A DNA stretch of 64,000 nt from Streptomyces sp. 11x1 (lineage in GTDB: Bacteria; Actinomycetota; Actinomycetes; Streptomycetales; Streptomycetaceae): positions 992,001 to 1,056,000 of the forward strand of contig NZ_CP122458.1 of NCBI RefSeq assembly GCF_032598905.1, in the 5' to 3' direction. Under the pieces are notes generated by a model. That model searched no databases, had not been told where the DNA came from, and was given only the letters and a program-made list of their open reading frames with translations. This document shows, piece after piece, positions 1-64,000 of this stretch. Numbering within the stretch: position 1 is the stretch's first letter; each line of letters starts with the position of its first letter. A program made the position numbers and the translations under genes.

Positions 1-404
1 TGGTGGGCGCCGCGGACCCGTTCCAGCTGTTCCGGATCATGTACGAGGTCGTGCGTGGGGGCGGGTTCACTCCCGAGGTCGCGTTCATGCTCGACCAGTG
101 CCACAACATCGAGGCGAAGATCCCCGCGATCATCCGCTCGGTGATGAACGTGCAGGAGGCCACGGCGAAGGCGCTCCTGGTGGACCGGGGGGCCCTTGCT
201 GTTGCTCAGCGGGAGGGGGATGTGCTGGAGGCGAATGCGGTCGTGATGGACGCGTACAACACGGATGTACGGCCGTTGCTTCGTGAAGTGCGGGAGGAGA
301 TGGGGTTGGACCCCGATCCTCTGGGGGCGTACCGGCGGTCCGGGTGGGCGTCGAAGATCGTCGAGGAGCGGGTCGGTGGGGAGCAGGCGGGTTGGGGAGC
401 GTGA
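1..404 (+). CDS. rhaI: L-rhamnose isomerase, C-terminal part (5' end outside window)
   Basis: This is the C-terminal ~134 residues of an L-rhamnose isomerase, which interconverts L-rhamnose and L-rhamnulose in the cytoplasm. The reading frame is open to the left edge, with codons in phase from base 3, so the GTG at base 3 is not a real start. The tail contains the segments FMLDQCHNIEAKIPA and GLDPDPLGAYRRSGW, typical of the actinobacterial/Pseudomonas-type rhamnose isomerase rather than the E. coli RhaA type. It precedes the aldolase/dehydrogenase and rhamnulokinase genes on the same strand, which supports the assignment. A 270-base gap with a palindromic repeat separates it from the next gene, so co-transcription is not certain. 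Confidence 0.88.
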   Translation, partial: VGAADPFQLFRIMYEVVRGGGFTPEVAFMLDQCHNIEAKIPAIIRSVMNVQEATAKALLVDRGALAVAQREGDVLEANAVVMDAYNTDVRPLLREVREEMGLDPDPLGAYRRSGWASKIVEERVGGEQAGWGA

Positions 405-674
405 CCGCCGCGCGCAGAGCTGAAGCCGATGCCGCGCTTCGTCTGCCGAGTTCCGTCGGATGCGGGCTGCGGGCCGGTTCGTGGCTGGTCGCGCAGTTCC
501 CCGCGCCCCTGAAATGCAGGGGCTGCGCCCCGTGCTTTTCATCCTGCGGCCCCCGGGTCCTTCCGGGGCGCGAGGAACTGCGCGAGAAGCCCCACTCACC
601 CGCACTCGGCGACGCCCCCCCCCGACCCCCGAGCTGAACCCCCTGTCCAATCTCACCGTAAGGATTGATCGCAC
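405..674. repeat. Intergenic gap with large imperfect palindrome, copy 1
   Basis: This 270-base gap between rhaI and the aldolase gene holds an imperfect palindrome. Its outer arms are 491-509 (GCGCAGTTCCCCGCGCCCC) and about 565-583, matching at 18 of 19 positions. The centre contains a smaller hairpin around GGGGCTGCGCCCC. A close relative of the whole element lies at 33213-33337. Such G+C-rich intergenic palindromes are common in Streptomyces genomes. It could end transcription or be a non-autonomous repeat. No coding sequence was recognised here. Confidence 0.7.
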
Positions 675-2714
675 ATGGCAACCCATCCCGAAGCCGCAGC
701 TCTGCTCGCCCGGTCCCGGCGGCTCGGTGCCGATCCGCGGAACACCAACTACGCCGGCGGCAACGCGTCCGCCAAGGGGACCGACACCGATCCCGTCACC
801 GGGGGTGACGTGGAGCTGATGTGGGTGAAGGGGTCCGGGGGCGACCTGGGCACGCTGACCGAGGCCGGGCTCGCCGTGCTGCGGCTGGACCGGATGCGGG
901 CGCTCGTCGACGTCTATCCGGGGGTCGACCGCGAGGACGAGATGGTGGCCGCGTTCGACTACTGCCTGCACGGCAAGGGCGGTGCGGCGCCGTCGATCGA
1001 CACCGCGATGCACGGGCTGGTGGACGCGGCCCACGTGGATCACCTGCATCCCGACTCCGGGATCGCGCTGGCCTGCGCGGCCGACGGGGAGAAGCTGACC
1101 GCCGAGTGTTTCGGGGACAGCGTGGTGTGGGTGCCGTGGCGGCGGCCCGGGTTCCAGCTGGGTCTGGACATCGCCGCCGTGAAGCGGGAGAACCCGGGGG
1201 CCATCGGCTGTGTGCTCGGCGGGCACGGGATCACCGCCTGGGGCGACACCGCCGAGGAGTGCGAGAAGAACTCGCTGCACATCATTCGCACGGCCGAGCG
1301 GTTCCTGGAAGAGAAGGGGAAGACCGAGCCGTTCGGGTCCGTCGTCGAGGGGTACACCGCGCTGGACGGCGCGCAGCGCCGGGAGCGGGCCGCGGCCCTC
1401 GCACCGCACATCCGGGCCATCGCCTCGCAGGACAAGCCTCAGGTCGGGCACTTCGACGACTCCGAGGTCGTCCTCGACTTCCTGGCCGCCGCCGAGCACC
1501 CCCGCCTCGCCGCCCTGGGCACCTCCTGCCCCGACCACTTCCTGCGGACCAAGGTCCGCCCGCTCGTGCTGGACCTTCCGCCGAGCGCCGACCTCGACGC
1601 GGCGATCGCCCGGCTGAAGGAACTGCACGCCGAGTACCGCGAGGAGTACGCCGCCTACTACCAGCGGCACGCCGAGCCCGACTCCCCCGCGATGCGCGGC
1701 GCCGACCCGGCGATCGTGCTGATCCCGGGCGTGGGCATGTTCAGCTTCGGCAAGGACAAGCAGACGGCGCGGGTGGCCGGCGAGTTCTACATCAACGCGA
1801 TCAACGTGATGCGGGGCGCCGAGGCGGTGTCGACGTACGCGCCGATCGAGGAGTCGGAGAAGTTCCGCATCGAGTACTGGGCGCTGGAGGAGGCCAAGCT
1901 CCAGCGCATGCCGAAGCCGAAGCCGCTGGCGACCCGGGTGGCGCTGGTGACCGGTGCGGGCAGCGGGATCGGCAAGGCGATCGCCCACCGGCTCGTGGCC
2001 GAGGGCGCGTGTGTGGTCGTCGCCGATCTCAACGCCGAGAACGCCGCCGCCGTCGCCGAGGAGCTGGGCGGGGCGGACAGGGCCGTCGCCGTGACCGTCG
2101 ACGTGACGGACGAGGGGCAGATCGGGGAGGCCTTCAAGGCCGCCGCGCTGGCCTTCGGCGGTGTCGATCTCGTCGTCAACAACGCGGGCATCTCGATCTC
2201 CAAGCCGCTGCTGGAGACGTCGGCCAAGGACTGGGACCTGCAGCACGACATCATGGCCCGCGGGTCCTTCCTGGTGTCGCGCGAGGCGGCGCGGGTGATG
2301 ATCGCGCAGGGTCTGGGCGGCGACATCGTCTACATCGCCTCCAAGAACGCCGTCTTCGCCGGCCCCAACAACATCGCCTACTCCGCGACCAAGGCCGACC
2401 AGGCGCACCAGGTGCGGTTGCTCGCCGCCGAGCTGGGTGAGCACGGCATCCGCGTCAACGGGGTCAACCCCGACGGTGTGGTGCGGGGTTCGGGGATCTT
2501 CGCGGCCGGCTGGGGTGCCCAGCGCGCGGCGACCTACGGCATCGAGGAGGAGAAGCTCGGCGAGTTCTACGCCCAGCGGACCATCCTCAAGCGCGAGGTG
2601 CTGCCGGAGCACGTGGCGAACGCGGTGTTCGCGCTGACCGGCGGGGAGCTGACGCACACCACCGGGCTGCATGTCCCGGTCGACGCCGGCGTGGCCGCCG
2701 CCTTCCTCCGATGA
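675..2714 (+). CDS. rhaEW: Bifunctional rhamnulose-1-phosphate aldolase / L-lactaldehyde dehydrogenase (RhaEW type)
   Basis: This 679-residue protein fuses a class II aldolase domain (about residues 1-400) with a short-chain dehydrogenase (about 415-679). The aldolase half splits L-rhamnulose-1-phosphate into DHAP and L-lactaldehyde. The dehydrogenase half, by analogy with characterised RhaEW/YuxG proteins, oxidises lactaldehyde to L-lactate. Visible marks are a metal-site His cluster AHVDHLHPD (His 120, 123, 125), the Rossmann loop VTGAGSGIG near residue 425, NNAG, and the catalytic YSATK near residue 568. The ATG at 675 follows GTAAGGATTG. The stop overlaps the rhaB start (ATGA at 2711), which implies translational coupling. 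The lactate product gives a direct reason for the lutABC genes downstream. Confidence 0.9.
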   Translation: MATHPEAAALLARSRRLGADPRNTNYAGGNASAKGTDTDPVTGGDVELMWVKGSGGDLGTLTEAGLAVLRLDRMRALVDVYPGVDREDEMVAAFDYCLHGKGGAAPSIDTAMHGLVDAAHVDHLHPDSGIALACAADGEKLTAECFGDSVVWVPWRRPGFQLGLDIAAVKRENPGAIGCVLGGHGITAWGDTAEECEKNSLHIIRTAERFLEEKGKTEPFGSVVEGYTALDGAQRRERAAALAPHIRAIASQDKPQVGHFDDSEVVLDFLAAAEHPRLAALGTSCPDHFLRTKVRPLVLDLPPSADLDAAIARLKELHAEYREEYAAYYQRHAEPDSPAMRGADPAIVLIPGVGMFSFGKDKQTARVAGEFYINAINVMRGAEAVSTYAPIEESEKFRIEYWALEEAKLQRMPKPKPLATRVALVTGAGSGIGKAIAHRLVAEGACVVVADLNAENAAAVAEELGGADRAVAVTVDVTDEGQIGEAFKAAALAFGGVDLVVNNAGISISKPLLETSAKDWDLQHDIMARGSFLVSREAARVMIAQGLGGDIVYIASKNAVFAGPNNIAYSATKADQAHQVRLLAAELGEHGIRVNGVNPDGVVRGSGIFAAGWGAQRAATYGIEEEKLGEFYAQRTILKREVLPEHVANAVFALTGGELTHTTGLHVPVDAGVAAAFLR

Positions 2715-4204
2715 GCACGCACGCCATGGGCGGGACTCCGGCGAGCGGGGCCGTGAAGTCGTACGCGGCGGTCGACCTGGGTGCCTCCAGTGGGCGTGTC
2801 ATGGTCGGCCGCGCGGGGCGGGACTCGCTGGAGCTGGTCGAGGCGCACCGGTTCCCGAACCGGCCGGTGCGAACGCCCGAGGGGCTGCGCTGGGACGTGC
2901 TGTCGCTGTACGCGGGCGTCCTGGACGGGCTGAGGGCGGCCGGTGTCGTCAGCGATGGACGGGTCGACTCCGTCGGCATCGACAGCTGGGCCGTCGACTA
3001 CGGGCTGCTGGACGCGGACGGTGCCCTGCTGGGCAATCCGGTGCACTACCGGGACGCCCGCACCGAGGGTGTCGCGGAGAAGGTGTGGACGACCGTGCCC
3101 GCCGCCGAGCTGTACGCGGCGACCGGGTTGCAGTACGCGCCGTTCAACACGCTGTACCAGTTGGTCGCCGCCCGGTCGTCCGCGCAGTTCGCCCATGCCG
3201 AGCGGTTGTTGCTCGTCCCGGATCTGCTGACGTACTGGCTGACCGGGGAGCCGGGCACCGAGCTGACCAACGCGTCCACCACCCAGCTGATCGACCCCCG
3301 GACCCGTGACTGGTCGCGGGACGTCGCGGACCGGCTCGGCATCGACCTCGGCCTGTTCGCACCGTTGCGGCGGCCCGGTGATCCGGCGGGCCTGCTGCGG
3401 CCCGAGGTGCTTCAGGCCACGGGGCTCTCCGGTCCGGTCCCGGTGACGACGGTCGGCTCGCACGACACCGCCTCGGCGGTGGCGGCCGTGCCGGCAACCG
3501 GGGAACGGTTCGCGTACATCTGCACCGGCACCTGGTCGCTGGCGGGCCTGGAGCTTCAGGCCCCGGTGCTGACCGAGGCGAGCCGGGCGGCCAACTTCAC
3601 CAATGAGCTGGGGCTCGACGACACGGTCCGTTACCTCCGGAACATCATGGGGCTGTGGCTGCTCCAGGAGTGCGTACGGGAGTGGGGGGACCCGGACCTC
3701 GGCGAACTGCTGCGGGAGGCCGCGACGGTGCCCGCGTTGCGGTCGGTGGTGGACGCCGGGGACTCGGCGTTCCTCGCGCCCGGGCGGATGCCCGAGCGGA
3801 TCGCCGAGGCGTGCCGGGAGTCGGGGCAGCCCGTCCCGGAGTCACCCGCCGAGATCACCCGGTGCATCCTCGACTCGCTGGCCCTCGCCCACCGGCGGGC
3901 CGTCGCCGAGGCCCAGGCGCTGGCCGACCACCCCGTCGACGTCGTCCACATCGTGGGCGGTGGCACCCGTAACGCGCTGCTCTGCCAACTCACCGCCGAC
4001 GCCTGCCGGCTGCCGGTGGTGGCGGGACCGGCGGAGGCGGCGGCCCTCGGCAACGTCCTCGTCCAGGCCCGCACCCACGGTCTGGTCGGCGACCGGGCCT
4101 CGATGCGGCGACTCCTCGCCCGCACCCAGCCGCTGGTGCGGTACGAGCCGCAGGGCGACCCGGCGGCCTGGCGCGCGGCGGAGGACCGGCTCGCCGGCAG
4201 GTGA
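2711..4204 (+). CDS. rhaB: Rhamnulokinase
   Basis: This 497-residue FGGY-family sugar kinase should phosphorylate L-rhamnulose at O1 with ATP. It shows the N-terminal phosphate-binding stretch DLGASSGRVMVGR (residues ~18-30), the substrate-region motif DSWAVDYGLLD, the central GSHDTASAV and CTGTWSLAG segments, and the C-terminal adenosine motif HIVGGGTRNALLCQ. Length is normal for RhaB. Its start overlaps the stop of the aldolase/dehydrogenase gene by four bases, so the two are one operon. An inverted repeat at 4237-4291 follows. The alternative family members (xylulokinase, fuculokinase) are less likely given the neighbours. Confidence 0.92.
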   Translation: MSTHAMGGTPASGAVKSYAAVDLGASSGRVMVGRAGRDSLELVEAHRFPNRPVRTPEGLRWDVLSLYAGVLDGLRAAGVVSDGRVDSVGIDSWAVDYGLLDADGALLGNPVHYRDARTEGVAEKVWTTVPAAELYAATGLQYAPFNTLYQLVAARSSAQFAHAERLLLVPDLLTYWLTGEPGTELTNASTTQLIDPRTRDWSRDVADRLGIDLGLFAPLRRPGDPAGLLRPEVLQATGLSGPVPVTTVGSHDTASAVAAVPATGERFAYICTGTWSLAGLELQAPVLTEASRAANFTNELGLDDTVRYLRNIMGLWLLQECVREWGDPDLGELLREAATVPALRSVVDAGDSAFLAPGRMPERIAEACRESGQPVPESPAEITRCILDSLALAHRRAVAEAQALADHPVDVVHIVGGGTRNALLCQLTADACRLPVVAGPAEAAALGNVLVQARTHGLVGDRASMRRLLARTQPLVRYEPQGDPAAWRAAEDRLAGR

Positions 4205-4236
4205 GCGGGTCCTCCGCCGGCGGGAACTCCGCCGGC

Positions 4237-4291
4237 GACGATCGGCGCGCGGCTCAGCCGCCTCGCGGCGGCCCCGTGTCCGCCGATCGTC
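4237..4291 (+). terminator. Hairpin after rhaB
   Basis: The arms GACGATCGGCG (4237-4247) and CGCCGATCGTC (4281-4291) are perfect complements. Between them lies a second small hairpin, GCGGCTCAGCCGC. There is no U-tract, as is usual in Streptomyces. It separates the rhamnose genes from lutA and may end or attenuate transcription. Confidence 0.55.
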
Positions 4292-4367
4292 ACGCGGGGA
4301 CTCTCGCCCTTCGCGTTCGCGCGTCGTACTCTGCACTCATCCGATGATCGACCCTCAAGGAGCCGCG

Positions 4368-5123
4368 ATGCGTGTCGCCCTGTTCCTGACCTGTGTCAAC
4401 GACACGCTCTATCCGGACACCGGCCGCGCCGTGGTGAAACTACTGACCAGGATGGGTGTGGACGTCGACTTCCCGATGGGTCAGACCTGCTGTGGACAGG
4501 CGCACTACAACACCGGGTACCGACGGGAGGCCGAGCCACTGGCCCGGCAGTTCTCCGATGTATTCCGGGAGTACGAGGCGATCGTGACGCCGTCCGGCTC
4601 GTGCGGGGCGATGGTGCGGGAGCTGTATCCGCGCATGGGTGAGCGGGCCCGGGCCGAGGGGCGCGGGGACGGTCTGGCGCGGACGCTGGCGCCGGTCGTG
4701 CCGAAGACGTACGAGCTGACCGAGTTCCTGGTGGACGTGCTGGGCGTGACGGACGTCGGCGCGTACTACCCGCACAAGGTGACCTACCACCCGACCTGCC
4801 ACGGGCTGCGGAGCCTCGGTCTCGGCGAGCGGCCCCGGCGGCTGCTGCAGGCCGTCAAGGGGCTGGAACTGGTGGAGCTGCCCGGCGCGGACGAGTGCTG
4901 CGGCTTCGGTGGCACGTTCGCCGTGAAGAACTCCGATGTCTCGGCGGCGATGGGCGCGGACAAGGTGCGCAACGCCGAGTCGACGGGCGCGGAGGTGCTG
5001 TGCGCGGCCGACAACTCGTGCCTGATGCACCTCGGCGGCACGATGACCCGGCTGCGGACGGAGCTGCGGCCCGTCCACATCGCGGAGATCCTGGCGAGCA
5101 CTGAAGAGGAGCCGCTGGTATGA
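4368..5123 (+). CDS. lutA: Lactate utilisation protein A, cysteine-rich Fe-S protein
   Basis: This 251-residue protein matches the LutA/YkgE family, one of three subunits that oxidise L-lactate to pyruvate. It has two CCG-type cysteine-rich motifs, CCGQAHYNTGY near residue 42 and CCGFGGTFAVKNSDVS near residue 178, with further cysteines (SCGAM, TCHGLRS) expected to bind a 4Fe-4S cluster. The ATG at 4368 is preceded by AAGGAG at 4357-4362; the frame is open further upstream but only through antisense sequence. Its stop overlaps the lutB start by four bases. The position after rhamnose genes that generate L-lactate fits a shared regulon. Confidence 0.9.
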   Translation: MRVALFLTCVNDTLYPDTGRAVVKLLTRMGVDVDFPMGQTCCGQAHYNTGYRREAEPLARQFSDVFREYEAIVTPSGSCGAMVRELYPRMGERARAEGRGDGLARTLAPVVPKTYELTEFLVDVLGVTDVGAYYPHKVTYHPTCHGLRSLGLGERPRRLLQAVKGLELVELPGADECCGFGGTFAVKNSDVSAAMGADKVRNAESTGAEVLCAADNSCLMHLGGTMTRLRTELRPVHIAEILASTEEEPLV

Positions 5124-6598
5124 GCGGGACGTATCTCGGGATGCCGGCGTTCCCGAAGGCGGCGCACGAGGCCGTGCGCAACGAGACCCTGCGCGGGAAT
5201 CTGCGCCACGCCACCCACACCATCCGCGCCAAACGCGCCAACGCGGTCGCGGAGGTGTCCGACTGGGCCGCGCTCCGCGAGGCGGGCAAACAGATCAAGG
5301 ACCATACGCTCCGTCATCTCGACCGATATCTCGTGCAGTTGGAGGAGTCGGTCACGGCGGCGGGCGGCACGGTCCACTGGGCCGCCGACGCGGACGAGGC
5401 CAACCGGATCGTCACGTATCTCGTCAAGGCGACCGGCGAGAGCGAGGTCGTCAAGGTCAAGTCGATGGCCACGCAGGAGATCGGGCTGAACGAGGCGCTG
5501 GAGGCCGAGGGCATCCACGCCTACGAGACCGATCTCGCCGAGCTCATCGTGCAGTTGGGCAAGGACCGGCCCTCGCACATCCTGGTCCCTGCGATCCACC
5601 GCAACCGGGGCGAGATCCGGGACATCTTCACGCGCGAGATGAGCGAGTGGGGCCGCCCGGCCCCCGAGGGTCTGTCCGACACGCCCGCCGAGCTGGCGGA
5701 GGCGGCGCGGCTGCATCTGCGGGAGAAGTTCCTGCGGGCCAAGGTCGGTGTCTCCGGCGCCAACTTCATGGTCGCCGAGACGGGCACGCTGGTGGTCGTG
5801 GAGTCCGAGGGCAACGGCCGGATGTGCCTCACCCTCCCCGAGACCCTGATCTCGGTCGTCGGCATCGAGAAGATCGTGCCGACCTGGCAGGACCTGGAGG
5901 TGTTCCTGCAGACCCTGCCCCGCTCCTCCACGGCCGAGCGCATGAACCCGTACACCTCGACCTGGACGGGCACCACCGACGAGGACGGGCCGGGGACCTT
6001 CCACCTCGTGCTCATCGACAACGGCCGCACCGACACGCTCGCCGACGAGGTCGGCCGGCAGGCCCTGCGCTGTATCCGCTGCTCGGCCTGTCTCAACGTC
6101 TGCCCGGTGTACGAGCGGGCGGGCGGCCATGCCTACGGCTCGGTGTACCCGGGCCCGATCGGCGCCATCCTCAGCCCCCAACTCCGGGGCACGGGAAGCG
6201 AGATCGACTCCTCGCTGCCGTACGCCTCGTCGCTGTGCGGCGCCTGCTACGAGGTGTGTCCGGTCGCCATCGACATCCCGGAGGTGCTGGTGCACCTGCG
6301 GGAACGGGTGGCGCAGGGCGGCCCGGTGACGGAAGGCGGCAACAAGGTCGTGCTCAAGCCCGCGAAGGGGCACGCGGCCGAGCGGGCGGCGATGCGCGCG
6401 GCCCGGTGGGCGTTCAGCCACCCCGGCGCGCTGCGCACCGGGCAGCGGCTCGCGTCCCGCACGCGCCGCTTCCACCCCCGTACTCTGCCGGGCGCCGGCA
6501 GGGCCTGGAGCGGCACCCGGGACCTTCCCGCGTTGCCCGCCGAGCCGTTTAGGGACTGGTGGCAGCGGACCAACGGCGGCAAGGAGGACGTGAAATGA
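5120..6598 (+). CDS. lutB: Lactate utilisation protein B, 4Fe-4S protein
   Basis: This 492-residue protein is LutB/YkgF-like. An N-terminal LUD domain (about residues 60-300) is followed by a two-cluster ferredoxin segment with CIRCSACLNVCPVY near residue 317 and CGACYEVCPVAIDIP near residue 373, then a short C-terminal region. It is expected to relay electrons from L-lactate in the LutABC complex at the membrane face. It starts at ATG 5120, inside the end of lutA, and its stop overlaps the lutC start (ATGA at 6595). Size and motif order are normal. Confidence 0.92.
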   Translation: MSGTYLGMPAFPKAAHEAVRNETLRGNLRHATHTIRAKRANAVAEVSDWAALREAGKQIKDHTLRHLDRYLVQLEESVTAAGGTVHWAADADEANRIVTYLVKATGESEVVKVKSMATQEIGLNEALEAEGIHAYETDLAELIVQLGKDRPSHILVPAIHRNRGEIRDIFTREMSEWGRPAPEGLSDTPAELAEAARLHLREKFLRAKVGVSGANFMVAETGTLVVVESEGNGRMCLTLPETLISVVGIEKIVPTWQDLEVFLQTLPRSSTAERMNPYTSTWTGTTDEDGPGTFHLVLIDNGRTDTLADEVGRQALRCIRCSACLNVCPVYERAGGHAYGSVYPGPIGAILSPQLRGTGSEIDSSLPYASSLCGACYEVCPVAIDIPEVLVHLRERVAQGGPVTEGGNKVVLKPAKGHAAERAAMRAARWAFSHPGALRTGQRLASRTRRFHPRTLPGAGRAWSGTRDLPALPAEPFRDWWQRTNGGKEDVK

Positions 6599-7254
6599 GC
6601 AGCAGGGATCTGATCCTGGGCCGGGTGCGACGCGCCCTCGCCGACGTACGACGGGACGACACTCCGTACGAGCGGGCCGTGCAACGGGACTATCTCCGTG
6701 AGCACGGCGGGCTGAGCGCCGACGAGACGGTGGAGTTGCTGGCGGAGAACCTGGCGGACTACCGGGCGCTCGTGCACCGCACCGACGCGGCCGGGCTCGC
6801 GGAGGTGATCGCCGGGCTGTTGCGCGCGCACGGCTCCAGGTCTGTGCTGGTGCCGTCGGGGCTGCGCGAGGACTGGCTGTCGGCGACCGATCTGACGCGG
6901 GTACCGGACCGGGGCGAGAGCACCGCGCACGAGTTGGACCGGGTCGACAGTGTCGTCACGGCCTGCGCCCTCGCCATCGCCGAGACCGGCACGATCGTGC
7001 TGGACGGCTCCCCCGACCAGGGCCGCCGCCGGATCACGCTCGTGCCCGACCATCACGTCTGCGTCGTCCGTGTACCGGATCAGGTCGTGTCGTCGGTGCC
7101 GCAGGCGCTCGAACTCCTCGACCCGGCCCACCCGTTGACGTGGATCTCGGGCCCGTCCGCCACCAGCGACATCGAACTGGACCGGGTGGAGGGCGTGCAC
7201 GGTCCGCGCACCCTTGAGGTGGTCCTGGTGACCGGGGACGGCAGCCTGGACTAG
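6595..7254 (+). CDS. lutC: Lactate utilisation protein C (LUD domain)
   Basis: This 219-residue LUD-domain protein is the third LutABC subunit. The conserved core runs from VLVPSGLREDWL to the motif ALAIAETGTIVLDGSPDQGRR (about residues 122-143), followed by LVPDHHVCVV and the end motif WISGPSATSDIELDRVEGVHGPR, diagnostic of the family. The ATG at 6595 overlaps the lutB stop and has a strong AAGGAGG at 6581-6587. The gene ends just before a repeat-rich gap and a truncated DNA glycosylase gene, so it is the last gene of this transcription unit. Confidence 0.92.
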   Translation: MSSRDLILGRVRRALADVRRDDTPYERAVQRDYLREHGGLSADETVELLAENLADYRALVHRTDAAGLAEVIAGLLRAHGSRSVLVPSGLREDWLSATDLTRVPDRGESTAHELDRVDSVVTACALAIAETGTIVLDGSPDQGRRRITLVPDHHVCVVRVPDQVVSSVPQALELLDPAHPLTWISGPSATSDIELDRVEGVHGPRTLEVVLVTGDGSLD

Positions 7255-7345
7255 GCCCTGTCGTCGAATTCCCGTCGTCGCCCGAAGGGCGGCCCCGCGG
7301 CGTCGTGGGGGTACCTCCCGGTCCGGCACGCCGAGACCGGGGGAG

Positions 7346-7420
7346 CGTGCTCTGGGCGTGCCGGGCACTGACCGGCGTACCGGACGTACTCGGGTCAGTG
7401 CCCGGTGCGTCGAGAGCACG
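7346..7420. repeat. Nested inverted repeat element beside the broken UDG gene
   Basis: Outer arms CGTGCTCT (7346-7353) and AGAGCACG (7413-7420) enclose longer perfect arms CCGGGCACTGACC (7361-7373) and GGTCAGTGCCCGG (7393-7405), with GTAC..GTAC at the centre. A further hairpin, CTCCCGGTC with GACCGGGGGAG, lies just left at about 7316-7344. The block sits exactly where the 3' half of the glycosylase gene should be, so it looks like the scar of a small insertion element or recombination event. The element type is inferred. Confidence 0.6.
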
Positions 7421-7458
7421 TGCATGGCGTCGCCCCGGCGTCTGCCGCCGCCGGGGGG

Positions 7459-7812
7459 CCGGGTGAACTTGAAGTGCTTGACCGCGTCGGTCACATAGGT
7501 CGTGTCCCAGTCGATCCCGGCCTCGTCGAGGGCGCGCCGCAGCAGCCGCCCGGCGGGGCCCACGAAGGGCTCGCCCTGCCGGTCCTCCTGGTCCCCCGGC
7601 TGCTCACCGACGAGCAGGAGCCGGGCGGACCCGTCCCCCTTGCCGAAGACGGTCTGCGTGGCGTCCTCGTACAGGGGACAGCCCCGGCAGTCGGCCGCGG
7701 CCCTGCGGTGGGCGGGGAGCCCGCCGCGACTCGGGAGGAACGGCTCGGCGTCGTAGGCCCGCGGGCCCGGGGAGCGGGCCTTCGTGGGGCTCGCGTGCTC
7801 GATCGGGCTCAT
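7459..7812 (-). pseudogene. Uracil-DNA glycosylase (UdgX/family 4-like), truncated
   Basis: The first 118 residues of a uracil-DNA glycosylase are present, from ATG 7812 with a good GAGGAGGTG ribosome site. Seen are the Fe-S cysteines DCRGCPLYEDATQTVFGKG, the active-site loop GEQPGDQEDRQGEPFVGPAG and the downstream motif YVTDAVKHFKFTR, which resembles UdgX-type enzymes. After FTR the similarity stops abruptly. The second half, including the expected HPS motif and remaining Fe-S cysteines, is missing. The frame instead runs on as unrelated sequence past the inverted repeat at 7346-7420. The product is very unlikely to be a working glycosylase. Confidence 0.8.
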
Positions 7813-7912
7813 CCGGGGACACCTCCTCGGGCGGAACCGGGACCGCTTCCGAGTACCCCTCCTGCCGTCGCGATGCACCATGGACCGGCTCCCTTCGGGC
7901 ACCCACGGACCC

Positions 7913-8749
7913 ATGGCCGCCTTTCTCGCGCTCACGTCCGCCGCGCTGTACGGCATCGTCGACTTCGCCGGCGGACTGTTGTCCCGTCGGGCGCACTTCG
8001 CCGTGGTCACGTTGCTCGGCCATGCGGGTGGTCTGCTGCCGGCGCTCGTGGTGGCGTGCGCCGTACCGGCGCCGGACTTACGGCTCCCGGACGTGCTGTG
8101 GGGTGCGCTCTCCGGGGTCGGGAGCGGGATCGCGATGACGTATCTCAACCGGGGGCTGAGCCGGGGCGCCATGACCGTGGTGGTGCCGGTCAGCGCGCTC
8201 ACCGGGGTGGCGCTGTCCGTGCTGTGCGGGGTCGTCCTCCTCGGTGACGGCCCGCCGCCGCTGCGTGGCTGGGCATCTGCGTCACGGTGCCGGCGCTGTG
8301 GCTGGTGTCGTACGGCGGAGGGCCCGACGACCGGGCGGAACCGGCCGGGGCGGCCCTGGGCGGGCTGGTCGCCGGCCTGGGGGTGGCGGTGCAGTACCTC
8401 GGGCCGGCCCAGGCGGGTGCGGGCAGCGGGGTGTGGCCGGTGGTGGCGGGGCGGGCGGCGGCGCTTCTGCTCGCCCCGGGGCTGTGGCGGCGGGCCGGGC
8501 GGTTCCGGCAGCCCGCGGCGGTGTGGGTGTCGGCCGCCGCGACCGGGGCGGGGGCCGCCCTCGCGTTGATCCTCTATCTCTGGGGCGGCCCAGCGGCAGA
8601 TGGCGTCCGTGGTGGTCGTCCTGGCGTCCCTGTATCCGGCCGTGCCCACGGTCCTCGGACTGACCCTGCTCCACGAACGGGTGAACTTCCGGCAGACGGC
8701 AGGGCTCGTCGGAGCCGTGATCGCGATCCTGCTGCTCACCTTGGGCTGA
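7913..8749 (+). pseudogene. EamA/DMT-family transporter with two frameshifts
   Basis: Three successive frames together encode one ~280-residue, multi-helix drug/metabolite transporter. Frame one (from ATG 7913) gives MAAFLALTSAALYGIVDFAG to VLLGDGPPPLR. One G is missing near 8265, and the next frame continues LGICVTVPALWLVSYG to LALILYLW. One G is extra in the run near 8583, and the third frame continues AAQRQMASVVVVLASLYPAVPTVLG to the stop at 8747-8749. Both events are single-base changes at G/C runs, so they may be real decay or sequencing error. A rare TTA leucine codon lies in frame at 8078-8080. The gene diverges from the truncated glycosylase. Confidence 0.75.
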
Positions 8750-8837
8750 TTCGATCGCCCCAGCCGCAGGTGGGCGGGGTTCCGGGGCCCTGCCTGAGCG
8801 GCTACGGACGGTGGCCGGCGCACCACTGAAACTTGGA

Positions 8838-8870
8838 TGGTTCACTTTCTTGAATAGTTCGTGTTTAGCA
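8838..8870 (+). promoter_or_regulatory. Probable furA promoter/operator, AT-rich
   Basis: The stretch before furA, TGGTTCACTTTCTTGAATAG followed by TTCGTGTTTAGCA, is clearly AT-rich for this genome and lies 17-49 bases from the ATG. Streptomyces FurA/CatR-type repressors bind AT-rich dyads at this place and repress their own gene and katG/catC. The precise box is inferred, not demonstrated. Confidence 0.4.
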
Positions 8871-8886
8871 GGGTAGGTTGGTCGCC

Positions 8887-9330
8887 ATGACCGCATCCCA
8901 GCCCCCGAACACCGCCGAGGAGCTGCGCGGTGCCGGCCTGCGGGTGACGGCCGCGCGCGTGGCGCTGCTGGAGACCGTCCGGGACGGCGACCACCTCGGC
9001 GTCGAAGCGATCGCCGCGGGCGTGCGCGATCGCGTGGGCCACATCTCGCTCCAGGCCGTGTACGAGGCCCTGAACGCGCTCGCCGGCGCGGGGCTCGTAC
9101 GCCGCCTCGAACCACCCGGCAGCCCGGCCCTGTACGAGGGGCGCGTCGGGGACAACCACCACCACCTCGTGTGCCGCAGTTGCGGTGTCGTGGTCGACGT
9201 CGACTGCGCGGTCGGGCACGCCCCGTGCCTGACCGCCTCCGACGACCGCGGCTTCGCGATCGACGAGGCCGAGGTCATCTACTGGGGCCTGTGCCCCCCA
9301 TGTTCCGAAGCCAGCAGTTCAGCACCGTGA
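8887..9330 (+). CDS. furA: Fur-family peroxide/redox-sensing repressor (FurA/FurS type)
   Basis: This 147-residue Fur-family repressor has an N-terminal winged helix (residues ~10-80: LRGAGLRVTAARVALLETV, ISLQAVYEALNALAGAGLVRR) and a C-terminal metal-binding dimer domain. The metal-site HHHLVCRSCGVVVDVDC and a terminal GLCPPC pair suggest a structural zinc plus a regulatory, redox-active cysteine site. ATG 8887 is preferred over the upstream in-frame TTG at 8878 because the mature N-terminus then matches the family. It sits 24 bases before katG on the same strand, the classic furA-katG pair. The repressor is expected to bind the AT-rich leader and lose DNA binding under peroxide stress. Confidence 0.9.
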   Translation: MTASQPPNTAEELRGAGLRVTAARVALLETVRDGDHLGVEAIAAGVRDRVGHISLQAVYEALNALAGAGLVRRLEPPGSPALYEGRVGDNHHHLVCRSCGVVVDVDCAVGHAPCLTASDDRGFAIDEAEVIYWGLCPPCSEASSSAP

Positions 9331-11568
<2,238 letters not shown>

Positions 11569-11580
11569 TCGTCCCGATCC

Positions 11581-11617
11581 GATCGGACCAGGCCCTCTGA
11601 ATCGACCTGGTCCGATC
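11581..11617 (+). terminator. katG terminator hairpin
   Basis: Perfect 12-base arms GATCGGACCAGG (11581-11592) and CCTGGTCCGATC (11606-11617) flank a 13-base loop, 12 bases after the katG stop. No U-tract follows, as usual in high-GC actinobacteria. Confidence 0.75.
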
Positions 11618-11727
11618 GACCCGAGCGCAGCGGCCGGGCCGGCTCCTCACGGGGCCGGCCCGGTCGTTTCGCGTGCACTCCGGCCGCTGGCCGACCCCGT
11701 GCCCGGGCGCCCGCCCGCGGAGCACCG

Positions 11728-11913
11728 TTCCGCTACGGCTACTGGGACACGCCCTCCGGGATCGACCCGGACGAGAAGTCACCGCCCCGTCCGGCGAACG
11801 AGACCACCCTCACCGCCTGGGACTCGGCCCCTGAGCAGCCGATGTTCAAGACGGCCGCGGCGACCCTCACCCCGGTCGGCCCGCCGGCCGCCCCGACCGC
11901 GTGGGGGCGATGA
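11728..11913 (+). pseudogene. Unrecognised gene tail fragment after katG
   Basis: From about 11728 the + strand reads FRYGYWDTPSGIDPDEKSPP and continues to a TGA at 11911-11913 with normal-looking composition (a Trp-rich, acidic, Pro-rich segment including ANETTLTAWDSAPEQPMF). No start codon or ribosome site lies in front of it in phase. Its last ~45 bases overlap the 3' end of the minus-strand SDR. It looks like the orphaned 3' end of a lost gene, but I could not place the family. It may also be chance. Confidence 0.3.
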
Positions 11914-12643
11914 CGAGTTCCTCGACGACCGTGCGCGCGGGGAGCGTGGCGCACAGCAGGACGGCGCGGGCCACGTCCTCCGGCCGCACCATGGCGGCCC
12001 GTCGCTCCGCGCTCGGTGGTTCCGGGCGGCTGTCCAGGACCGGGGTGTCGACCTCGCCCGGCAGGACGCAGGTGGCCCGGACCAGGTCGTCGCCGTAGGT
12101 GTTGCGCAGATAGGCCATGAAGTTGCGCACGCCCGCCTTCGCCGCGCCGTAGGGGGCTCCGCCGAGGGGCGTGGGCCGTACGGCGGCGAGCGAGGAGATC
12201 GTGATGATCGAGCCGCCCCCGCGCTCCAGCATGTCCGGGAGGACGGCCCGGGTGAGCAGGTAGACCGCGGTGAGGTTGACGTCGACCACGGCGTGCCACT
12301 CGTCCTCGCCGAGCCGGCGGACGTCACCGACCCGGCCGGCCGCACCGGCGTTGTTGACGAGGACGTCCACGGGGCCGGCCGTGTCCCGGGTCCAGCGGAT
12401 CAGCTCCCGCACCTCGTCGGCGTCCTCGACGTGGGCCGGGCGGGCGAACGCCGTGCCCCCGGCGTCCGCGACGACGGCGGCCACCTCGGCGAGGACATGG
12501 GGCCGTCGTCCGACCAGGACCACGGTCGCGCCCTCCTCGGCGAGCATCAGGGCGGTCGCCCGGCCGATGCCGGTGCCGGCCCCGGTGACCAGCGCGGTCC
12601 TCCCGTCGAGCGGTCCTGTGCGCCTCCGGTCCGGCTCTCCCAT
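11867..12643 (-). CDS. Short-chain dehydrogenase/reductase
   Basis: This 258-residue classical SDR has the NAD(P) motif VTGAGTGIG near residue 16, a VGRRP cofactor-selectivity segment suggesting NADP(H), NNAG near residue 98, catalytic SIITISS and YGAAKAG, and a proline-rich carboxyl end. It starts at ATG 12643, immediately beside the remains of an IclR regulator on the same strand. The substrate cannot be read from sequence; sugar, ketone or quinone reduction are all possible. Confidence 0.82.
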   Translation of the reverse strand: MGEPDRRRTGPLDGRTALVTGAGTGIGRATALMLAEEGATVVLVGRRPHVLAEVAAVVADAGGTAFARPAHVEDADEVRELIRWTRDTAGPVDVLVNNAGAAGRVGDVRRLGEDEWHAVVDVNLTAVYLLTRAVLPDMLERGGGSIITISSLAAVRPTPLGGAPYGAAKAGVRNFMAYLRNTYGDDLVRATCVLPGEVDTPVLDSRPEPPSAERRAAMVRPEDVARAVLLCATLPARTVVEELVIAPTRSGRPAGRPG

Positions 12644-12713
12644 GTCCGTCAGCCCTCTCCGCCGTGAACTCACCGCCGCCGCAAGGCAGTTCACCCCGGA
12701 CGGGGAGCTCCGG

Positions 12714-12857
12714 TCAACGGATCGGTAGCCGGAAGCCCAGCTCGGCCGCCGCCGACCGCAGCGGCGGCACCATGGCGACCAGGTCGTCCATGCTGCGGCG
12801 GAAGGCGGGCGCGCGGCGGTGGACAGGGCGGCGAAGACGGTGCCGTCGGGGCGCAAC
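12714..12857 (-). pseudogene. IclR-family regulator, C-terminal scrap with frameshift
   Basis: Two overlapping minus-strand frames spell the end of an IclR effector-binding domain. LRPDGTVFAALS comes first (12857 to about 12815). After a one-base shift, RAPAFRRSMDDLVAMVPPLR and AAAELGFRLPIR follow, ending at the stop at 12714. The winged-helix DNA-binding half and most of the effector domain are absent. The upstream side abuts directly the 5'-truncated dehydrogenase that points the other way, so one deletion seems to have removed both 5' ends and the shared promoter region. Confidence 0.65.
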
Positions 12858-13196
12858 ATCTGCTCGCTGCAGAGCGAGGCGGTACGCCCCGGCGTCGCGC
12901 CCTACACGGCGGCCAAGGGCGGCCTGAAGATGCTGACCAAGGGCATGTGCGCCGGCCTCGGGCCGCACGGCATCCAGGTCAACGGCATCGGCCCCGGCTA
13001 CTTCGACACCGAGCTGACCTCCGCGCTGGTCGCCGACGAGGAGTTCAGCTCCTGGGTGCGCGGGCGGACGCCGGCCGGACGCTGGGGCAGGGTGGAGGAC
13101 CTGGTCGGTGCCCTGCTGTTCCTCTCCTCCCCCGCTTCCGACTTCGTGAACGGCCAACTGCTGTACGTCGACAGCGGCATGCTGTCCGTGCTGTGA
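12858..13196 (+). pseudogene. Gluconate 5-dehydrogenase-like SDR, 5'-truncated
   Basis: Only the last ~112 residues of an SDR are left. The fragment begins in the middle of the fold at NICSLQSEAVRPGVAPYTAA, keeps the catalytic YTAAK, IQVNGIGPGYF and the conserved end DFVNGQLLYVDSGMLSVL, and lacks the whole nucleotide-binding half. The upstream codons in phase derive from the antisense of an IclR regulator fragment. It is followed after 26 bases by an L-idonate-type dehydrogenase, which suggests an original idnO-idnD pair. It cannot bind cofactor as it stands. Confidence 0.8.
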
Positions 13197-13222
13197 CCCC
13201 GCCGATCCCCCAAGGAGCCCCC

Positions 13223-14263
13223 ATGCACGCGTGTGTTGTCCACGGAGCCGGTGACCTCCGGGTCGAGGAGCGGCCGTACGACGGTCCCGGGCCCGGCGAG
13301 ATCGCGGTCGCCGTGGCGCTCGGCGGGATCTGCGGGTCCGATCTGCACTACTACCACCGGGGCCGGGTGGGCGACTTCGCGGTGAGCGAGCCGATGGTGC
13401 TCGGGCACGAGGTGGTCGGCCATGTCGCCGCGCTCGGGCCGGGGGTCGGAGGGCCGGACGCCCCGACGGTCGGCGCGCCGGTCGCGATCCATCCGGCCAC
13501 CCCTTGCGGGGTCTGCCGCGAGTGCGCGCGGGGCGCCCGCAACGTCTGCGCCCACACCCGCTATCTGGGCAGCGCGGCCCACACCCCGCATGTGCAGGGC
13601 GGTTTCGCGCAGCGTCTCACCGTGCCGGCGGGCCAAATCCGGCAGTTGCCTCCCGGGCTGGACCTGCGCCGTGCCGTGCTCGCCGGGCCGCTGGCGGTGG
13701 CGCTGCACGCCGTGCGCCGGGCGGGCGAGGTGCGGGGCAGGCGGGTCCTGGTGACGGGGGCCGGTCCGATCGGCTGCCTGGTCGTGGCGGCCCTGCGGCA
13801 CGCGGGCGCCGCCGAGGTCGTCGCCTGCGATCTGCACGAGGGGCCGCTGCGGATCGCGACCGAGGTGGGCGCGACCGCCACCGCACGGGCGGACCGGCCC
13901 GACGACCCGGGCTGGGCCGGGGTCTTCGACGTCGCCGTGGAGGCGTCCGGGGCGCCCACCGGGCTGCGCAGCTGTGTGGAGCGGGTGCGGCGCGGCGGCA
14001 TCGTGGTCATGCTCGGGCTGCTGCCGCCCGGGGAGATCGGGCTGCTCGGCAATGTGGCGGTCACCCGTGAGCTGGAGCTGCGGGGTTCCTTCCGCTTCGA
14101 CACCGAGTTCGACGAGGCCCTGTCCCTGCTGGCCCAGGGCCTCCCTGTCGATCCGGTCGTCACGCACACCTTCCCCTTGGAGGCGTCCGTCGCCGCCTTC
14201 GAGACCGCGCGGGACCGTACGGTCGCCTCCAAGGTGCTGCTGGATCTGTCCGACCGGGCGTGA
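13223..14263 (+). CDS. idnD: L-idonate 5-dehydrogenase-like zinc alcohol dehydrogenase
   Basis: This 346-residue medium-chain zinc dehydrogenase probably oxidises L-idonate to 5-ketogluconate or acts on a related polyol. It shows the catalytic-zinc region GGICGSDLHYYHRGRVGDF and GHEVVGHV, the structural-zinc cysteines TPCGVCRECARGARNVCAH, and the Rossmann motif VTGAGPIGCLV near residue 176. ATG 13223 has AAGGAG at 13212-13217. The preceding SDR is broken, so in this strain the second reductase step would need another enzyme. It ends 7 bases from the oppositely oriented fucosidase gene. Confidence 0.82.
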   Translation: MHACVVHGAGDLRVEERPYDGPGPGEIAVAVALGGICGSDLHYYHRGRVGDFAVSEPMVLGHEVVGHVAALGPGVGGPDAPTVGAPVAIHPATPCGVCRECARGARNVCAHTRYLGSAAHTPHVQGGFAQRLTVPAGQIRQLPPGLDLRRAVLAGPLAVALHAVRRAGEVRGRRVLVTGAGPIGCLVVAALRHAGAAEVVACDLHEGPLRIATEVGATATARADRPDDPGWAGVFDVAVEASGAPTGLRSCVERVRRGGIVVMLGLLPPGEIGLLGNVAVTRELELRGSFRFDTEFDEALSLLAQGLPVDPVVTHTFPLEASVAAFETARDRTVASKVLLDLSDRA

Positions 14264-14270
14264 GCGGCCG

Positions 14271-16487
14271 TCAGACCTCGGTGAAGGTCCACAGCAGGTT
14301 GGTGCTGGTGCCCCAGGTCCACTGTTTGGCGAGCGAACCGGAGGAGACGTTCCCGCCGCCGTCGAGGACGAGCTTGGTGGTGCGGTTGGCGAGGGAGTGG
14401 CGGCCGTCGCCGCGGTGGGTGATCAGCCACTGCTGGTCGGTGCCGCCGTGCCAGGCCGCCTGCTTCACGGGAGCGCCGTCGCCGGTGGCGCCGCGGCCGT
14501 CGGCGACGAGCCCGTTGGCCCGGTTCACCAGCTTGTAGTAGCCGTCGCCGACGTACACGGCGTGCCACTGCAGGCCGGTGGAGCCGTCCCACGTCCCCTG
14601 CTTCAGGTCGGCGCCGGCGGGGACGTCTCCCCCGCCGTCCAGGGCAAGTCCGTTGGTGACGTTGGTGATCCGGAACCAGGCGGACGGAGCGAGCATCACC
14701 TTCAGCGAGGTGATCCGGTTCCGGACCCGTGCGGTGTCCTCGGTGAACGTCCACGACGTGCCGGTGAAGTCGTCGCCGGAGTAGCCGACCAGTTCGTGGC
14801 CCGGGGCGAGCTTCAGGGCGGAGAGTGCGCCCGGCGCCAGGCCGGCCAGGCCGAGCTGTTCGGCCGTGTGGTCGCCGAGGGCCAGGACGGCGCTGTCGCC
14901 GCGGTAGCGGGTGTCCCCGAAGACCAGGGCACCGGTGGCGGGCCGCAGGACCGGGATCCGGCCGGAGAAGCGGAACTTGAGGACGTAGGCGGGGGCCTCG
15001 AAGGGGGCCGTCGGGGGAAGGGTCACCTTCAGTCCGGTCGGTCCCTGCACCGGGGTGTCGAGGTCGATGTACGTACCGGCCGTGGCGTCGAGGAGGCGCA
15101 GCGAGGCCAGCGAGGCCAGGTCGATCCGGTCCGAGCCGAGCGTCCTGAGCGTCAGCGAACCGCCGGGCCAGCCGAGGACCGTCGCGTACAGGACGGTGCC
15201 CGCCTTGTTCCGGGTGAAGCGGATGTCCTGCGGGGTGCCGGCGGTGGGCCGGGTGAAGGAGCCGCCGCCCATCTTGGTGGGCCCCTCGCCGTACGCGGTC
15301 CAGGCGCGGGTGCCGTAGATCGACTCGCCGAAGCGCTTCAGGTAGTCGCCGATGCCGAGCAGGAGGTCGCGCTGGCCCTGCGGAATGGTGCCGTCGGCCT
15401 GCGGGGCGATGTTGAGCAGCACGGTGCCGTTCTTGCTGACGCGGTCGACGAACGAGTGCAGCATCTGCGCGAGCGAGTAGTAGCCGATGCCCTCGGTGTA
15501 GCACCAGCTGGAGTCGGAGATGCTGTCGTCGGTCAGCCAGTAGGGCGCGGTGAGGTCGGCGGGGCCGCCGCGTTCGTAGTCGAACACCGAACCATGGCTG
15601 TTGAAGCCGTCCTTGTAGGTGGCGACGACCTCCTTGCCCCACTTGTCGGCCTGGTTGAAGTAGTACGACAGGAAGTTCAGCCGCTGGGTCTCGTCGATGT
15701 GGTCGAGCCGCCAGTCCTGCCACAGGATGTCGGGCCGGGACCGGTCGACGACCTCCTTGAGCTTGTCGTACCAGAGCTGGTTCTCCGCCTCCGGACTCAA
15801 CTGCCCGTACAGCTTCTTGAGGCTCGGGTCGGACTGCGGGGGCGCGAACTCGAAGAAGCCGGTGTGGTTGTACGCGTGGTGCATGGCGACCAGGAGCTTC
15901 AGCTTCCTGGCGCGGATGGCGTCGGTGAAAAGCTTCAGCAGGTCCAGGTGCGGCCCCTTGGCCACGGAGTTCCACTCGTTGACCCGGCTGTCCCACATCG
16001 AGTAGCCGTCGTGGTGCTCGGCCACCGGTCCGGCGAACCGCGCGCCCGCGTCGACGAAGAGTCGGGCCCATTCGTCGGGGTCGAAGTTCCCGCCCGCCGA
16101 CTTGAGCTTCGGCGCGAACTCCACATGGCGGCCCGCGAGATCGTCGGCCCCGTCGATGAACCGGTGGTACGGCCAGTCGGCCGGGTCCCCGTACGTGGCG
16201 ACGTGGTGCCGATGGGCCCGCTCGTCAGGGTTGTACATGTTGCGCGGATACCACTCGCTGTCGTACGCCGGAACGCTGAACACCCCCCAGTGGAAGTAGA
16301 TGCCGAACTTGGCGTCCCGGAACCACTCGGGGGCGGCAGGGTGCCGGTTCACGGACTCCCAGGTCGGGGTGTAGGCCCTCGGGGCGGTCGGTGAACCCCC
16401 GGCCGCGAACGCGTCGTCGGCCCCGGTGGCCGCGACGACGGCCGTGGCACCGACCATCAACGTGCGCCTGCTGATCGATTGCGACAT
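14271..16487 (-). CDS. Secreted GH29 alpha-L-fucosidase with ricin-type lectin tail
   Basis: This 738-residue Tat-exported glycosidase should release L-fucose from glycans. The N-terminus MSQSISRRTLMVG is a twin-arginine signal ending near AFAAGG. The GH29 domain (about 45-500) has KFGIYFHWGVFSVPAYDSEW, the EHHDGYSMWDS loop and ILWQDWRLDH, whose Asp fits the nucleophile. The last ~130 residues contain three QxW-like repeats (GLQWHAV, QQWLITH, LLWTFTEV) of a ricin-type carbohydrate-binding domain. ATG 16487 with TGAGG upstream is preferred to the GTG at 16493. The leader region is dense in GTGAT/ATCAC motifs, which suggests a specific repressor. Confidence 0.88.
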   Translation of the reverse strand: MSQSISRRTLMVGATAVVAATGADDAFAAGGSPTAPRAYTPTWESVNRHPAAPEWFRDAKFGIYFHWGVFSVPAYDSEWYPRNMYNPDERAHRHHVATYGDPADWPYHRFIDGADDLAGRHVEFAPKLKSAGGNFDPDEWARLFVDAGARFAGPVAEHHDGYSMWDSRVNEWNSVAKGPHLDLLKLFTDAIRARKLKLLVAMHHAYNHTGFFEFAPPQSDPSLKKLYGQLSPEAENQLWYDKLKEVVDRSRPDILWQDWRLDHIDETQRLNFLSYYFNQADKWGKEVVATYKDGFNSHGSVFDYERGGPADLTAPYWLTDDSISDSSWCYTEGIGYYSLAQMLHSFVDRVSKNGTVLLNIAPQADGTIPQGQRDLLLGIGDYLKRFGESIYGTRAWTAYGEGPTKMGGGSFTRPTAGTPQDIRFTRNKAGTVLYATVLGWPGGSLTLRTLGSDRIDLASLASLRLLDATAGTYIDLDTPVQGPTGLKVTLPPTAPFEAPAYVLKFRFSGRIPVLRPATGALVFGDTRYRGDSAVLALGDHTAEQLGLAGLAPGALSALKLAPGHELVGYSGDDFTGTSWTFTEDTARVRNRITSLKVMLAPSAWFRITNVTNGLALDGGGDVPAGADLKQGTWDGSTGLQWHAVYVGDGYYKLVNRANGLVADGRGATGDGAPVKQAAWHGGTDQQWLITHRGDGRHSLANRTTKLVLDGGGNVSSGSLAKQWTWGTSTNLLWTFTEV

Positions 16488-16512
16488 AACCACGAACCTC
16501 AGGCATGCGGAC

Positions 16513-16632
16513 CATCACTGTCAACGGTCACACAGTGATGAATAGCCCCGCAGGGCAATGTTATTTGTCTGCTTTGAGGCACTAAATACCTGTTCACCCA
16601 AGGTGATACATCACATGTCTGCGACAGTGATG
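16513..16632. promoter_or_regulatory. GTGAT/ATCAC motif cluster upstream of the fucosidase
   Basis: Five GTGAT or ATCAC pentamers lie in 120 bases. CATCACTGT (16513-16521) and ACAGTGATG (16532-16540) form a perfect inverted repeat. The palindrome GTGATACATCAC lies at 16603-16614, and a third ACAGTGATG at 16624-16632. The region is also AT-rich (ATGTTATTTGTCTG). It lies 26-145 bases before the fucosidase start on the minus strand. A dimeric repressor operator is the simplest explanation. Confidence 0.5.
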
Positions 16633-16677
16633 GCGTTGGTCGTTCTCCCCTGAGGGCGGAGGTCGGCGCTCCGACGG

Positions 16678-17697
16678 TCAGCGGTGGAGGGCGGGGCGTT
16701 CGACGAGTTCCACCTCCGTGCGGACGCCCTCGGTCTGGGCGCGGACGCCCGCCTCGGAGACCGCGGCGACGGCGTACCCGTCCCAGGTTCCGGGTCCGGT
16801 GACCTCGCCGCGCCGGGTGGCGTCCACCCAGGCCTGGACCTGTCGGTCGTAGGCGTCCTCGAACCGTTCGAGGTAGCTCGGCGTGACCGTGCCGCCCCAG
16901 CGGCCCGCCGCGTTGACGAGCATGTCGTGTCCGTCGCCGATGCGGGCCGTGCCGTCCTCGCAGACGGCCTCGGCCTGCACCTGGTAGCCGTAGCGGGCGC
17001 TGAGGAAGATCTCGACGTCCACCACCGCGCCGCCGTCGGTCTCGAAGACGACGAACTGCGGGTCGCTCAGGCCCTCGGGGGCGTGCGCGGACGGCCGGGG
17101 CCGCAGCACGGTGACGGCGGTGATCTCCTGCCCGAGCAGCCAGCGGGTGACGTCCGTCTCGTGGGCCACGGAGTCGTTGACGGCCATGGCGTCGGTGAAA
17201 CCGGGCGGGGCCTCGGCGTTGCGGTGCCGGTGGTGCAGCAGCAGCGGCCGGCCCAGGTCGCCGCTGTCCAGCAGGGCCTTCAGCTTGACGTACTCGCGGT
17301 CGTAGCGGCGCATGAAGCCCACCTGGACCCGGCGGTGGCCCAGCCGCTGCTCCGCCTCCAGCAGCCGGAGCGCGGCGGCGGGGTCCGGGGTGAGGGGCTT
17401 CTCGCACAGCACGGGCAGGTCGTGGGCGAGGGCGGCGAGCACGTCCGCCTCGTGCGCGGGGCCCGGCGAGGCGACGAGGACGGCGTCTACGCCGGGTGCG
17501 GCCAGTGCCTCGGCGGTGTCGCCGTAGGCCGCGCACCCCTCGACGCCTTCGGCGATCGCCCGGGCCCGGTCGGTGTCGAGGTCGACGACGGCCGCCACAT
17601 GGGCGCCGCTGATCACCTCGGAGATCCTGCGCACATGGTCGGCGCCCATCCGGCCGGTGCCGACGACGGCGACACCGAGGGAGTCCTGCACGGACAT
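16678..17697 (-). CDS. Gfo/Idh/MocA-family oxidoreductase (inositol 2-dehydrogenase-like)
   Basis: This 339-residue NAD(P)-dependent oxidoreductase has the N-terminal Rossmann motif [17 protein letters not shown] (residues ~8-24), the family motif [13 protein letters not shown] near residue 96, the catalytic [11 protein letters not shown] segment (HExD near residue 178), and a C-terminal alpha/beta domain. These features are closest to myo-inositol 2-dehydrogenase (IolG)-like proteins, which oxidise inositol or related sugars. It starts at ATG 17697 with GAAAGGAAGG upstream. It lies upstream of the fucosidase on the same strand but 190 bases away, so it may be a separate unit. Confidence 0.82.
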
Positions 17698-17881
17698 GGC
17701 GTTCCTTCCTTTCGTGGACCGCTACGGCGCCCGGGGCAGGGGGCCCACCGGGTCTCGGTCTCCCCTCGGGAGCCCTGCTTCACGCCTGCGCGGAATATCG
17801 TTTCCCCCTCGCGACGATCACCGGCTAGGCTCCCCCGGCGCACGTCAGGCGTGTGCACATCAAGGTGGGGGCACGGGGGAC

Positions 17882-18724
17882 ATGGCCGACGATTTCGCCG
17901 ATTCCGGAGCGGGTTCGAGAGCGGGTTCGAGAGCGGAAACGGAAACGGACTCGGCAGCGGATCCGGGGGCGGGCGTGGGGGCCGATCCGGAAACGGGGCG
18001 CGGGGCGGATCCGGAACCGGGTCCCGGGGGCGGTGCGCGACGCGGCTCGGCGAAGGAGATGAGTACGGGCGGCCAGGTGGTCTCGGCGGTGGCGACCGTC
18101 GGCGTGCTGCTGGGCGGGGTGTGGTTGCTGGGCGACCTCCTCGACACGACCCCCGAGACCCGGGAGCCGGCCGTCTGCTCGTCGTCGGCCGACCCCACTC
18201 CGGCGGCACGAGGCAAGGTCTCCGGCGCACAGCTGTGCGCCGCGCTGAACCGCGCCGACCTGCCGGAGCTCCTCGGGACGCCCACCGAGCAGGCGGTCAT
18301 CGCCTCGGGCAGCGAGAACGAGTCCACCTGGTTCGACGGCACCAAGACCGTCACCCCCGAGGCGACCGTCGAACTCGACACGTACACCGTGGAGCTCTCG
18401 GCGTCGTACGAGGACCTCCCGGTCGCCGAGGCGGTCGGCTATCTGGGCTCCGGCGCCGAGACCAGGAGGGTCCTCGGACACACGGCGGCCCTGTACTCGG
18501 GCCGGACCATCGGCATCTCGTTCCGCCTCGACGGCAGCGACCCGGAGTCCGCTCCCGGCGGCGTCGCCCGGCAGCTGCTGGTCGCGACCGACCCGAAGGA
18601 CAGCGGCAGCACCTTCGAACTAGTCATCTACCGCCAGGACTCCCAGATTCCGGACGACGCGGCGCTGTTCCGTGTCGCCGAGAAGGTCCTGCCGACGCTC
18701 CCGGGCTGGAAGCCCGCGACCTGA
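17882..18724 (+). CDS. Membrane-anchored protein of unknown function (DUF6215-like)
   Basis: This 280-residue protein has a low-complexity N-terminal region rich in Gly, Ala, Arg and Glu (residues ~5-60), one hydrophobic segment, VVSAVATVGVLLGGVWLLGD (about 66-85), and a ~190-residue extracytoplasmic domain with GKVSGAQLCAALNRADLPEL. This resembles a Streptomyces-specific family I recall as DUF6215. No catalytic motif is visible. The low-complexity part is built at DNA level from short GC-rich repeats (GGTTCGAGAGCG twice, GGAAACGGAAACGG). ATG 17882 is chosen because it starts the Streptomyces-like composition; the frame is open upstream. Confidence 0.7.
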   Translation: MADDFADSGAGSRAGSRAETETDSAADPGAGVGADPETGRGADPEPGPGGGARRGSAKEMSTGGQVVSAVATVGVLLGGVWLLGDLLDTTPETREPAVCSSSADPTPAARGKVSGAQLCAALNRADLPELLGTPTEQAVIASGSENESTWFDGTKTVTPEATVELDTYTVELSASYEDLPVAEAVGYLGSGAETRRVLGHTAALYSGRTIGISFRLDGSDPESAPGGVARQLLVATDPKDSGSTFELVIYRQDSQIPDDAALFRVAEKVLPTLPGWKPAT

Positions 18725-18754
18725 CGGGTCCTCGGAAGCGCGTGTGATAGCTTG

Positions 18755-18945
18755 CCGACGCCAGTCGAACCCATGTGCGCACACGGCAGTACGCGTACGG
18801 GTCAGGGAATCCGGTGTGAATCCGGAGCTGACGCGCAGCGGTGAGGGTGACGGGCGGGACAACGGCCACTGGACGGCGGTCACGATCGCGGTCCGGGAAG
18901 GCGTCTCGTCCGGGTGACCCCGAGTCCGAAGACCTGCTGGCGGTC
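18755..18945 (+). promoter_or_regulatory. Cobalamin riboswitch upstream of the corrinoid importer
   Basis: The leader carries the conserved core GGAATCCGGTGTGAATCC followed by GGAGCTGACGCGCAGCGGT (18807-18843), and the downstream GAGTCCGAAGACCTGC (18921-18936). These are the hallmark segments of an adenosylcobalamin-sensing RNA. It ends about 80 bases before the substrate-binding-protein gene. It should reduce expression of the importer when cobalamin is plentiful. The 5' boundary is approximate. Confidence 0.9.
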
Positions 18946-18969
18946 CCCGGCACCGAGGGGTGCCCGGGG
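18944..18969 (+). terminator. Hairpin in riboswitch expression platform
   Basis: The complementary arms around CCCCGGCA and TGCCCGGGG (18944-18969, one bulge) follow the aptamer directly and precede the importer gene by about 54 bases. It could be the ligand-controlled terminator or part of a sequestering helix; the role is inferred. Confidence 0.45.
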
Positions 18970-19023
18970 AAGCACCGTACGACCGGGCTTCGCGCATGAG
19001 CCCTCGACGCCGAAGGAAGTCCC

Positions 19024-20076
19024 GTGCCGCTCGCACGCCCCGTCCGCCATGCCGTCCTGTTCCTGACCGCCGGTGCCCTGGCGCTGACCGGCTGCGGGGG
19101 CTCCGCTTCCCCAGCGTCGCCGGACCGCGGTCCGGCCCCCGGCGGATCCGCCGGTCATCCGGTGACGCTCGACAACTGCGGGCGCGAGGTGCGGGTCGAC
19201 AGCCCGCCCGAGCGCGCCGTCTCCCTCAACCAGGGCACGACCGAGATCCTGCTCTCCCTCGGGCTCGCCGACCGTGTGGTGGGCACCGCCACCTGGACCG
19301 ATCCGCTGCCGAAGGGGCTCGGGAAGGCCAACGCGAAGGTGCCCCGGCTCGCCGATGACGCGCCCTCCTTCGAGAAGGTCCTCGACGCCGAACCCGACCT
19401 CGTCGTCTCCTCGTTCGCCTCCACGCTCGGCAAGGGCGGGGTGGCGACCCGGGAGGAGTTCGAGAAGCTCGGCGTGCCCACGTATCTGTCGCCGTCGGAC
19501 TGTGTGGGCAAGGACAACAGCGGGGACGGCGACGGCGTCCGCACCGAGCCGCTGACCATGGAGACGGTCTACGGCGAAGTCCGCGATCTGGCCCGGATCT
19601 TCGGGGTCGAGGAGCGCGGCGAGAAGCTGGTGGCCGAGCTGAGGTCCCGGGTGAGGAGGGCGACCGCCGGACTCGACGCGCGTGGGGTCACCGTCCTGTA
19701 CTGGTTCGCCAATGACCAATCCCCGTACCTCGCCGGGTGCTGCGGCGCCCCCGGGATCATCACCCGTGAACTGGGCGCGAAGAACGTCTTCGACGACACC
19801 GACGAGGAGTGGCCCCAGGTCAACTGGGAGACCGTCGCCGACCGCGACCCGGACGTCCTCGTCATCGGGGACCTGGTCCGCAAGCAGCAGACGGCCGAGA
19901 CTGCCACGAAGAAGATCGAGTTCCTGGAGTCCGACCCGGTCACCCGGAACATGACGGCGGTGCGCGAGAAGCGGTACGTAAGGCTGCCGGGCCAGGCCAT
20001 GAACCCCACGATCCGCACCGTCGAGGGCGTGGAGAAGCTCGCGACGGCGCTGCGCGAGTACGGCCTCACGGGATGA
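19024..20076 (+). CDS. btuF: Corrinoid ABC transporter substrate-binding lipoprotein (BtuF type)
   Basis: This 350-residue solute-binding lipoprotein starts at GTG 19024 after GAAGGAAG and has a lipobox ALALTGCGG (Cys near residue 23), so it is anchored outside the membrane. It has the bilobed PeriBP fold of class III binding proteins: NCGREVRVDSPPERAVSLNQ, TEILLSLGLADRVVGTA, and the second lobe EEWPQVNWETVADRDPDVLVI. Location behind a cobalamin riboswitch and before FecCD permease and ATPase genes points to vitamin B12 or other corrinoid uptake rather than siderophore uptake. The stop overlaps the permease start. Confidence 0.85.
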   Translation: MPLARPVRHAVLFLTAGALALTGCGGSASPASPDRGPAPGGSAGHPVTLDNCGREVRVDSPPERAVSLNQGTTEILLSLGLADRVVGTATWTDPLPKGLGKANAKVPRLADDAPSFEKVLDAEPDLVVSSFASTLGKGGVATREEFEKLGVPTYLSPSDCVGKDNSGDGDGVRTEPLTMETVYGEVRDLARIFGVEERGEKLVAELRSRVRRATAGLDARGVTVLYWFANDQSPYLAGCCGAPGIITRELGAKNVFDDTDEEWPQVNWETVADRDPDVLVIGDLVRKQQTAETATKKIEFLESDPVTRNMTAVREKRYVRLPGQAMNPTIRTVEGVEKLATALREYGLTG

Positions 20077-21200
20077 CGGCCCCGGAACCCGAGACGGAGC
20101 CCGGCACGAGCCCGGTGGCCGACCAGGTGACCGGAACGTCGGCCCCCGCCAAGGGACGGCGGGCGGCTGCGGCGAGGGCCGTCGGTCGAGGGCTGTGGTG
20201 GGGGTCGGCTTGGTCGGCCGGGGGCGCGGTGCTGTGTCTGTCCGTCGCCCTCGCGATCACCATCGGGCCGGCCGACATCGATGTGGTCGACGTCTGGTCC
20301 ACGGTGGTGGCCCATCTCGGCTGGGGGCACACGGAGTTGACGCCCATCCGGGACGGCATCGTGTGGAACCTACGATTGCCGCGCACCCTGCTGGCCGCCG
20401 TGTGCGGGGCCGGACTGGCCGTGTGCGGCGCGGTGATGCAGTCCCTGCTGCGCAACCCGCTCGCCGACCCCTTCGTGCTCGGCGTCTCCTCCGGCGCGTC
20501 GACCGGCGCGGTCGTGGTCGTCGTGCTCGGCGCGGGAGGCGGCGCGCTGTCGGTCTCCGGCGGCGCGTTCCTGGGCGCGGTGGCCTCCTTCGGCCTCGTG
20601 CTGCTGCTCAGCCACACCCTCGGCGGCACCACCGACCGGGTGGTGCTGGTCGGGGTCGCGGCCATGCAACTGTTCTCCGCGCTCACCTCCTTCATCGTGA
20701 TGACCGCGGCCGACGCGGAGACGACCCGCGCGGTGCTGTTCTGGCTGCTCGGCTCGCTCAGCGGTGCCGACTGGACGGATGTGACGGTGTGCCTGGTGGT
20801 GCTGGTGGCGGTGCTACTGGTCTGCCTGGGGCACACCCACGCGCTGGACGCGTTCGCGTTCGGGCACGACGCGGCGGCCTCGCTCGGCGTCTCCGTGGCC
20901 CGCGTCCGGCTCGTCCTGCTGTGCGCCACCGCCCTGCTCACGGCCGCCCTGGTCGCCTCGGCCGGGGCCATCGGCTTCGTCGGCCTGGTGCTGCCGCACG
21001 CCGCACGCGCACTGACCGGCTCCGGCCACGGTCGGCTCCTGCCGGCCTCCGCACTGGCCGGGGCCGTATTCCTGGTGTGGGTCGACACCCTCGCCCGTAC
21101 CGTCCTGGACCCGCAGGAGGTGCCGGTCGGGGTGGTGACGTCCCTCATCGGCGTCCCGGCGTTCGTTGCCATCATGTACCGGACCAGGAGCGCCCGATGA
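20073..21200 (+). CDS. btuC: Corrinoid ABC transporter permease (FecCD family)
   Basis: This 375-residue FecCD/BtuC-type permease has about ten hydrophobic helices after a hydrophilic ~40-residue N-terminus. Family marks include RLPRTLLAAVCGAGLAVCGA, MQSLLRNPLADPFVLGVSSG near residue 122 and the cytoplasmic coupling region SAGAIGFVGLVLPHAAR near residue 300. It starts at ATG 20073, overlapping the btuF stop by four bases, and overlaps the ATPase start (ATGA at 21197), so all three are translated together. Confidence 0.9.
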   Translation: MTAPEPETEPGTSPVADQVTGTSAPAKGRRAAAARAVGRGLWWGSAWSAGGAVLCLSVALAITIGPADIDVVDVWSTVVAHLGWGHTELTPIRDGIVWNLRLPRTLLAAVCGAGLAVCGAVMQSLLRNPLADPFVLGVSSGASTGAVVVVVLGAGGGALSVSGGAFLGAVASFGLVLLLSHTLGGTTDRVVLVGVAAMQLFSALTSFIVMTAADAETTRAVLFWLLGSLSGADWTDVTVCLVVLVAVLLVCLGHTHALDAFAFGHDAAASLGVSVARVRLVLLCATALLTAALVASAGAIGFVGLVLPHAARALTGSGHGRLLPASALAGAVFLVWVDTLARTVLDPQEVPVGVVTSLIGVPAFVAIMYRTRSAR

Positions 21201-21994
21201 CCGACACCGCCCCCAGCGCCTCCCCCGGGCTGCGCGCCGAGCGGGTGTCCCGGACCGCCGACGGCACGCTGATCCTGGACGGGGTCAGCGTGGCGCCCCG
21301 GCCCGGCACCGTCACCGGTCTGCTCGGCCCCAACGGCTCGGGCAAGTCCACCCTGCTGCGTCTGCTCGCCGGGGTCCTCGCGCCCGCCTCGGGGGTCGTC
21401 ACCCTCGACGACTGTCCACTGGACCGGGTGGGCCGCCGGGCGGTCGCCCGACGGATCGCTGTTGTAGCCCAACAGGCTGACACCCAGGTCGAGTTGACAG
21501 TCCAGGACGTCGTACGGCTGGGCCGTGTCCCGCACCGCCGAGCGTGGTCGCCCGCCTCGCGAGCCGACGAGGAGGCCGTCCGCACGGCCCTGGCCCGCAC
21601 GGGTCTGGCCGACAAGGCCCGCCGGTCCTGGCACACCCTGTCGGGCGGTGAGCGCCAGCGGGTCCAGATCGCCCGCGCCCTCGCCCAGGAGCCGAACGAA
21701 CTCCTCCTGGACGAGCCCACCAACCACCTCGACATCCAGCACCAGCTCGCCCTGCTGACCCTGATCCGCGAACTCCGTCTGACCAGCGTCGTCGCCCTGC
21801 ACGACCTGAACCTCGCCGCCATGTACTGCGACCAGCTCGTCGTGCTGCGGCAGGGCCGCGTGGTGGCCGCCGGGACCCCGCACGACGTCCTCACCGAGTC
21901 CCTGATCGCCGACGTCTACGGCGTACGGGCCACCGTCACCGCCACCGGCCCCGACGAAGGACCCCACATCCGCTTCCTGGGCCCGCTGCCCTAG
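21197..21994 (+). CDS. btuD: Corrinoid ABC transporter ATP-binding protein
   Basis: This 265-residue ABC ATPase has Walker A GPNGSGKST near residue 44, a Q-loop in VVAQQADTQVELTVQDVV, the signature LSGGERQRVQIARAL near residue 150, Walker B LLLDEPTNHLD and the switch His in VVALHDLNLA. It powers the btuFC importer. Overlap with the permease stop shows coupling. It is the last gene under the riboswitch. Confidence 0.9.
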   Translation: MTDTAPSASPGLRAERVSRTADGTLILDGVSVAPRPGTVTGLLGPNGSGKSTLLRLLAGVLAPASGVVTLDDCPLDRVGRRAVARRIAVVAQQADTQVELTVQDVVRLGRVPHRRAWSPASRADEEAVRTALARTGLADKARRSWHTLSGGERQRVQIARALAQEPNELLLDEPTNHLDIQHQLALLTLIRELRLTSVVALHDLNLAAMYCDQLVVLRQGRVVAAGTPHDVLTESLIADVYGVRATVTATGPDEGPHIRFLGPLP

Positions 21995-22049
21995 GCCGTG
22001 GCGCTCCGACGGGCGGGGAGGACCGACCGGGGCCCGCGGCCCAGGTCGC

Positions 22050-22303
22050 TCAAGTCGCCCGCGCGGGCCGGTCCTTGCCCGGCTCGGCCGGCGCCTCGAC
22101 GGGTCCGCGGAGTCCGGCCACGGCCTCGCGCGGAGCCATGCCCGACGCCCAGTGGTCCGCCACGTCCTCCTCCACGAAGGGCAGCTCTCCCGCGAGCACC
22201 TTCTGCGCGCGGGCCGTGTCCAGCGTGCCCGCGAGTCCGCCGAGGCCCGCCCCACGACGATCGCCTCGTGGCCCCATCTCAGGTCGACGGCGTTCCATGC
22301 CAC
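22050..22303 (-). pseudogene. Small decayed ORF, family not recognised
   Basis: On the minus strand, ATG 22303 begins MAWNAVDLRWGHEAIVVGRA. A one-base shift then leads into a second frame, GLGGLAGTLDTARAQKVLAG, followed by ELPFVEEDVADHWASG, ending at 22050. The two parts together read like one ~80-residue protein piece with normal composition. It lies between the importer ATPase and an AraC regulator. I do not recognise the family. It may be a frameshifted small gene or a gene end. Confidence 0.35.
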
Positions 22304-22361
22304 CGGCGGACGAGAGGCGGGGGCGGGCGCGCGACGGCGTGAAGTCGCCGCGCGCCGGCGC

Positions 22362-23228
22362 TCAGAGCGAGGCCCGCTCCACCGGGATCCACAGCTCCGC
22401 GTCGGCCCGCGCCGCGTCGGGCGAGAGCCTGGTCCGCAGGATCTCGGGGCCCGGACGGCTCCGGTACGGGTTGGACGGGAACCACTGGGTGAACACGTCC
22501 CGCCACAGATGCTGCAGCGCCTGCGGGAAGGGCCCGGAGTTCTCGAACACCGCCCATGTTCCGGCCGGGACGACGAGCTCGTCCATGTCCTCGGGGGCGG
22601 CTGCTCGCGTCACCGCTCCGTGGAAGTAGTCGAGTTCGGTGCCCTCGGCACGACTGGCGTCGAGATTGTCGCTGATCGCGACGATCCCCCTCGGCTCCTG
22701 GTCGGACAGGCTCTCGATCCGGTCGAGCGTCTCCTTTCCCAGGCCCCGGATGAATTCGGCGATCGCCGGGTTCATCCCCTCGTGCACGAGCGGGACCCGG
22801 GCCTTCCTCCCGACCACCCGGAACTCCTCCTTCTCCATCACTCGGTATCGCATGCTGCTGCTCCCTTCGACGACGAGGCGGAAGGACATCCGGGGCTGCG
22901 ACCGCAGGCTCGCGCCGGTCCGCCGGGCCTCACCGGGACCGACGCCGTGCAGGGCGCGGAACGCCCGTGCGAACGCCTCTCCGGAGCCGTAGCCGTAGCG
23001 CACCGCGATCTCCAGCAGTGTCCGCTCGTCGGCCAGCACCTCGGCACCGGCCACGGTCAGCCGCCGTCGTCGGATGTACTCCGACAGCGGCATGCCCGCG
23101 AGCGCCGAGAAGAGCCGCCGCAGGTGGTACTCCGACGTCACCGCGACCCGTGCGAGGTCCGCCACCTCGATCGGCTGATCGAGATGGCGTTCGACGTGCT
23201 CCATGGCCTGGTTGAGCCGCTCCAGCAC
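22362..23228 (-). CDS. AraC-family regulator with GyrI-like effector domain
   Basis: This 288-residue protein has an N-terminal AraC/XylS double helix-turn-helix (residues ~5-105: IEVADLARVAVTSEYHLRRLF, RRRRLTVAGAEVLADERTLLEIAVRYGYGSGEAFARAFRA split over two helices) and a C-terminal GyrI-like small-molecule domain (about 125-288), with MEKEEFRVVGRKARVPL and GTWAVFENSGPFP. This Rob/BmrR-like arrangement usually senses hydrophobic drugs. The GTG at 23228 is chosen because AAGGAAGGAGG lies just before it. No partner efflux gene is adjacent, so the target is unknown. Confidence 0.85.
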   Translation of the reverse strand: MLERLNQAMEHVERHLDQPIEVADLARVAVTSEYHLRRLFSALAGMPLSEYIRRRRLTVAGAEVLADERTLLEIAVRYGYGSGEAFARAFRALHGVGPGEARRTGASLRSQPRMSFRLVVEGSSSMRYRVMEKEEFRVVGRKARVPLVHEGMNPAIAEFIRGLGKETLDRIESLSDQEPRGIVAISDNLDASRAEGTELDYFHGAVTRAAAPEDMDELVVPAGTWAVFENSGPFPQALQHLWRDVFTQWFPSNPYRSRPGPEILRTRLSPDAARADAELWIPVERASL

Positions 23229-23373
23229 CCCGGCCTCCTTCCTTTCGACCACCACGCTAGGAAGCGGCCACGCCACCCCACCCGACATCCTGTGCCCGCT
23301 CCGGTCGGGTGGGTGACCACGCACCGCACCGCGCGCCGACGCTCCGCCGAGTCGGTGACCGCACACCGCCGAG

Positions 23374-23526
23374 GGTTCCAGCGGGCTGCGCTACATCCTC
23401 AACCCGCCCGGTACGACCGCCCGGATCCACCAGCACCTGGACATCGGCCAGGGCGAGGTGGACTGGGACGCGTTCTTCGGCACCCTGCGCGAGCCGGACT
23501 TCGACGGGGTGGCCACCGCTCTCGGT
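23374..23526 (+). pseudogene. Sugar phosphate isomerase/epimerase (TIM barrel) fragment
   Basis: The + strand reads [20 protein letters not shown] followed by [20 protein letters not shown] and [10 protein letters not shown]. This is the conserved end of IolE/IolH-like sugar isomerases, where [14 protein letters not shown] carries a metal-binding His. There is no start and the matching C-terminus is lost after DGVATA. It sits in the short gap between the AraC gene and the cobN stop, so it is a leftover of a larger gene removed by deletion. Confidence 0.65.
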
Positions 23527-23592
23527 ACGGGCCGGCAGATTGCCGAGACACAGGTGCGGGGCGGTCCACCGCCCCGCACCCCCGCGCCGTCG

Positions 23593-26500
23593 TCAGCTGT
23601 CGCCGCCCTCCAGGTCGCCCTCCGTCTCCAGGTACACCTGGCGCAGCGCCTCCAGCACCGCCGGGTCGGGCTTCTCCCACATGCCGCGCGACTCCGCCTC
23701 CAGGAGCCGCTCGGCGATGCCGTGCAGGGCCCAGGGGTTGGCCTGCTGGAGGAACTCTCGGTTGGTCTCGTCCAGGACGTAGGTCTCGGTGAGCTTGTCG
23801 TACATCCAGTCGGCGATCACACCCGTGGTGGCGTCGTAGCCGAACAGGTAGTCGACGGTGGCGGCGAGTTCGAAGGCACCCTTGTAGCCGTGGCGGCGCA
23901 TCGCCTCGATCCACTTGGGGTTGACGACGCGGGCCCGGAAGACCCGGGACGTCTCCTCCACCAGGGTGCGGGTGCGGACCGTCTCCGGGCGGGTGGAATC
24001 GCCGATGTACGCCTCGGGGGCCGTGCCGCGCAGCGCGCGGACCGTGGCCACCATGCCTCCGTGGTACTGGAAGTAGTCGTCGGAGTCGGCGATGTCGTGC
24101 TCGCGGGTGTCCGTGTTCTTCGCGGCCACCTCGATCCGCTTGTACGCCGTCTCCATCTCCTCGCGGGCCGGGCGCCCGTCCAGCTCCCGGCCGTAGGCGT
24201 AGCCGCCCCAGACCGTGTAGACCTCGGCGAGGTCGGCGTCGGTGCGCCAGTCCCGGGAGTCGATGAGCTGGAGCAGTCCGGCGCCGTACGTGCCGGGGCG
24301 GGAGCCGAAGATCCGGGTGGTGGCCCGGCGTTCGTCCCCGTGGGCCGCCAGGTCGGCCTGGACGTGGGCCCGGACGTGGTTGACCTCGGCCGGCTCGTCG
24401 AGCGACGCGGCCAGCCGTACGGCGTCGTCCAGCAGCCCGATGGTGTGCGGGAACGCGTCTCGGAAGAAGCCCGAGATGCGCAGGGTGACATCGACCCGGG
24501 GGCGGCCCAACTCCTCGGCCGGGACGGCCTCCAGTCCGGTCACCCGGCGCGAGGCATCGTCCCAGACCGGGCGGACGCCGAGCAGGGCGAGGGCCTCGGC
24601 CACGTCGTCGCCGGCCGTGCGCATGGCGCTGGTGCCCCACAGGGAGAGACCGACGGAGGTGGGCCATTCGCCGTTGTCGGCGCGGTAGCGCTCCAGCAGG
24701 GAGTCGGCGAGGGCCTGGCCGGTCTCCCACGCGAGGCGGGAGGGGACGGCCTTGGGGTCGACGGAGTAGAAGTTCCGGCCGGTCGGCAGGACGTTGACCA
24801 GGCCGCGGAGCGGGGAGCCCGAGGGGCCGGCCGGGACGAAGCCGCCGTTCAGGGCGTGCACGGTGTGGTGGAGTTCGGCGGTGGTGGCCCGCAGCCGCGG
24901 GACGACCTCGCGGGCGGCGAACTCCAGGATGGCCGTGACCTGTTCACCGTGCTCGTCCGGTACGGAGTCCGGGTCCCAGCCCAGCTCCTCCATCCGCTCG
25001 ACCAGGGCGCGGGCCTTCGCCTCCGCCTCGTCGGCGGTGGTGCGGGTCGCGGCGGACTCGTCGAGGCCGAGTGCCTCGCGCAGGCCGGGCAGAGCCTGGG
25101 TGCCGCCCCAGATCTGGCGGGCACGCAGGATGGCGAGGACCAGGTTGACGCGGTCGGCACCGCCCGGCGGGGTGCCGAGGACGTGCAGGCCGTCGCGGAT
25201 CTGGGCGTCCTTGACCTCGCACAGCCAGCCGTCGACGTGCAGCAGGAAGTCGTCGAAGCCGTCGTCCTCGGGGCGGTCGTTCAGGCCCAGGTCGTGGTCG
25301 AGCTTGGCGGCCTGGATGAGGGTCCAGATCTGGGCGCGGATCGCGGGGAGCTTCGCCGGGTCCATGGAGGAGATCTGGGCGTACTCGTCGAGGAGTTGCT
25401 CCAGGCGCGCGATGTCGCCGTAGGAGTCGGCGCGGGCCATCGGCGGCACGAGGTGGTCGACGAGCGTGGCGTGGACGCGGCGCTTTGCCTGGGTGCCCTC
25501 GCCCGGGTCGTTGACCAGGAAGGGGTAGACCAGGGGCAGGTCGCCCAGCGCGGCGTCCGGGCCGCAGGCCGCCGAGAGGCCCGCGTTCTTGCCGGGCAGC
25601 CACTCCAGGTTGCCGTGCTTGCCGAGGTGGATCATCGCGTCGGCGCCGAAGCCACCGTCGTCGGCGCGGGCCGCGATCCAGCGGTAGGCGGCGAGGTAGT
25701 GGTGCGAGGGCGGGAGGTCCGGGTCGTGGTAGATCGCGATCGGGTTCTCGCCGAAGCCGCGCGGCGGCTGGATGAGGATCAGCAGATTGCCGAAGCGCAG
25801 CGCCGCGAGGACGATGTCGCCCTCCGGGTTGGCGCTGCGGTCGACGAACATCTCGCCGGGCGCCGGCCCCCAGTGCTCCTCGACGGCCGTGCGCAGTTCC
25901 TGGGGGAGTTCGGCGTACCAGCGGCGGTAGTCGGCGGCCGGGATACGGACCGGGTTGCGGGCCAACTGCTCCTCGGTCAGCCAGTCCTGGTCGTGGCCGC
26001 CCGCCTCGATCAGCGCGCGGATCAGCTCGTCGCCGTCGCCGGAGGCCAGGCCCGGCACCTCGGCGTCGGTCCCGAAGTCGTAGCCCTCCTCGCGCAGTCG
26101 GCGCAGCAGGGCGACGGCGCTGGCGGGTGTGTCGAGGCCGACCGCGTTGCCGATGCGGGAGTGCTTGGTCGGGTAGGCGGAGAGGACGAGCGCGAGGCGC
26201 TTGTCGGCGTTGGCGATGTGGCGCAGGCGCGCGTGGCGTACGGCGATCCCGGCGACGCGGGCGGCGCGCTCGGGGTCGGCGACGTAGGCCGGGAGGCCGT
26301 CCTCGTCGATCTCCTTGAAGGAGAACGGGACGGTGATCAGGCGGCCGTCGAACTCGGGGACGGCGATCTGGCTGGCCGCGTCGAGCGGGGAGACGCCCTC
26401 GTCGTTCTCCTCCCAGACGGACCGCGAACCGGTCAGGCACAGGGCCTGGAGGATCGGCACGTCGAGGCCGGTCAGGGCGCCCGCGTCCCAGGACTCGTCG

Positions 26501-27225
26501 TCGCCGCCGGCCGAGGCCTCGGCGGGCTTGGTGCCGCCCGCGGCGAGGACGGTGGTCACGATGGCGTCGGCGGCGCGGAGTTCCTCGATCAGCTCGGGTT
26601 CCGGGGCCCGCAGCGACGCCACGTAGAGCGGGAGCGCCCGGGCGCCCTTGTCCTCGATCGCCCCGCACAGGGCGTCCACGAAGGCGGTGTTGCCGCTCAT
26701 GTGGTGGGCGCGGTAGTAGAGCACGGCGACGGTCGGGCCGTCGGCGGTGGCGCGGGCGGTGCGCTCCAGCGGGCCCCAGGAGGGCGCGGGCGCGGGCGCG
26801 TCGAAGCCGTGGCCGGTGAGCAGGACCGTGTCGGAGAGGAAGCGGGCCAACTGCTCCAGGTTGGCGGGGCCGCCGTGCGCGAGATAGGCGTGGGCCTCCG
26901 CGGCGATGCCGACGGGGACGGTGGAGGCGGCCATCAGCTGGGCGTCGGGGGCCTGTTCACCGGTGAGGACGACGACCGGGCGACCGTCGGCGAGCAGCAG
27001 GTCGAGGCCGTCCTGCCAGGCACGGATGCCACCGAGCAGGCGTACGACGACCAGGTCGGTGCCGTCGAGGAGCGCGGGGAGGTCCTCCAGCGCGAGGCGG
27101 GAGGGGTTGGCGAAGCGGTAGGGGACCGGGCCGGCGGCCGCGCGGGCGCTGAGCAGGTCGGTGTCGGAGGTCGACAGGAGCAGGATGCGGGGCTGCGCGG
27201 AGCGCTCCCCGGACGATGGCTGCAT
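23593..27225 (-). CDS. cobN: Cobaltochelatase subunit CobN
   Basis: This 1210-residue protein is the large, substrate-binding subunit of the ATP-dependent aerobic cobaltochelatase that inserts cobalt into hydrogenobyrinic acid a,c-diamide. Family motifs include the N-terminal [68 protein letters not shown] and the C-terminal [20 protein letters not shown] and [18 protein letters not shown] 27225 is preferred over an upstream in-frame ATG at 27354 because the upstream part coincides with a cobalamin riboswitch. The small chelatase subunits are not in the window. Magnesium chelatase H subunits are related, but cobalamin genes surround this one. Confidence 0.93.
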
Positions 27226-27299
27226 GCGGCTGCTGGCCTTCCTCGGGGTCCGCGCCCCGGGCGGTGTCGGTTCGAAGTCTCCCCGGCCCGGGCGGACCG

Positions 27300-27425
27300 A
27301 GCGGTACGGGGAAGGGAGTTCCTGACTCGCCCGACCCTCCTGGGACGGGCTCACAGTGGCGGGACCGCGCCGGACTCACACCGGGCTTCCTCCCCTAGGG
27401 AATGTGACGGCAGACCCTAGCGCCG
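27300..27425 (-). promoter_or_regulatory. Cobalamin riboswitch upstream of cobN
   Basis: Read on the minus strand, the leader has GAAGCCCGGTGTGAGTCCGG, then CGCGGTCCCGCCACTGTGAG, then GAGTCAGGAACTCCC. These match the invariant core and B12-box segments of the cobalamin riboswitch. It lies about 75-200 bases before the cobN start. It should turn down chelatase synthesis at high cobalamin. The divergent cobG operon starts about 100 bases beyond its 5' end and is not downstream of it. Confidence 0.9.
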
Positions 27426-27528
27426 TGGGTGGCGTCGATGGATCGGATGATCCACCGATCAGCATAGTAAGGGTCGCCTCAAAAGGGCGGAGGATACGTC
27501 CGTTGTGCCGGTGGGTATGCTCGCCGCC

Positions 27529-28836
27529 ATGTCCACGCCTCCCCTGCGTTCATCGTCCCAGGCCACAGCGGTCACACGGGACCGCGGCGACGCCTGCCCG
27601 GGGACGCTGCGGCTGCATACGGCGGACGACGGGGCGCTGGCCCGGGTCCGGGTGCCCGGCGGTGTGCTGGGCGTCCGCCAGGCGGAGGCGCTCGCGGAGG
27701 CGTCGCGACGGCTCGGCGACGGTGATCTTCACCTCACTTCCCGCGGCAACGTCCAGTTGCGTGGGCTGGCCGACGGCTGCGGGGGCGAGCTGGCCGAGTC
27801 GCTGGACGCGGCCGGACTGTTGCCGTCCGCCGGGCACGAACGCGTGCGCAACATCGTCGCCTCGCCCCTGTCCGGTCTCGACGGACGCGGTCTGCGCGAC
27901 GTACGGCCCTGGCTGTCCGCCCTCGACACCGCGTTGTGCGCGAGCGAGGCGGCGCGGGGGTTGTCGGGCCGGTTCCTGTTCGCGCTCGACGACGGGCGCG
28001 GCGATGTGACCGCGCTGGACGCCGATGTGACCGTCCGGGCGGCCGAGGACGGTGGCGCGCTGCTGAGCCTGGGGACGGCCGGGGAGAGCCTGGCGCTTCC
28101 CGGCGAGGACGCGGCCCGTGCCGCGCTGACCGCCGCCGAGACTTTCCTGGAGGCGGCGCGGGAGAGCGGGGCCCGGGTCTGGCGTGTGACCGAACTCCCC
28201 TTCCAGGACGGGCTGCTCGAGCAGGTCCGGGACCGGCTGACCGCCGTCGGCGTCGACTCCGTGGGCCGGGTGCGAGACGAGAGCGGGACGACGACCGCAG
28301 CCGAGGGCGGCCCGGTCCCGGGCACCGTCGGCGACGCCCTCTGCGTGCACGCCCCCCTCGGTCGTCTCACACCTCCCCAGTGGCGGGAGTTGAGCGCCCT
28401 CGCGGCCGCGACACCGTCCCGTGAACTGCGGCTGACGCCGTGGCGCGGCGTCGTCGTACCCGTACCGGGCCTGAGCGAGGAGCAGGCGGCCGACGCGCTC
28501 GGCCGGCTCTCGGTCACCGGCCTCGTCACCGATCCGGCCTCCCCCTGGCTACGTGTCGGGGCCTGCATCGGACGGCCCGGCTGCGCGAAGTCCCTGGCGG
28601 ACGTACGGGCGGACGCCACCGAGAGCCTGACGGCGGCAGGACGCGCGGGGCTCCCCCTGTACTGGTCCGGCTGTGAGCGCCGCTGCGGCCACCCCCGAGG
28701 CGAACGGATCGACGTGGTGGCGGTGGAGGGCGGCGGCTACGAGCTCTCCCGCACCGTCCCCGGCCGAAGCCCGCGCACCGCCCCCATGGCGGACCCGTCC
28801 CGACTCGCCGCCGCCCTGGGGGAGATCACCCCCTAG
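27529..28836 (+). CDS. cobG: Precorrin-3B synthase (CobG)
   Basis: This ~435-residue protein of the nitrite/sulfite reductase fold is the oxygen-dependent precorrin-3B synthase that prepares ring contraction in the aerobic B12 pathway. It shows two ferredoxin-like half domains (residues ~20-90 and ~250-320), the substrate motif DLHLTSRGNVQLRGL, and the 4Fe-4S/siroheme-type cysteines GACIGRPGCAKSL and YWSGCERRCGHP. The start is uncertain: ATG 27529, ATG 27517 and GTG 27505 are all in frame, and GGAGG at 27489-27493 would favour GTG 27505. It heads a cobG-cobH-cobIJ run and diverges from cobN. Confidence 0.88.
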   Translation: MSTPPLRSSSQATAVTRDRGDACPGTLRLHTADDGALARVRVPGGVLGVRQAEALAEASRRLGDGDLHLTSRGNVQLRGLADGCGGELAESLDAAGLLPSAGHERVRNIVASPLSGLDGRGLRDVRPWLSALDTALCASEAARGLSGRFLFALDDGRGDVTALDADVTVRAAEDGGALLSLGTAGESLALPGEDAARAALTAAETFLEAARESGARVWRVTELPFQDGLLEQVRDRLTAVGVDSVGRVRDESGTTTAAEGGPVPGTVGDALCVHAPLGRLTPPQWRELSALAAATPSRELRLTPWRGVVVPVPGLSEEQAADALGRLSVTGLVTDPASPWLRVGACIGRPGCAKSLADVRADATESLTAAGRAGLPLYWSGCERRCGHPRGERIDVVAVEGGGYELSRTVPGRSPRTAPMADPSRLAAALGEITP

Positions 28837-28881
28837 ACCACCGAGAAGCCGCACGACACGGACCCGATGGCGCACACAACC

Positions 28882-28917
28882 CGCACAACGCGCACGAACC
28901 GCACGACCCGCACGAAC
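28882..28917 (+). repeat. 9-bp degenerate tandem repeat before cobH
   Basis: Four units, CGCACAACG, CGCACGAAC, CGCACGACC and CGCACGAAC, follow each other with an exact 9-base period in the gap between cobG and cobH. If translation began at the upstream ATG 28867 they would give an RTTRTN-type peptide. The repeat is probably an untranslated spacer. Confidence 0.6.
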
Positions 28918-28956
28918 GACCCCCGTACGCCGACCGAGAGCAGCGAGAAGACCACC

Positions 28957-29589
28957 GTGACCACCTACGACTACGAGAAGGACGGCCCGGCGATCTACCG
29001 CCAGTCCTTCGCCACCATCCGCGCGGAGGCGGACCTCGCGGCCCTGCCCGCCGACGTCAGCCAGGTCGCGGTCCGGATGATCCACGCCTGCGGAATGGTC
29101 GACCTCGTACGGGACTTGGCGTACACGCCCGACGTGGTGACCCGCGCCCGTGAGGCCCTGCGTGCCGGGGCGCCCATCTTCACCGACGTGCGGATGGTGG
29201 CCAGCGGGGTGACCCGCAAGCGGCTGCCCGCCGACAACGACGTGCTGTGCACGCTCTCCGACCCGGCGGTCCCCGAGCTGGCGGCGAAGCTGGGCACCAC
29301 GCGCAGCGCCGCCGCGCTGGAGCTGTGGCGGGACCGGCTGGAGGGCTCGGTCGTGGCCGTCGGCAACGCGCCCACCGCGCTGTTCCGGCTGCTGGAGATG
29401 ATCGACGAGGGCGCGCCCCGGCCCGCCGCCGTCATCGGGGTGCCCGTCGGGTTCGTCGGCGCGGCCGAGTCCAAGGACGCGCTGGCGGAGCATCCCTCGG
29501 GCCTGGAGCACCTCGTCGTGCGCGGCCGTCGTGGCGGCAGCGCCATCGCCGCCGCCGCGCTCAACGCGATCGCGAGTGAGGAAGAGTGA
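28957..29589 (+). CDS. cobH: Precorrin-8X methylmutase
   Basis: This 210-residue enzyme moves the C11 methyl group to C12, turning precorrin-8X into hydrogenobyrinate. Visible family parts are [20 protein letters not shown] at the N-terminus, [13 protein letters not shown] with the catalytic His near residue 43, [20 protein letters not shown], and the C-terminal [19 protein letters not shown] 28957 preceded by GCGAGAAG gives the normal family length; the frame also opens at ATG 28867, but that would add repeat-encoded residues. Its stop overlaps the cobIJ start by four bases (GTGA at 29586). Confidence 0.93.
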
Positions 29590-31076
29590 GCGGCAAGCTG
29601 TACGGGGTGGGGCTCGGCCCCGGTGACCCGTCCCTGATGACCGTCCGGGCCGTCGAGGTCATCTCCGAGGCGGACGTGATCGCGTATCACTGCGCCCGGC
29701 ACGGCCGTTCCATCGCCCGCTCGATCGCCGCGAAGCACCTGCGCGACGACCACATCGAGGAACGGCTGATGTATCCGCTGACGACGGAGACCACCGATCA
29801 CCCGGGCGGCTACAAGGGCGCGATGGAGGACTTCTACGAGGAGGCGTCGGCCCGCCTGGCCGCACATCTCGACGCCGGGCGCACGGTCGCGGTCCTCGCC
29901 GAGGGCGACCCGATGTTCTACGGCTCCTACATGCACATGCACAAGCGGCTCGTGGACCGCTACGACACCGAGGTCGTCCCCGGTGTCACGTCCGTGTCGG
30001 CTGCCGCGGCCCGCCTGGGCACCCCGCTCGTCGAGGGCGAGGAGGTGCTGACGATCCTGCCGGGCACCCTGCCCGAGGAGGAGCTGACCGCACGGCTCGC
30101 CGCGACCGACGTGGCAGTGGTGATGAAGCTGGGCCGGACCTTCACCAAGGTACGGAGCGCGCTGGAGAGTTCGGGGCGGCTCGCCGAGGCCCGCTATGTC
30201 GAGCGGGCGACCATGTCCGGGGAGCGCATCGGCGAACTGGCGGACGTGGACCCGGAGTCGGTGCCGTACTTCTCGGTGGCCGTGCTGCCCAGCCAGGTCG
30301 ACGTCGAGCGGCCCGAGGCCCGGGAGCGGGGCGAGGTCGTGGTGGTCGGGACCGGTCCGGCCGGTCCGCTGTGGCTGACGCCCGAGACGCGGGGCGCGCT
30401 CGCCGCCGCCGACGACCTCGTCGGTTACACCACCTATCTGGACCGGGTGCCGCGCAGGGCGGGCCAGGTGCGGCACGGCTCGGACAACCGGGTCGAGTCG
30501 GAGCGCGCCGAGTTCGCCCTCGACCTGGCCCGGCGCGGGCGGCGGGTCGCGGTCGTCTCCGGCGGTGACCCGGGGGTCTTCGCCATGGCGACGGCCGTGC
30601 TGGAGGTCGCCTCGCAGGAGGAGTACGCGGACGTGCCGGTGCGGGTGCTGCCGGGGGTGACCGCCGCGAACGCGGCCGCCGCCCGCGCGGGCGCCCCGCT
30701 CGGCCACGACTACGCCACGATCTCCCTGTCCGACCGGCTCAAGCCGTGGGAGGTCATCGCCGAGCGGTTGCGCGCGGCGGCCTCGGCGGACCTGGTGCTC
30801 GCCCTCTACAACCCCGGTTCGCACAGCCGTACCTGGCAGGTGGGCAAGGCGCGCGAGCTGCTGCTGGAGCACCGGGCGCCGGACACCCCGGTCGTCGTCG
30901 CCCGCGACGTGGGCGGCACCGGCGAGCGGGTGCGGATCGTACGGCTGGCGGAGCTGGACCCGGCCGAGGTCGACATGCGCACGATCCTGCTGGTCGGCTC
31001 CTCGCAGACCCGGGCGGTCCGGCGCGGGGACGGCGAGGAGATCGTCTGGACGCCGCGCCGGTATCCGGAGGGATGA
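29586..31076 (+). CDS. cobIJ: Fused precorrin-2 C20- and precorrin-3B C17-methyltransferase
   Basis: This 496-residue protein joins two SAM-dependent tetrapyrrole methylases. The first half (about 1-245) is Cob[41 protein letters not shown]. The second half (about 250-496) is Cob[61 protein letters not shown]. It acts at two consecutive points of the pathway, before and after CobG. The fusion is common in actinobacteria. The GTG start at 29586 overlaps the cobH stop. It ends at a gap with a long inverted repeat, facing cobK. Confidence 0.93.
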
Positions 31077-31127
31077 GCGGGCCGGGGCGCTGCCGCGAGC
31101 GGCGGCGGCCGGGTGGGCCGGCGCGGA

Positions 31128-31221
31128 GACACACGCGTGTCCGCGGGTCCCGGGGCCGACGGGTACGCGGCCGCGCCCAGACCCGCCAGTCCTGGAGGCG
31201 CCGCACGGTGACGCGTGTGTC
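31128..31221. terminator. Inverted repeat between convergent cobIJ and cobK
   Basis: The perfect 11-base arms GACACACGCGT (31128-31138) and ACGCGTGTGTC (31211-31221) are separated by 72 bases that contain further GC-rich pairing. Lying between two genes that run towards each other, it could serve as a two-way terminator. Confidence 0.4.
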
Positions 31222-31233
31222 GGCCCGGCGGGG

Positions 31234-32016
31234 TCAGCGGCCGTCGGGGCGCTCTTCGGCCCGCCCGGCTCGGCGGGCGTCGAGGAGCCCGTGGACCCAA
31301 TGCGCCGCCGTCTTCGGATCCGGCACCACGGGCACGTCCTCCGGCACGGGCGGTCGGCGCACCACGACCACGGGCAGCCCCGCCTCCCTCGCGGCCGTGA
31401 GCTTCGGCGCGGTCGCCGCTCCCCCGCTGTCCTTCGTGACTACGACATCGACGTGGTGGCGGCCGAGCAGGTCCCGCTCCCCCGCGAGGGTGAACGGGCC
31501 CCGGTCGAGCAGCACCTCCATCCGGGCCGGGTGCGGGGCCTCGGGCGCGTCCACGGACCGTACGAGGAACCACAGGTCGTCCAGGTCGGCGAACGCGGCC
31601 AGGCCCATGCGCCCGGTGGTGAGGAACACCCGCCGCCCGAGCGTGGGCAGCAGCCGCGCGGCCTCCGCCAGCGAGCCGACGTCGTGCCAATCGTCGCCGG
31701 CGGTCGGCACCCAGCCGGGCCGGCGCAGCGCGAGCAGGGGAACATGGGTCATGGCGGCCGCCCGTGCCGCGTGGAAACTCATGGTCCCGGCGAAAGGATG
31801 GGTGGCGTCGATGAACGCGTCCACCCCGTGCTCACGCAGCCAGGCGGCCAGCCCCTCGGCCCCGCCGAAGCCGCCGACGCGGACCTCGCCCGGGGGCAGC
31901 CGGGGGCTGGCGACGCGTCCGGCGAGGGAGCTGGTCAGCCGGACGCCTGGGGTGGTGTGCAGCAGTTCGGCCAGGCGGCGGGCCTCCGTGGTCCCGCCGA
32001 GTATCAGTACGTGCAT
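31234..32016 (-). CDS. cobK: Precorrin-6A reductase
   Basis: This 260-residue NADPH-dependent enzyme reduces precorrin-6A to precorrin-6B. It has the N-terminal MHVLILGGTTEARRLAELL, DAFIDATHPFAGTMSFHAAR near residue 68, VFLTTGRMGLAAFADL and VVVTKDSGGAATAPKLTAAR, all typical of CobK/CbiJ. It starts at ATG 32016. The divergent cbiD start is only 18 bases away, leaving no normal room for two promoters. Confidence 0.93.
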   Translation of the reverse strand: MHVLILGGTTEARRLAELLHTTPGVRLTSSLAGRVASPRLPPGEVRVGGFGGAEGLAAWLREHGVDAFIDATHPFAGTMSFHAARAAAMTHVPLLALRRPGWVPTAGDDWHDVGSLAEAARLLPTLGRRVFLTTGRMGLAAFADLDDLWFLVRSVDAPEAPHPARMEVLLDRGPFTLAGERDLLGRHHVDVVVTKDSGGAATAPKLTAAREAGLPVVVVRRPPVPEDVPVVPDPKTAAHWVHGLLDARRAGRAEERPDGR

Positions 32017-32034
32017 GGGAGTCCGGGTCCGTTC

Positions 32035-33186
32035 ATGAGCGGTGACGAAGTACGGGATGCCGGTGGGACCGGCGACGGGGCGCGGGGCGGTCGCGCGGCC
32101 CAACTCAAGCACACCGGTCTGCGGCACGGCTGGACGACCGGTGCCTGTGCGACGGCGGCCACGACGGCCGCGTACACCGCGCTGCTGACCGGCGACTTCC
32201 CGGACCCGGTGACCATCACCCTGCCGAAGGGCCAGACCCCGGCGTTCGCACTCGCGGCCGAGGAGCTGACCGGCGACAGTGCGATGGCGGGGATCGTGAA
32301 GGACGCGGGCGACGACCCGGACGTCACGCACGGCGCGCTGGTCCGGGCCACGGTGCGTCCGCTGCCCGCCGGGTCCGGCGTGGTCTTCCGGGCGGGCCCC
32401 GGGGTCGGCACGATCACCCGTCCGGGTCTGCCCCTGCCCGTCGGGGAACCGGCCGTGAACCCGGTGCCCCGGCAGATGATGCGGGACCACGTCGCCGAGG
32501 TCGCGGCCCGGCACGGGGGCAGCGGCGACGTCGAGATCACGGTCTCCGTGGACAACGGCGAGGAGATCGCCCGGTCCACCTGGAACCCCCGTCTCGGCAT
32601 CCTCGGCGGCCTGTCCATCCTCGGCACCACCGGGATCGTCGTGCCGTACTCCTGCTCGGCGTGGATCGACTCCATCCGGCGGGGCGTGGACGTGGCGCGG
32701 GCCGCCGGGCGCAGGCATGTCGCCGGGTGCACGGGGTCCACGTCGGAGCGGACGGTCGTCGCCGAGTACGCGCTGCCGGAGGACGCGCTGCTGGACATGG
32801 GCGACTTCGCGGGGGCGGTCCTGAAGTACGTGCGCCGTCACCCGGTGGACCGGCTGACCATCTGCGGCGGGTTCGCCAAGCTCTCCAAGCTCGCCGCCGG
32901 GCATCTCGATCTGCACTCCGCCCGCTCCCAGGTCGACAAGGGGTTCCTCGCGGACCTCGCGCGGCGGGGCGGCGCGGACGAGGCGCTGGCCGCGGAGGTG
33001 GCCGGGGCCAACACCGGGCTGGCCGCGCTGCAGTTGTGCGCGGCGGCCAGGGTACCACTGGGCGACCTGGTCGCGACGGCGGCGCGTGAGGAGGCGCTTT
33101 CCGTCCTGCGGGGGGCGCCGGTCGCGGTCGACGTCATCTGCGTCGACCGCGCAGGGACGGTCGTGGGGCGTAGTGGGGTGCGCTGA
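32035..33186 (+). CDS. cbiD: Cobalt-precorrin-5B C1-methyltransferase-type CbiD
   Basis: This 383-residue CbiD-family enzyme methylates C1 of the corrin ring. Characteristic parts are LKHTGLRHGWTTGACATAAT (residues ~24-43), NPVPRQMMRDHVAEVA, STWNPRLGILGGLSILGTTG, and HPVDRLTICGGFAKLSKLA. The ~22-residue N-terminal extension is polar and variable. In the textbook aerobic pathway this step is done by CobF; here a CbiD-type protein sits among CobG-pathway genes. It is divergent from cobK and convergent with cobM, with a large palindrome after the stop. Confidence 0.92.
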   Translation: MSGDEVRDAGGTGDGARGGRAAQLKHTGLRHGWTTGACATAATTAAYTALLTGDFPDPVTITLPKGQTPAFALAAEELTGDSAMAGIVKDAGDDPDVTHGALVRATVRPLPAGSGVVFRAGPGVGTITRPGLPLPVGEPAVNPVPRQMMRDHVAEVAARHGGSGDVEITVSVDNGEEIARSTWNPRLGILGGLSILGTTGIVVPYSCSAWIDSIRRGVDVARAAGRRHVAGCTGSTSERTVVAEYALPEDALLDMGDFAGAVLKYVRRHPVDRLTICGGFAKLSKLAAGHLDLHSARSQVDKGFLADLARRGGADEALAAEVAGANTGLAALQLCAAARVPLGDLVATAAREEALSVLRGAPVAVDVICVDRAGTVVGRSGVR

Positions 33187-33212
33187 GGGAAGGGCGCGTT
33201 GTCGGCTGCGGG

Positions 33213-33337
33213 CCCGGTGGGGCTTCCCGCACAGTTCCCTGCGTCCCTGAAAAGCCGGGGCTGCGCCCCAGCCTTTTCAGGCCCGCAGGGCCTGATCTTC
33301 TAGGGGCGCGGGGAACTGCGCGGGAATCCCCACCGGG
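33213..33337. repeat. Large imperfect palindrome, copy 2, between cbiD and cobM
   Basis: The 36-base arms 33213-33248 and 33302-33337 differ at about four positions. They include CACAGTTCCCTGCG on the left and GCGGGGAACTGCGCGGG on the right, and enclose the hairpin GGGGCTGCGCCCC. The element closely resembles the one at 491-585, including the internal CTGAAA-GGGGCTGCGCCCC-TTTTCA section. It lies between convergent genes and may terminate both. Confidence 0.75.
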
Positions 33338-33373
33338 TCGCACCCGACGACGCACCCCACCCGCCCCCTCTCC

Positions 33374-34123
33374 TCAGCACTCATGCCGGTCCCGCCCCGG
33401 CGAGTACAGGTGGCTGTCCCGGAACTGCGAAGCCCCCAGCGTCCGCCCGACCATGATCACAGCCGTGCGCAGCACACCCGCCTCCTTCACCCGCCCGGCG
33501 ATCTCGTCCAGCGTGCCCCGGATGATCACCTCTTCGGGCCGCGAGGCATACGCGACGACCGCCGCGGGACAGTCCGCGCCGTAGTGCGGCAACAGCTCCT
33601 CGACGACACGGTCCACGTACCGCGCGGCCAGGTGCAGCACGATCAGCGCCCCGCTGCGCCCGAGCGTGGCGAGGTCCTCGCCGTCCGGCATGGCCGTGGC
33701 ACGCTGCGCGATCCGCGTGAGGATGACGGTCTGACCGACCGTCGGCACGGTCAGCTCGCGCTTCAGGGAGGCCGCCGCCGCGGCGAACGCGGGGACCCCC
33801 GGCACCACCTCGTACGGCACACCGGCCGCGTCCAGCCGCCGCATCTGCTCGGCGACCGCACTGAACACGGAGGGGTCCCCGGAGTGCAGCCGGGCCACGT
33901 CGTGGCCCTCCTCGTGCGCACGGACCAGTTCGGCGGTGATCTGGTCGAGGTCGAGCCGGGCGGTGTCCACGAGCCGCGCGTCCGGCGGGCATTCGGCCAG
34001 CAGTTCACGGGGGACGAGGCTGCCGGCGTACAGACAGACCTGGCAGTCGGCCAGCCGGCGCGCGCCGCGGACCGTGATCAGGTCGGCGGCCCCAGGGCCG
34101 GCGCCGATGAAGTACACGGTCAT
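33374..34123 (-). CDS. cobM: Precorrin-4 C11-methyltransferase
   Basis: This 249-residue SAM-dependent methyltransferase methylates C11 of precorrin-4. It has MTVYFIGAGPGAADLITVRG, CLYAGSLVPRELLAECPPDA, VARLHSGDPSVFSAVAEQMR and VPGVPAFAAAAASLKRELTV, the standard CobM/CbiF sequence blocks. ATG 34123 overlaps the cobL stop by four bases, so cobL and cobM form a coupled pair read leftwards. Confidence 0.95.
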   Translation of the reverse strand: MTVYFIGAGPGAADLITVRGARRLADCQVCLYAGSLVPRELLAECPPDARLVDTARLDLDQITAELVRAHEEGHDVARLHSGDPSVFSAVAEQMRRLDAAGVPYEVVPGVPAFAAAAASLKRELTVPTVGQTVILTRIAQRATAMPDGEDLATLGRSGALIVLHLAARYVDRVVEELLPHYGADCPAAVVAYASRPEEVIIRGTLDEIAGRVKEAGVLRTAVIMVGRTLGASQFRDSHLYSPGRDRHEC

Positions 34124-35415
34124 CTGTCTGCCTCCGAAGCGGTGTGGACGGTGTCGCGAGGATCGAGGGGGGCGAAGGGTTTGCGTACCGCCCACTGGGT
34201 CACCGGCATGGCCTGCCGCCACCCGGTGAAACCGCCGACGGGCACGGCCTGCGCCACCGCGAGCCGTACCAACTCCCCGCCGCGGCGGCGGTGGGCGTCG
34301 GCGAGCAGCGCCTCGGACTCCAGGGTCACGGTGTTGGCGACCAGCCGCCCCCCGGCGGGCAGCGCGGCCCAGCAGGCGTCGAGGAGACCGGGCGCGGTGA
34401 GGCCGCCGCCGATGAACACGGCGTCCGGCGGCGGCAGTTGGGCCAGGGCGGCGGGCGCGGCACCGGTGGCGACCCGCAGTGCGGGCACGCCGAGCCGGTC
34501 GGCGTTGCGGGTGATGCGTGCGGCCCGTACGGGGTCGCGTTCGACGGTGACGGCCCGGCAGGAGGGGTGGGTGCGCATCCACTCGATCGCTATCGAGCCG
34601 GATCCGCCTCCGACGTCCCAGAGCAGTTCACCGGGGGCCGGGGCGAGCGCGGCCAGCGTGGCGGCGCGCACATACCGTTTGGTGAGCTGTCCGTCGTGCT
34701 CGTACGCCTCGTCCGGCAGGCCGGGGACGGCACCGAGCCGGAGGCCGTCGGGGCTCTGACGGCATTCGACGGCGACGAGGTTGAGGGGGTCGCCGGGCGG
34801 ATGCGCGCGTACCACCCAGTCGTCGGCGGTGCTCACCTCGCCCGTCCGTTCCTTCTCTCCGCCGAGCTGCTCCAGGACGCGTATCCGGCTGGGGCCGAAG
34901 CCGCGGTCCCGCAGCAGGGCGGCGACGTCGGCGGGCGTCCCGGCGTCCGCGCTCAGCACCAGCAGCCGGCGTCGGTCGTGCAGGGCGGCGGCGAGCCGAG
35001 CCGTGGGCCGCCCGACGAGCGTGACGACCTCGACGTCCTCCAAGGGCCAGCCGAGGCGGGCCGCCGCGTACGAGACGGAGGAGGGGTGCGGAAGGACGCG
35101 CAGCCGGTCACCGGCCTCCTCGGCGAGGGCGCGGCCGATGCCGTAGAACATGGGGTCCCCGCTGGCCAGGACGGCGATGCGGCGGCCGGTGTGTGCGGCG
35201 AGCAGGGCGGGGACGGCGGGACGCAGGGGCGAGGGCCAGGCGATCCGCTCGCCCGCGCACTCCGGGGGCAGCAGGTCGAGCTGGCGTGGACCCCCGATCA
35301 GGACCTCGGCATCGCGCAGGGCGGCCCGGGAGGCGTCCGGGATGCCTCGCCAGCCGTCGGCGCCGAGCCCGACGACGGTGACGGCGTACGGCGGTCCTGG
35401 TCGTGCGGGGGTCAC
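34120..35415 (-). CDS. cobL: Precorrin-6Y C5,15-methyltransferase (decarboxylating), CbiE-CbiT fusion
   Basis: This 431-residue fused enzyme methylates C5 and C15 and removes the acetate carboxyl at C12. The CbiE half (about 1-215) shows VTVVGLGADGWRGIPDASRA and VLASGDPMFYGIGRALAEEA. The CbiT half (about 235-410) shows the SAM motif LLWDVGGGSGSIAIEWMR and PPDAVFIGGGLTAPGLL. Length and order match CobL of the aerobic pathway. ATG 35415 is the first gene of the cobL-cobM unit. Confidence 0.94.
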   Translation of the reverse strand: MTPARPGPPYAVTVVGLGADGWRGIPDASRAALRDAEVLIGGPRQLDLLPPECAGERIAWPSPLRPAVPALLAAHTGRRIAVLASGDPMFYGIGRALAEEAGDRLRVLPHPSSVSYAAARLGWPLEDVEVVTLVGRPTARLAAALHDRRRLLVLSADAGTPADVAALLRDRGFGPSRIRVLEQLGGEKERTGEVSTADDWVVRAHPPGDPLNLVAVECRQSPDGLRLGAVPGLPDEAYEHDGQLTKRYVRAATLAALAPAPGELLWDVGGGSGSIAIEWMRTHPSCRAVTVERDPVRAARITRNADRLGVPALRVATGAAPAALAQLPPPDAVFIGGGLTAPGLLDACWAALPAGGRLVANTVTLESEALLADAHRRRGGELVRLAVAQAVPVGGFTGWRQAMPVTQWAVRKPFAPLDPRDTVHTASEADR

Positions 35416-35536
35416 TGCGGGGTACCTCGACGGTTCGTGGGCGGCTCTCGGGGACGACAGAGGCGCACTCTACTGGGCGGTGACCTGCGCGCCTCTGCCC
35501 GGGGGTTCGTCGGACGCGCCCGTGGGGCCGGGCTCC

Positions 35537-37618
35537 TCACGTGACCGGAGGGCACGGGCCCCCACGGCGGGCGAGGAGCAGTGCCACGTCGTCGTTGCGC
35601 TCGCGGTCCAGGGCGCCGAGGAGCATGTCGCAGGTCTGCTCCAGAGGGAGTCCGGCGTCGTCCAGCAGTCCGAGCAGACGCTGCAGCCCAGCCCCGACGG
35701 GCGTCACGCGGCTCTCCACCAGACCGTCCGTGAACAGGACGAGCAACGCCCCCTCGGCGAGCTCCCGCTCCTCTACGGTGAACGGCACACCGCCGACTCC
35801 GAGCGGCACCCCGCCGGCGACGTCGAGGAGCTCGGCTCTCCCTCCCGGGTCGACCAGGACCGGCGGCAGGTGGCCGGCGCGGGAGAGTTCGCACCGCCCG
35901 TGCCGGGGGTCGCAGACGACGTAGAGGCAGGTGGCCAGGGTGTCGGGGTCGCCGAGGGAGGTGGCGAGGCCGTCGAGGTGGTGCAGCAGCTCGGCCGGCG
36001 GCAGGTCGAGCCGGGCGAGCGCGCGGGTGGCCGTACGGAGCTGGCCCATGATCGCCGCCGCGTGCACGCCCTTGCCCATCACGTCGCCGACGACGAGGCC
36101 CACCTTGCCGTCCTTGAGCGGCAGCACGTCGAACCAGTCCCCGCCCACCTCGCTGACGGCGGGCACATAGCGGGAGGCGACCTCGATGCCGCCGTGCTGC
36201 GGCGGCTCCTGGGACAGCAGGCTGCGCTGGAGGGTGAGCGCGATGTCGCGTTCGCGTCCGTACAGGCGCGCGTTGTCGATGCAGATGGCGGCGCGCGTGG
36301 CCAGCTCGGTGGCGAGGGTGAGGTCCTGGTCGTCGAAGGGCCGGGGCCCGGCGGTGCGGTACAGGCTGAGCGTGCCCAGGACCTCGCCGCGCGCCATCAG
36401 CGGGGCCACCAGACAGGAGTGGACACCGGCTCGCCGCAACACCTGCGCCGCGTCCTCGTCCCGGGCGATACGCCGGATCGCCGCGTCGTCCACGCGCTCC
36501 AGCAGGATCGGCCGCGCCTCGCGTACGCACTGGGTGACCAGCCGGGTGGGGCCGTAGTGAGCGGGCTCCCCGACCGGGTCCGGGGCCTCGGTCGCGTCGG
36601 TGGGAGGGTTCGCCTTGAGGGCGAGCGCCCAGAAGTCGAGGGAGCCGTCCGTGCGCGGTGCGGCCGTGCCGCCGGGGTTGACCACGGAGTCCAGTACGTC
36701 GACGGTCGCGAGGTCGGCGAGCTGGGGAACGGCCACCTCGGTGAGTTCCTGTGCCGTCCGGCACAGGTCGAGCGTGGTGCCGATGCGGACGCCGGCGTCG
36801 GCGATCACCGCCAGGCGCTCGCGGGCCTTCGCCACCTCGGTCGTCGCCCGCTGCCGCTCGGAGATGTCGATGATCGCCATCGCCAGACCCAGGACCCGCC
36901 CGTTGGCGTCCTGGATGCGGTGGTACGACTCCGAGTAGGCGTGCTCCTCGCCGTCGGCGGCCGTCCGGCCCACCGTCTGCTGGTCCAGCAGCGGCTCGCC
37001 GGTGCGCAGGACCCGCCGCATCCGTGACTCGATGGCCTCCACGTCGAGGGCGGGCAGCACCTCGCCGACGCGGCGGCCCAGCACGGCCTTCTCGGGGACG
37101 CCGTTGATGCGTTCCAGTGACGGGTTGACCCGCACCCACCGCAGATCGGTGTCGAAGACCGCGATGCCGACGGGCGACTGGCTGACCAGGATGTGGGAGA
37201 GGGCCAGGTCCCGCTCCACGTCGCGAACGGTGTCGGCATCGGTGCCCAGGCCGAGGGCGTGGATGTCGCCCCGGGCGTCGCGCAGCTGCATGGTGCGGAA
37301 CTCCACCCGCCGGGTGGAGCCGTCCTTGTGCCGCACCGGGAAGACACCGGCCCAGCGCGCGCCGGTGCGCACGCGGTCGAACAGGTCGTGCGCCAGGGAC
37401 CGGTGCTCGGGGTCCACCAGCAGAGCGCCCGCGTCCTGTCCCAGCGCTTCCTCGGCGCTGAAGCCGAGCAGGGACTCGGCTTCGGGACTCCACAGCACGA
37501 TCCGGCCGTCACTGCCGAGGACGAGGGCCGCCACCCGCAGCACATCCAGCAGCCCACCCGGCGCGGCGGTGACGGGTTCCTGCCCACCGCTCCCGCTCCG
37601 GGTTTCTTCCTCAGGCAT
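35537..37618 (-). CDS. PAS-PAS-GAF-PP2C (SpoIIE-type) serine phosphatase
   Basis: This 693-residue cytoplasmic protein has two PAS domains (about 20-145 and 150-260; VLWSPEAESLLGFSAEEAL and WVRVNPSLERINGVPEKAVL), a GAF domain (about 280-440), and a C-terminal PP2C/SpoIIE domain (about 460-690). The PP2C domain has the metal-site motifs EVGGDWFDVLPL, VVGDVMGKGVHAAAIMGQLR, FTDGLVESR and ERNDDVALLL. Such proteins usually dephosphorylate anti-sigma-factor antagonists in response to a signal. ATG 37618 has GGAAGGAG nine bases upstream. The signal and target are unknown; there is no anti-sigma gene nearby. Confidence 0.9.
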   Translation of the reverse strand: MPEEETRSGSGGQEPVTAAPGGLLDVLRVAALVLGSDGRIVLWSPEAESLLGFSAEEALGQDAGALLVDPEHRSLAHDLFDRVRTGARWAGVFPVRHKDGSTRRVEFRTMQLRDARGDIHALGLGTDADTVRDVERDLALSHILVSQSPVGIAVFDTDLRWVRVNPSLERINGVPEKAVLGRRVGEVLPALDVEAIESRMRRVLRTGEPLLDQQTVGRTAADGEEHAYSESYHRIQDANGRVLGLAMAIIDISERQRATTEVAKARERLAVIADAGVRIGTTLDLCRTAQELTEVAVPQLADLATVDVLDSVVNPGGTAAPRTDGSLDFWALALKANPPTDATEAPDPVGEPAHYGPTRLVTQCVREARPILLERVDDAAIRRIARDEDAAQVLRRAGVHSCLVAPLMARGEVLGTLSLYRTAGPRPFDDQDLTLATELATRAAICIDNARLYGRERDIALTLQRSLLSQEPPQHGGIEVASRYVPAVSEVGGDWFDVLPLKDGKVGLVVGDVMGKGVHAAAIMGQLRTATRALARLDLPPAELLHHLDGLATSLGDPDTLATCLYVVCDPRHGRCELSRAGHLPPVLVDPGGRAELLDVAGGVPLGVGGVPFTVEERELAEGALLVLFTDGLVESRVTPVGAGLQRLLGLLDDAGLPLEQTCDMLLGALDRERNDDVALLLARRGGPCPPVT

Positions 37619-37881
37619 ACCGGGGCTCCTTCCGGCGGCAGCACAGGGTGCGCTCACCCCGTCCGCCGGGCTCCCTGTCAGTCATACCTCCCGGAACGGG
37701 AGACCGCACGCCCGCACGGACACGCCGGAACCGTCCCCCACGGCAGCCGGCGCCCGTGAACCGCCGTCCGCAGCGACCACGGCCGCGGGCCGGCCATATC
37801 GACGGCCACGGACCCTCCGCCGGGGTGGCGCCGGGCAGCGACTGTTCCGTCGCGGGGGGGGGCGGCCGCCGGTCCCCGTTC

Positions 37882-37971
37882 TCAGGCCGACCGCCACCAC
37901 CCGCCCCCTCAGGCCGGCCGCCAACGCATCCGCTTTCAGGCCACCACGGACGCCCCTCCCGTCGTCAGGCC
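37882..37971. repeat. 27-bp-period tandem repeat between phosphatase and VanW genes
   Basis: The heptamer TCAGGCC occurs at 37882, 37909, 37936 and 37965, a spacing of 27, 27 and 29 bases. The sequence between copies is partly conserved (TCAGGCCGACCGCCA and TCAGGCCGGCCGCCA in the first two). A run of nine G lies just left, near 37853-37861. The 360-base gap around it (37619-37980) holds no recognised gene. Function unknown. Confidence 0.6.
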
Positions 37972-37980
37972 AGCCCTCGC

Positions 37981-39783
37981 CTATCCGTTGTCGGGCCGGT
38001 CGTCCTCCGGTTTCTTCTCCTGGGCTTCCTTCTCCTGGGCTTCCTTCTTCTCAGGGACTTCGCAGGTGATCTCGTCGCGCGGGGTGTAGTGGGTGCGGAA
38101 GGGCTCCCGCTTCACTTCCTTGCCGGCGTCGTAGAAGACCCGCTCGACGGTGACGTCGAACCCTTCGAGCGGCGTCTGCGGCACGCACTTCTCGTCGGTG
38201 CTGACCTTCTTGGCCGGCGGCTTCACGTCGGTCCGGGGGCCCTTCACCGACTTGATCTCGTCGTACTTCCGGGTGCCGAGGAACGTGACGGTCACCGAGG
38301 TGTCGGTGGACTCGGCCTGGATGTAGAGGGCCTTGCCGGAGTCGTTGGTGAACCTGAGGTCGAGGCTTCCCCAGGCGACCGTCGCCTCGCGGCCCTCCGG
38401 GTAGCGCTCGATGTAGAAGGAGTGGGCGCCGTACTCCACCGGCTCGACCCCCGCGAAGAACATCGCGTTGAACATGGTCGTGGCCACGGCGGAGACACCG
38501 CCGCCGGCTGCCTTCCTGAACTGGTCGTCGAGGATCATGACGCCCTCGACGAAGCCGTTGGCCTCGGTGCGCTGCCCCACGGTGCGGTTGAAGCTCCAGG
38601 TCTCGTCGGGTCTGACGAGGGAGCCGTTGATGAGTTCGGCGGCCCGGCCGATGTTCTTCGTGCGGTACGGGGCCTTCTCGAAGTTCACGGTGAAGGACGA
38701 CATCTTCTCCGTCAGGCCCAGCCGCGCCGCGTTCTCCCGGGTCACGTCCGGCTGGATCCGCCGTACGGCCACTTCCCCGGTACGGGCCGCGCCCGTCTCG
38801 GTGAGCAGCGGCAGCACGGCGCCGCTCAGCGCCTGGTCGGTGACCTCTGCGCCGGGCCGGGCGTCCTTCGCCGCCACGACCCGGTCACCGTCCAGCCCCA
38901 GTACGGCGTTCTCTGCCGTGGCGGTGACGCCGGCCAGGGGGCCCGCCACGGGCGGGGCGGAGCGCAGGCCCTTGCCGTCGAGCTTCGGGACCAGCTTGCC
39001 GGAGTCGTCCGGCCGCATCGTCAGGTGCCGGCCCACGACGGCGGGGGCGACCGTGAACCGGCTGCCGCCCGCGGTGAGGGTGACGGGCGCCGACATGGCC
39101 GGCCGCGCGAACTCGCGCACCGCCCGCCGCACCTCCGCCGCCTCCACCTTCGGCTCGGTCACACGTGCGGGCAGTGCCGTGGGCGGGTCCGCCGCGCCGA
39201 CCGGGTCCGCCGCGCCGCGCAGGAACGAGGTCCGCAGGGTGCCGACCGCATCGTCCACGTCCAGTGCGTAGCCCCGGTGCGGAGCGACCTGCTCGACCCG
39301 GCCGTCCTCGAAGGTCACGGCCCCGTCGCGGGCCCGCTGGTCGAGGGTCCTCGCCAGCTTCCCGAGAGCGGCGCGGGCCTTGCTCTCGTCCACGCGTACG
39401 ACCGGCTCGATGTCGCCGCCCGTACGGAAGAGACCGCCGATCAGGCCGACCGGGTCGCCGGCGGTGCGCGCCGCCCGGTCGACGGTCCGCTCGACGTCGA
39501 AGGCGAGTCCGGCCTGCCGGGGGTCGAGGGTCGCGCCGCGGTCGCCGACCTTCACGGGCAGCTGCCGCGAGCCGGCCGCCGTGAGACGGTCGTCCAGCTT
39601 GCGGATGGCTTCCGTGCGGCTGAGCCCCCCGATGTCCACGCCGCTCACGGTCGTACCCGCCTCGATCTCACCCCCCATGACGAGCAGGCCGGCCAGATAC
39701 AGGCCGCCGACACCGACAGTCAGCGCACCGCCCGCCAGGGCGAGGGGCGGTACGGAGGCTATTCGAGGGCGCATGGGGCGCAT
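37981..39783 (-). CDS. VanW-family protein with PG-binding-4-like domains
   Basis: This 600-residue protein has one N-terminal membrane segment, LALAGGALTVGVGGLYLAGL (about 14-33), then two repeats of a peptidoglycan-binding-4-like domain (about 45-280). The VanW domain (about 370-500) includes FNFxxAPYRTKNI-type sequence, INGSLVRPDETWSFNRTVGQ, GGGVSAVATTMFNAMFFAG and YPEGREATVAWGSLDLRFTN. The last ~30 residues are an acidic-basic repeat, EAQEKEAQEKK, coded by a 15-base direct repeat. VanW proteins are cell-surface proteins of uncertain biochemical role. ATG 39783 has GGGAGA nearby. Confidence 0.87.
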   Translation of the reverse strand: MRPMRPRIASVPPLALAGGALTVGVGGLYLAGLLVMGGEIEAGTTVSGVDIGGLSRTEAIRKLDDRLTAAGSRQLPVKVGDRGATLDPRQAGLAFDVERTVDRAARTAGDPVGLIGGLFRTGGDIEPVVRVDESKARAALGKLARTLDQRARDGAVTFEDGRVEQVAPHRGYALDVDDAVGTLRTSFLRGAADPVGAADPPTALPARVTEPKVEAAEVRRAVREFARPAMSAPVTLTAGGSRFTVAPAVVGRHLTMRPDDSGKLVPKLDGKGLRSAPPVAGPLAGVTATAENAVLGLDGDRVVAAKDARPGAEVTDQALSGAVLPLLTETGAARTGEVAVRRIQPDVTRENAARLGLTEKMSSFTVNFEKAPYRTKNIGRAAELINGSLVRPDETWSFNRTVGQRTEANGFVEGVMILDDQFRKAAGGGVSAVATTMFNAMFFAGVEPVEYGAHSFYIERYPEGREATVAWGSLDLRFTNDSGKALYIQAESTDTSVTVTFLGTRKYDEIKSVKGPRTDVKPPAKKVSTDEKCVPQTPLEGFDVTVERVFYDAGKEVKREPFRTHYTPRDEITCEVPEKKEAQEKEAQEKKPEDDRPDNG

Positions 39784-40172
39784 GGGTCTCCCGGGCCGGG
39801 GATCTGAGGGCGGCGGGCGGTGGGCTCGGCGGCACACCGCCGCGGACGGGGCAAGCACCTCAAGCTACCCATAACGTGCGATCGGATCATATGTCGCAGA
39901 TCACGCGCACCTTTCCTGGACCCGGCCCGGGCCACCCACCCTCCGTCGCAACGAAGACACATCACGGAGCGATAAACACCCTCGCACTGATTGTCACTGC
40001 TTCGAGGTAAGCATCTCGTCCGTCCGGTGGCTGCTGCCGATCCGGGAGCTAGGTTTTTCGCAGGTGAACGGATTCGCCGTGATCCGTCCCGTTCGTTGCC
40101 CGCCCCTCCCTGTCTCCCGGTCGGCGCACCCGTGTGCGCCGGACGACCCGTCGCGCAAGGAGAAAGCCCCCG
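39784..40172 (+). promoter_or_regulatory. Intergenic region with the promoter of the encapsulin operon
   Basis: This 389-base gap separates the divergent VanW and encapsulin genes. It holds an AT-rich patch, CGGATCATATGTCGCAGATC, at about 39881-39900 and another around GGAGCGATAAACACCC near 39965. The encapsulin ribosome site AAGGAG is at 40157-40162. I see no clear -35/-10 pair and no recognisable regulator site, so promoter placement is open. Confidence 0.35.
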
Positions 40173-41588
40173 ATGTCCGTCGACAGCGTCCCGGAAGCTC
40201 GGACCCCACCCGACGCGCCACGGCAGTCCCTGAGCACCGCCGCCGCCCGCAATCTCGCCACCACCACCAAGTCCGCTCCGCAGATGCAGGAGATCACCTC
40301 CCGCTGGTTGCTGCGGATGCTGCCCTGGGTGGAGGCCGCAGGCGGCACCTACCGGGTCAACCGACGGCTGCGCCACACCCTCGGCGACGGGCGCGTCGAG
40401 TTCGTCCAGGAGGGCGCCACGGTCCGGGTGATCCCCCGGGAACTCGGCGAGCTGGCCCTTCTGCGCGGATTCGACGACACGGACGTCCTCACCGCACTCG
40501 CCGACCGCTGCGCACAGCGCGACTTCGCGGCGGGCGAAGTCCTCGCCGAGCGCGGCAGCCCCGCAGACGGGATCCAGCTGATCGCCCACGGCCGGATCAG
40601 CCGGACCTCCGAGGGCAGGTACGGCGAAGAGGTCGCCGTCGAGGTGCTCGCGGACGGCGACCACTTCGGCGAGAAGGCGCTGACGGACTCCGATGTCCGC
40701 CACGACAGCACGTTCACCGCCGAGACCGCGGGCACCCTCCTCACCCTCTCCCGTGCCGACTTCGCCGCCGTCCAGGACTCCGCGCCCCACCTCCGGACCC
40801 ACGTCGACACGTTCGGCTCCCGCGCGCGACGGCGGCAGAACAAGCACGGTGAGGCCGAGATCGCGATGTCGGCCGGTCACGTCGGCGAGGCGGACCTGCC
40901 GGGCACCTTCGTCGACTACGAACTGGAGCCGCGCGAGTACGAACTCTCCGTCGCACAGACGATTTTGCGCATCCACACCCGGGTCGGTGACCTCTACAAC
41001 GGTCCGATGAACCAGAGCGAGGAGCAACTCAGGCTCACTGTCGAGGCACTGAGGGAACGTCAGGAACACGAGCTGATCAACAACCGTGAGTTCGGGCTGC
41101 TCCACAACGCCGACTTCAAGCAGCGCGTCCAGCCCCGCTCCGGCCCGCCGACGCCGGACGACATGGACAACCTGCTCTGCCGACGGCGCGGCACCAAACT
41201 GTTCCTCGCCCACCCCAGGACGATCGCCGCCATCGGGCGCGGCCTGAACGCCTGCGGTCTGCACCCCGACCACGTCGACCTCGGCGGGCAGTCCGTGCCC
41301 GCCTGGCGCGGAGTGCCCATCCTGCCCTGCGGCAAGATCCCGATCAGCAAGGAGCAGACGAGCTCCATCATCGCGATGCGCACGGGTGAGAAGAACCAGG
41401 GCGTCATCGGCCTGCGGCAGACCGGGCTCCCGGACGAGTACGAAGAGGGCCTCTCCGTGCGGTTCATGGGCATCAACGAACAGGCGATCATCTCCTACCT
41501 CGTCAGCACCTACTTCTCCGCCGCGGTGCTGCTGCCCGACGCCCTCGGCGTGCTGGAGAACGTCCAGATCGCGGCCGGGCCGCGCTGA
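40173..41588 (+). CDS. Family 2B encapsulin shell protein with cyclic-nucleotide-binding-like domain
   Basis: This 471-residue protein is a virus-derived (HK97-fold) shell protein of the family 2B encapsulins, which self-assemble into closed protein compartments. The N-arm and first shell part (about 1-85) contain [20 protein letters not shown] and [21 protein letters not shown] cyclic-nucleotide-binding-like domain is inserted (about 88-205: [41 protein letters not shown]). The rest (about 206-471) is the shell fold, with [40 protein letters not shown] and [23 protein letters not shown] 40173 has AAGGAG. It was formerly easy to mistake for a Crp-type regulator, but it has no helix-turn-helix. 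The next two genes identify the cargo. Confidence 0.92.
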
Positions 41589-41760
41589 GTCCGGTTCCAC
41601 GCCGGTCCACGCCCGTCCGCGGTTCTACGCCCACCCCGCCCGCGTCCGGCCGCCGTACGCCCCCATACGCCCGCACGCCCATACGCCCATCACCCGCATG
41701 CCCTCGCGCCCATACGCCCGCAAGTCGGAGCACCCACCCCACCGCAGCAAGGAGCCACCG
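41589..41760 (+). repeat. Gap with three copies of CCCATACGCCC
   Basis: The 172 bases between the encapsulin and synthase genes are unusually C-rich on the + strand. They contain the 11-mer CCCATACGCCC three times (41662-41672, 41678-41688, 41709-41719) and a related CGTACGCCC. The synthase ribosome site AAGGAG is at 41749-41754. The strand bias would leave an unstructured leader RNA. No gene is seen. Confidence 0.6.
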
Positions 41761-43119
41761 ATGCCCGACTCCGGGCCCCTCGGATCATCACCCCCTGAGC
41801 AGCGGCCGTCACCGCCCACAGCTGTGCCGGACGCCCCCGTCCCGGTGGTCACGGACCCTCCGGTCGCACCGACCCCCTCCGGCTTTCTGGCATCACTGCA
41901 CCCGCCGGTCACGCTTCCCTCCCCGCCACCGCCGACGCCAGTGTCTCCGCCCTCCCCGGCTCCGGCGCCCGCCGGCGCCGTACCGGAGGTGCCTGCCACG
42001 ACGGCGGCCGACCCCGGCTCCGCCCTCCGGGCGGTCCTACGGGGGCCGACCGGGCCGGGCACGGCCTCGCTCGCCGTGGCCGGACGGTACGGCCCGCCAC
42101 TCCCGCATCCGCAGCCCCCGGCACCCGCTCCGTCCGCCGAGGGGCGCGCGGTCCCCGGCCTCTACCACCACCCCGTCCCGGAGCCCGATCCCGCACGCGT
42201 CGAGGAGGTGAGCCGCCGGATCAAGCGCTGGGCCGAGGACGAGGTCCAGCTCTATCCCGAGGAGTGGGAGGGGCAGTTCGACGGTTTCTCCGTCGGCCGT
42301 TACATGGTCGGCTGCCACCCGGACGCCCCCACCGTCGACCACCTGATGCTCGCCACGCGGCTGATGGTCGCGGAGAACGCGGTGGACGACTGCTACTGCG
42401 AGGACCACGGCGGGTCGCCCGTCGGTCTCGGCGGGCGCCTCCTCCTCGCGCACACCGCGCTCGACCACTTCCACACCACCGCGGAGTACGCGCCGGCGTG
42501 GCAGGAATCCCTCGCCTCGGACGCCCCACGCCGGGCGTACGACAGCGCGATGGACTACTTCGTCCGCGCTGCCACGCCCTCCCAGGCCGACCGCTACCGG
42601 CACGACATGGCCCGGCTGCACATGGGCTACCTCGCCGAGGCCGCCTGGGCGCAGACCGGTCACGTTCCGGAGGTGTGGGAGTACCTGGCGATGCGCCAGT
42701 TCAACAACTTCCGCCCCTGCCCCACGATCACCGACTCCGTCGGCGGCTACGAACTGCCCGCGGACCTGCACGCCCGGCCGGACATGCAACGGGTCATCGC
42801 CCTGGCCGGCAACGCGACCACCATCGTCAACGACCTCTACTCGTACACCAAGGAACTCGACAGCCCGGGCCATCACCTGAACCTGCCGGTGGTGCTGGCG
42901 GAACGCGAGCGGCTCTCCGAGCGAGACGCCTATCTGAAGGCCGTCGAGGTCCACAACGAACTCCAGCACGCCTTCGAGGCCGCCGCGGCGGAACTCGCGC
43001 AGGCCTGCCCCGTGCCGACCGTGCTGCGTTTCCTCAAAGGCGTGGCCGCCTGGGTCGACGGAAACCACGACTGGCACCGCACCAATACCTACCGCTACAG
43101 CCTGCCCGATTTCTGGTAA
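41761..43119 (+). CDS. 2-Methylisoborneol synthase (encapsulin cargo)
   Basis: This 452-residue class I terpene cyclase converts 2-methylgeranyl diphosphate to the odorant 2-methylisoborneol. The catalytic domain (about 130-452) has the aspartate-rich magnesium motif ENAVDDCYCEDHGG near residue 205, the second metal motif NDLYSYTKE near residue 357 and the end RTNTYRYSLPDFW. The first ~125 residues are Pro/Ala/Ser-rich with almost no predicted fold (SPPEQRPSPPTAVPDAPVPV, PPPPTPVSPPSPAPAPA). In family 2B encapsulin systems such disordered N-termini direct cargo loading. ATG 41761 has AAGGAG. It is placed between the shell gene and the methyltransferase that makes its substrate. Confidence 0.95.
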   Translation: MPDSGPLGSSPPEQRPSPPTAVPDAPVPVVTDPPVAPTPSGFLASLHPPVTLPSPPPPTPVSPPSPAPAPAGAVPEVPATTAADPGSALRAVLRGPTGPGTASLAVAGRYGPPLPHPQPPAPAPSAEGRAVPGLYHHPVPEPDPARVEEVSRRIKRWAEDEVQLYPEEWEGQFDGFSVGRYMVGCHPDAPTVDHLMLATRLMVAENAVDDCYCEDHGGSPVGLGGRLLLAHTALDHFHTTAEYAPAWQESLASDAPRRAYDSAMDYFVRAATPSQADRYRHDMARLHMGYLAEAAWAQTGHVPEVWEYLAMRQFNNFRPCPTITDSVGGYELPADLHARPDMQRVIALAGNATTIVNDLYSYTKELDSPGHHLNLPVVLAERERLSERDAYLKAVEVHNELQHAFEAAAAELAQACPVPTVLRFLKGVAAWVDGNHDWHRTNTYRYSLPDFW

Positions 43120-43133
43120 TGAGAAGAACGGAT

Positions 43134-44042
43134 ATGTCTATGACCACTGAAACGACCTCCACCCCTTCCTCCGCCACCGTCACCACCACGGCCACCGCGA
43201 AGATCCCGGCCCCGGCGACCCCGTACCAGGAGGACATCGCCCGTTACTGGAACAACGAGGCGCGCCCCGTCAACCTCCGACTCGGTGACGTGGACGGCCT
43301 TTACCACCACCACTACGGCATCGGCGCCGTCGACCATGCCGCGCTCGGGGACCCGGCGGACAGCGAGTACGAGAAGAAGCTCATCGCGGAGCTGCACCGA
43401 CTGGAGTCGGCCCAGGCGGAGTTCCTCATGGACCACCTCGGCACCGTCGGCCCCGAAGACACCCTCGTCGACGCCGGCTGCGGGCGCGGCGGGTCCATGG
43501 TCATGGCCCACCGTCGCTTCGGCAGCAAGGTCGAGGGCGTCACGCTGTCGGCCACCCAGGCCGAATTCGGCAACAGGCGCGCGCGGGAACTGCGTATCGA
43601 GGACCACGTCCGCTCCCGCGTGTGCAACATGCTGGACACGCCGTTCGAGAAGGGCAGCATCGCGGCCTCGTGGAACAACGAGTCGACCATGTACGTCGAC
43701 CTCCACGATCTGTTCGCCGAGCACTCCCGCATCCTGAGGCCGGGCGGGCGGTACGTGACCATCACCGGCTGCTGGAACCCCCGTTACGGCCAGCCGTCGA
43801 AGTGGGTCTCGCAGATCAACGCCCACTTCGAGTGCAACATCCACTCCCGCCGTGAGTACCTGCGCGCCATGTCCGACAACCGGCTGGTACCGCACACGAT
43901 CATCGACCTCACCCCGCAGACGCTGCCCTACTGGGAGCTGCGGGCCACGTCCTCCCTGGTCACGGGGATCGAGGAGGCGTTCATCGAGTCCTACCGGGAC
44001 GGCTCCTTCCAATACGTCCTGATCGCCGCCGACCGCGTATGA
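43134..44042 (+). CDS. Geranyl diphosphate 2-C-methyltransferase
   Basis: This ~302-residue SAM-dependent methyltransferase adds a methyl group to C2 of geranyl diphosphate, the first step to 2-methylisoborneol. After a Thr-rich N-terminus (about 1-30) come YWNNEARPVNLRLGDVDGLY and HHHYGIG, the SAM motif LVDAGCGRGGSMVMAHRRFG near residue 112, and a C-terminal aromatic-rich pocket with TMYVDLHDLF and GCWNPRYGQPSKWVSQIN. Starts at 43119, 43134 and 43140 are in frame; 43134 has GAGAAG seven bases upstream. The 43119 ATG overlaps the synthase stop (TAATG). A terminator hairpin follows at once. Confidence 0.94.
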   Translation: MSMTTETTSTPSSATVTTTATAKIPAPATPYQEDIARYWNNEARPVNLRLGDVDGLYHHHYGIGAVDHAALGDPADSEYEKKLIAELHRLESAQAEFLMDHLGTVGPEDTLVDAGCGRGGSMVMAHRRFGSKVEGVTLSATQAEFGNRRARELRIEDHVRSRVCNMLDTPFEKGSIAASWNNESTMYVDLHDLFAEHSRILRPGGRYVTITGCWNPRYGQPSKWVSQINAHFECNIHSRREYLRAMSDNRLVPHTIIDLTPQTLPYWELRATSSLVTGIEEAFIESYRDGSFQYVLIAADRV

Positions 44043-44050
44043 CCCACCCT

Positions 44051-44089
44051 CGCGGGGCCGAACCCGTTTTCCCTACGGACGGCCCCGCG
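44051..44089 (+). terminator. Terminator of the 2-methylisoborneol operon
   Basis: Perfect arms CGCGGGGCCG (44051-44060) and CGGCCCCGCG (44080-44089) flank a 19-base loop that includes TTTTCCC. The hairpin starts 8 bases after the methyltransferase stop. Confidence 0.7.
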
Positions 44090-44501
44090 ATAGTCATCGC
44101 CGCGGCCCCGCCGATGTCGCAGAGCGCGCCACAAGCAGCGCAACAGCCGCAGCACACGGGCCTGACCGCCACCGGCCCCGCGTAGCGCTCCCACGGTCGA
44201 CAACGTCCTGACCCGCAACAACCAGGTCCTGTCCGGGCGATCATGTACGGAACGAGATGATCAGGGCTGCCGCGGAACTGTCACCGCACCGGACCGTGGC
44301 CGTGCTGCGCCTTCCCGCACAGGACGCCTGCAGCGACGCCCGCCGCCGCTACGCCGACGACGTACGTGCTCTCCTTCAGCCCTGGCACGCCCTGGAGGCC
44401 CACCGCCCGCTGGGCTTCAGGATGCGGCCGCGGATCGGTCGGGATCCGCGTGCCAGAATGGAGAAGTCCGTTCTCCGTCCCGGTTTCTTCGAGGTTCCGC
44501 C
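44090..44501 (+). other. Gap between terminator and TetR gene
   Basis: No convincing gene is seen here. A short + frame from ATG 44257 reads MIRAAAELSPHRTVAVLRLP and then QDACSDARRRYADDVRALLQ, with moderate codon bias, before it runs into the TetR gene in another frame. I cannot assign it, and it may be a gene remnant. The right end contains the likely TetR operator at 44460-44476. Confidence 0.3.
44460..44476. promoter_or_regulatory. Candidate TetR operator
   Basis: The sequence GGAGAAGTCCGTTCTCC is an inverted repeat (GGAGAA and TTCTCC, 5-base spacer) centred 34 bases before the GTG start of the TetR gene at 44502. Position and form fit autoregulation. Confidence 0.55.
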
Positions 44502-45128
44502 GTGTCCCAGCCCGTCGGCCGTGTGCCCCAGCGACGTAACGCACGGTCCAACCGGGCGCGCATCCTGGCCACCGCGCGTCAGGAGCTGGGGCGGAATCCC
44601 GACATCACCCTGGAGGAGCTGGCCCGCGCCTCCGGTGTCGTACGGCGCACCCTGTTCGGGCACTTCCCCGGACGGGCGGCGCTGCTCGAGGCTCTGGCCG
44701 ACGAGGCCTCGGAGGCGCTTCAGGCCGCCGTTGCGGTCGGGGCGGGGGCGACGGAACCGGCCGATCGGGCGCTCGCACACTTCACGTTGTCGCTGTGGCC
44801 CGTGGGCGATCGCTATCGGATGCTCCTGGCGCTGGCTCGACGGGACCTCGGCATGGACCGTGTCGCCGGGATCCTGGAGCCCGCCCGGGTCAGGGTCACG
44901 GCCATCGTGGAGCGGGGACAGCGGGACGGCGTCTTCCACTCCCACCTGCCGGCGCCGGTGCTGAGCGCCGGCCTGGAGGCGATGACGGTCGCCCTCCTGG
45001 AAGAAGTCAACGCCGGGGCGCTGGAGGAGGACGGCACCCGGGTTGCCGTCACCACGCTCATCGCGGCCGGTGTGCCGGAGAAGCGTGCGCGGATCGTCGT
45101 CGACGAAGTGGCCGCCGCCGAGGGCTGA
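44502..45128 (+). CDS. TetR-family transcriptional regulator
   Basis: This 208-residue regulator has an N-terminal helix-turn-helix (about 18-65: RSNRARILATARQELGRNPD, ITLEELARASGVVRRTLFGHF) and a helical C-terminal ligand domain of the type seen in drug or metabolite-sensing TetR proteins. It begins at GTG 44502. An inverted repeat in front suggests it represses itself. The gene that follows is a decayed kinase, so no clear target is adjacent. Confidence 0.88.
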   Translation: MSQPVGRVPQRRNARSNRARILATARQELGRNPDITLEELARASGVVRRTLFGHFPGRAALLEALADEASEALQAAVAVGAGATEPADRALAHFTLSLWPVGDRYRMLLALARRDLGMDRVAGILEPARVRVTAIVERGQRDGVFHSHLPAPVLSAGLEAMTVALLEEVNAGALEEDGTRVAVTTLIAAGVPEKRARIVVDEVAAAEG

Positions 45129-45171
45129 GGCCGCACACACAGTTCGACGCGACCCCGGCGCAAACGCGCCG

Positions 45172-45590
45172 GTGGCGGTCCTCGGCGACAGGTACGGAAC
45201 TGCGGCTTCTGCTCGGCTCCGGAGGCACGGCCGAGGTGCATCTCGCGCACGATCTCCGGCTCGACCGGGGCGTCACGGTGAAGACACCGCGCACCGACCT
45301 CGCCCACGATCCGGCACTCCAGGAGCGGTTCCGGCGGGAGGCCCAGTCCATCGCTTCGCTCAACCACCCGGCCATCGCCCCCGTCTACGACACGGGTGAA
45401 CACCTCTTCTACGGGGCGCAGTTGGTAATCGGCGCCGCGCGGTACCTCTCCCCGGAGCAGGCGATGGGGGAGGAACCGCAACCGCCGAGTCTCCACCATC
45501 CCGAGGTCGGCCCGCGGGTCGACGCGATCGTCCTGCGGGCCCTGACGAAGGCCCCCGCGTACCGCTACCAGTCCGCGCAGGTATGTGAGT
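45172..45590 (+). pseudogene. Ser/Thr protein kinase, decayed (two internal deletions, one frameshift)
   Basis: The remnants follow a PknB-type kinase in order. VLGDRY is followed by a one-base shift to ELRLLLGSGGTAEVHLAHDL, then VTVKTPRTDLAHDP, FRREAQSIASLNHPAIAPVY and DTGEHLFYG. At that point about 90 residues, including the HRD catalytic loop and DFG, are missing. The frame resumes at VIGAARYLSPEQAMGEE. A second gap of about 60 residues follows, then VDAIVLRALTKAPAYRYQSA. Both deletions keep the frame. With no catalytic loop it cannot be an active kinase. Confidence 0.75.
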
Positions 45591-45594
45591 GCCC

Positions 45595-46307
45595 CGACCC
45601 GGACGAGGCGGCGTCCGATCATCACACCGCGTCCTTGGGGGCGTTGCTGATCGGCGCCGTCGCGGTCGACCGGATCGCCGCGGGTCGCGCGGGAGTCGTA
45701 CGGCCAAGGCCTTTTCAGGACGGCATGGGAACCGTCGATCGCCCATCGGTTCACGTCAGCGGCTTCCCTGTGCTGCCCCAGCTCGCCGAGGGACGTCTGG
45801 ATCACGTCGACCTCACCGCCCACGACATCCCCGCGAACAGCACGACACGGCCCCTGCCGGTGACGAGGCTTACGGTCGGGATGGACGGGCCGAGGACCTC
45901 GGGGAGCGCCGGCGAGGCACACGCCCGGAGTGTTCGGGCGACCGCCCACCTGTCCCACGCGGACGTGTCGAGCGCGCTCGGCGTGCAGGTGTCGCAGGGT
46001 GACGAGTCCGGCCGGATCGACGCGACCGCGAGTCTGCCGCTCGTCGGCGATGTGACCGTGAGCGCGGCGGTCTCGGCGGCGAACGGCAATCGCGTCGGCT
46101 TCACGGATGTACGTGCGGAGCAGAGTGAACTGCTTCCCCCCGCCCCCCGCTGAAAGCCTGCTCGACAAGGCCCTGGACGAGCCCGTTCCGCTGCAGAACG
46201 TGCCCGGAGGGCTCCGTCTGCGGTCGGTCACCACCACCGAGGACGGGATCGACGCCCGCTTCACGGGCAGCTCGCTCACGTTCCGCCCGGACTCGTCGTC
46301 CGGGTGA
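45595..46307 (+). pseudogene. DUF2993 (LmeA-like) lipid-binding protein, frameshifted
   Basis: An N-terminal hydrophobic segment, ALLIGAVAVDRIAAGRAG, is followed by the DUF2993 core: VHVSGFPVLPQLAEGRLDHV, DLTAHDIP, HLSHADVSSALGVQVSQGD and VSAAVSAANGNRVGFTDVRA. The frame stops at 46151 after a run of C. Shifted by one base it continues AESLLDKALDEPVPLQNVPG, LRLRSVTTTEDGIDARFTGS to 46307. DUF2993 proteins are membrane-anchored and bind lipids. The 5' end is joined in frame to the kinase remnant. Either decay or a sequencing slip in the C run near 46135-46148 would explain the break. Confidence 0.7.
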
Positions 46308-46309
46308 GG

Positions 46310-46945
46310 TCAGTCCAGGCCGGGCAAGGGGCGCCGGGCGACCTCGTGGGCCTCGTCCGCCGACAGGCCCAGCATGCGCATGACCATCTCGGCGAGATGC
46401 ACCGCGGCCTCGTCGCCGTCCACCTCGGGGTGGGTGAACCGCAGCTCCACCAGGGACAGCAGGGTTCCGCCCAGTGCTGACAGGGCGACCACCGGGTCGG
46501 GAGTGGTGAAGCGGCCGGAGGCGATGCCGACCTGCAGATCACGCAAGGCGCGTCGGGCCAGCCCGTTGTCCGAGTGGATGTACCCGAGGCCGCGGTGGCG
46601 CAGGACCTGCATCAGCTCCGGGTGCGAGTCGGCCATCCGGGCGCTGAGCCGGAAGCCCGCTGCGACCAGCTCCGCCGGGTCGTCGATCCCCGCCAGACGC
46701 TCGTCGAAGGCCTGGCCGAACTCCTCCAGGGCGTCCACCACCGCCGTCTCGAACAACTCCGCCTTGGAGTCGAAGTGGTTGTAGAAGGAGCCGAAGCCCA
46801 CGTCCGCGCGCTCGGCGATCGCCTGGATGCTCGCGCTGGTGTCACCGCTCTCGGCGAGTATCTGCCGGGCCGCTCGCACAAGAGCCCTGCGGGTCTCCGC
46901 GCGACGCCGCTCGAACCGGTTGCCGGGAAGGGCTGACGTAGACAT
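46310..46945 (-). CDS. TetR-family transcriptional regulator
   Basis: This 211-residue TetR-type repressor has a helix-turn-helix (about 12-60: RAETRRALVRAARQILAESG, IQAIAERADVGFGSFYNHF) and a helical ligand domain. It starts at ATG 46945 and ends 3 bases from the DUF2993 remnant that faces it. A TGATGA-AC-TCATCA palindrome lies 40 bases in front of the start. The ligand and target are unknown. Confidence 0.9.
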   Translation of the reverse strand: MSTSALPGNRFERRRAETRRALVRAARQILAESGDTSASIQAIAERADVGFGSFYNHFDSKAELFETAVVDALEEFGQAFDERLAGIDDPAELVAAGFRLSARMADSHPELMQVLRHRGLGYIHSDNGLARRALRDLQVGIASGRFTTPDPVVALSALGGTLLSLVELRFTHPEVDGDEAAVHLAEMVMRMLGLSADEAHEVARRPLPGLD

Positions 46946-46985
46946 GCGCAGAGTCTAACCGCCGGGACGACGGGGATCACAGTCC

Positions 46986-46999
46986 TGATGAACTCATCA
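46986..46999. promoter_or_regulatory. Candidate TetR operator palindrome
   Basis: TGATGAACTCATCA has perfect 6-base arms and lies 40 bases upstream of the minus-strand TetR gene. It is the only marked dyad in its AT-richer leader and so is a good candidate for autoregulation. Confidence 0.5.
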
Positions 47000-47022
47000 T
47001 TTCCTGCCAAGTTGCACCGCTC

Positions 47023-47059
47023 GGTCTCGTCGTGACCGCTGCGCGGTCAGGACGAGACC
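47023..47059 (-). terminator. Hairpin after the GNAT gene
   Basis: GGTCTCGTC..TGACCGC (47023-47039) pairs with GCGGTCA..GACGAGACC (47043-47059) to make a long stem with one bulged base and a very short loop. It lies 21 bases past the end of the minus-strand GNAT gene and before the TetR promoter. Confidence 0.65.
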
Positions 47060-47080
47060 ACAGAACTGTCGAGCACGAGC

Positions 47081-47620
47081 TCAATCAGCGGACATGACAG
47101 CGGGCCGCATGCCCAGCCACTGCTCGGCATCCCAGGCATGGAACCGCTCCACCTCGGTGAACCCCAGTTTCGCCGCGAGGCCCATCGAGCCGACGTTGGC
47201 AGTCTGGGTGTGGAGCACCAGCGGTTCGCCGGGAAGGACGCCGTCGAACCAGTCGAGTGCCGCAGCGCACGCCTCGGCGGCGTATCCGAATCCCCACACA
47301 CACGGCAGGAACAGGTAGCCGAGATCGACCTTCCCCGCAGCAACCGGGCGGCTGTGCTCCGGTGCTCTCCTGAGCAGGACCTGGCCGACCATCACCCCAT
47401 CAAGATCAACAACGAAAATCCCCGGCCGCCGCCCGGGCACCTCGGGCATCTCGCGCTCCAGCTCGTCACGCGGGCGCGGGCCGCCGAGGTAGGTGTGCAC
47501 CTCCGGCGAGGCGTGCAGCTCGATGAACGCCGCACGGTCCCGGGCCTCGGACTCACGGAGCACGAGCCTCTCGGTCCTGATCGGCGCAGGGGGCCAGGCG
47601 ACGGGTCCCAGCTCAGTCAT
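47081..47620 (-). CDS. GNAT-family N-acetyltransferase (RimJ/RimL type)
   Basis: This 179-residue acetyltransferase has IRTERLVLRESEARDRAAFI at the N-terminus, the acceptor-side motif VHTYLGG, VMVGQVLLRR, and the acetyl-CoA loop region LGYLFLPCVWGFGYAAEACA followed by NVGSMGLAAKLGFTEVERF. The substrate is unknown. The frame is open back to ATG 47818, which overlaps the stop of the quinone reductase gene (ATGA). That would add a 66-residue segment with EHVHRHVVEHVQAYADTR, resembling no part of the GNAT fold. So either 47620 is the start or the gene is a coupled fusion. Confidence 0.8.
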   Translation of the reverse strand: MTELGPVAWPPAPIRTERLVLRESEARDRAAFIELHASPEVHTYLGGPRPRDELEREMPEVPGRRPGIFVVDLDGVMVGQVLLRRAPEHSRPVAAGKVDLGYLFLPCVWGFGYAAEACAAALDWFDGVLPGEPLVLHTQTANVGSMGLAAKLGFTEVERFHAWDAEQWLGMRPAVMSAD

Positions 47621-47814
47621 GTCGGCCAGCCAATCAGCACGCTCGGCAGCGATCAAGACTCGCAGACCGATCAAGCCACCGGCCCGGGTGTCGGCGTACG
47701 CCTGAACATGCTCAACCACGTGCCGGTGAACGTGCTCAGTCGATGACGCGCTGACCCACGGGTTCTCGTCGGTGCGCAACGGGCCGTCGACGGCGTCAGG
47801 CAGCCGGGCACTTC

Positions 47815-48738
47815 TCATGCCACCTTGATGACAACCTTGCCCGAGGTGTGACCGTTCTCGACGGTGGCGAGGGCGGCCGGGGCGTCGGAAAGCGGATGGA
47901 CGGCCGTGATGACGGGCGCGAGGACTCCGTCGAGGGCCAGCCGGGCCGACCGCTCCAGGTTCTCGCGGTCGACACGACGCTCGACGAAACGCCCACCGAG
48001 ATCGAGCACAGACATATCACCCACAGCGATGACGTTGCGGGGATCCCGGGCCAGCGGAGCGACCGTCCGCAGCGAGGCGCCTCCGACCAGGTCGACGATC
48101 CCGTCGACGCCGTCCGGAACCAGCTCGCGTGCCGCGGCGGTGACGTCCTCGGCGGTGTAGTCGATGAACCGCACCCCGATGGCCTCGGCGTGCTCGCGTT
48201 TGGCGGCACTTCCGGTGCCGATCACACTCAGCTCGCGCCCGACAGCCAGCCTGGCGACGGCGAGGCCGACCCCGCCCCCGACCCCGTTGACCAGGACCGT
48301 GGCACCGGCCGGGAGACCGAGTTGGTCGAGCACGTCCACCGCGGTCGTCCCGGCCACTGGCAGCGTTGCCGCCACGGTCGCGGACAGGCCCTCCGGGATG
48401 CGTGCGGTGTTCGGCGCGGACAGCACCGTCGTCTCGGCGTAGGTGCCGCCACCGGTGAGCGCGAAGCCGAAGACCGCGTCACCCACCTCGAGCCCGTCGA
48501 CGTCCTCGCCTCGGGCGAGAACGGTTCCGGCTGCTTCCATGCCCAGCGCGCGGGGAAACGGACGCCCGCCGCCGAGCCCGTCGACCAGACCTGAGCGCAG
48601 AAAATGGTCGAGGGGATTCACGCCGGCGACCTCGACCCGGATCAGCACCTCGCCGCGACCGGGGACGGGGTCCGGACGATCGAAGAACTCCTGCACCTCG
48701 GGCCCGCCATACCCGTCGAAACCCCACGCCTGCCCCAT
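47815..48738 (-). CDS. NADPH:quinone reductase-like oxidoreductase
   Basis: This 307-residue zinc-independent medium-chain reductase has the GroES-like part EVLIRVEVAGVNPLDHFLRS, the hinge GLSATVAATLPVAGTTAVDV, and the NADPH loop VLVNGVGGGVGLAVARLA near residue 148. Proteins of this type reduce quinones or reactive alkenals. It follows a MerR-family gene on the same strand with a 106-base spacer that holds a MerR-like dyad. MerR control in response to an electrophile is likely. Confidence 0.88.
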   Translation of the reverse strand: MGQAWGFDGYGGPEVQEFFDRPDPVPGRGEVLIRVEVAGVNPLDHFLRSGLVDGLGGGRPFPRALGMEAAGTVLARGEDVDGLEVGDAVFGFALTGGGTYAETTVLSAPNTARIPEGLSATVAATLPVAGTTAVDVLDQLGLPAGATVLVNGVGGGVGLAVARLAVGRELSVIGTGSAAKREHAEAIGVRFIDYTAEDVTAAARELVPDGVDGIVDLVGGASLRTVAPLARDPRNVIAVGDMSVLDLGGRFVERRVDRENLERSARLALDGVLAPVITAVHPLSDAPAALATVENGHTSGKVVIKVA

Positions 48739-48795
48739 CTTCCGCCGCCTCTCGTACGACCGACCCGGTGATTCCGGGCGTTGTCGTCATCCTCA

Positions 48796-48816
48796 CCTCT
48801 GACATTGACGTAAAGG
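48796..48816 (-). promoter_or_regulatory. Candidate MerR-type operator/promoter
   Basis: Read on the minus strand, the sequence GTTGCCCTTTACGTCAATG followed by TCAGAGG lies 58-90 bases before the quinone-reductase start. It has a TTG..CAA dyad spanning what would be the -35/-10 spacer, typical of promoters activated by MerR proteins. Match quality is modest. Confidence 0.4.
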
Positions 48817-48844
48817 GCAACCGACTGAGACGCAGATCACAGCA

Positions 48845-49240
48845 TCAGGCCGTCCGCGCCACCGGCTCCGGGCCCGTGGACAGCTCCGCCCGGTGCCGAC
48901 TGTTGGCCCTGACCAGCACGTCGAGTGCATCCCGGGTCTCGATCAGGTGCGCGATGTCGGCGTCGATCCGATCGCGCTCGCGCATCATCGCCGTGAACGT
49001 CTCTTCGGCGACGCCCAGGCCACCCGGGACGTCCACACACGGCAGCACGGTCGCGATCACCCGGCTGGACATACCCGCGTCGAACAGCTGTCGGATGAGC
49101 GACACGCGCTGGACGGTGGCATCGGAATAGTGACGCTGTCCCGCGTCGGAACGTGAACTGGTCGGCAGGCCCTGCTCTTCGTAGTACCGCAGGGAGCGCG
49201 GACTCACGCCCGTACGCTTGGACAACTCGCCTATCCGCAT
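48845..49240 (-). CDS. MerR-family transcriptional regulator
   Basis: This 131-residue MerR regulator has a winged helix (MRIGELSKRTGVSPRSLRYY, EEQGLPTSSRSDAGQRHYSD), a linker VQRVSLIRQLFDAGMSSRVI and a coiled-coil helix EETFTAMMRERDRIDADIAH. It lacks an obvious C-terminal metal-binding cysteine set, so it is likely to sense an organic compound. ATG 49240 is the family start. The in-frame sequence just upstream is a transposase remnant, not part of this gene. It probably controls the quinone reductase gene downstream. Confidence 0.87.
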   Translation of the reverse strand: MRIGELSKRTGVSPRSLRYYEEQGLPTSSRSDAGQRHYSDATVQRVSLIRQLFDAGMSSRVIATVLPCVDVPGGLGVAEETFTAMMRERDRIDADIAHLIETRDALDVLVRANSRHRAELSTGPEPVARTA

Positions 49241-49255
49241 CCTTGAGAGCCTACG

Positions 49256-49558
49256 CCCCTTCTTCAGGTCGCCGGTCGTGTCCACCACGAGCATGGCCTG
49301 CCCATCCGTCGGATGCTCCAGCACGTAGCCGCGCAGGCCGTCGCGGACCAGGTCGGCGTCCCACTTTGCCCGCCCGAGCAGGTGCTGTTCTTACGACAGG
49401 TCCGAGAGCAGCCCAAGGAACAAGTCCCGCACCCGGCGCCGGGGTTCGACCCGCGCGAAGCGGCCCGCGATCCGCTGGATCAGGCCCTCGAATGACTCCG
49501 GCCGGCCGGCCCGGTCTACGCTGTGACCTTCGGCCACCGCATGATCTCCAGTCTTCAC
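49256..49558 (-). pseudogene. IS701-like transposase N-terminal remnant
   Basis: From GTG 49558 the minus strand reads ESFEGLIQRIAGRFARVEPR, RRVRDLFLGLLSDLS, an in-frame TAA at 49391-49393, then EQHLLGRAKWDADLVRDGLR, GYVLEHPTDGQAMLVVDTTG and DLKKG. These are the start and the next conserved block of an IS701-type transposase with about 20 residues lost between them. The remnant ends 16 bases before the merR start. The catalytic region is gone, so the element is dead. The family name is from recall of the characteristic RFARVEPRRR and HLLGRAxWDAD blocks. Confidence 0.7.
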
Positions 49559-49628
49559 ACACCGATGATCAACGGTGGCCGCGCCCGTTTTCACAGCCCC
49601 CTCACCGCAGATCGCGCCAGGAGGACAT

Positions 49629-50033
49629 ATGCGACACGGCGAAGTCTGGTGGGTCGAGTTTGATGAGCGACGGCCGGTCGTGCTGCTGCCGGGAGACGAG
49701 GCGTCCCGGTTCCGGGCGATGCAGGTCGTCGCTCCGGCGGGCGTCGACATCAGTGGTCTGGGCGTGGAAGTGGCCGTCGGCGCCGCGGAAGGACTGCCCT
49801 TCGAAGGCGTGCTGCGGTTCGCGCTCCCGCGTCCAGGCTTCACCCCGTGCACGTGGCTGACCACCGTCTCCCGGGACGACCTGATCGAGCGGGCAGGCGT
49901 GCTGTCCTCCGTGAAGCTCAGCGAGATCGAGGACGCCCTCCGCATTGCTGGACAGCCGCAGGAATGGACCGAGACGGCAGCCGCGAAGCTCAGCGAGATG
50001 AAGGATGCCCTCCGCCTCGGTGGACTGGAGTGA
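49629..50033 (+). CDS. MazF/PemK-like growth-inhibitor toxin homologue, no antitoxin seen
   Basis: This 134-residue protein begins MRHGEVWWVEFDERRPVVLL, the typical first strand and loop of MazF/PemK endoribonucleases. It continues MQVVAPAGVDISGLGVEVAV and the core end TPCTWLTTVSRDDLIERAGV followed by LSSVKLSEIEDALRIAG. The ATG 49629 has AGGAGG. The end carries a near copy of one helix: KLSEIEDALRIAG and KLSEMKDALRLGG. A cognate antitoxin gene, normally just upstream on the same strand, is absent; the space holds a transposase remnant. It may be a solitary, inactive or re-purposed toxin fold. Confidence 0.72.
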   Translation: MRHGEVWWVEFDERRPVVLLPGDEASRFRAMQVVAPAGVDISGLGVEVAVGAAEGLPFEGVLRFALPRPGFTPCTWLTTVSRDDLIERAGVLSSVKLSEIEDALRIAGQPQEWTETAAAKLSEMKDALRLGGLE

Positions 50034-50474
50034 GCGGTCAAGGGACGGACGCCGCTGCCCGCAGAGCTGGACCGTTCCGGACCACCCAAGACGGCTGATG
50101 AGATGGGCCGTTGACGGCACCTGGAAACGCACGCGCGACCGTTTCCGAGCCCGACGATCACGCGCTCGGACGCTCCCGTGGGGCCATGCGTATCGCGTGT
50201 GCTCCTCCCGAGTGATCCGCGGGCATCTTCGCCGAAGGCCACCCCGGTGGCAGATCGACCAGTGCTCTCTGGAGCCCGCCGTTCTCCCTCCGCGGGTTGT
50301 TCTCGCCGGAGAACTTCCTCGTCTTCAGCCGACTTTACGGTGATCGCTCCATGACGGCGCACCCGCCGTCGACCGCGTGACGGTCAAGGCATCGGTGGAC
50401 GGGCCGCTGGACGGGCACGGAAGGGATACCGCCGCCCCGGACTCCGCGTCCAGGGAACTCTCAGGCATCCCCTC
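50034..50474. other. Gap with possible transposase scraps
   Basis: No full gene is visible here. A + frame at about 50100-50160 reads MRWAVDGTWKRTRDRF, which recalls the DGTWERI block of IS5-type transposases, but the match is too short to be sure. The rest shows no coding pattern I trust. Confidence 0.3.
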
Positions 50475-50642
50475 CTCGGTCGGCTGGACGAGAACAGCAG
50501 GGTCTACTGCGCCACCGGATTCTCCGGAAAGGGCTTCAAAATGGCCACCGGCCATGGCCACATCGCCGCACACGAGGCGCTCGCCCAACAGACCGTCGAA
50601 GGCCTGGACTTCGTCGGTCCGGACCGGTTCAGGACCAGGTAG
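50475..50642 (+). pseudogene. FAD-dependent amino acid oxidase (SolA-like), C-terminal fragment
   Basis: The + strand reads LGRLDENSRVYCATGFSGKG, FKMATGHGHIAAHEALAQQT and VEGLDFVGPDRFRTR to a TAG at 50640-50642. This is the conserved end of N-methyltryptophan oxidase/sarcosine oxidase-like enzymes, where GFSGKGFKMATG contacts FAD. No N-terminal part is present within 400 bases, so it is a leftover. Confidence 0.65.
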
Positions 50643-50872
50643 CCGCCTGGCTGCCGCCGCCTCGGCGGCCGTGACAACTCGGGCGGTACAGCGCTCCAGT
50701 AGGCGCTGAGCGCGAACGCGCCCCAGTCTCTTCGACGGGGGCGCGTTCGTCCTCTTCGTCGGGCTGAAGTGGACCGGCTCCCTCAGGAAGCCGATGACTG
50801 GCCCACGTGGTGAACGGCTCACCTACACGTCGGCGGAGCTCACCACACCGTGATCACCGCGGCTCGGGCGGT

Positions 50873-52698
<1,826 letters not shown>

Positions 52699-55350
52699 AT
52701 GGACAACCCCACGAACGGCGGGCGCCGCGGGCGTCATCGCCGTCGCTGGACCGCGACCGGTCTGCTGCTCGGCGCCCCCGCTCTCGTCGTGCCGTATCTC
52801 CTGTTCGCGCAGGAGGACTCGCAGGCCGCGACGATCGACTCAGGCGCCTACTACCGGCTGGTCTCGGTGCGCAGCGGCAAGGTCCTGGACGTCAACGGTT
52901 TCTCCACTGCCGACGGCACCCGTATCCAGCAGTGGACCGACCAGAACACCGCCAACCAGCAGTGGAAGCTGAAGCCCGTCGGGGACGGGTACTTCGAGCT
53001 GGTGAACCGCAACAGCGGCAAGGTGCTGGGCATAGCAGGCAATTCCACCGATCGGGCGGCCGCCGCCGAGCAGCAGACCGACAGCTCCGCGACCTCCCAG
53101 GAGTGGAAGGTCGACGAGGTGAGCGGTTCCGAGGCCGTCACCCTCACCTCCCGCAGGAGCGGTCAGGCCCTGGATGTCTCCGGGGGTTCCACGGCCCAGG
53201 GCGCGGCGGTCATCCAGTATCCGGGCCACGGCGGCACCAACCAGCAGTGGAAGCTGGTGAAGGTCGCCGAGGCCCAGGCGTCCAGGGCCGGCGGGGAGCA
53301 GACGACGGCCGCGGCCGGGCCGTATGTGTGGAAGAACGCCCAGGTGGTGGGTGGCGGTTACGTCACCGGTCTGGTGTTCAACCAGAAGGAGAGGGGTCTG
53401 CTGTACGCGCGTACCGACATGGGTGGCGCCTACCGCTGGGACACCGGGGCCGAGCAGTGGATCCCGCTGACCGACTGGCTCGGTGAGAAGGACTGGAACC
53501 TGCTGGGCATCGACTCGCTGGCCACCGACCCCGTCGACCCCAAGCGGCTCTACCTCGGGACGGGCACCTACACCAACGAGTGGGCGGGCAACGGCGCGAT
53601 CCTGCGCTCCACCGACCAGGGCCGCACCTTCCAGCGCACCGATCTGCCGTTCAAGCTGGGCGCCAACGAACCCGGCCGTGGCACGGGCGAACGGCTCGTG
53701 GTCGACCCCGCGGACAACAGCACCCTGCTGCTGGGCACCCGCAAGAACGGCCTGTGGCGCAGCACCGACCACGGCGCGACCTGGAAGCAGGTCTCCTCGT
53801 TCCCGGTCAAGGACGGGGCGGGCAGCGGCGCGGGCATCTCGTTCGTGACGTACGGCAAGGCCGGCAGCAACACGGTCTACGTCGGTGTCAACGACAAGTC
53901 CACCTCCCTGTACCGCTCCACCGACGGCGGCAGCAGCTGGCAGGCCGTTTCCGGGCAGCCCACCGGCCAGATGCCGCACCACGGTGTGATCTCCGGTGAC
54001 GGGTCGCTGTACCTGTCCTACAGCAACAGCATCGGCCCCATGGACGCGACGGCGGGCTCGGTGTGGAAGTACACGCCGTCCAGCGGCGCGTGGAAGAACA
54101 TCTCCCCCTCCCAGGGCGGTTACGGGTTCTCCGGTCTGTCCGTCGACCCGCAGAAGCCCTCCACGGTGATGGTCACCACCCTCGACCGGTGGTGGCCCGA
54201 GGACGAGATCTACCGCACCACCGACGGCGGCACGACCTGGAAGGCCCTGGCCGACAAGTCGACCCGGAACGCCTCCGGCGCTCCGTACGTCGGCACCCAC
54301 ACCGGGCACTGGATGACCGCCCTGGCCATCGATCCCTTCGACTCCGGGCACGTGCTGTACGGCACCGGCAACGCCATCTGGCGCAGCAAGGACGCCAACG
54401 CCTCCGACAGCGGCGGCACCAGCCACTGGGTCTCCGGGGCCCGCGGGCTGGAGGAGACCTCGCTGATGGACGCGATCGCCCCGCCCGGCGGCGCCACCGT
54501 CATCACCTCCATGGGCGACCAGGGCGGCTTCCGCCACGACTCCCTGACCGAGGTGCCCGCCGGGCGGCTGAAGAGCCCGCTGATGAACAACAGCACCGAC
54601 ATCGACTTCGCCCAGTCCAAGCCCTCGGTGATGGTCCGCGTCGGCACGGGCGACACGGGCGACGGCGGCTACTCCACCGACGGCGGCAGCACCTGGAACG
54701 CCTTCAAGGCAGAACCGGTCGCCGACGCGAGCAGCGGCCGCATCGCGCTCGCCGCGGACGGCTCCACCATCGTGTGGACCCAAGCAGGCCAGGCCCCCTA
54801 CCGCTCGACCGACAACGGAGCGAGCTGGTCCAAGGTCAGCGGCCTGGGCACCGACGCCGTGGTCGTCGCCGACCGCTCCACAGCCAAGACCTTCTACTCC
54901 CTGTCCGGCGGCAAGCTCTTCGCCAGCACCGACGGCGGCGCGACCTTCACCGCCCGCGCCACCAGCCTGCCCTCCGGCCGGCTCACCGCCGTCCCCGGCA
55001 TCGCCGGAGACCTGTGGATCGCCGGCAGTGACAAGGGACTGCTGCACTCCACCGACGGCGGCCGCACCTTCACCACGCTCACCACGGTGAAGTCCGCCTC
55101 CGCCCTCGGCTTCGGCAAGGCCAAGACGGGCACCGACTACCAAGCCCTCTACCTGCTCGGCACCGTCGACAACGTCACCGGAGTCTTCCGCTCCACCGAC
55201 AAGGGCGCCACCTGGCTCCGCATCAACGACGACGCCCACCAGTGGGGCGCCATCGGCAGCCTCGGCGTCATCACCGGCGACCCCGACACCTACGGACGCG
55301 TCTACATCGGCACCAACGGACGCGGCCTCCAGTACGGCGACCCGTCCTGA
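52699..55350 (+). CDS. Secreted GH74 xyloglucanase with N-terminal ricin-type lectin domain
   Basis: This 883-residue protein should cut the xyloglucan backbone outside the cell. A basic N-terminus and hydrophobic segment, TGLLLGAPALVVPYLLFAQ, lead to cleavage near SQA-ATI (about residue 44). A ricin-type domain (about 48-195) has three QxW repeats (NQQWKLKP, SQEWKVDE, NQQWKLVK). The GH74 twin seven-bladed propeller (about 210-883) starts YVWKNAQVVGGGYVTGLVFN, with LLYARTDMGGAYRWD holding a catalytic Asp, and has repeated BNR-like blocks such as STDGGSSW, TTDGGTTW, STDKGATW. ATG 52699 has AAGGAG 12 bases upstream. A perfect terminator follows. Confidence 0.93.
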   Translation: MDNPTNGGRRGRHRRRWTATGLLLGAPALVVPYLLFAQEDSQAATIDSGAYYRLVSVRSGKVLDVNGFSTADGTRIQQWTDQNTANQQWKLKPVGDGYFELVNRNSGKVLGIAGNSTDRAAAAEQQTDSSATSQEWKVDEVSGSEAVTLTSRRSGQALDVSGGSTAQGAAVIQYPGHGGTNQQWKLVKVAEAQASRAGGEQTTAAAGPYVWKNAQVVGGGYVTGLVFNQKERGLLYARTDMGGAYRWDTGAEQWIPLTDWLGEKDWNLLGIDSLATDPVDPKRLYLGTGTYTNEWAGNGAILRSTDQGRTFQRTDLPFKLGANEPGRGTGERLVVDPADNSTLLLGTRKNGLWRSTDHGATWKQVSSFPVKDGAGSGAGISFVTYGKAGSNTVYVGVNDKSTSLYRSTDGGSSWQAVSGQPTGQMPHHGVISGDGSLYLSYSNSIGPMDATAGSVWKYTPSSGAWKNISPSQGGYGFSGLSVDPQKPSTVMVTTLDRWWPEDEIYRTTDGGTTWKALADKSTRNASGAPYVGTHTGHWMTALAIDPFDSGHVLYGTGNAIWRSKDANASDSGGTSHWVSGARGLEETSLMDAIAPPGGATVITSMGDQGGFRHDSLTEVPAGRLKSPLMNNSTDIDFAQSKPSVMVRVGTGDTGDGGYSTDGGSTWNAFKAEPVADASSGRIALAADGSTIVWTQAGQAPYRSTDNGASWSKVSGLGTDAVVVADRSTAKTFYSLSGGKLFASTDGGATFTARATSLPSGRLTAVPGIAGDLWIAGSDKGLLHSTDGGRTFTTLTTVKSASALGFGKAKTGTDYQALYLLGTVDNVTGVFRSTDKGATWLRINDDAHQWGAIGSLGVITGDPDTYGRVYIGTNGRGLQYGDPS

Positions 55351-55370
55351 TCGCAGTCCCCAACTCACGC

Positions 55371-55406
55371 GGCGGGGCCGCAGGCACAACTGCCTGCGGC
55401 CCCGCC
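55371..55406 (+). terminator. GH74 terminator, perfect 16-bp stem
   Basis: Arms GGCGGGGCCGCAGGCA (55371-55386) and TGCCTGCGGCCCCGCC (55391-55406) pair perfectly over a CAAC loop, 20 bases after the stop. It is one of the strongest hairpins in the window. Confidence 0.85.
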
Positions 55407-55655
55407 GTGGTTGAAAGAACTCGCTTCGTCCTGCACGAGCTCCTTCTGGTCGCTCTCCGACTTCTGTGGAACATGGAATGTCTAGGGCGGATGAAAAGGT
55501 ACTTGAGGGAAGCAAGGCTCCCATTCCGCTCTGCGCATGAGCACTTTCATCCGTTCACCTGTTGACACAGGGCAGCTATGTGACTGACCTTCATGCGTGA
55601 CATCCGGCGCTTTGGAGTCCGGCCGGAGAGCCGCCCCCCGACCGGGAGTACACCC
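55407..55655 (+). promoter_or_regulatory. Promoter region of the second GH29 gene
   Basis: This 249-base gap contains an AT-richer stretch, GTGGAACATGGAATGTCTAG at about 55469-55488, with a weak dyad GAACAT..ATGTC. A second stretch, CACTTTCATCCGTTCACCTG, lies at about 55542-55561. The ribosome site GGGAG is at 55644-55648. No full copy of the GTTCGACATGTCGAAC palindrome is present. Confidence 0.3.
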
Positions 55656-57608
55656 ATGTCGTCAGGAAGACTGTCCCGCCGCACTTTCCTGGGGGCCGCC
55701 ACCGGCGCTGCCGCCGCCACGGTGCTGCCCGTCGCGCCCGCCTTCTCGAGCCTGGTGTCCCAGGCGGCGGCCGCCGACCCGCAGACCAACCTGGAGAAGC
55801 TGGTCGACATGCGGTTCGGCATGTTCAACCACTTCAATCTGGGCACGTTCACCAACCAGGAGTGGGCCGAGCCGAACCAGAACCCCGCTCTGTTCGCCCC
55901 CACAGCCGTGGACTGTGCCCAGTGGGCGGACGCCGCCGCGGCGGCGAAGATGAGCTACGGCATCCTGACGACCAAGCACCACGACGGCTTCGCCCTGTGG
56001 CCGAGCGCCTACGGCACCCAGAACGTCGCCAACAGCTCCTACAAGCAGGACGTGGTGAAGGCGTACTGCGACGCCTTCCGGGCCAAGGGACTGAGGGTCG
56101 GACTCTACTACTCGGTATGGGACCGCACCTTCGGCGTCGAGGCGTGGGAGAGCCGGCACAAGGTGTCCGGCCTCGAGATCACGGATGCCATCCAGCCCGG
56201 CGACATGACCTTCATGCTCGGCCAGATCACCGAGTTGCTCACCAACTACGGCACCATCGACATGTTCATCACCGACGGCTACGCGTGGCAGATGGGCCAG
56301 CAGGCCGTTTCCTACCAGCGGATCCGCGAGCACGTGAAGTCGCTCCAGCCGGACATCGTCATGATCGACCACGGTGCCCTGTCGGTGCCGTTCCTCGGTG
56401 ACGCGATCTATTTCGAGGAGCCGTTGGGCGTCAGCGCGCCCGCCGGAAACACGTACGCCGCCACGCAGGGGCAGACGATCAGCAACGGCTGGTTCTGGCA
56501 TCCGGCCACACCGACCGAGAGCCTGATGAGCAAGGACGCGATCCTGTCCCACCTGGCGGACCTGGAACCGAAGTACACCTCCTTCATCCTCAACTGCCCG
56601 CCCAACCGCAGCGGCAGGCTCGACACCAACATCGTCAACCGGCTCGCCGAAGTCGGCGCGGCCTGGAGCCCCGACACCTCCCGCCCGCCACTGCCGACGC
56701 AGATGCTGCGCGCCGAGCACCCCGTCACACCGGTCAGCGCCTACGCGACCGCATTCCGCACCGGCGAGGGACCGCTCCACGCCATCGACGGACTGAGCGA
56801 CAGGAACTACGAGAGCTGCTGGTCGACCTGGGGCCTGTCCCCGGCCCTGCCCCACTCGATCACGATCGACCTGGGCGGGGTGTGGAGCAACGTCTCCACC
56901 CTGGAGTACCTGCCCAAGCAGTGGGGGCGCACCAACACCACCGACGGCGACATCACCTCGTACACCATCTCCACCAGCACCGACGGCACGAACTTCACCC
57001 AGGTCGCCACCGGCACCTGGGCCGACGGACGCGCCCCCAAGGTGGTCGAGTGGCCCGCCCGGAACGTGGGCTTCGTACGGATCCAGGCCAACGCGGCCAC
57101 CGGCGGCTACGCCAACATCGGTGGCCTCCACATCGGCGGCCGGACCGCCAAGCCGGCCCTGGTGTCGAGGGTCCTCCCGGGGGACGGCACGGTCTACCGC
57201 ATCGTCAACCGCAAGAGCGACAAGGTCGTCGACGTGTTCGACTTCGGCACCGCCAACGGCACCAACATCCAGCAGTGGCCGTGGCTGAACAACACCGCCC
57301 AGAAGTGGACCTTCGCCTCCACCGGCGACGGCTACTACGAGATCAAGAACGTGAACAGCGGCAAGCTGATGGAGGTGGCCGGACTCTCACGGGTGGACGG
57401 CGGCAACGTCTCCATCTACGCGGACAGCAACGTTCCCCAGCAGCACTGGGCGGTCACGCCCACCGGCGACGGCTACCACTACTTCACCAACCGGTTCAGC
57501 GGGCTGTCGCTCAACGTCGACTCGGGCTCGACCGCCGACGGGGCCAATGTCAACCAGCTCACCTACACCCGCGCACCCGAGCAGCAGTGGCGGATCATCG
57601 CCCTCTGA
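55656..57608 (+). CDS. Secreted GH29-type alpha-L-fucosidase with discoidin-like and ricin-type domains
   Basis: This 650-residue Tat substrate begins MSSGRLSRRTFLGAATG, with the signal ending near AAA-DPQ. The GH29-like domain (about 45-340) has DMRFGMFNHFNLGTFTNQEW, ILTTKHHDGFALWPS and IDMFITDGYAW, with the Asp of TDG in nucleophile position, and NCPPNRSGRLD. A discoidin-like (F5/8 C) domain covers about 365-495 (AIDGLSDRNYESCWST, ITSYTISTSTDGTNF). A ricin-type domain of three repeats ends the protein (QKWTFAS, QQHWAVT, EQQWRII). ATG 55656 matches the Tat start; an upstream frame start at 55593 adds no signal features. It may remove fucose from xyloglucan freed by the GH74 enzyme. Confidence 0.88.
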   Translation: MSSGRLSRRTFLGAATGAAAATVLPVAPAFSSLVSQAAAADPQTNLEKLVDMRFGMFNHFNLGTFTNQEWAEPNQNPALFAPTAVDCAQWADAAAAAKMSYGILTTKHHDGFALWPSAYGTQNVANSSYKQDVVKAYCDAFRAKGLRVGLYYSVWDRTFGVEAWESRHKVSGLEITDAIQPGDMTFMLGQITELLTNYGTIDMFITDGYAWQMGQQAVSYQRIREHVKSLQPDIVMIDHGALSVPFLGDAIYFEEPLGVSAPAGNTYAATQGQTISNGWFWHPATPTESLMSKDAILSHLADLEPKYTSFILNCPPNRSGRLDTNIVNRLAEVGAAWSPDTSRPPLPTQMLRAEHPVTPVSAYATAFRTGEGPLHAIDGLSDRNYESCWSTWGLSPALPHSITIDLGGVWSNVSTLEYLPKQWGRTNTTDGDITSYTISTSTDGTNFTQVATGTWADGRAPKVVEWPARNVGFVRIQANAATGGYANIGGLHIGGRTAKPALVSRVLPGDGTVYRIVNRKSDKVVDVFDFGTANGTNIQQWPWLNNTAQKWTFASTGDGYYEIKNVNSGKLMEVAGLSRVDGGNVSIYADSNVPQQHWAVTPTGDGYHYFTNRFSGLSLNVDSGSTADGANVNQLTYTRAPEQQWRIIAL

Positions 57609-57643
57609 CACCGCAACGGGCGGTGCCTTCGTCGGTCTTTGCG

Positions 57644-58897
57644 CTATGACCAGGGCAGGACCAGGGCGCCCCAGGCGACGACGGGGCCGAGGGCGACGAT
57701 TCCGCCGGTGTAGCCGATGACCTGGCGATAGAAGCGGCGCGCGTCCACACCACGGGCGTTGCTGAGGACGAGTGCTCCGTTGGTCGAGAAGGGAGAGGTG
57801 TCGACGATCGTCGTGGAGACGGCGAGCGCGGCGATCAGTCCGACGGCGCTGAGATGACTGGAGAGCAGCAGCGGTACGGCGATGGGGATGATCGCGGTGA
57901 GGATCGCGGTGGAGGAGGCGAAGGCGGAAGTGATGGCCACCGTGAAGCACAGCAGCAGGGCGACGGCGAGCGGGGCGCCCAGGCCGGCGGCGTGTTCGGA
58001 GATCTCCTCGATGATGCCGGCCTTCTCCAGCATCGCGATGTACGTCATCATGCCCGCGACCAGGAGCAGGGTGGACCAGCTGACGCCGTCCACCGCCTTT
58101 TCCTGTCGCTTCATGTCCACCAGGGCCAGCAGGGCGCCGGCAGCCAGCGCGAGGAAGCCGATCTCCAGGTGGAAGCCGAGCGCGCCGACGACGAGGGCCA
58201 CCAGAGAGGCGAGGGTGAGCCACTGCCGCCAGTCGGGCCTGCCGGAGACGGCGAGGTCCTCGTCGTCGGCTGCCTCCGCGGCGCCCTCGGCCAGCGGCGC
58301 GGGACGCTTGGCGAGCAGGACGTAGGTGAGGAGCGAGAGCAGCAAGTTGATCACGAAGCTGGCGCTGAACAGCGCCGCGGCGGAGACCTGCAGATCGGTC
58401 TTGTCGACCAGGCCGAGCACCAGCGCACCGGAGACGGCCAGCGGGGAGAACGCACCCGCGTGCCCGCCGCTGATCACCATCATGCCGACGACCAGCGGGT
58501 TGAGCTTGTAGCGGTAGGCGAAGTTCATGCCGATCGGCGCGAGGATCGCCACCGCGGCCGGGGTGAACGTACCGAACGCCGTCAGCAGGGCGGCCACCAG
58601 GAACAGCACCCAGGGGATCAGCGCGACCTTGCCACGTACCAGCCGCACCCCGGCCCCGACGAGCCAGTCGATGGTGCCGTTGCGGCGGGCGACGGAGAAC
58701 AGGTAGGTGACGCCGACGATGGTGACGAAGAGCTTCGCCGGGAACCCCTCGAAGATCTCGTCCTCGGTGAGGCCGAGCGAGGCGGTTCCGACCACGAAGG
58801 TGGCGACGAAGGCGAGGATGCCCAGGTTGATCGGCAGTACGGTGCCGACCACGAACATCACCAACAGGGCGCCTATGGAGATCACTTCAGCAGACAT
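57644..58897 (-). CDS. Dicarboxylate permease, MatC/anion-permease family
   Basis: This 417-residue integral membrane protein has about 11-12 hydrophobic helices and two re-entrant-like blocks, FGTFTPAAVAILAPIGMNFA and SAFASSTAILTAIIPIAVPL, a repeat arrangement typical of the ion transporter superfamily. The N-terminus GALLVMFVVGTVLPINLGIL and NPLVVGMMVISGGHAGAFSP fit the MatC (malonate/dicarboxylate carrier) N-terminal family. It lies 108 bases after a PrpF-type isomerase on the same strand, which suggests uptake of an unsaturated or branched di-/tricarboxylate. It ends 35 bases from the GH29 gene facing it. Confidence 0.8.
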   Translation of the reverse strand: MSAEVISIGALLVMFVVGTVLPINLGILAFVATFVVGTASLGLTEDEIFEGFPAKLFVTIVGVTYLFSVARRNGTIDWLVGAGVRLVRGKVALIPWVLFLVAALLTAFGTFTPAAVAILAPIGMNFAYRYKLNPLVVGMMVISGGHAGAFSPLAVSGALVLGLVDKTDLQVSAAALFSASFVINLLLSLLTYVLLAKRPAPLAEGAAEAADDEDLAVSGRPDWRQWLTLASLVALVVGALGFHLEIGFLALAAGALLALVDMKRQEKAVDGVSWSTLLLVAGMMTYIAMLEKAGIIEEISEHAAGLGAPLAVALLLCFTVAITSAFASSTAILTAIIPIAVPLLLSSHLSAVGLIAALAVSTTIVDTSPFSTNGALVLSNARGVDARRFYRQVIGYTGGIVALGPVVAWGALVLPWS

Positions 58898-59005
58898 CTT
58901 TGTCCTTGGTGCGGTGGGGACGGGGTGGCGCGCCCCGAGGGCGCGAGGGTATCCCGGTGTGGACGACTGGGGGGCCGGCCTGACCGAGGTGACGTTCGTC
59001 GCGGC

Positions 59006-60127
59006 TCAGGCGGCTTGCGGGCTGCCTGCTTGCGGTACGTAGATTCGGGCGTCGGCGAGCAGACGGGCCGCGCGCTGCACGGTGACCCGGTGCGGCACGC
59101 CGTCCCTCACATCGGTGCAGCGGACCGCGACGACGCCGGCGGGCGTGCCGAGGCGCAACCACTCGTCGGTCGGGCCGCCCGTGGTCCGGGAGACCACGGA
59201 CCCCTCCAGCAGCCCGGCCGCCGCGACGGCGACGGCGGAGGTCAGGCCGATCGCGGGGTGCGGGGCGTTCATGCTGAGCATGCGCACCGACACGTCGTAG
59301 TCCTCGGCGGCGACCGGTTCACCGAGGGTGGTGGTGTACGGCACCGGCGGGCCGACCAGGCCCGCCTTGGGCACCGCGTCCCCCGGTTCCTCACCGAGCT
59401 GGAGCAGCCCCATCAGCGATGCAGCGGTATGACGGACGGTGCGCAGCCAGGCGACGTCCGCGCTCATCCGCTCCATTGACTCGGCACCGGTACGCCCGGC
59501 ACTGGCGGCGTCGACCAGGACGACCGGAGCTCCTGCGGTCACCATGCTCACGCGTACCGGTTCGCCGGCGCCGACCCGCAGGTCCTGTGCGGCCCGGCCG
59601 GTGGGGAGCAGCGAGCCGGTGGCACCACCGGCCGGGTCGCGGAAGGTGAGGCCGACCGAGACCCCGCCGGCACGGGTGCCGGGTACCGTCTGGCGTCCGA
59701 AGTGGTGCACCACGCCTCCGGGGGTGTCGACGATCCCTTCGAGGACCGCGCCGGTATTGGTGTTGTGCATCACCACGCGCGTCCGGTCGCCGGTGACCGG
59801 AACCATTCCCTTGGACACCGCGTACAGGGCGACACCGGTGGCGCAGTTGCCGCAGTTGCTCGTCCACTCCACCGAGCCTGTCCCGATGCCGACTTGAGCG
59901 AACAGGTAGTCGATGTCGACGCCGGGCTGTGGTGAAACGCTGACCACGGCCGCTTTCGAGGTGGTGGGGGTTGCCCCGCCCACCCCGTCCAGTTCCACGG
60001 GATCGTTGGCGCCGTACGCGGCGACCAGCAGCCTTTCGAGGTCGCCACGGTCGGCAGGGACTTCGACCTGGTTGAACAGCCAGCACTTGCTTGTGCCGCC
60101 ACGCACCAGGGTCGCGGGAATGTGCAC
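59006..60127 (-). CDS. PrpF-family isomerase (4-oxalomesaconate tautomerase / aconitate isomerase type)
   Basis: This ~373-residue protein has the diaminopimelate-epimerase-like double domain of PrpF. Marks are HIPATLVRGGTSKCWLF at the N-terminus with the conserved Thr-Ser-Lys, VGGATPTTSKAAVVSVS, the catalytic-type SNCGNCATGVALYAV near residue 108, and MNAPHPAIGLTSAVAVAAAG. GTG 60127 with GGAAGAG in front gives the usual family start; an upstream in-frame ATG at 60253 adds 42 residues unlike the family. Members shift double bonds in methylaconitate, oxalomesaconate or related acids; the exact substrate is open. It diverges from a LysR gene that probably controls it. Confidence 0.85.
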   Translation of the reverse strand: MHIPATLVRGGTSKCWLFNQVEVPADRGDLERLLVAAYGANDPVELDGVGGATPTTSKAAVVSVSPQPGVDIDYLFAQVGIGTGSVEWTSNCGNCATGVALYAVSKGMVPVTGDRTRVVMHNTNTGAVLEGIVDTPGGVVHHFGRQTVPGTRAGGVSVGLTFRDPAGGATGSLLPTGRAAQDLRVGAGEPVRVSMVTAGAPVVLVDAASAGRTGAESMERMSADVAWLRTVRHTAASLMGLLQLGEEPGDAVPKAGLVGPPVPYTTTLGEPVAAEDYDVSVRMLSMNAPHPAIGLTSAVAVAAAGLLEGSVVSRTTGGPTDEWLRLGTPAGVVAVRCTDVRDGVPHRVTVQRAARLLADARIYVPQAGSPQAA

Positions 60128-60274
60128 GTCTGAGGCTCTTCCTGGATCAACGGAGATAGGGAGAAGCGCCGAGGCAGCGGTTACGGGCGCATGGCGGGCC
60201 GGTGACCGCTCGGCGATTGCGGAGACCTTCGCAGAGGCATGACTTCGGAACAATCGCAGTTCGCTTCACCTGGG

Positions 60275-60289
60275 TTTAGCTGAGCTAAA
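60275..60289. promoter_or_regulatory. LysR-type regulator binding site
   Basis: TTTAGCTGAGCTAAA is a perfect dyad (TTTAGC, 3-base centre, GCTAAA) of the T-N11-A form bound by LysR regulators. It ends 9 bases before the LysR ATG and lies about 150 bases from the prpF start, between the divergent genes. Confidence 0.65.
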
Positions 60290-60298
60290 GTCGTCTGC

Positions 60299-61252
60299 AT
60301 GCTCAACGTGCGCCGTCTGTTGCTGCTCACCGAGGCCACCGAACGCGGTTCGCTCACTGCCGCGGCTCAAGCCCTCGGCATGACCACCTCCGCCGCATCC
60401 CAACAGATGTCCCTGCTGGAGCAGGAAGCAGGGCAGCCCCTCATCGAGCGGCTGCCACGCGGTATCCGCCCCACCCCGGCGGGTGCCGCGCTGGCCGAAC
60501 GCGGTCAGGCCATCCGCCGTGAACTGCGCGCAGCGCAAGCCGACTTGGACTCGTTCAGGGCCCTCGACCAGGGCACGTTGCGACTCGGCTCCTTCCCCAC
60601 GGCGAGTGCGTCCCTGCTGCCGCTCGCGCTCACCCGCTTCCGCCGCCGCCACACAGGAATCCGCATCGAGGTGCGCGCCGGAGTCCTTGCGGGGCTCAGG
60701 GAGATGCTGCACACCGGCGAGGTGGAGCAGAGCCTGCTCTGGGACTACGAATGGAACCGCCTCGACGATCCGGCGCTCACCCTCACCCACCTCCTGGACG
60801 ACCCCACGGTGCTGGTCGTCCCCGCCGACTCACCCCTGCGCACACATCCGTCCGTGCGCCTCGGCGACCTCGCCGACCAGGAGTGGATCATCCGCGCCGA
60901 CAACCACCCCGTCGCCGACGTTCTGCGCCGAAGCTGCCGCCAGGCGGGGTTCGAGCCGCGCATCGCCTACTCGTCGCACGACTACCAGGAGGCACAGGCC
61001 ATGGTCGCCGCCGGTCTCGGTATCGCGCTCGCACCCCGCCTGGCCCTCACCAGCCGACGCAGCGACGTACGCCTCCTGCCGCTCGCCTCCGACGTCCCGG
61101 CCCCCACCCGCCGCATCCTCCTCGCACGCGCCGCGGCACGCCCCGCCACCCCACCCGCCCAGGCGATGGCCCGCGTCCTGCGCGCGGTGGCGCAGCGATT
61201 CACCGCCCCGGACCTGCACCGCACCCAGCTCGGAGCGGTCCGGCGCAGCTGA
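60299..61252 (+). CDS. LysR-family transcriptional regulator
   Basis: This 317-residue protein has the N-terminal LysR helix-turn-helix (MLNVRRLLLLTEATERGSLT, AAAQALGMTTSAASQQMSLLE) and a periplasmic-binding-like effector domain (about 90-300; LDQGTLRLGSFPTASASLLP, AQAMVAAGLGIALAPRLALT). It is divergent from the PrpF-type isomerase and MatC-type permease genes, the usual place for a LysR activator of a small catabolic operon. The dyad site so near its own start predicts autorepression. Confidence 0.92.
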   Translation: MLNVRRLLLLTEATERGSLTAAAQALGMTTSAASQQMSLLEQEAGQPLIERLPRGIRPTPAGAALAERGQAIRRELRAAQADLDSFRALDQGTLRLGSFPTASASLLPLALTRFRRRHTGIRIEVRAGVLAGLREMLHTGEVEQSLLWDYEWNRLDDPALTLTHLLDDPTVLVVPADSPLRTHPSVRLGDLADQEWIIRADNHPVADVLRRSCRQAGFEPRIAYSSHDYQEAQAMVAAGLGIALAPRLALTSRRSDVRLLPLASDVPAPTRRILLARAAARPATPPAQAMARVLRAVAQRFTAPDLHRTQLGAVRRS

Positions 61253-61337
61253 CATAAGGGCGGATCGTCAGGCCCTGAATAACGCTGTCCACTTCCACGA
61301 CAGTTGAACCGACGACCTGACCTCTAGGAGTGGGCCC

Positions 61338-62282
61338 ATGTCACACACACCCATCGACATCACCGTCCCCGACCTGTCGGGAAAGCTCGCTGTCGTAACC
61401 GGCGCCAGCGACGGCATGGGTCTGGGGATAGCCGCACGCCTCGCGCAGGCAGGTGCAGAAGTGATCATGCCCGTGCGCAACCTGCGCAAGGGGGAGACCG
61501 CGATCGCTGCGATCCGGGATTCCGTGCCCGTCGCGAAGGTCTCGCTGCGAAACCTAGACCTGTCGTCGCTCACGTCCGTTGCCGCACTCGGTGACACGTT
61601 GCGCGAAGAGGGACGACCGATTCATCTCCTGATCAACAACGCGGGCGTCATGACCCCACCGGACCGACAGACCACAGCCGACGGGTTCGAGCTGCAGTTC
61701 GGCACGAACCACCTGGGTCACTTCGCGCTCGTTGCGCACTTGATGCCGCTGCTGCGGGCCGGCCGAGCGCGGGTCACCTCGCAGGTGAGCATCGCCGCCA
61801 ATCAGGGCTCCATCAACTGGGACGACCTGAACTGGGAAAGCAGCTACGTCGGTTCGCGCGCCTACAGCCAGTCAAAGATCGCATTCGGTCTGTTCGGTCT
61901 GGAACTCGACCGACGCAGCCACGCGGGCGGATGGGGCATCACCAGCAACCTCTCACAGCCGGGACTCGCTCCGACCAACCTGCTCGCGGCGCGTCCCGAA
62001 CTGGGCCGCGACAAGGAGGTGGCAGGCCGAAGGATGATTCGCCTCCTGTCCGGAAAGGGCATCCTGATCGGGACGGTCGAAACAGCAAAGCTGCCCGCAC
62101 TCATGGCCGCCACGGACCCCGACGCCAAGCCCGGAGGTTTCTACGGTCCGCGGTGGCCTGGACGCGTCGGGGGGCCTCCCGCCGAGCAGAAGCTCTACTC
62201 GCGACTGCGCAGCACGGACGAAGCCGCACGCGTCTGGGAAGTCTCCGAGCAGCTGACGAAGACGACTATCGGTGGCGTCTGA
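61338..62282 (+). CDS. Short-chain dehydrogenase, retinol-dehydrogenase-like
   Basis: This 314-residue extended SDR has the cofactor motif [18 protein letters not shown] near residue 19, an NADP-type [30 protein letters not shown] and the catalytic YSQSK near residue 177. ATG 61338 has TAGGAG upstream. The sequence resembles the broad family of oxidoreductases annotated as retinol dehydrogenase-like in actinobacteria; the substrate is unknown. The stop lies beside the remains of an oxygenase gene on the other strand. Confidence 0.88.
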
Positions 62283-62810
62283 GAGGGACGACGTAGAAGC
62301 GTCGAACAGGGCCCCGACGAGAGCGCGGCTGCTCGCGTCCGGCGGGGCCGTAGTCGAGTCCGGCAGGTCGAGCAGCTCACCGGCGTGCGCATGGTCCTCG
62401 ATGTCGAGGAACTGCTCGTCGAGGCCCAGCAGATGGCCCACGTACCACCAGTAACGGCACATGCGGGACTGCCTGGCTGATCGGCTCTCCGCACCGCCCG
62501 GCGTCCCAGCCGTGCGACATGGCCGAGGCCCGCACACGTGCGTGCAACAGCCGGACCTGAAGGGTCTGCACGTAGCCGGACGCACCGTGCCGGAGGCCGC
62601 CGGGAAGGATCGCGGAAGCGTTCCACAGCCCGCTCGCGGCGAGCCTGCGCGAAGCCGTCGAGGCCAATCGGCCCGTGCCCACGAGCAGTCGTGCGATGCC
62701 GGGGACCTGTAGGTGTGCGCCAGCGAACCACCGGAGAAGGCCAGGCTGCGCCAGTGCGCAGCTCCGACGACACCCAGTGAGGCATGGTCTCGGCGTGGAC
62801 GAGCGTTCAC
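62283..62810 (-). pseudogene. Oxygenase MpaB family (DUF2236) remnant
   Basis: The minus strand reads LVGTGRLASTASRRLAASGL, WNASAILPGGLRHGASGYVQ, TLQVRLLHARVRASAMSHGW. After a break of frame with an internal deletion it continues CRYWWYVGHLLGLDEQFLDI, EDHAHAGELLDLPDSTTAPP and SSRALVGALFDAS. These are consecutive conserved blocks of the MpaB/DUF2236 oxygenase family (RVRA..WD...G and WWYVGHLLG). Both ends are cut, the left end at the SDR stop. It is a dead gene. Confidence 0.65.
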
Positions 62811-62813
62811 CGA

Positions 62814-64000
62814 TCACAGGTACTCGATCAGCTTGTCGAGGGTGATGGGCACGTTGCGCACCCGGATCCCGGTGGCGTTGTGGACGGCGTTCCCGATCGC
62901 GGCCGCCGAGCCCACCGTGCCGATCTCCCCGAGACCGCGGGCGCCGAGGCTCCTGGTCCCGACGTCCTCGCTGCCGTCGCCCAGCGGGCCGGTGAGGACA
63001 GGGTCGGGCCGGCCGAGCAGGTGCACGTCGATGTCGGGGACGTCGGCGTTCACGGGCACGAGATAGTCGGCCAGCGTGCTGGACGCCAGGCGCCCGGTGT
63101 CGAGTTCCAACGGGTTCTCCTCCAGCAGGGCGTGCCCCATGCCGAAGATGACGCCGCCGACGAGCTGGCTCCGGGCGGCCCGGGAGTTGATGACACGGCC
63201 GACGTCCGCGACGGTGGTGAACCGGGTGACGCGGGTCTCGCCGGTGAACCGGTTGACCCGCACCTCGCAGAAGTGAGCGCCGAAGCTGTGGTGCACGTAC
63301 CCCGGGGCGGCGTCGCCGGATGACTCGGCGAGGGCAGTGATGCCTGGTGAGTCGACAGCGGCCAGCAGGCGGCCGAAGGTCATCGACCGGCCCTGGCCGT
63401 GCAGGATGCCGCGCTCGTAGCGCAGGTCGTCGGCGCTCGCGCCGTGCCACGGCGACCTGTCGTCGGTGACGGCGAGCAACTTGAGCTCGTTGATCGCGTC
63501 GCGCGCGGCGTTCACGATCAACGGCACGGTGGCGTGCGTGGCGCTGGACCCGGCGGCGGGCGCGCCCTGCGGCAGCAGGGTGTCGCCGATCTCAGCCGTC
63601 ACTCGCGTCAACGGGATCCCCAGGGCGTCGGCGCCGGAGATCCCCACCATGGTCGCCCCGCCGGTGCCGAAGTCCGAGATCCCGGTCGAGACCACGGCGG
63701 TGTCGTCGTCGATCAACCGGACCCGCACGCTCGCCGCCCGGCGGTGCGCCGGGTAGATGGCGGTGGCCATGCCGGTGCCGTACAGCCACTGCCCGTCGAC
63801 GCGTGAGCGGGGCGTGGCGCTGCGGGCCGACCAGCCGAATCGCCGCGCGCCGACGCGGTAGCACTCCTCGAGGTGTTTGCTCGACCACGGCAGGCCCGTG
63901 GAAGGGCTGGTGGTGGCGTAGTTGCGTAGCCTCAGCTCCACCGGGTCGACGCCGGTGGCGATGGCCAGCTCGTCCATCGCCGTCTCCAGGGCGAAGGCCC
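62814..64000 (-). CDS. Molybdopterin-binding subunit of xanthine dehydrogenase family (partial, 5' end outside window)
   Basis: This is the C-terminal ~395 residues of a molybdenum hydroxylase large subunit (aldehyde oxidase/xanthine dehydrogenase, PaoC/YagR-like). Visible are AMDELAIATGVDPVELRLRN, VSTGISDFGTGGATMVGISG, QGAPAAGSSATHATVPLIVN for cofactor binding, FGAHFCEVRVNRFTGETRVT, and GARGLGEIGTVG, whose Glu is the catalytic base. It oxidises aldehydes or heterocycles with water. The frame is open to the right edge. Its small Fe-S and FAD subunits are expected just outside the window. Confidence 0.9.
   Translation of the reverse strand, partial: AFALETAMDELAIATGVDPVELRLRNYATTSPSTGLPWSSKHLEECYRVGARRFGWSARSATPRSRVDGQWLYGTGMATAIYPAHRRAASVRVRLIDDDTAVVSTGISDFGTGGATMVGISGADALGIPLTRVTAEIGDTLLPQGAPAAGSSATHATVPLIVNAARDAINELKLLAVTDDRSPWHGASADDLRYERGILHGQGRSMTFGRLLAAVDSPGITALAESSGDAAPGYVHHSFGAHFCEVRVNRFTGETRVTRFTTVADVGRVINSRAARSQLVGGVIFGMGHALLEENPLELDTGRLASSTLADYLVPVNADVPDIDVHLLGRPDPVLTGPLGDGSEDVGTRSLGARGLGEIGTVGSAAAIGNAVHNATGIRVRNVPITLDKLIEYL

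Follow-up and report, generated by a model that had tools for sequence, protein, structure and literature searches.

We analysed a stretch of 64,000 nucleotides from Streptomyces sp. 11x1 (the window), in which three consecutive genes on one strand encode a Family 2B encapsulin shell protein, 2-methylisoborneol (2-MIB) synthase and geranyl diphosphate 2-C-methyltransferase (Table 1). A sequence-only reading had named these three products on the same strand and had placed the locus at 40173-44089; the products were confirmed by curated models and solved relatives, and the limits were correct. All three genes passed the curated models, and the solved relatives covered each of them end to end or nearly so.

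Table 1. Features of the eshA-mibA-mibB locus, in positions of the window
Feature	Position	Strand	Basis
Conserved upstream element AAAC-N16-TCAYnGnWTCGAGnTAA, promoter-like	39974-40010	+	alignment of 31 upstream regions, then refined
AAGGAG, ribosome site of shell gene	40157-40162	+	sequence; 10 nt before shell ATG
Shell gene (eshA type), synthase (mibA), methyltransferase (mibB), in this order	40173-44042	+	three consecutive genes
Family 2B encapsulin shell gene (eshA type), 471 aa	40173-41588	+	NF041163 encap_f2b (NCBIfam)
cNMP-binding-fold domain inserted in shell, residues 116-200	40518-40772	+	PF00027 (cNMP_binding), E 4e-14
AAGGAG, ribosome site of synthase gene	41749-41754	+	sequence; 6 nt before synthase ATG
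2-methylisoborneol synthase gene (mibA), 452 aa	41761-43119	+	3v1x; NF041167
GPTGPGT, synthase residues 95-101, proposed loading motif in N-tail	42043-42063	+	sequence
Metal-binding motif DDCYCED of synthase	42385-42405	+	sequence; role from family knowledge
Metal-binding motif NDLYSYTKE of synthase	42829-42855	+	sequence; role from family knowledge
Geranyl diphosphate 2-C-methyltransferase gene (mibB), 302 aa	43134-44042	+	NF041943; 3vc1
Closing hairpin, 11-bp perfect outer stem (44050-44060 with 44080-44090), no T-run	44050-44090	+	folding

The shell protein scored 751.9 bits against the NCBIfam equivalog NF041163 (cut-off 400), and its best solved match was 9bhu, the S. griseus Family 2B encapsulin (E 1.6e-242). 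Residues 217-467 constitute the Family 2 HK97-type shell domain (PF19307, SrpI-like; E 4.3e-136). The inserted cNMP-binding-fold domain retains an FGE and an Arg when aligned to human PKG, residues that play a role in cyclic-nucleotide-binding domains, and its pocket residues differ within the shell clade, as judged from the ten most frequent of the strings in 64 rows. In the shell tree, the window shell and 63 other shells of the eshA-mibA-mibB operon formed one clade (support 98*); both trees used here were quick ones, whose rows follow the columns of the proteins in the window, without insertions and with stops written as X. Diagnostic motif 1 of the window shell reads RRRG and is Enc2-like, and diagnostic motif 2, ten residues long, is closer to Enc1.

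The synthase matched the solved 2-MIB synthase 3v1x over residues 1-452 (E 1e-250) and scored 499.4 bits against the terpene cyclase cargo model NF041167 (cut-off 400). Its N-tail comprises about 130 low-complexity residues and carries GPTGPGT, which lies outside the catalytic domain; a GPxGxGT-type motif was put forward as a targeting sequence in PMC8346489. The methyltransferase reached 484.9 bits against NCBIfam NF041943 GPPMT_Stmyces (cut-off 400), with 3vc1 as its solved relative (E 6.6e-186). Its gene starts 14 nt past the synthase stop, an alternative ATG at 43140 being possible, and its N-tail is short and variable (about 30 residues). The GPxGxGT motif was found in the methyltransferase N-tail at none of 79 loci.

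Ribosome sites of the AAGGAG type, as the sequence-only reading had described, precede the shell and synthase genes, and the similar GAGAAG (43121-43126) is all that precedes the methyltransferase gene. The closing hairpin that it had reported is real: the region 44036-44110 folds better than its shuffles (z -3.29), and the terminator scan found no T-run terminator or terminator-like site there. A pattern that had been fitted to these same loci matched the upstream element at 58 of the 64 loci with a shell and at 11 of the 13 without one; these 69 matches are all that the pattern gave on both strands of the 1.01 Mb of the 80 loci compared, and it matched once in the window. When the core of the element was searched genome-wide with up to two mismatches, we obtained one exact site, at the eshA-mibA-mibB operon, and seven sites with two mismatches. 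A scan of the + strand found no sigma-70-like promoter. The element was also considered as a BldM site and rejected as such, since the Group I consensus of PMC4125116 matched the window 9 times, where 11.3 matches would be expected, and none of the 9 lay at the element. The three genes are likely transcribed together, from a start near the element.

The same gene order on one strand was found in all 64 shell-bearing relatives, which excludes a chance arrangement. The flanking genes are hardly conserved (VanW at 3 and TetR at 1 of 80 loci), and the conserved unit is thus shell, synthase and methyltransferase. Judged by its sequence, the three-gene locus is a new copy of the known eshA-mibA-mibB operon.

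Loss of the shell gene among close relatives

The comparison covered the 80 best-matching loci out of 248 confirmed relatives of the synthase, so that the rate of loss given here is valid for close relatives only. A shell gene lay upstream of the synthase at 64 loci, three loci (L025, L026 and L050) ended at a contig edge and were excluded from the loss count, and 13 of the 77 judgeable loci had no shell; L024, in which the shell is split in two frames, was scored as shell-bearing and left out of the shell tree. The synthase was open at all 13 shell-less loci. Clear remnants of the shell gene were seen at six of them, the synthase appears to begin at the shell's start codon at two, and the deletions visibly differ between loci.

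The motif class was present at 64 of 65 shell-bearing loci (window included), at 13 of 13 shell-less loci and at two of the three contig-edge loci, L020 being counted as positive because its motif, missed in one reading of the synthase stretch, was found in another. The shell-bearing L014 has APTGPGT in place of GPxGxGT, and in the shell-less L067 about 8 residues of the synthase tail are left ahead of the motif. Across these relatives, then, the shell is repeatedly dispensable while the putative packing tag is kept, and since 13 of 77 retain synthase and motif without it, the shell is on this comparison an add-on to 2-MIB chemistry. The survival of GPxGxGT without a shell may also point to a role other than loading.

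Beyond these loci, 147 of 150 Streptomyces genomes contained some Family 2B shell, and the sole genome of the 150 with such a cyclase and no shell found was G065 (82% complete). In the wider phylum, such a cyclase occurred in 7 of 396 genomes; in the two of these that are not Streptomyces, a shell lies on the cyclase's contig at a distance of at least 2.4 kb (two shells in G393, one in G255).

The operon itself is known already, and what is new is the set of natural shell deletions, of which we found no earlier account in the literature searched, a search that most subscription papers and all preprints lay outside. The shell-less strains represent natural deletions at one operon, in which the enzymes and the tag are always kept and the upstream element mostly, and they offer ready-made tests of the shell's purpose and of the use of the tag with other shells.

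Proposed packing of the synthase and competing readings

We put at roughly 0.9 the probability that the operon encodes a predicted nanocompartment which loads the synthase through GPTGPGT, with the methyltransferase likely outside and the shell as an add-on. The shell protein is predicted, by its likeness to solved shells, to assemble into a nanocompartment, and the co-encoded synthase is expected, as the sequence-only reading had also held, to be packed in it on the strength of the S. griseus case, the N-tail motif and the match to 9bhu; in the S. griseus study, synthase cargo was reportedly found inside the Family 2B shell. The methyltransferase converts geranyl diphosphate to 2-methylgeranyl diphosphate, and its motif-free N-tail fits a location that is likely outside the shell, which the sequence-only reading had called probable. 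We infer that 2-methylgeranyl diphosphate would then enter the shell and be cyclised inside by the synthase.

It is unlikely, if worth keeping in mind, that GPxGxGT instead serves the synthase itself (its stability, solubility or catalysis) and that packing relies on another part of the protein or does not occur. The retention of the motif in every shell-less synthase, even behind the trimmed tail of L067, is what such a role would lead one to expect, and the motif is missing from one related cyclase whose gene adjoins a shell gene (L124/L135, the same locus). However, distant cyclases beside other shells carry it as well (e.g. L106/L174 and L118/L167), its position outside the catalytic domain argues against a role in the synthase, and the shell-less G065 has a cyclase, 35% identical, that is without it, a single weak case. 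Loading of the synthase through the motif is still preferred.

The statement of the sequence-only reading that only one shell gene is present held for the locus, which does not have the two shells in one operon that define a two-component Family 2B encapsulin, but not for the genome. A second complete, full-length Family 2B shell, 63% identical to the operon shell, lies 2.5 Mb away (C1:3499992-3501341), and a relic joins part of a third shell gene in frame with part of a terpene cyclase. That the second complete shell co-assembles with the operon shell into a mixed compartment is improbable. Its length and similarity speak for it, and mixed shells are published for the S. lydicus tandem pair (PMC12407261). 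Yet it has a polyprenyl transferase of its own beside it, an enzyme named as a Family 2 cargo, stands far from the operon and falls in a different clade of the shell tree, and mere co-occurrence says little where nearly every Streptomyces genome has some Family 2B shell. The older view of EshA as a cyclic-nucleotide-responsive regulator, with the synthase never packed, is rejected as the main reading and has very little probability left. The FGE and Arg of the inserted domain speak for it, but the shell family domain makes up two thirds of the protein, the best match among solved structures is a shell, the pocket is variable across the clade, and the inserted domain binds no cyclic nucleotide according to PMC12407261.

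The 2-MIB shell could be exchangeable: tentatively, strains that deleted it may pack the synthase in trans, using some other Family 2B shell of the same cell and most of all one of the two-component xylulokinase type, for which PMC12407261 reports no determined native cargo. Packing in trans, if true, would account for the persistence of the loading motif through all the shell deletions seen, L067 included. We searched 15 genomes for other shells, three of them with contig-edge loci and with the shell-less L034 left out, and all 12 shell-less genomes searched had another Family 2B shell, a result of no weight alone because of the 147 in 150 noted above. Tandem shell pairs were present in 10 of these 12 genomes (in G010 with one shell broken between frames) as against 2 of 64 shell-bearing ones (2/35 + 0/29), where L044, whose two shell fragments lie on separate contigs, and L042 and L082, each with a pair of shells that face opposite ways at a distance of 3-5 kb, were not scored as tandem. 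This excess is confounded by kinship; the tree offers 2 independent contrasts on starred branches and 6 on all branches, so few that no test of the link can reach significance. A xylulokinase-like gene stood beside the tandem pair in 8 of 10 cases, as checked by family models for L172, L173 and L182 and by eye for the rest. The same shell-less strains could show what fills the two-component xylulokinase-type shells; S. violaceusniger NBRC 13459 and S. natalensis ATCC 27448 are two that lack the operon shell and have a two-component one.

Comparison with known systems

Among the closest known systems is the S. griseus 2-MIB encapsulin operon (EshA/SgEnc; 9bhu, 9bhv and 9bi0), for which S. griseus NCTC13033 (L056) has the same genes in the same order and strand, with identities to the window of 77% for the shell, 76% for the synthase and 81% for the methyltransferase. 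We saw no difference in kind between the two; they diverge in the length and sequence of the spacer between shell and synthase and of the synthase tail. From the structure matches, 9bix and 9bje are presumably two-component Family 2B encapsulins. Such encapsulins from S. lydicus, as described in PMC12407261, have the shell fold with inserted domain in common with the window shell but are built from a shell pair, whereas the window locus has one shell gene.

In S. venezuelae, shell, synthase and methyltransferase likewise form one operon, and PMC6428758 and PMC8549240 report that BldC binds and activates this eshA-mibA-mibB operon and that BldM regulates it. PMC6428758 also states that eshA is not needed for 2-MIB, and PMC10580876 that methyltransferase and synthase are enough in E. 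coli. The cyanobacterial cnbA-mtf-mtc-cnbB cluster, again from PMC10580876, places the same two enzymes beside capsid-like cyclic-nucleotide-binding proteins, but it differs from the window locus in that a shell-like gene stands on each side of mtf-mtc, both being transcribed separately from these, and that the enzymes come in the reverse order.

Identity of the three-gene unit

The sequence-only reading had placed a Family 2B encapsulin shell gene, a 2-methylisoborneol (2-MIB) synthase gene and a methyltransferase gene consecutively on one strand, and this was borne out by family models and, for the synthase, by alignment with the solved synthase 3v1x. The closing hairpin it had proposed was confirmed: it was more stable than its shuffles, but it lacked a T-run. 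The window covers 992,001-1,056,000 of the main contig (C1) in a genome of 10.67 Mb, and the best solved match of its shell was 9bhu, the S. griseus shell. The shell-synthase gap differs widely in length between relatives; in the window it carries degenerate GC-rich direct repeats of the CCCATACGCCCGCA type (41662-41735, three copies by repeat search).

Features of the operon (window positions) and of other shell genes in the same genome (positions in numbered loci, L, and on C1)
Feature	Location	Strand	Evidence
Shell gene, Family 2B	40173-41588	+	NCBIfam 751.9 bits vs cut-off 400; Pfam SrpI-like with inserted cNMP_binding
2-methylisoborneol synthase	41761-43119	+	Full-length alignment with solved 2-methylisoborneol synthase 3v1x
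Geranyl diphosphate 2-C-methyltransferase	43134-44042	+	Family assignment
Hairpin	44050-44090		Stability above shuffles, z -3.29; T-run absent
Second shell and polyprenyl transferase	L086:5772-8423, near C1:3.50 Mb	-	NCBIfam
Shell-cyclase fused frame, 327 aa	L087:5836-6819 = C1:9906838-9907818	-	9.907 Mb

Loss of the shell gene among relatives

The window's synthase fetched 248 relatives, the best 80 of which were all titled Streptomyces. The shell gene lay directly upstream of the synthase gene in 64 of these 80 loci, in every case in the order shell, synthase, methyltransferase on one strand, and the flanks were scarcely conserved (VanW in 3/80, TetR in 1/80). Thirteen of the best 80 of 248 carried no intact shell gene upstream of the synthase; a loss was called where 6 kb of sequence was present upstream of the aligned synthase, and three contig-edge loci stand outside this count. 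Clear shell remnants were in place at six of the 13 (L034, L038, L039, L040, L043 and L077). They aligned over 90-721 nt with identities of 70-90%, against 83-91% for intact shells. At L067 (about 5795-6100), the shell leader, ribosome site and first codons join the synthase in frame, about eight residues before the GPxGxGT motif, while at L072 (about 5729-5960) the shell leader and first codons join the synthase tail farther upstream. At both, the synthase appears to have acquired its leader and start codon from the shell gene once the latter was deleted. The deletion junction of L066 fell within an AAGGAG common to the shell and synthase genes. The scars differed from one another in 12 shell-less loci, and L041 showed none. 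The shell presence label required seven changes on a quick synthase-plus-methyltransferase tree, with at least three of them forced by starred branches. Taken together, these comparisons indicate that the shell has been lost repeatedly among relatives of this operon.

All 13 shell-less synthases were open over the aligned part and kept both metal motifs; 61 of 64 shell-bearing synthases passed the same check, one having a stop and two missing the first motif pattern. The methyltransferase was present and open in 12 of the 13 loci and absent in L041. Separately, the shell gene of L024 (4165-5561) aligned in two frames, which may reflect a frameshift or an assembly error; a real frameshift would be one further loss.

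Alignment of 31 upstream regions identified a conserved block before the operon, which resolved into AAAC-N16-TCAYnGnWTCGAGnTAA. This pattern, fitted to the same loci in which matches were counted, preceded the shell in 58 of 64 shell-bearing loci among the best 80 of 248 (absent in L012, L020, L033, L037, L047 and L054), with a median of 160 nt from its end to the shell ATG in the 58 loci. It was kept in 11 of the 13 shell-less loci (not in L034 and L041). Both strands of the 80 loci, 1.01 Mb in total, held 69 matches, all of them from these two sets; in the 64-kb window there was one.

Retention of the proposed loading motif and possible packing by other shells

The synthase tail carries GPTGPGT at residues 95-101, and no GPxGxGT-type motif was found in the methyltransferase tail at 79 loci among the best 80 of 248. 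We propose that the shell protein would assemble, that this motif would load the synthase, and that the methyltransferase would act outside, so that 2-methylgeranyl diphosphate would have to cross the shell. A report of the S. griseus 2-MIB encapsulin case is said to show loading. The shell's inserted domain retains FGE and an Arg in alignment with human PKG, and these positions are not constant within the shell clade; according to PMC12407261, this domain does not bind cyclic nucleotides.

Among the best 80 of 248, GPxGxG[TSA] was found in 13/13 shell-less synthases, in 64/65 shell-bearing ones, window included (the exception, L014, reads APTGPGT), and in two of the three contig-edge loci (L025, L026 and L050). 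The fixed positions of GPxGxGT were invariant across the shell-less set, and the adjoining linker differed freely. One explanation is that another resident Family 2B shell takes over the synthase, which we consider doubtful, at roughly three chances in ten. Another such shell was present in all 12 shell-less genomes searched, and the baseline was 147/150 Streptomyces genomes. Tandem shell pairs occurred in 10/12 shell-less genomes searched versus 2/64 shell-bearing genomes; only two independent contrasts lie on supported branches, so kinship can explain this large difference. GPxGxGT also occurs in distant cyclases beside other shells (e.g. L106/L174 and L118/L167), and may therefore mark a docking site shared by shells. 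Counted against this is the terpene cyclase of L124/L135 (genome G082; 51% identity with the synthase), which lies beside a Family 2B shell without the motif, so that its loading, if any, must rely on something else. Alternatively, the tag may be retained because the losses are too recent for decay, and the motif codons show few changes between sister strains.

None of the 34 shells over cut-off from the 12 shell-less genomes searched fell in the operon-shell clade. The nearest, L186, is sister to that clade and lies beside a 755-aa terpene cyclase. Two loci (L183:6446-10209 and L186:6774-10497) each have a terpene cyclase of two domains and about 750 aa immediately downstream of a Family 2B shell; both cyclases are probably geosmin-synthase-like, and that of L183 scored 1234 bits with f2_encap_cargo3 (cut-off 1200).

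The window's own genome carries a second full Family 2B shell, EshB-like (771.8 bits), and the polyprenyl transferase beside it matched an NCBIfam Family 2 encapsulin cargo model (492.4 bits, cut-off 450). In the fused frame, an N-terminal segment from a third shell, up to the cNMP-fold domain (model positions 20-213 of 450), is followed by a terpene cyclase C-terminal part (positions 237-364 of 366). In three relatives (G016, G022 and G026), these parts are two distinct open frames with about 1.38 kb between them, and the fused frame therefore likely arose by in-frame deletion. An adjoining ORF (L087:7571-8650) resembles a tyrosine recombinase by eye.

Comparison with the published operon

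The three-gene unit is a known operon, and its observation is sound. Its nearest counterpart at this locus among the best 80 of 248 was in Streptomyces sp. MNU76 (shell 97%, synthase 91% and methyltransferase 98% identical). PMC6428758 names the operon eshA-mibA-mibB, describes its binding and activation by BldC, and states that 2-MIB does not require eshA; PMC8549240 adds BldM as a further factor acting there. As described in PMC8346489, 2-MIBS-like cyclases are Family 2B cargo with the consensus GPTGLGT, located in an N-terminal region of the cyclase that lacks annotation and is often disordered. What our comparison adds to this known system is natural shell deletions that retain the tag.
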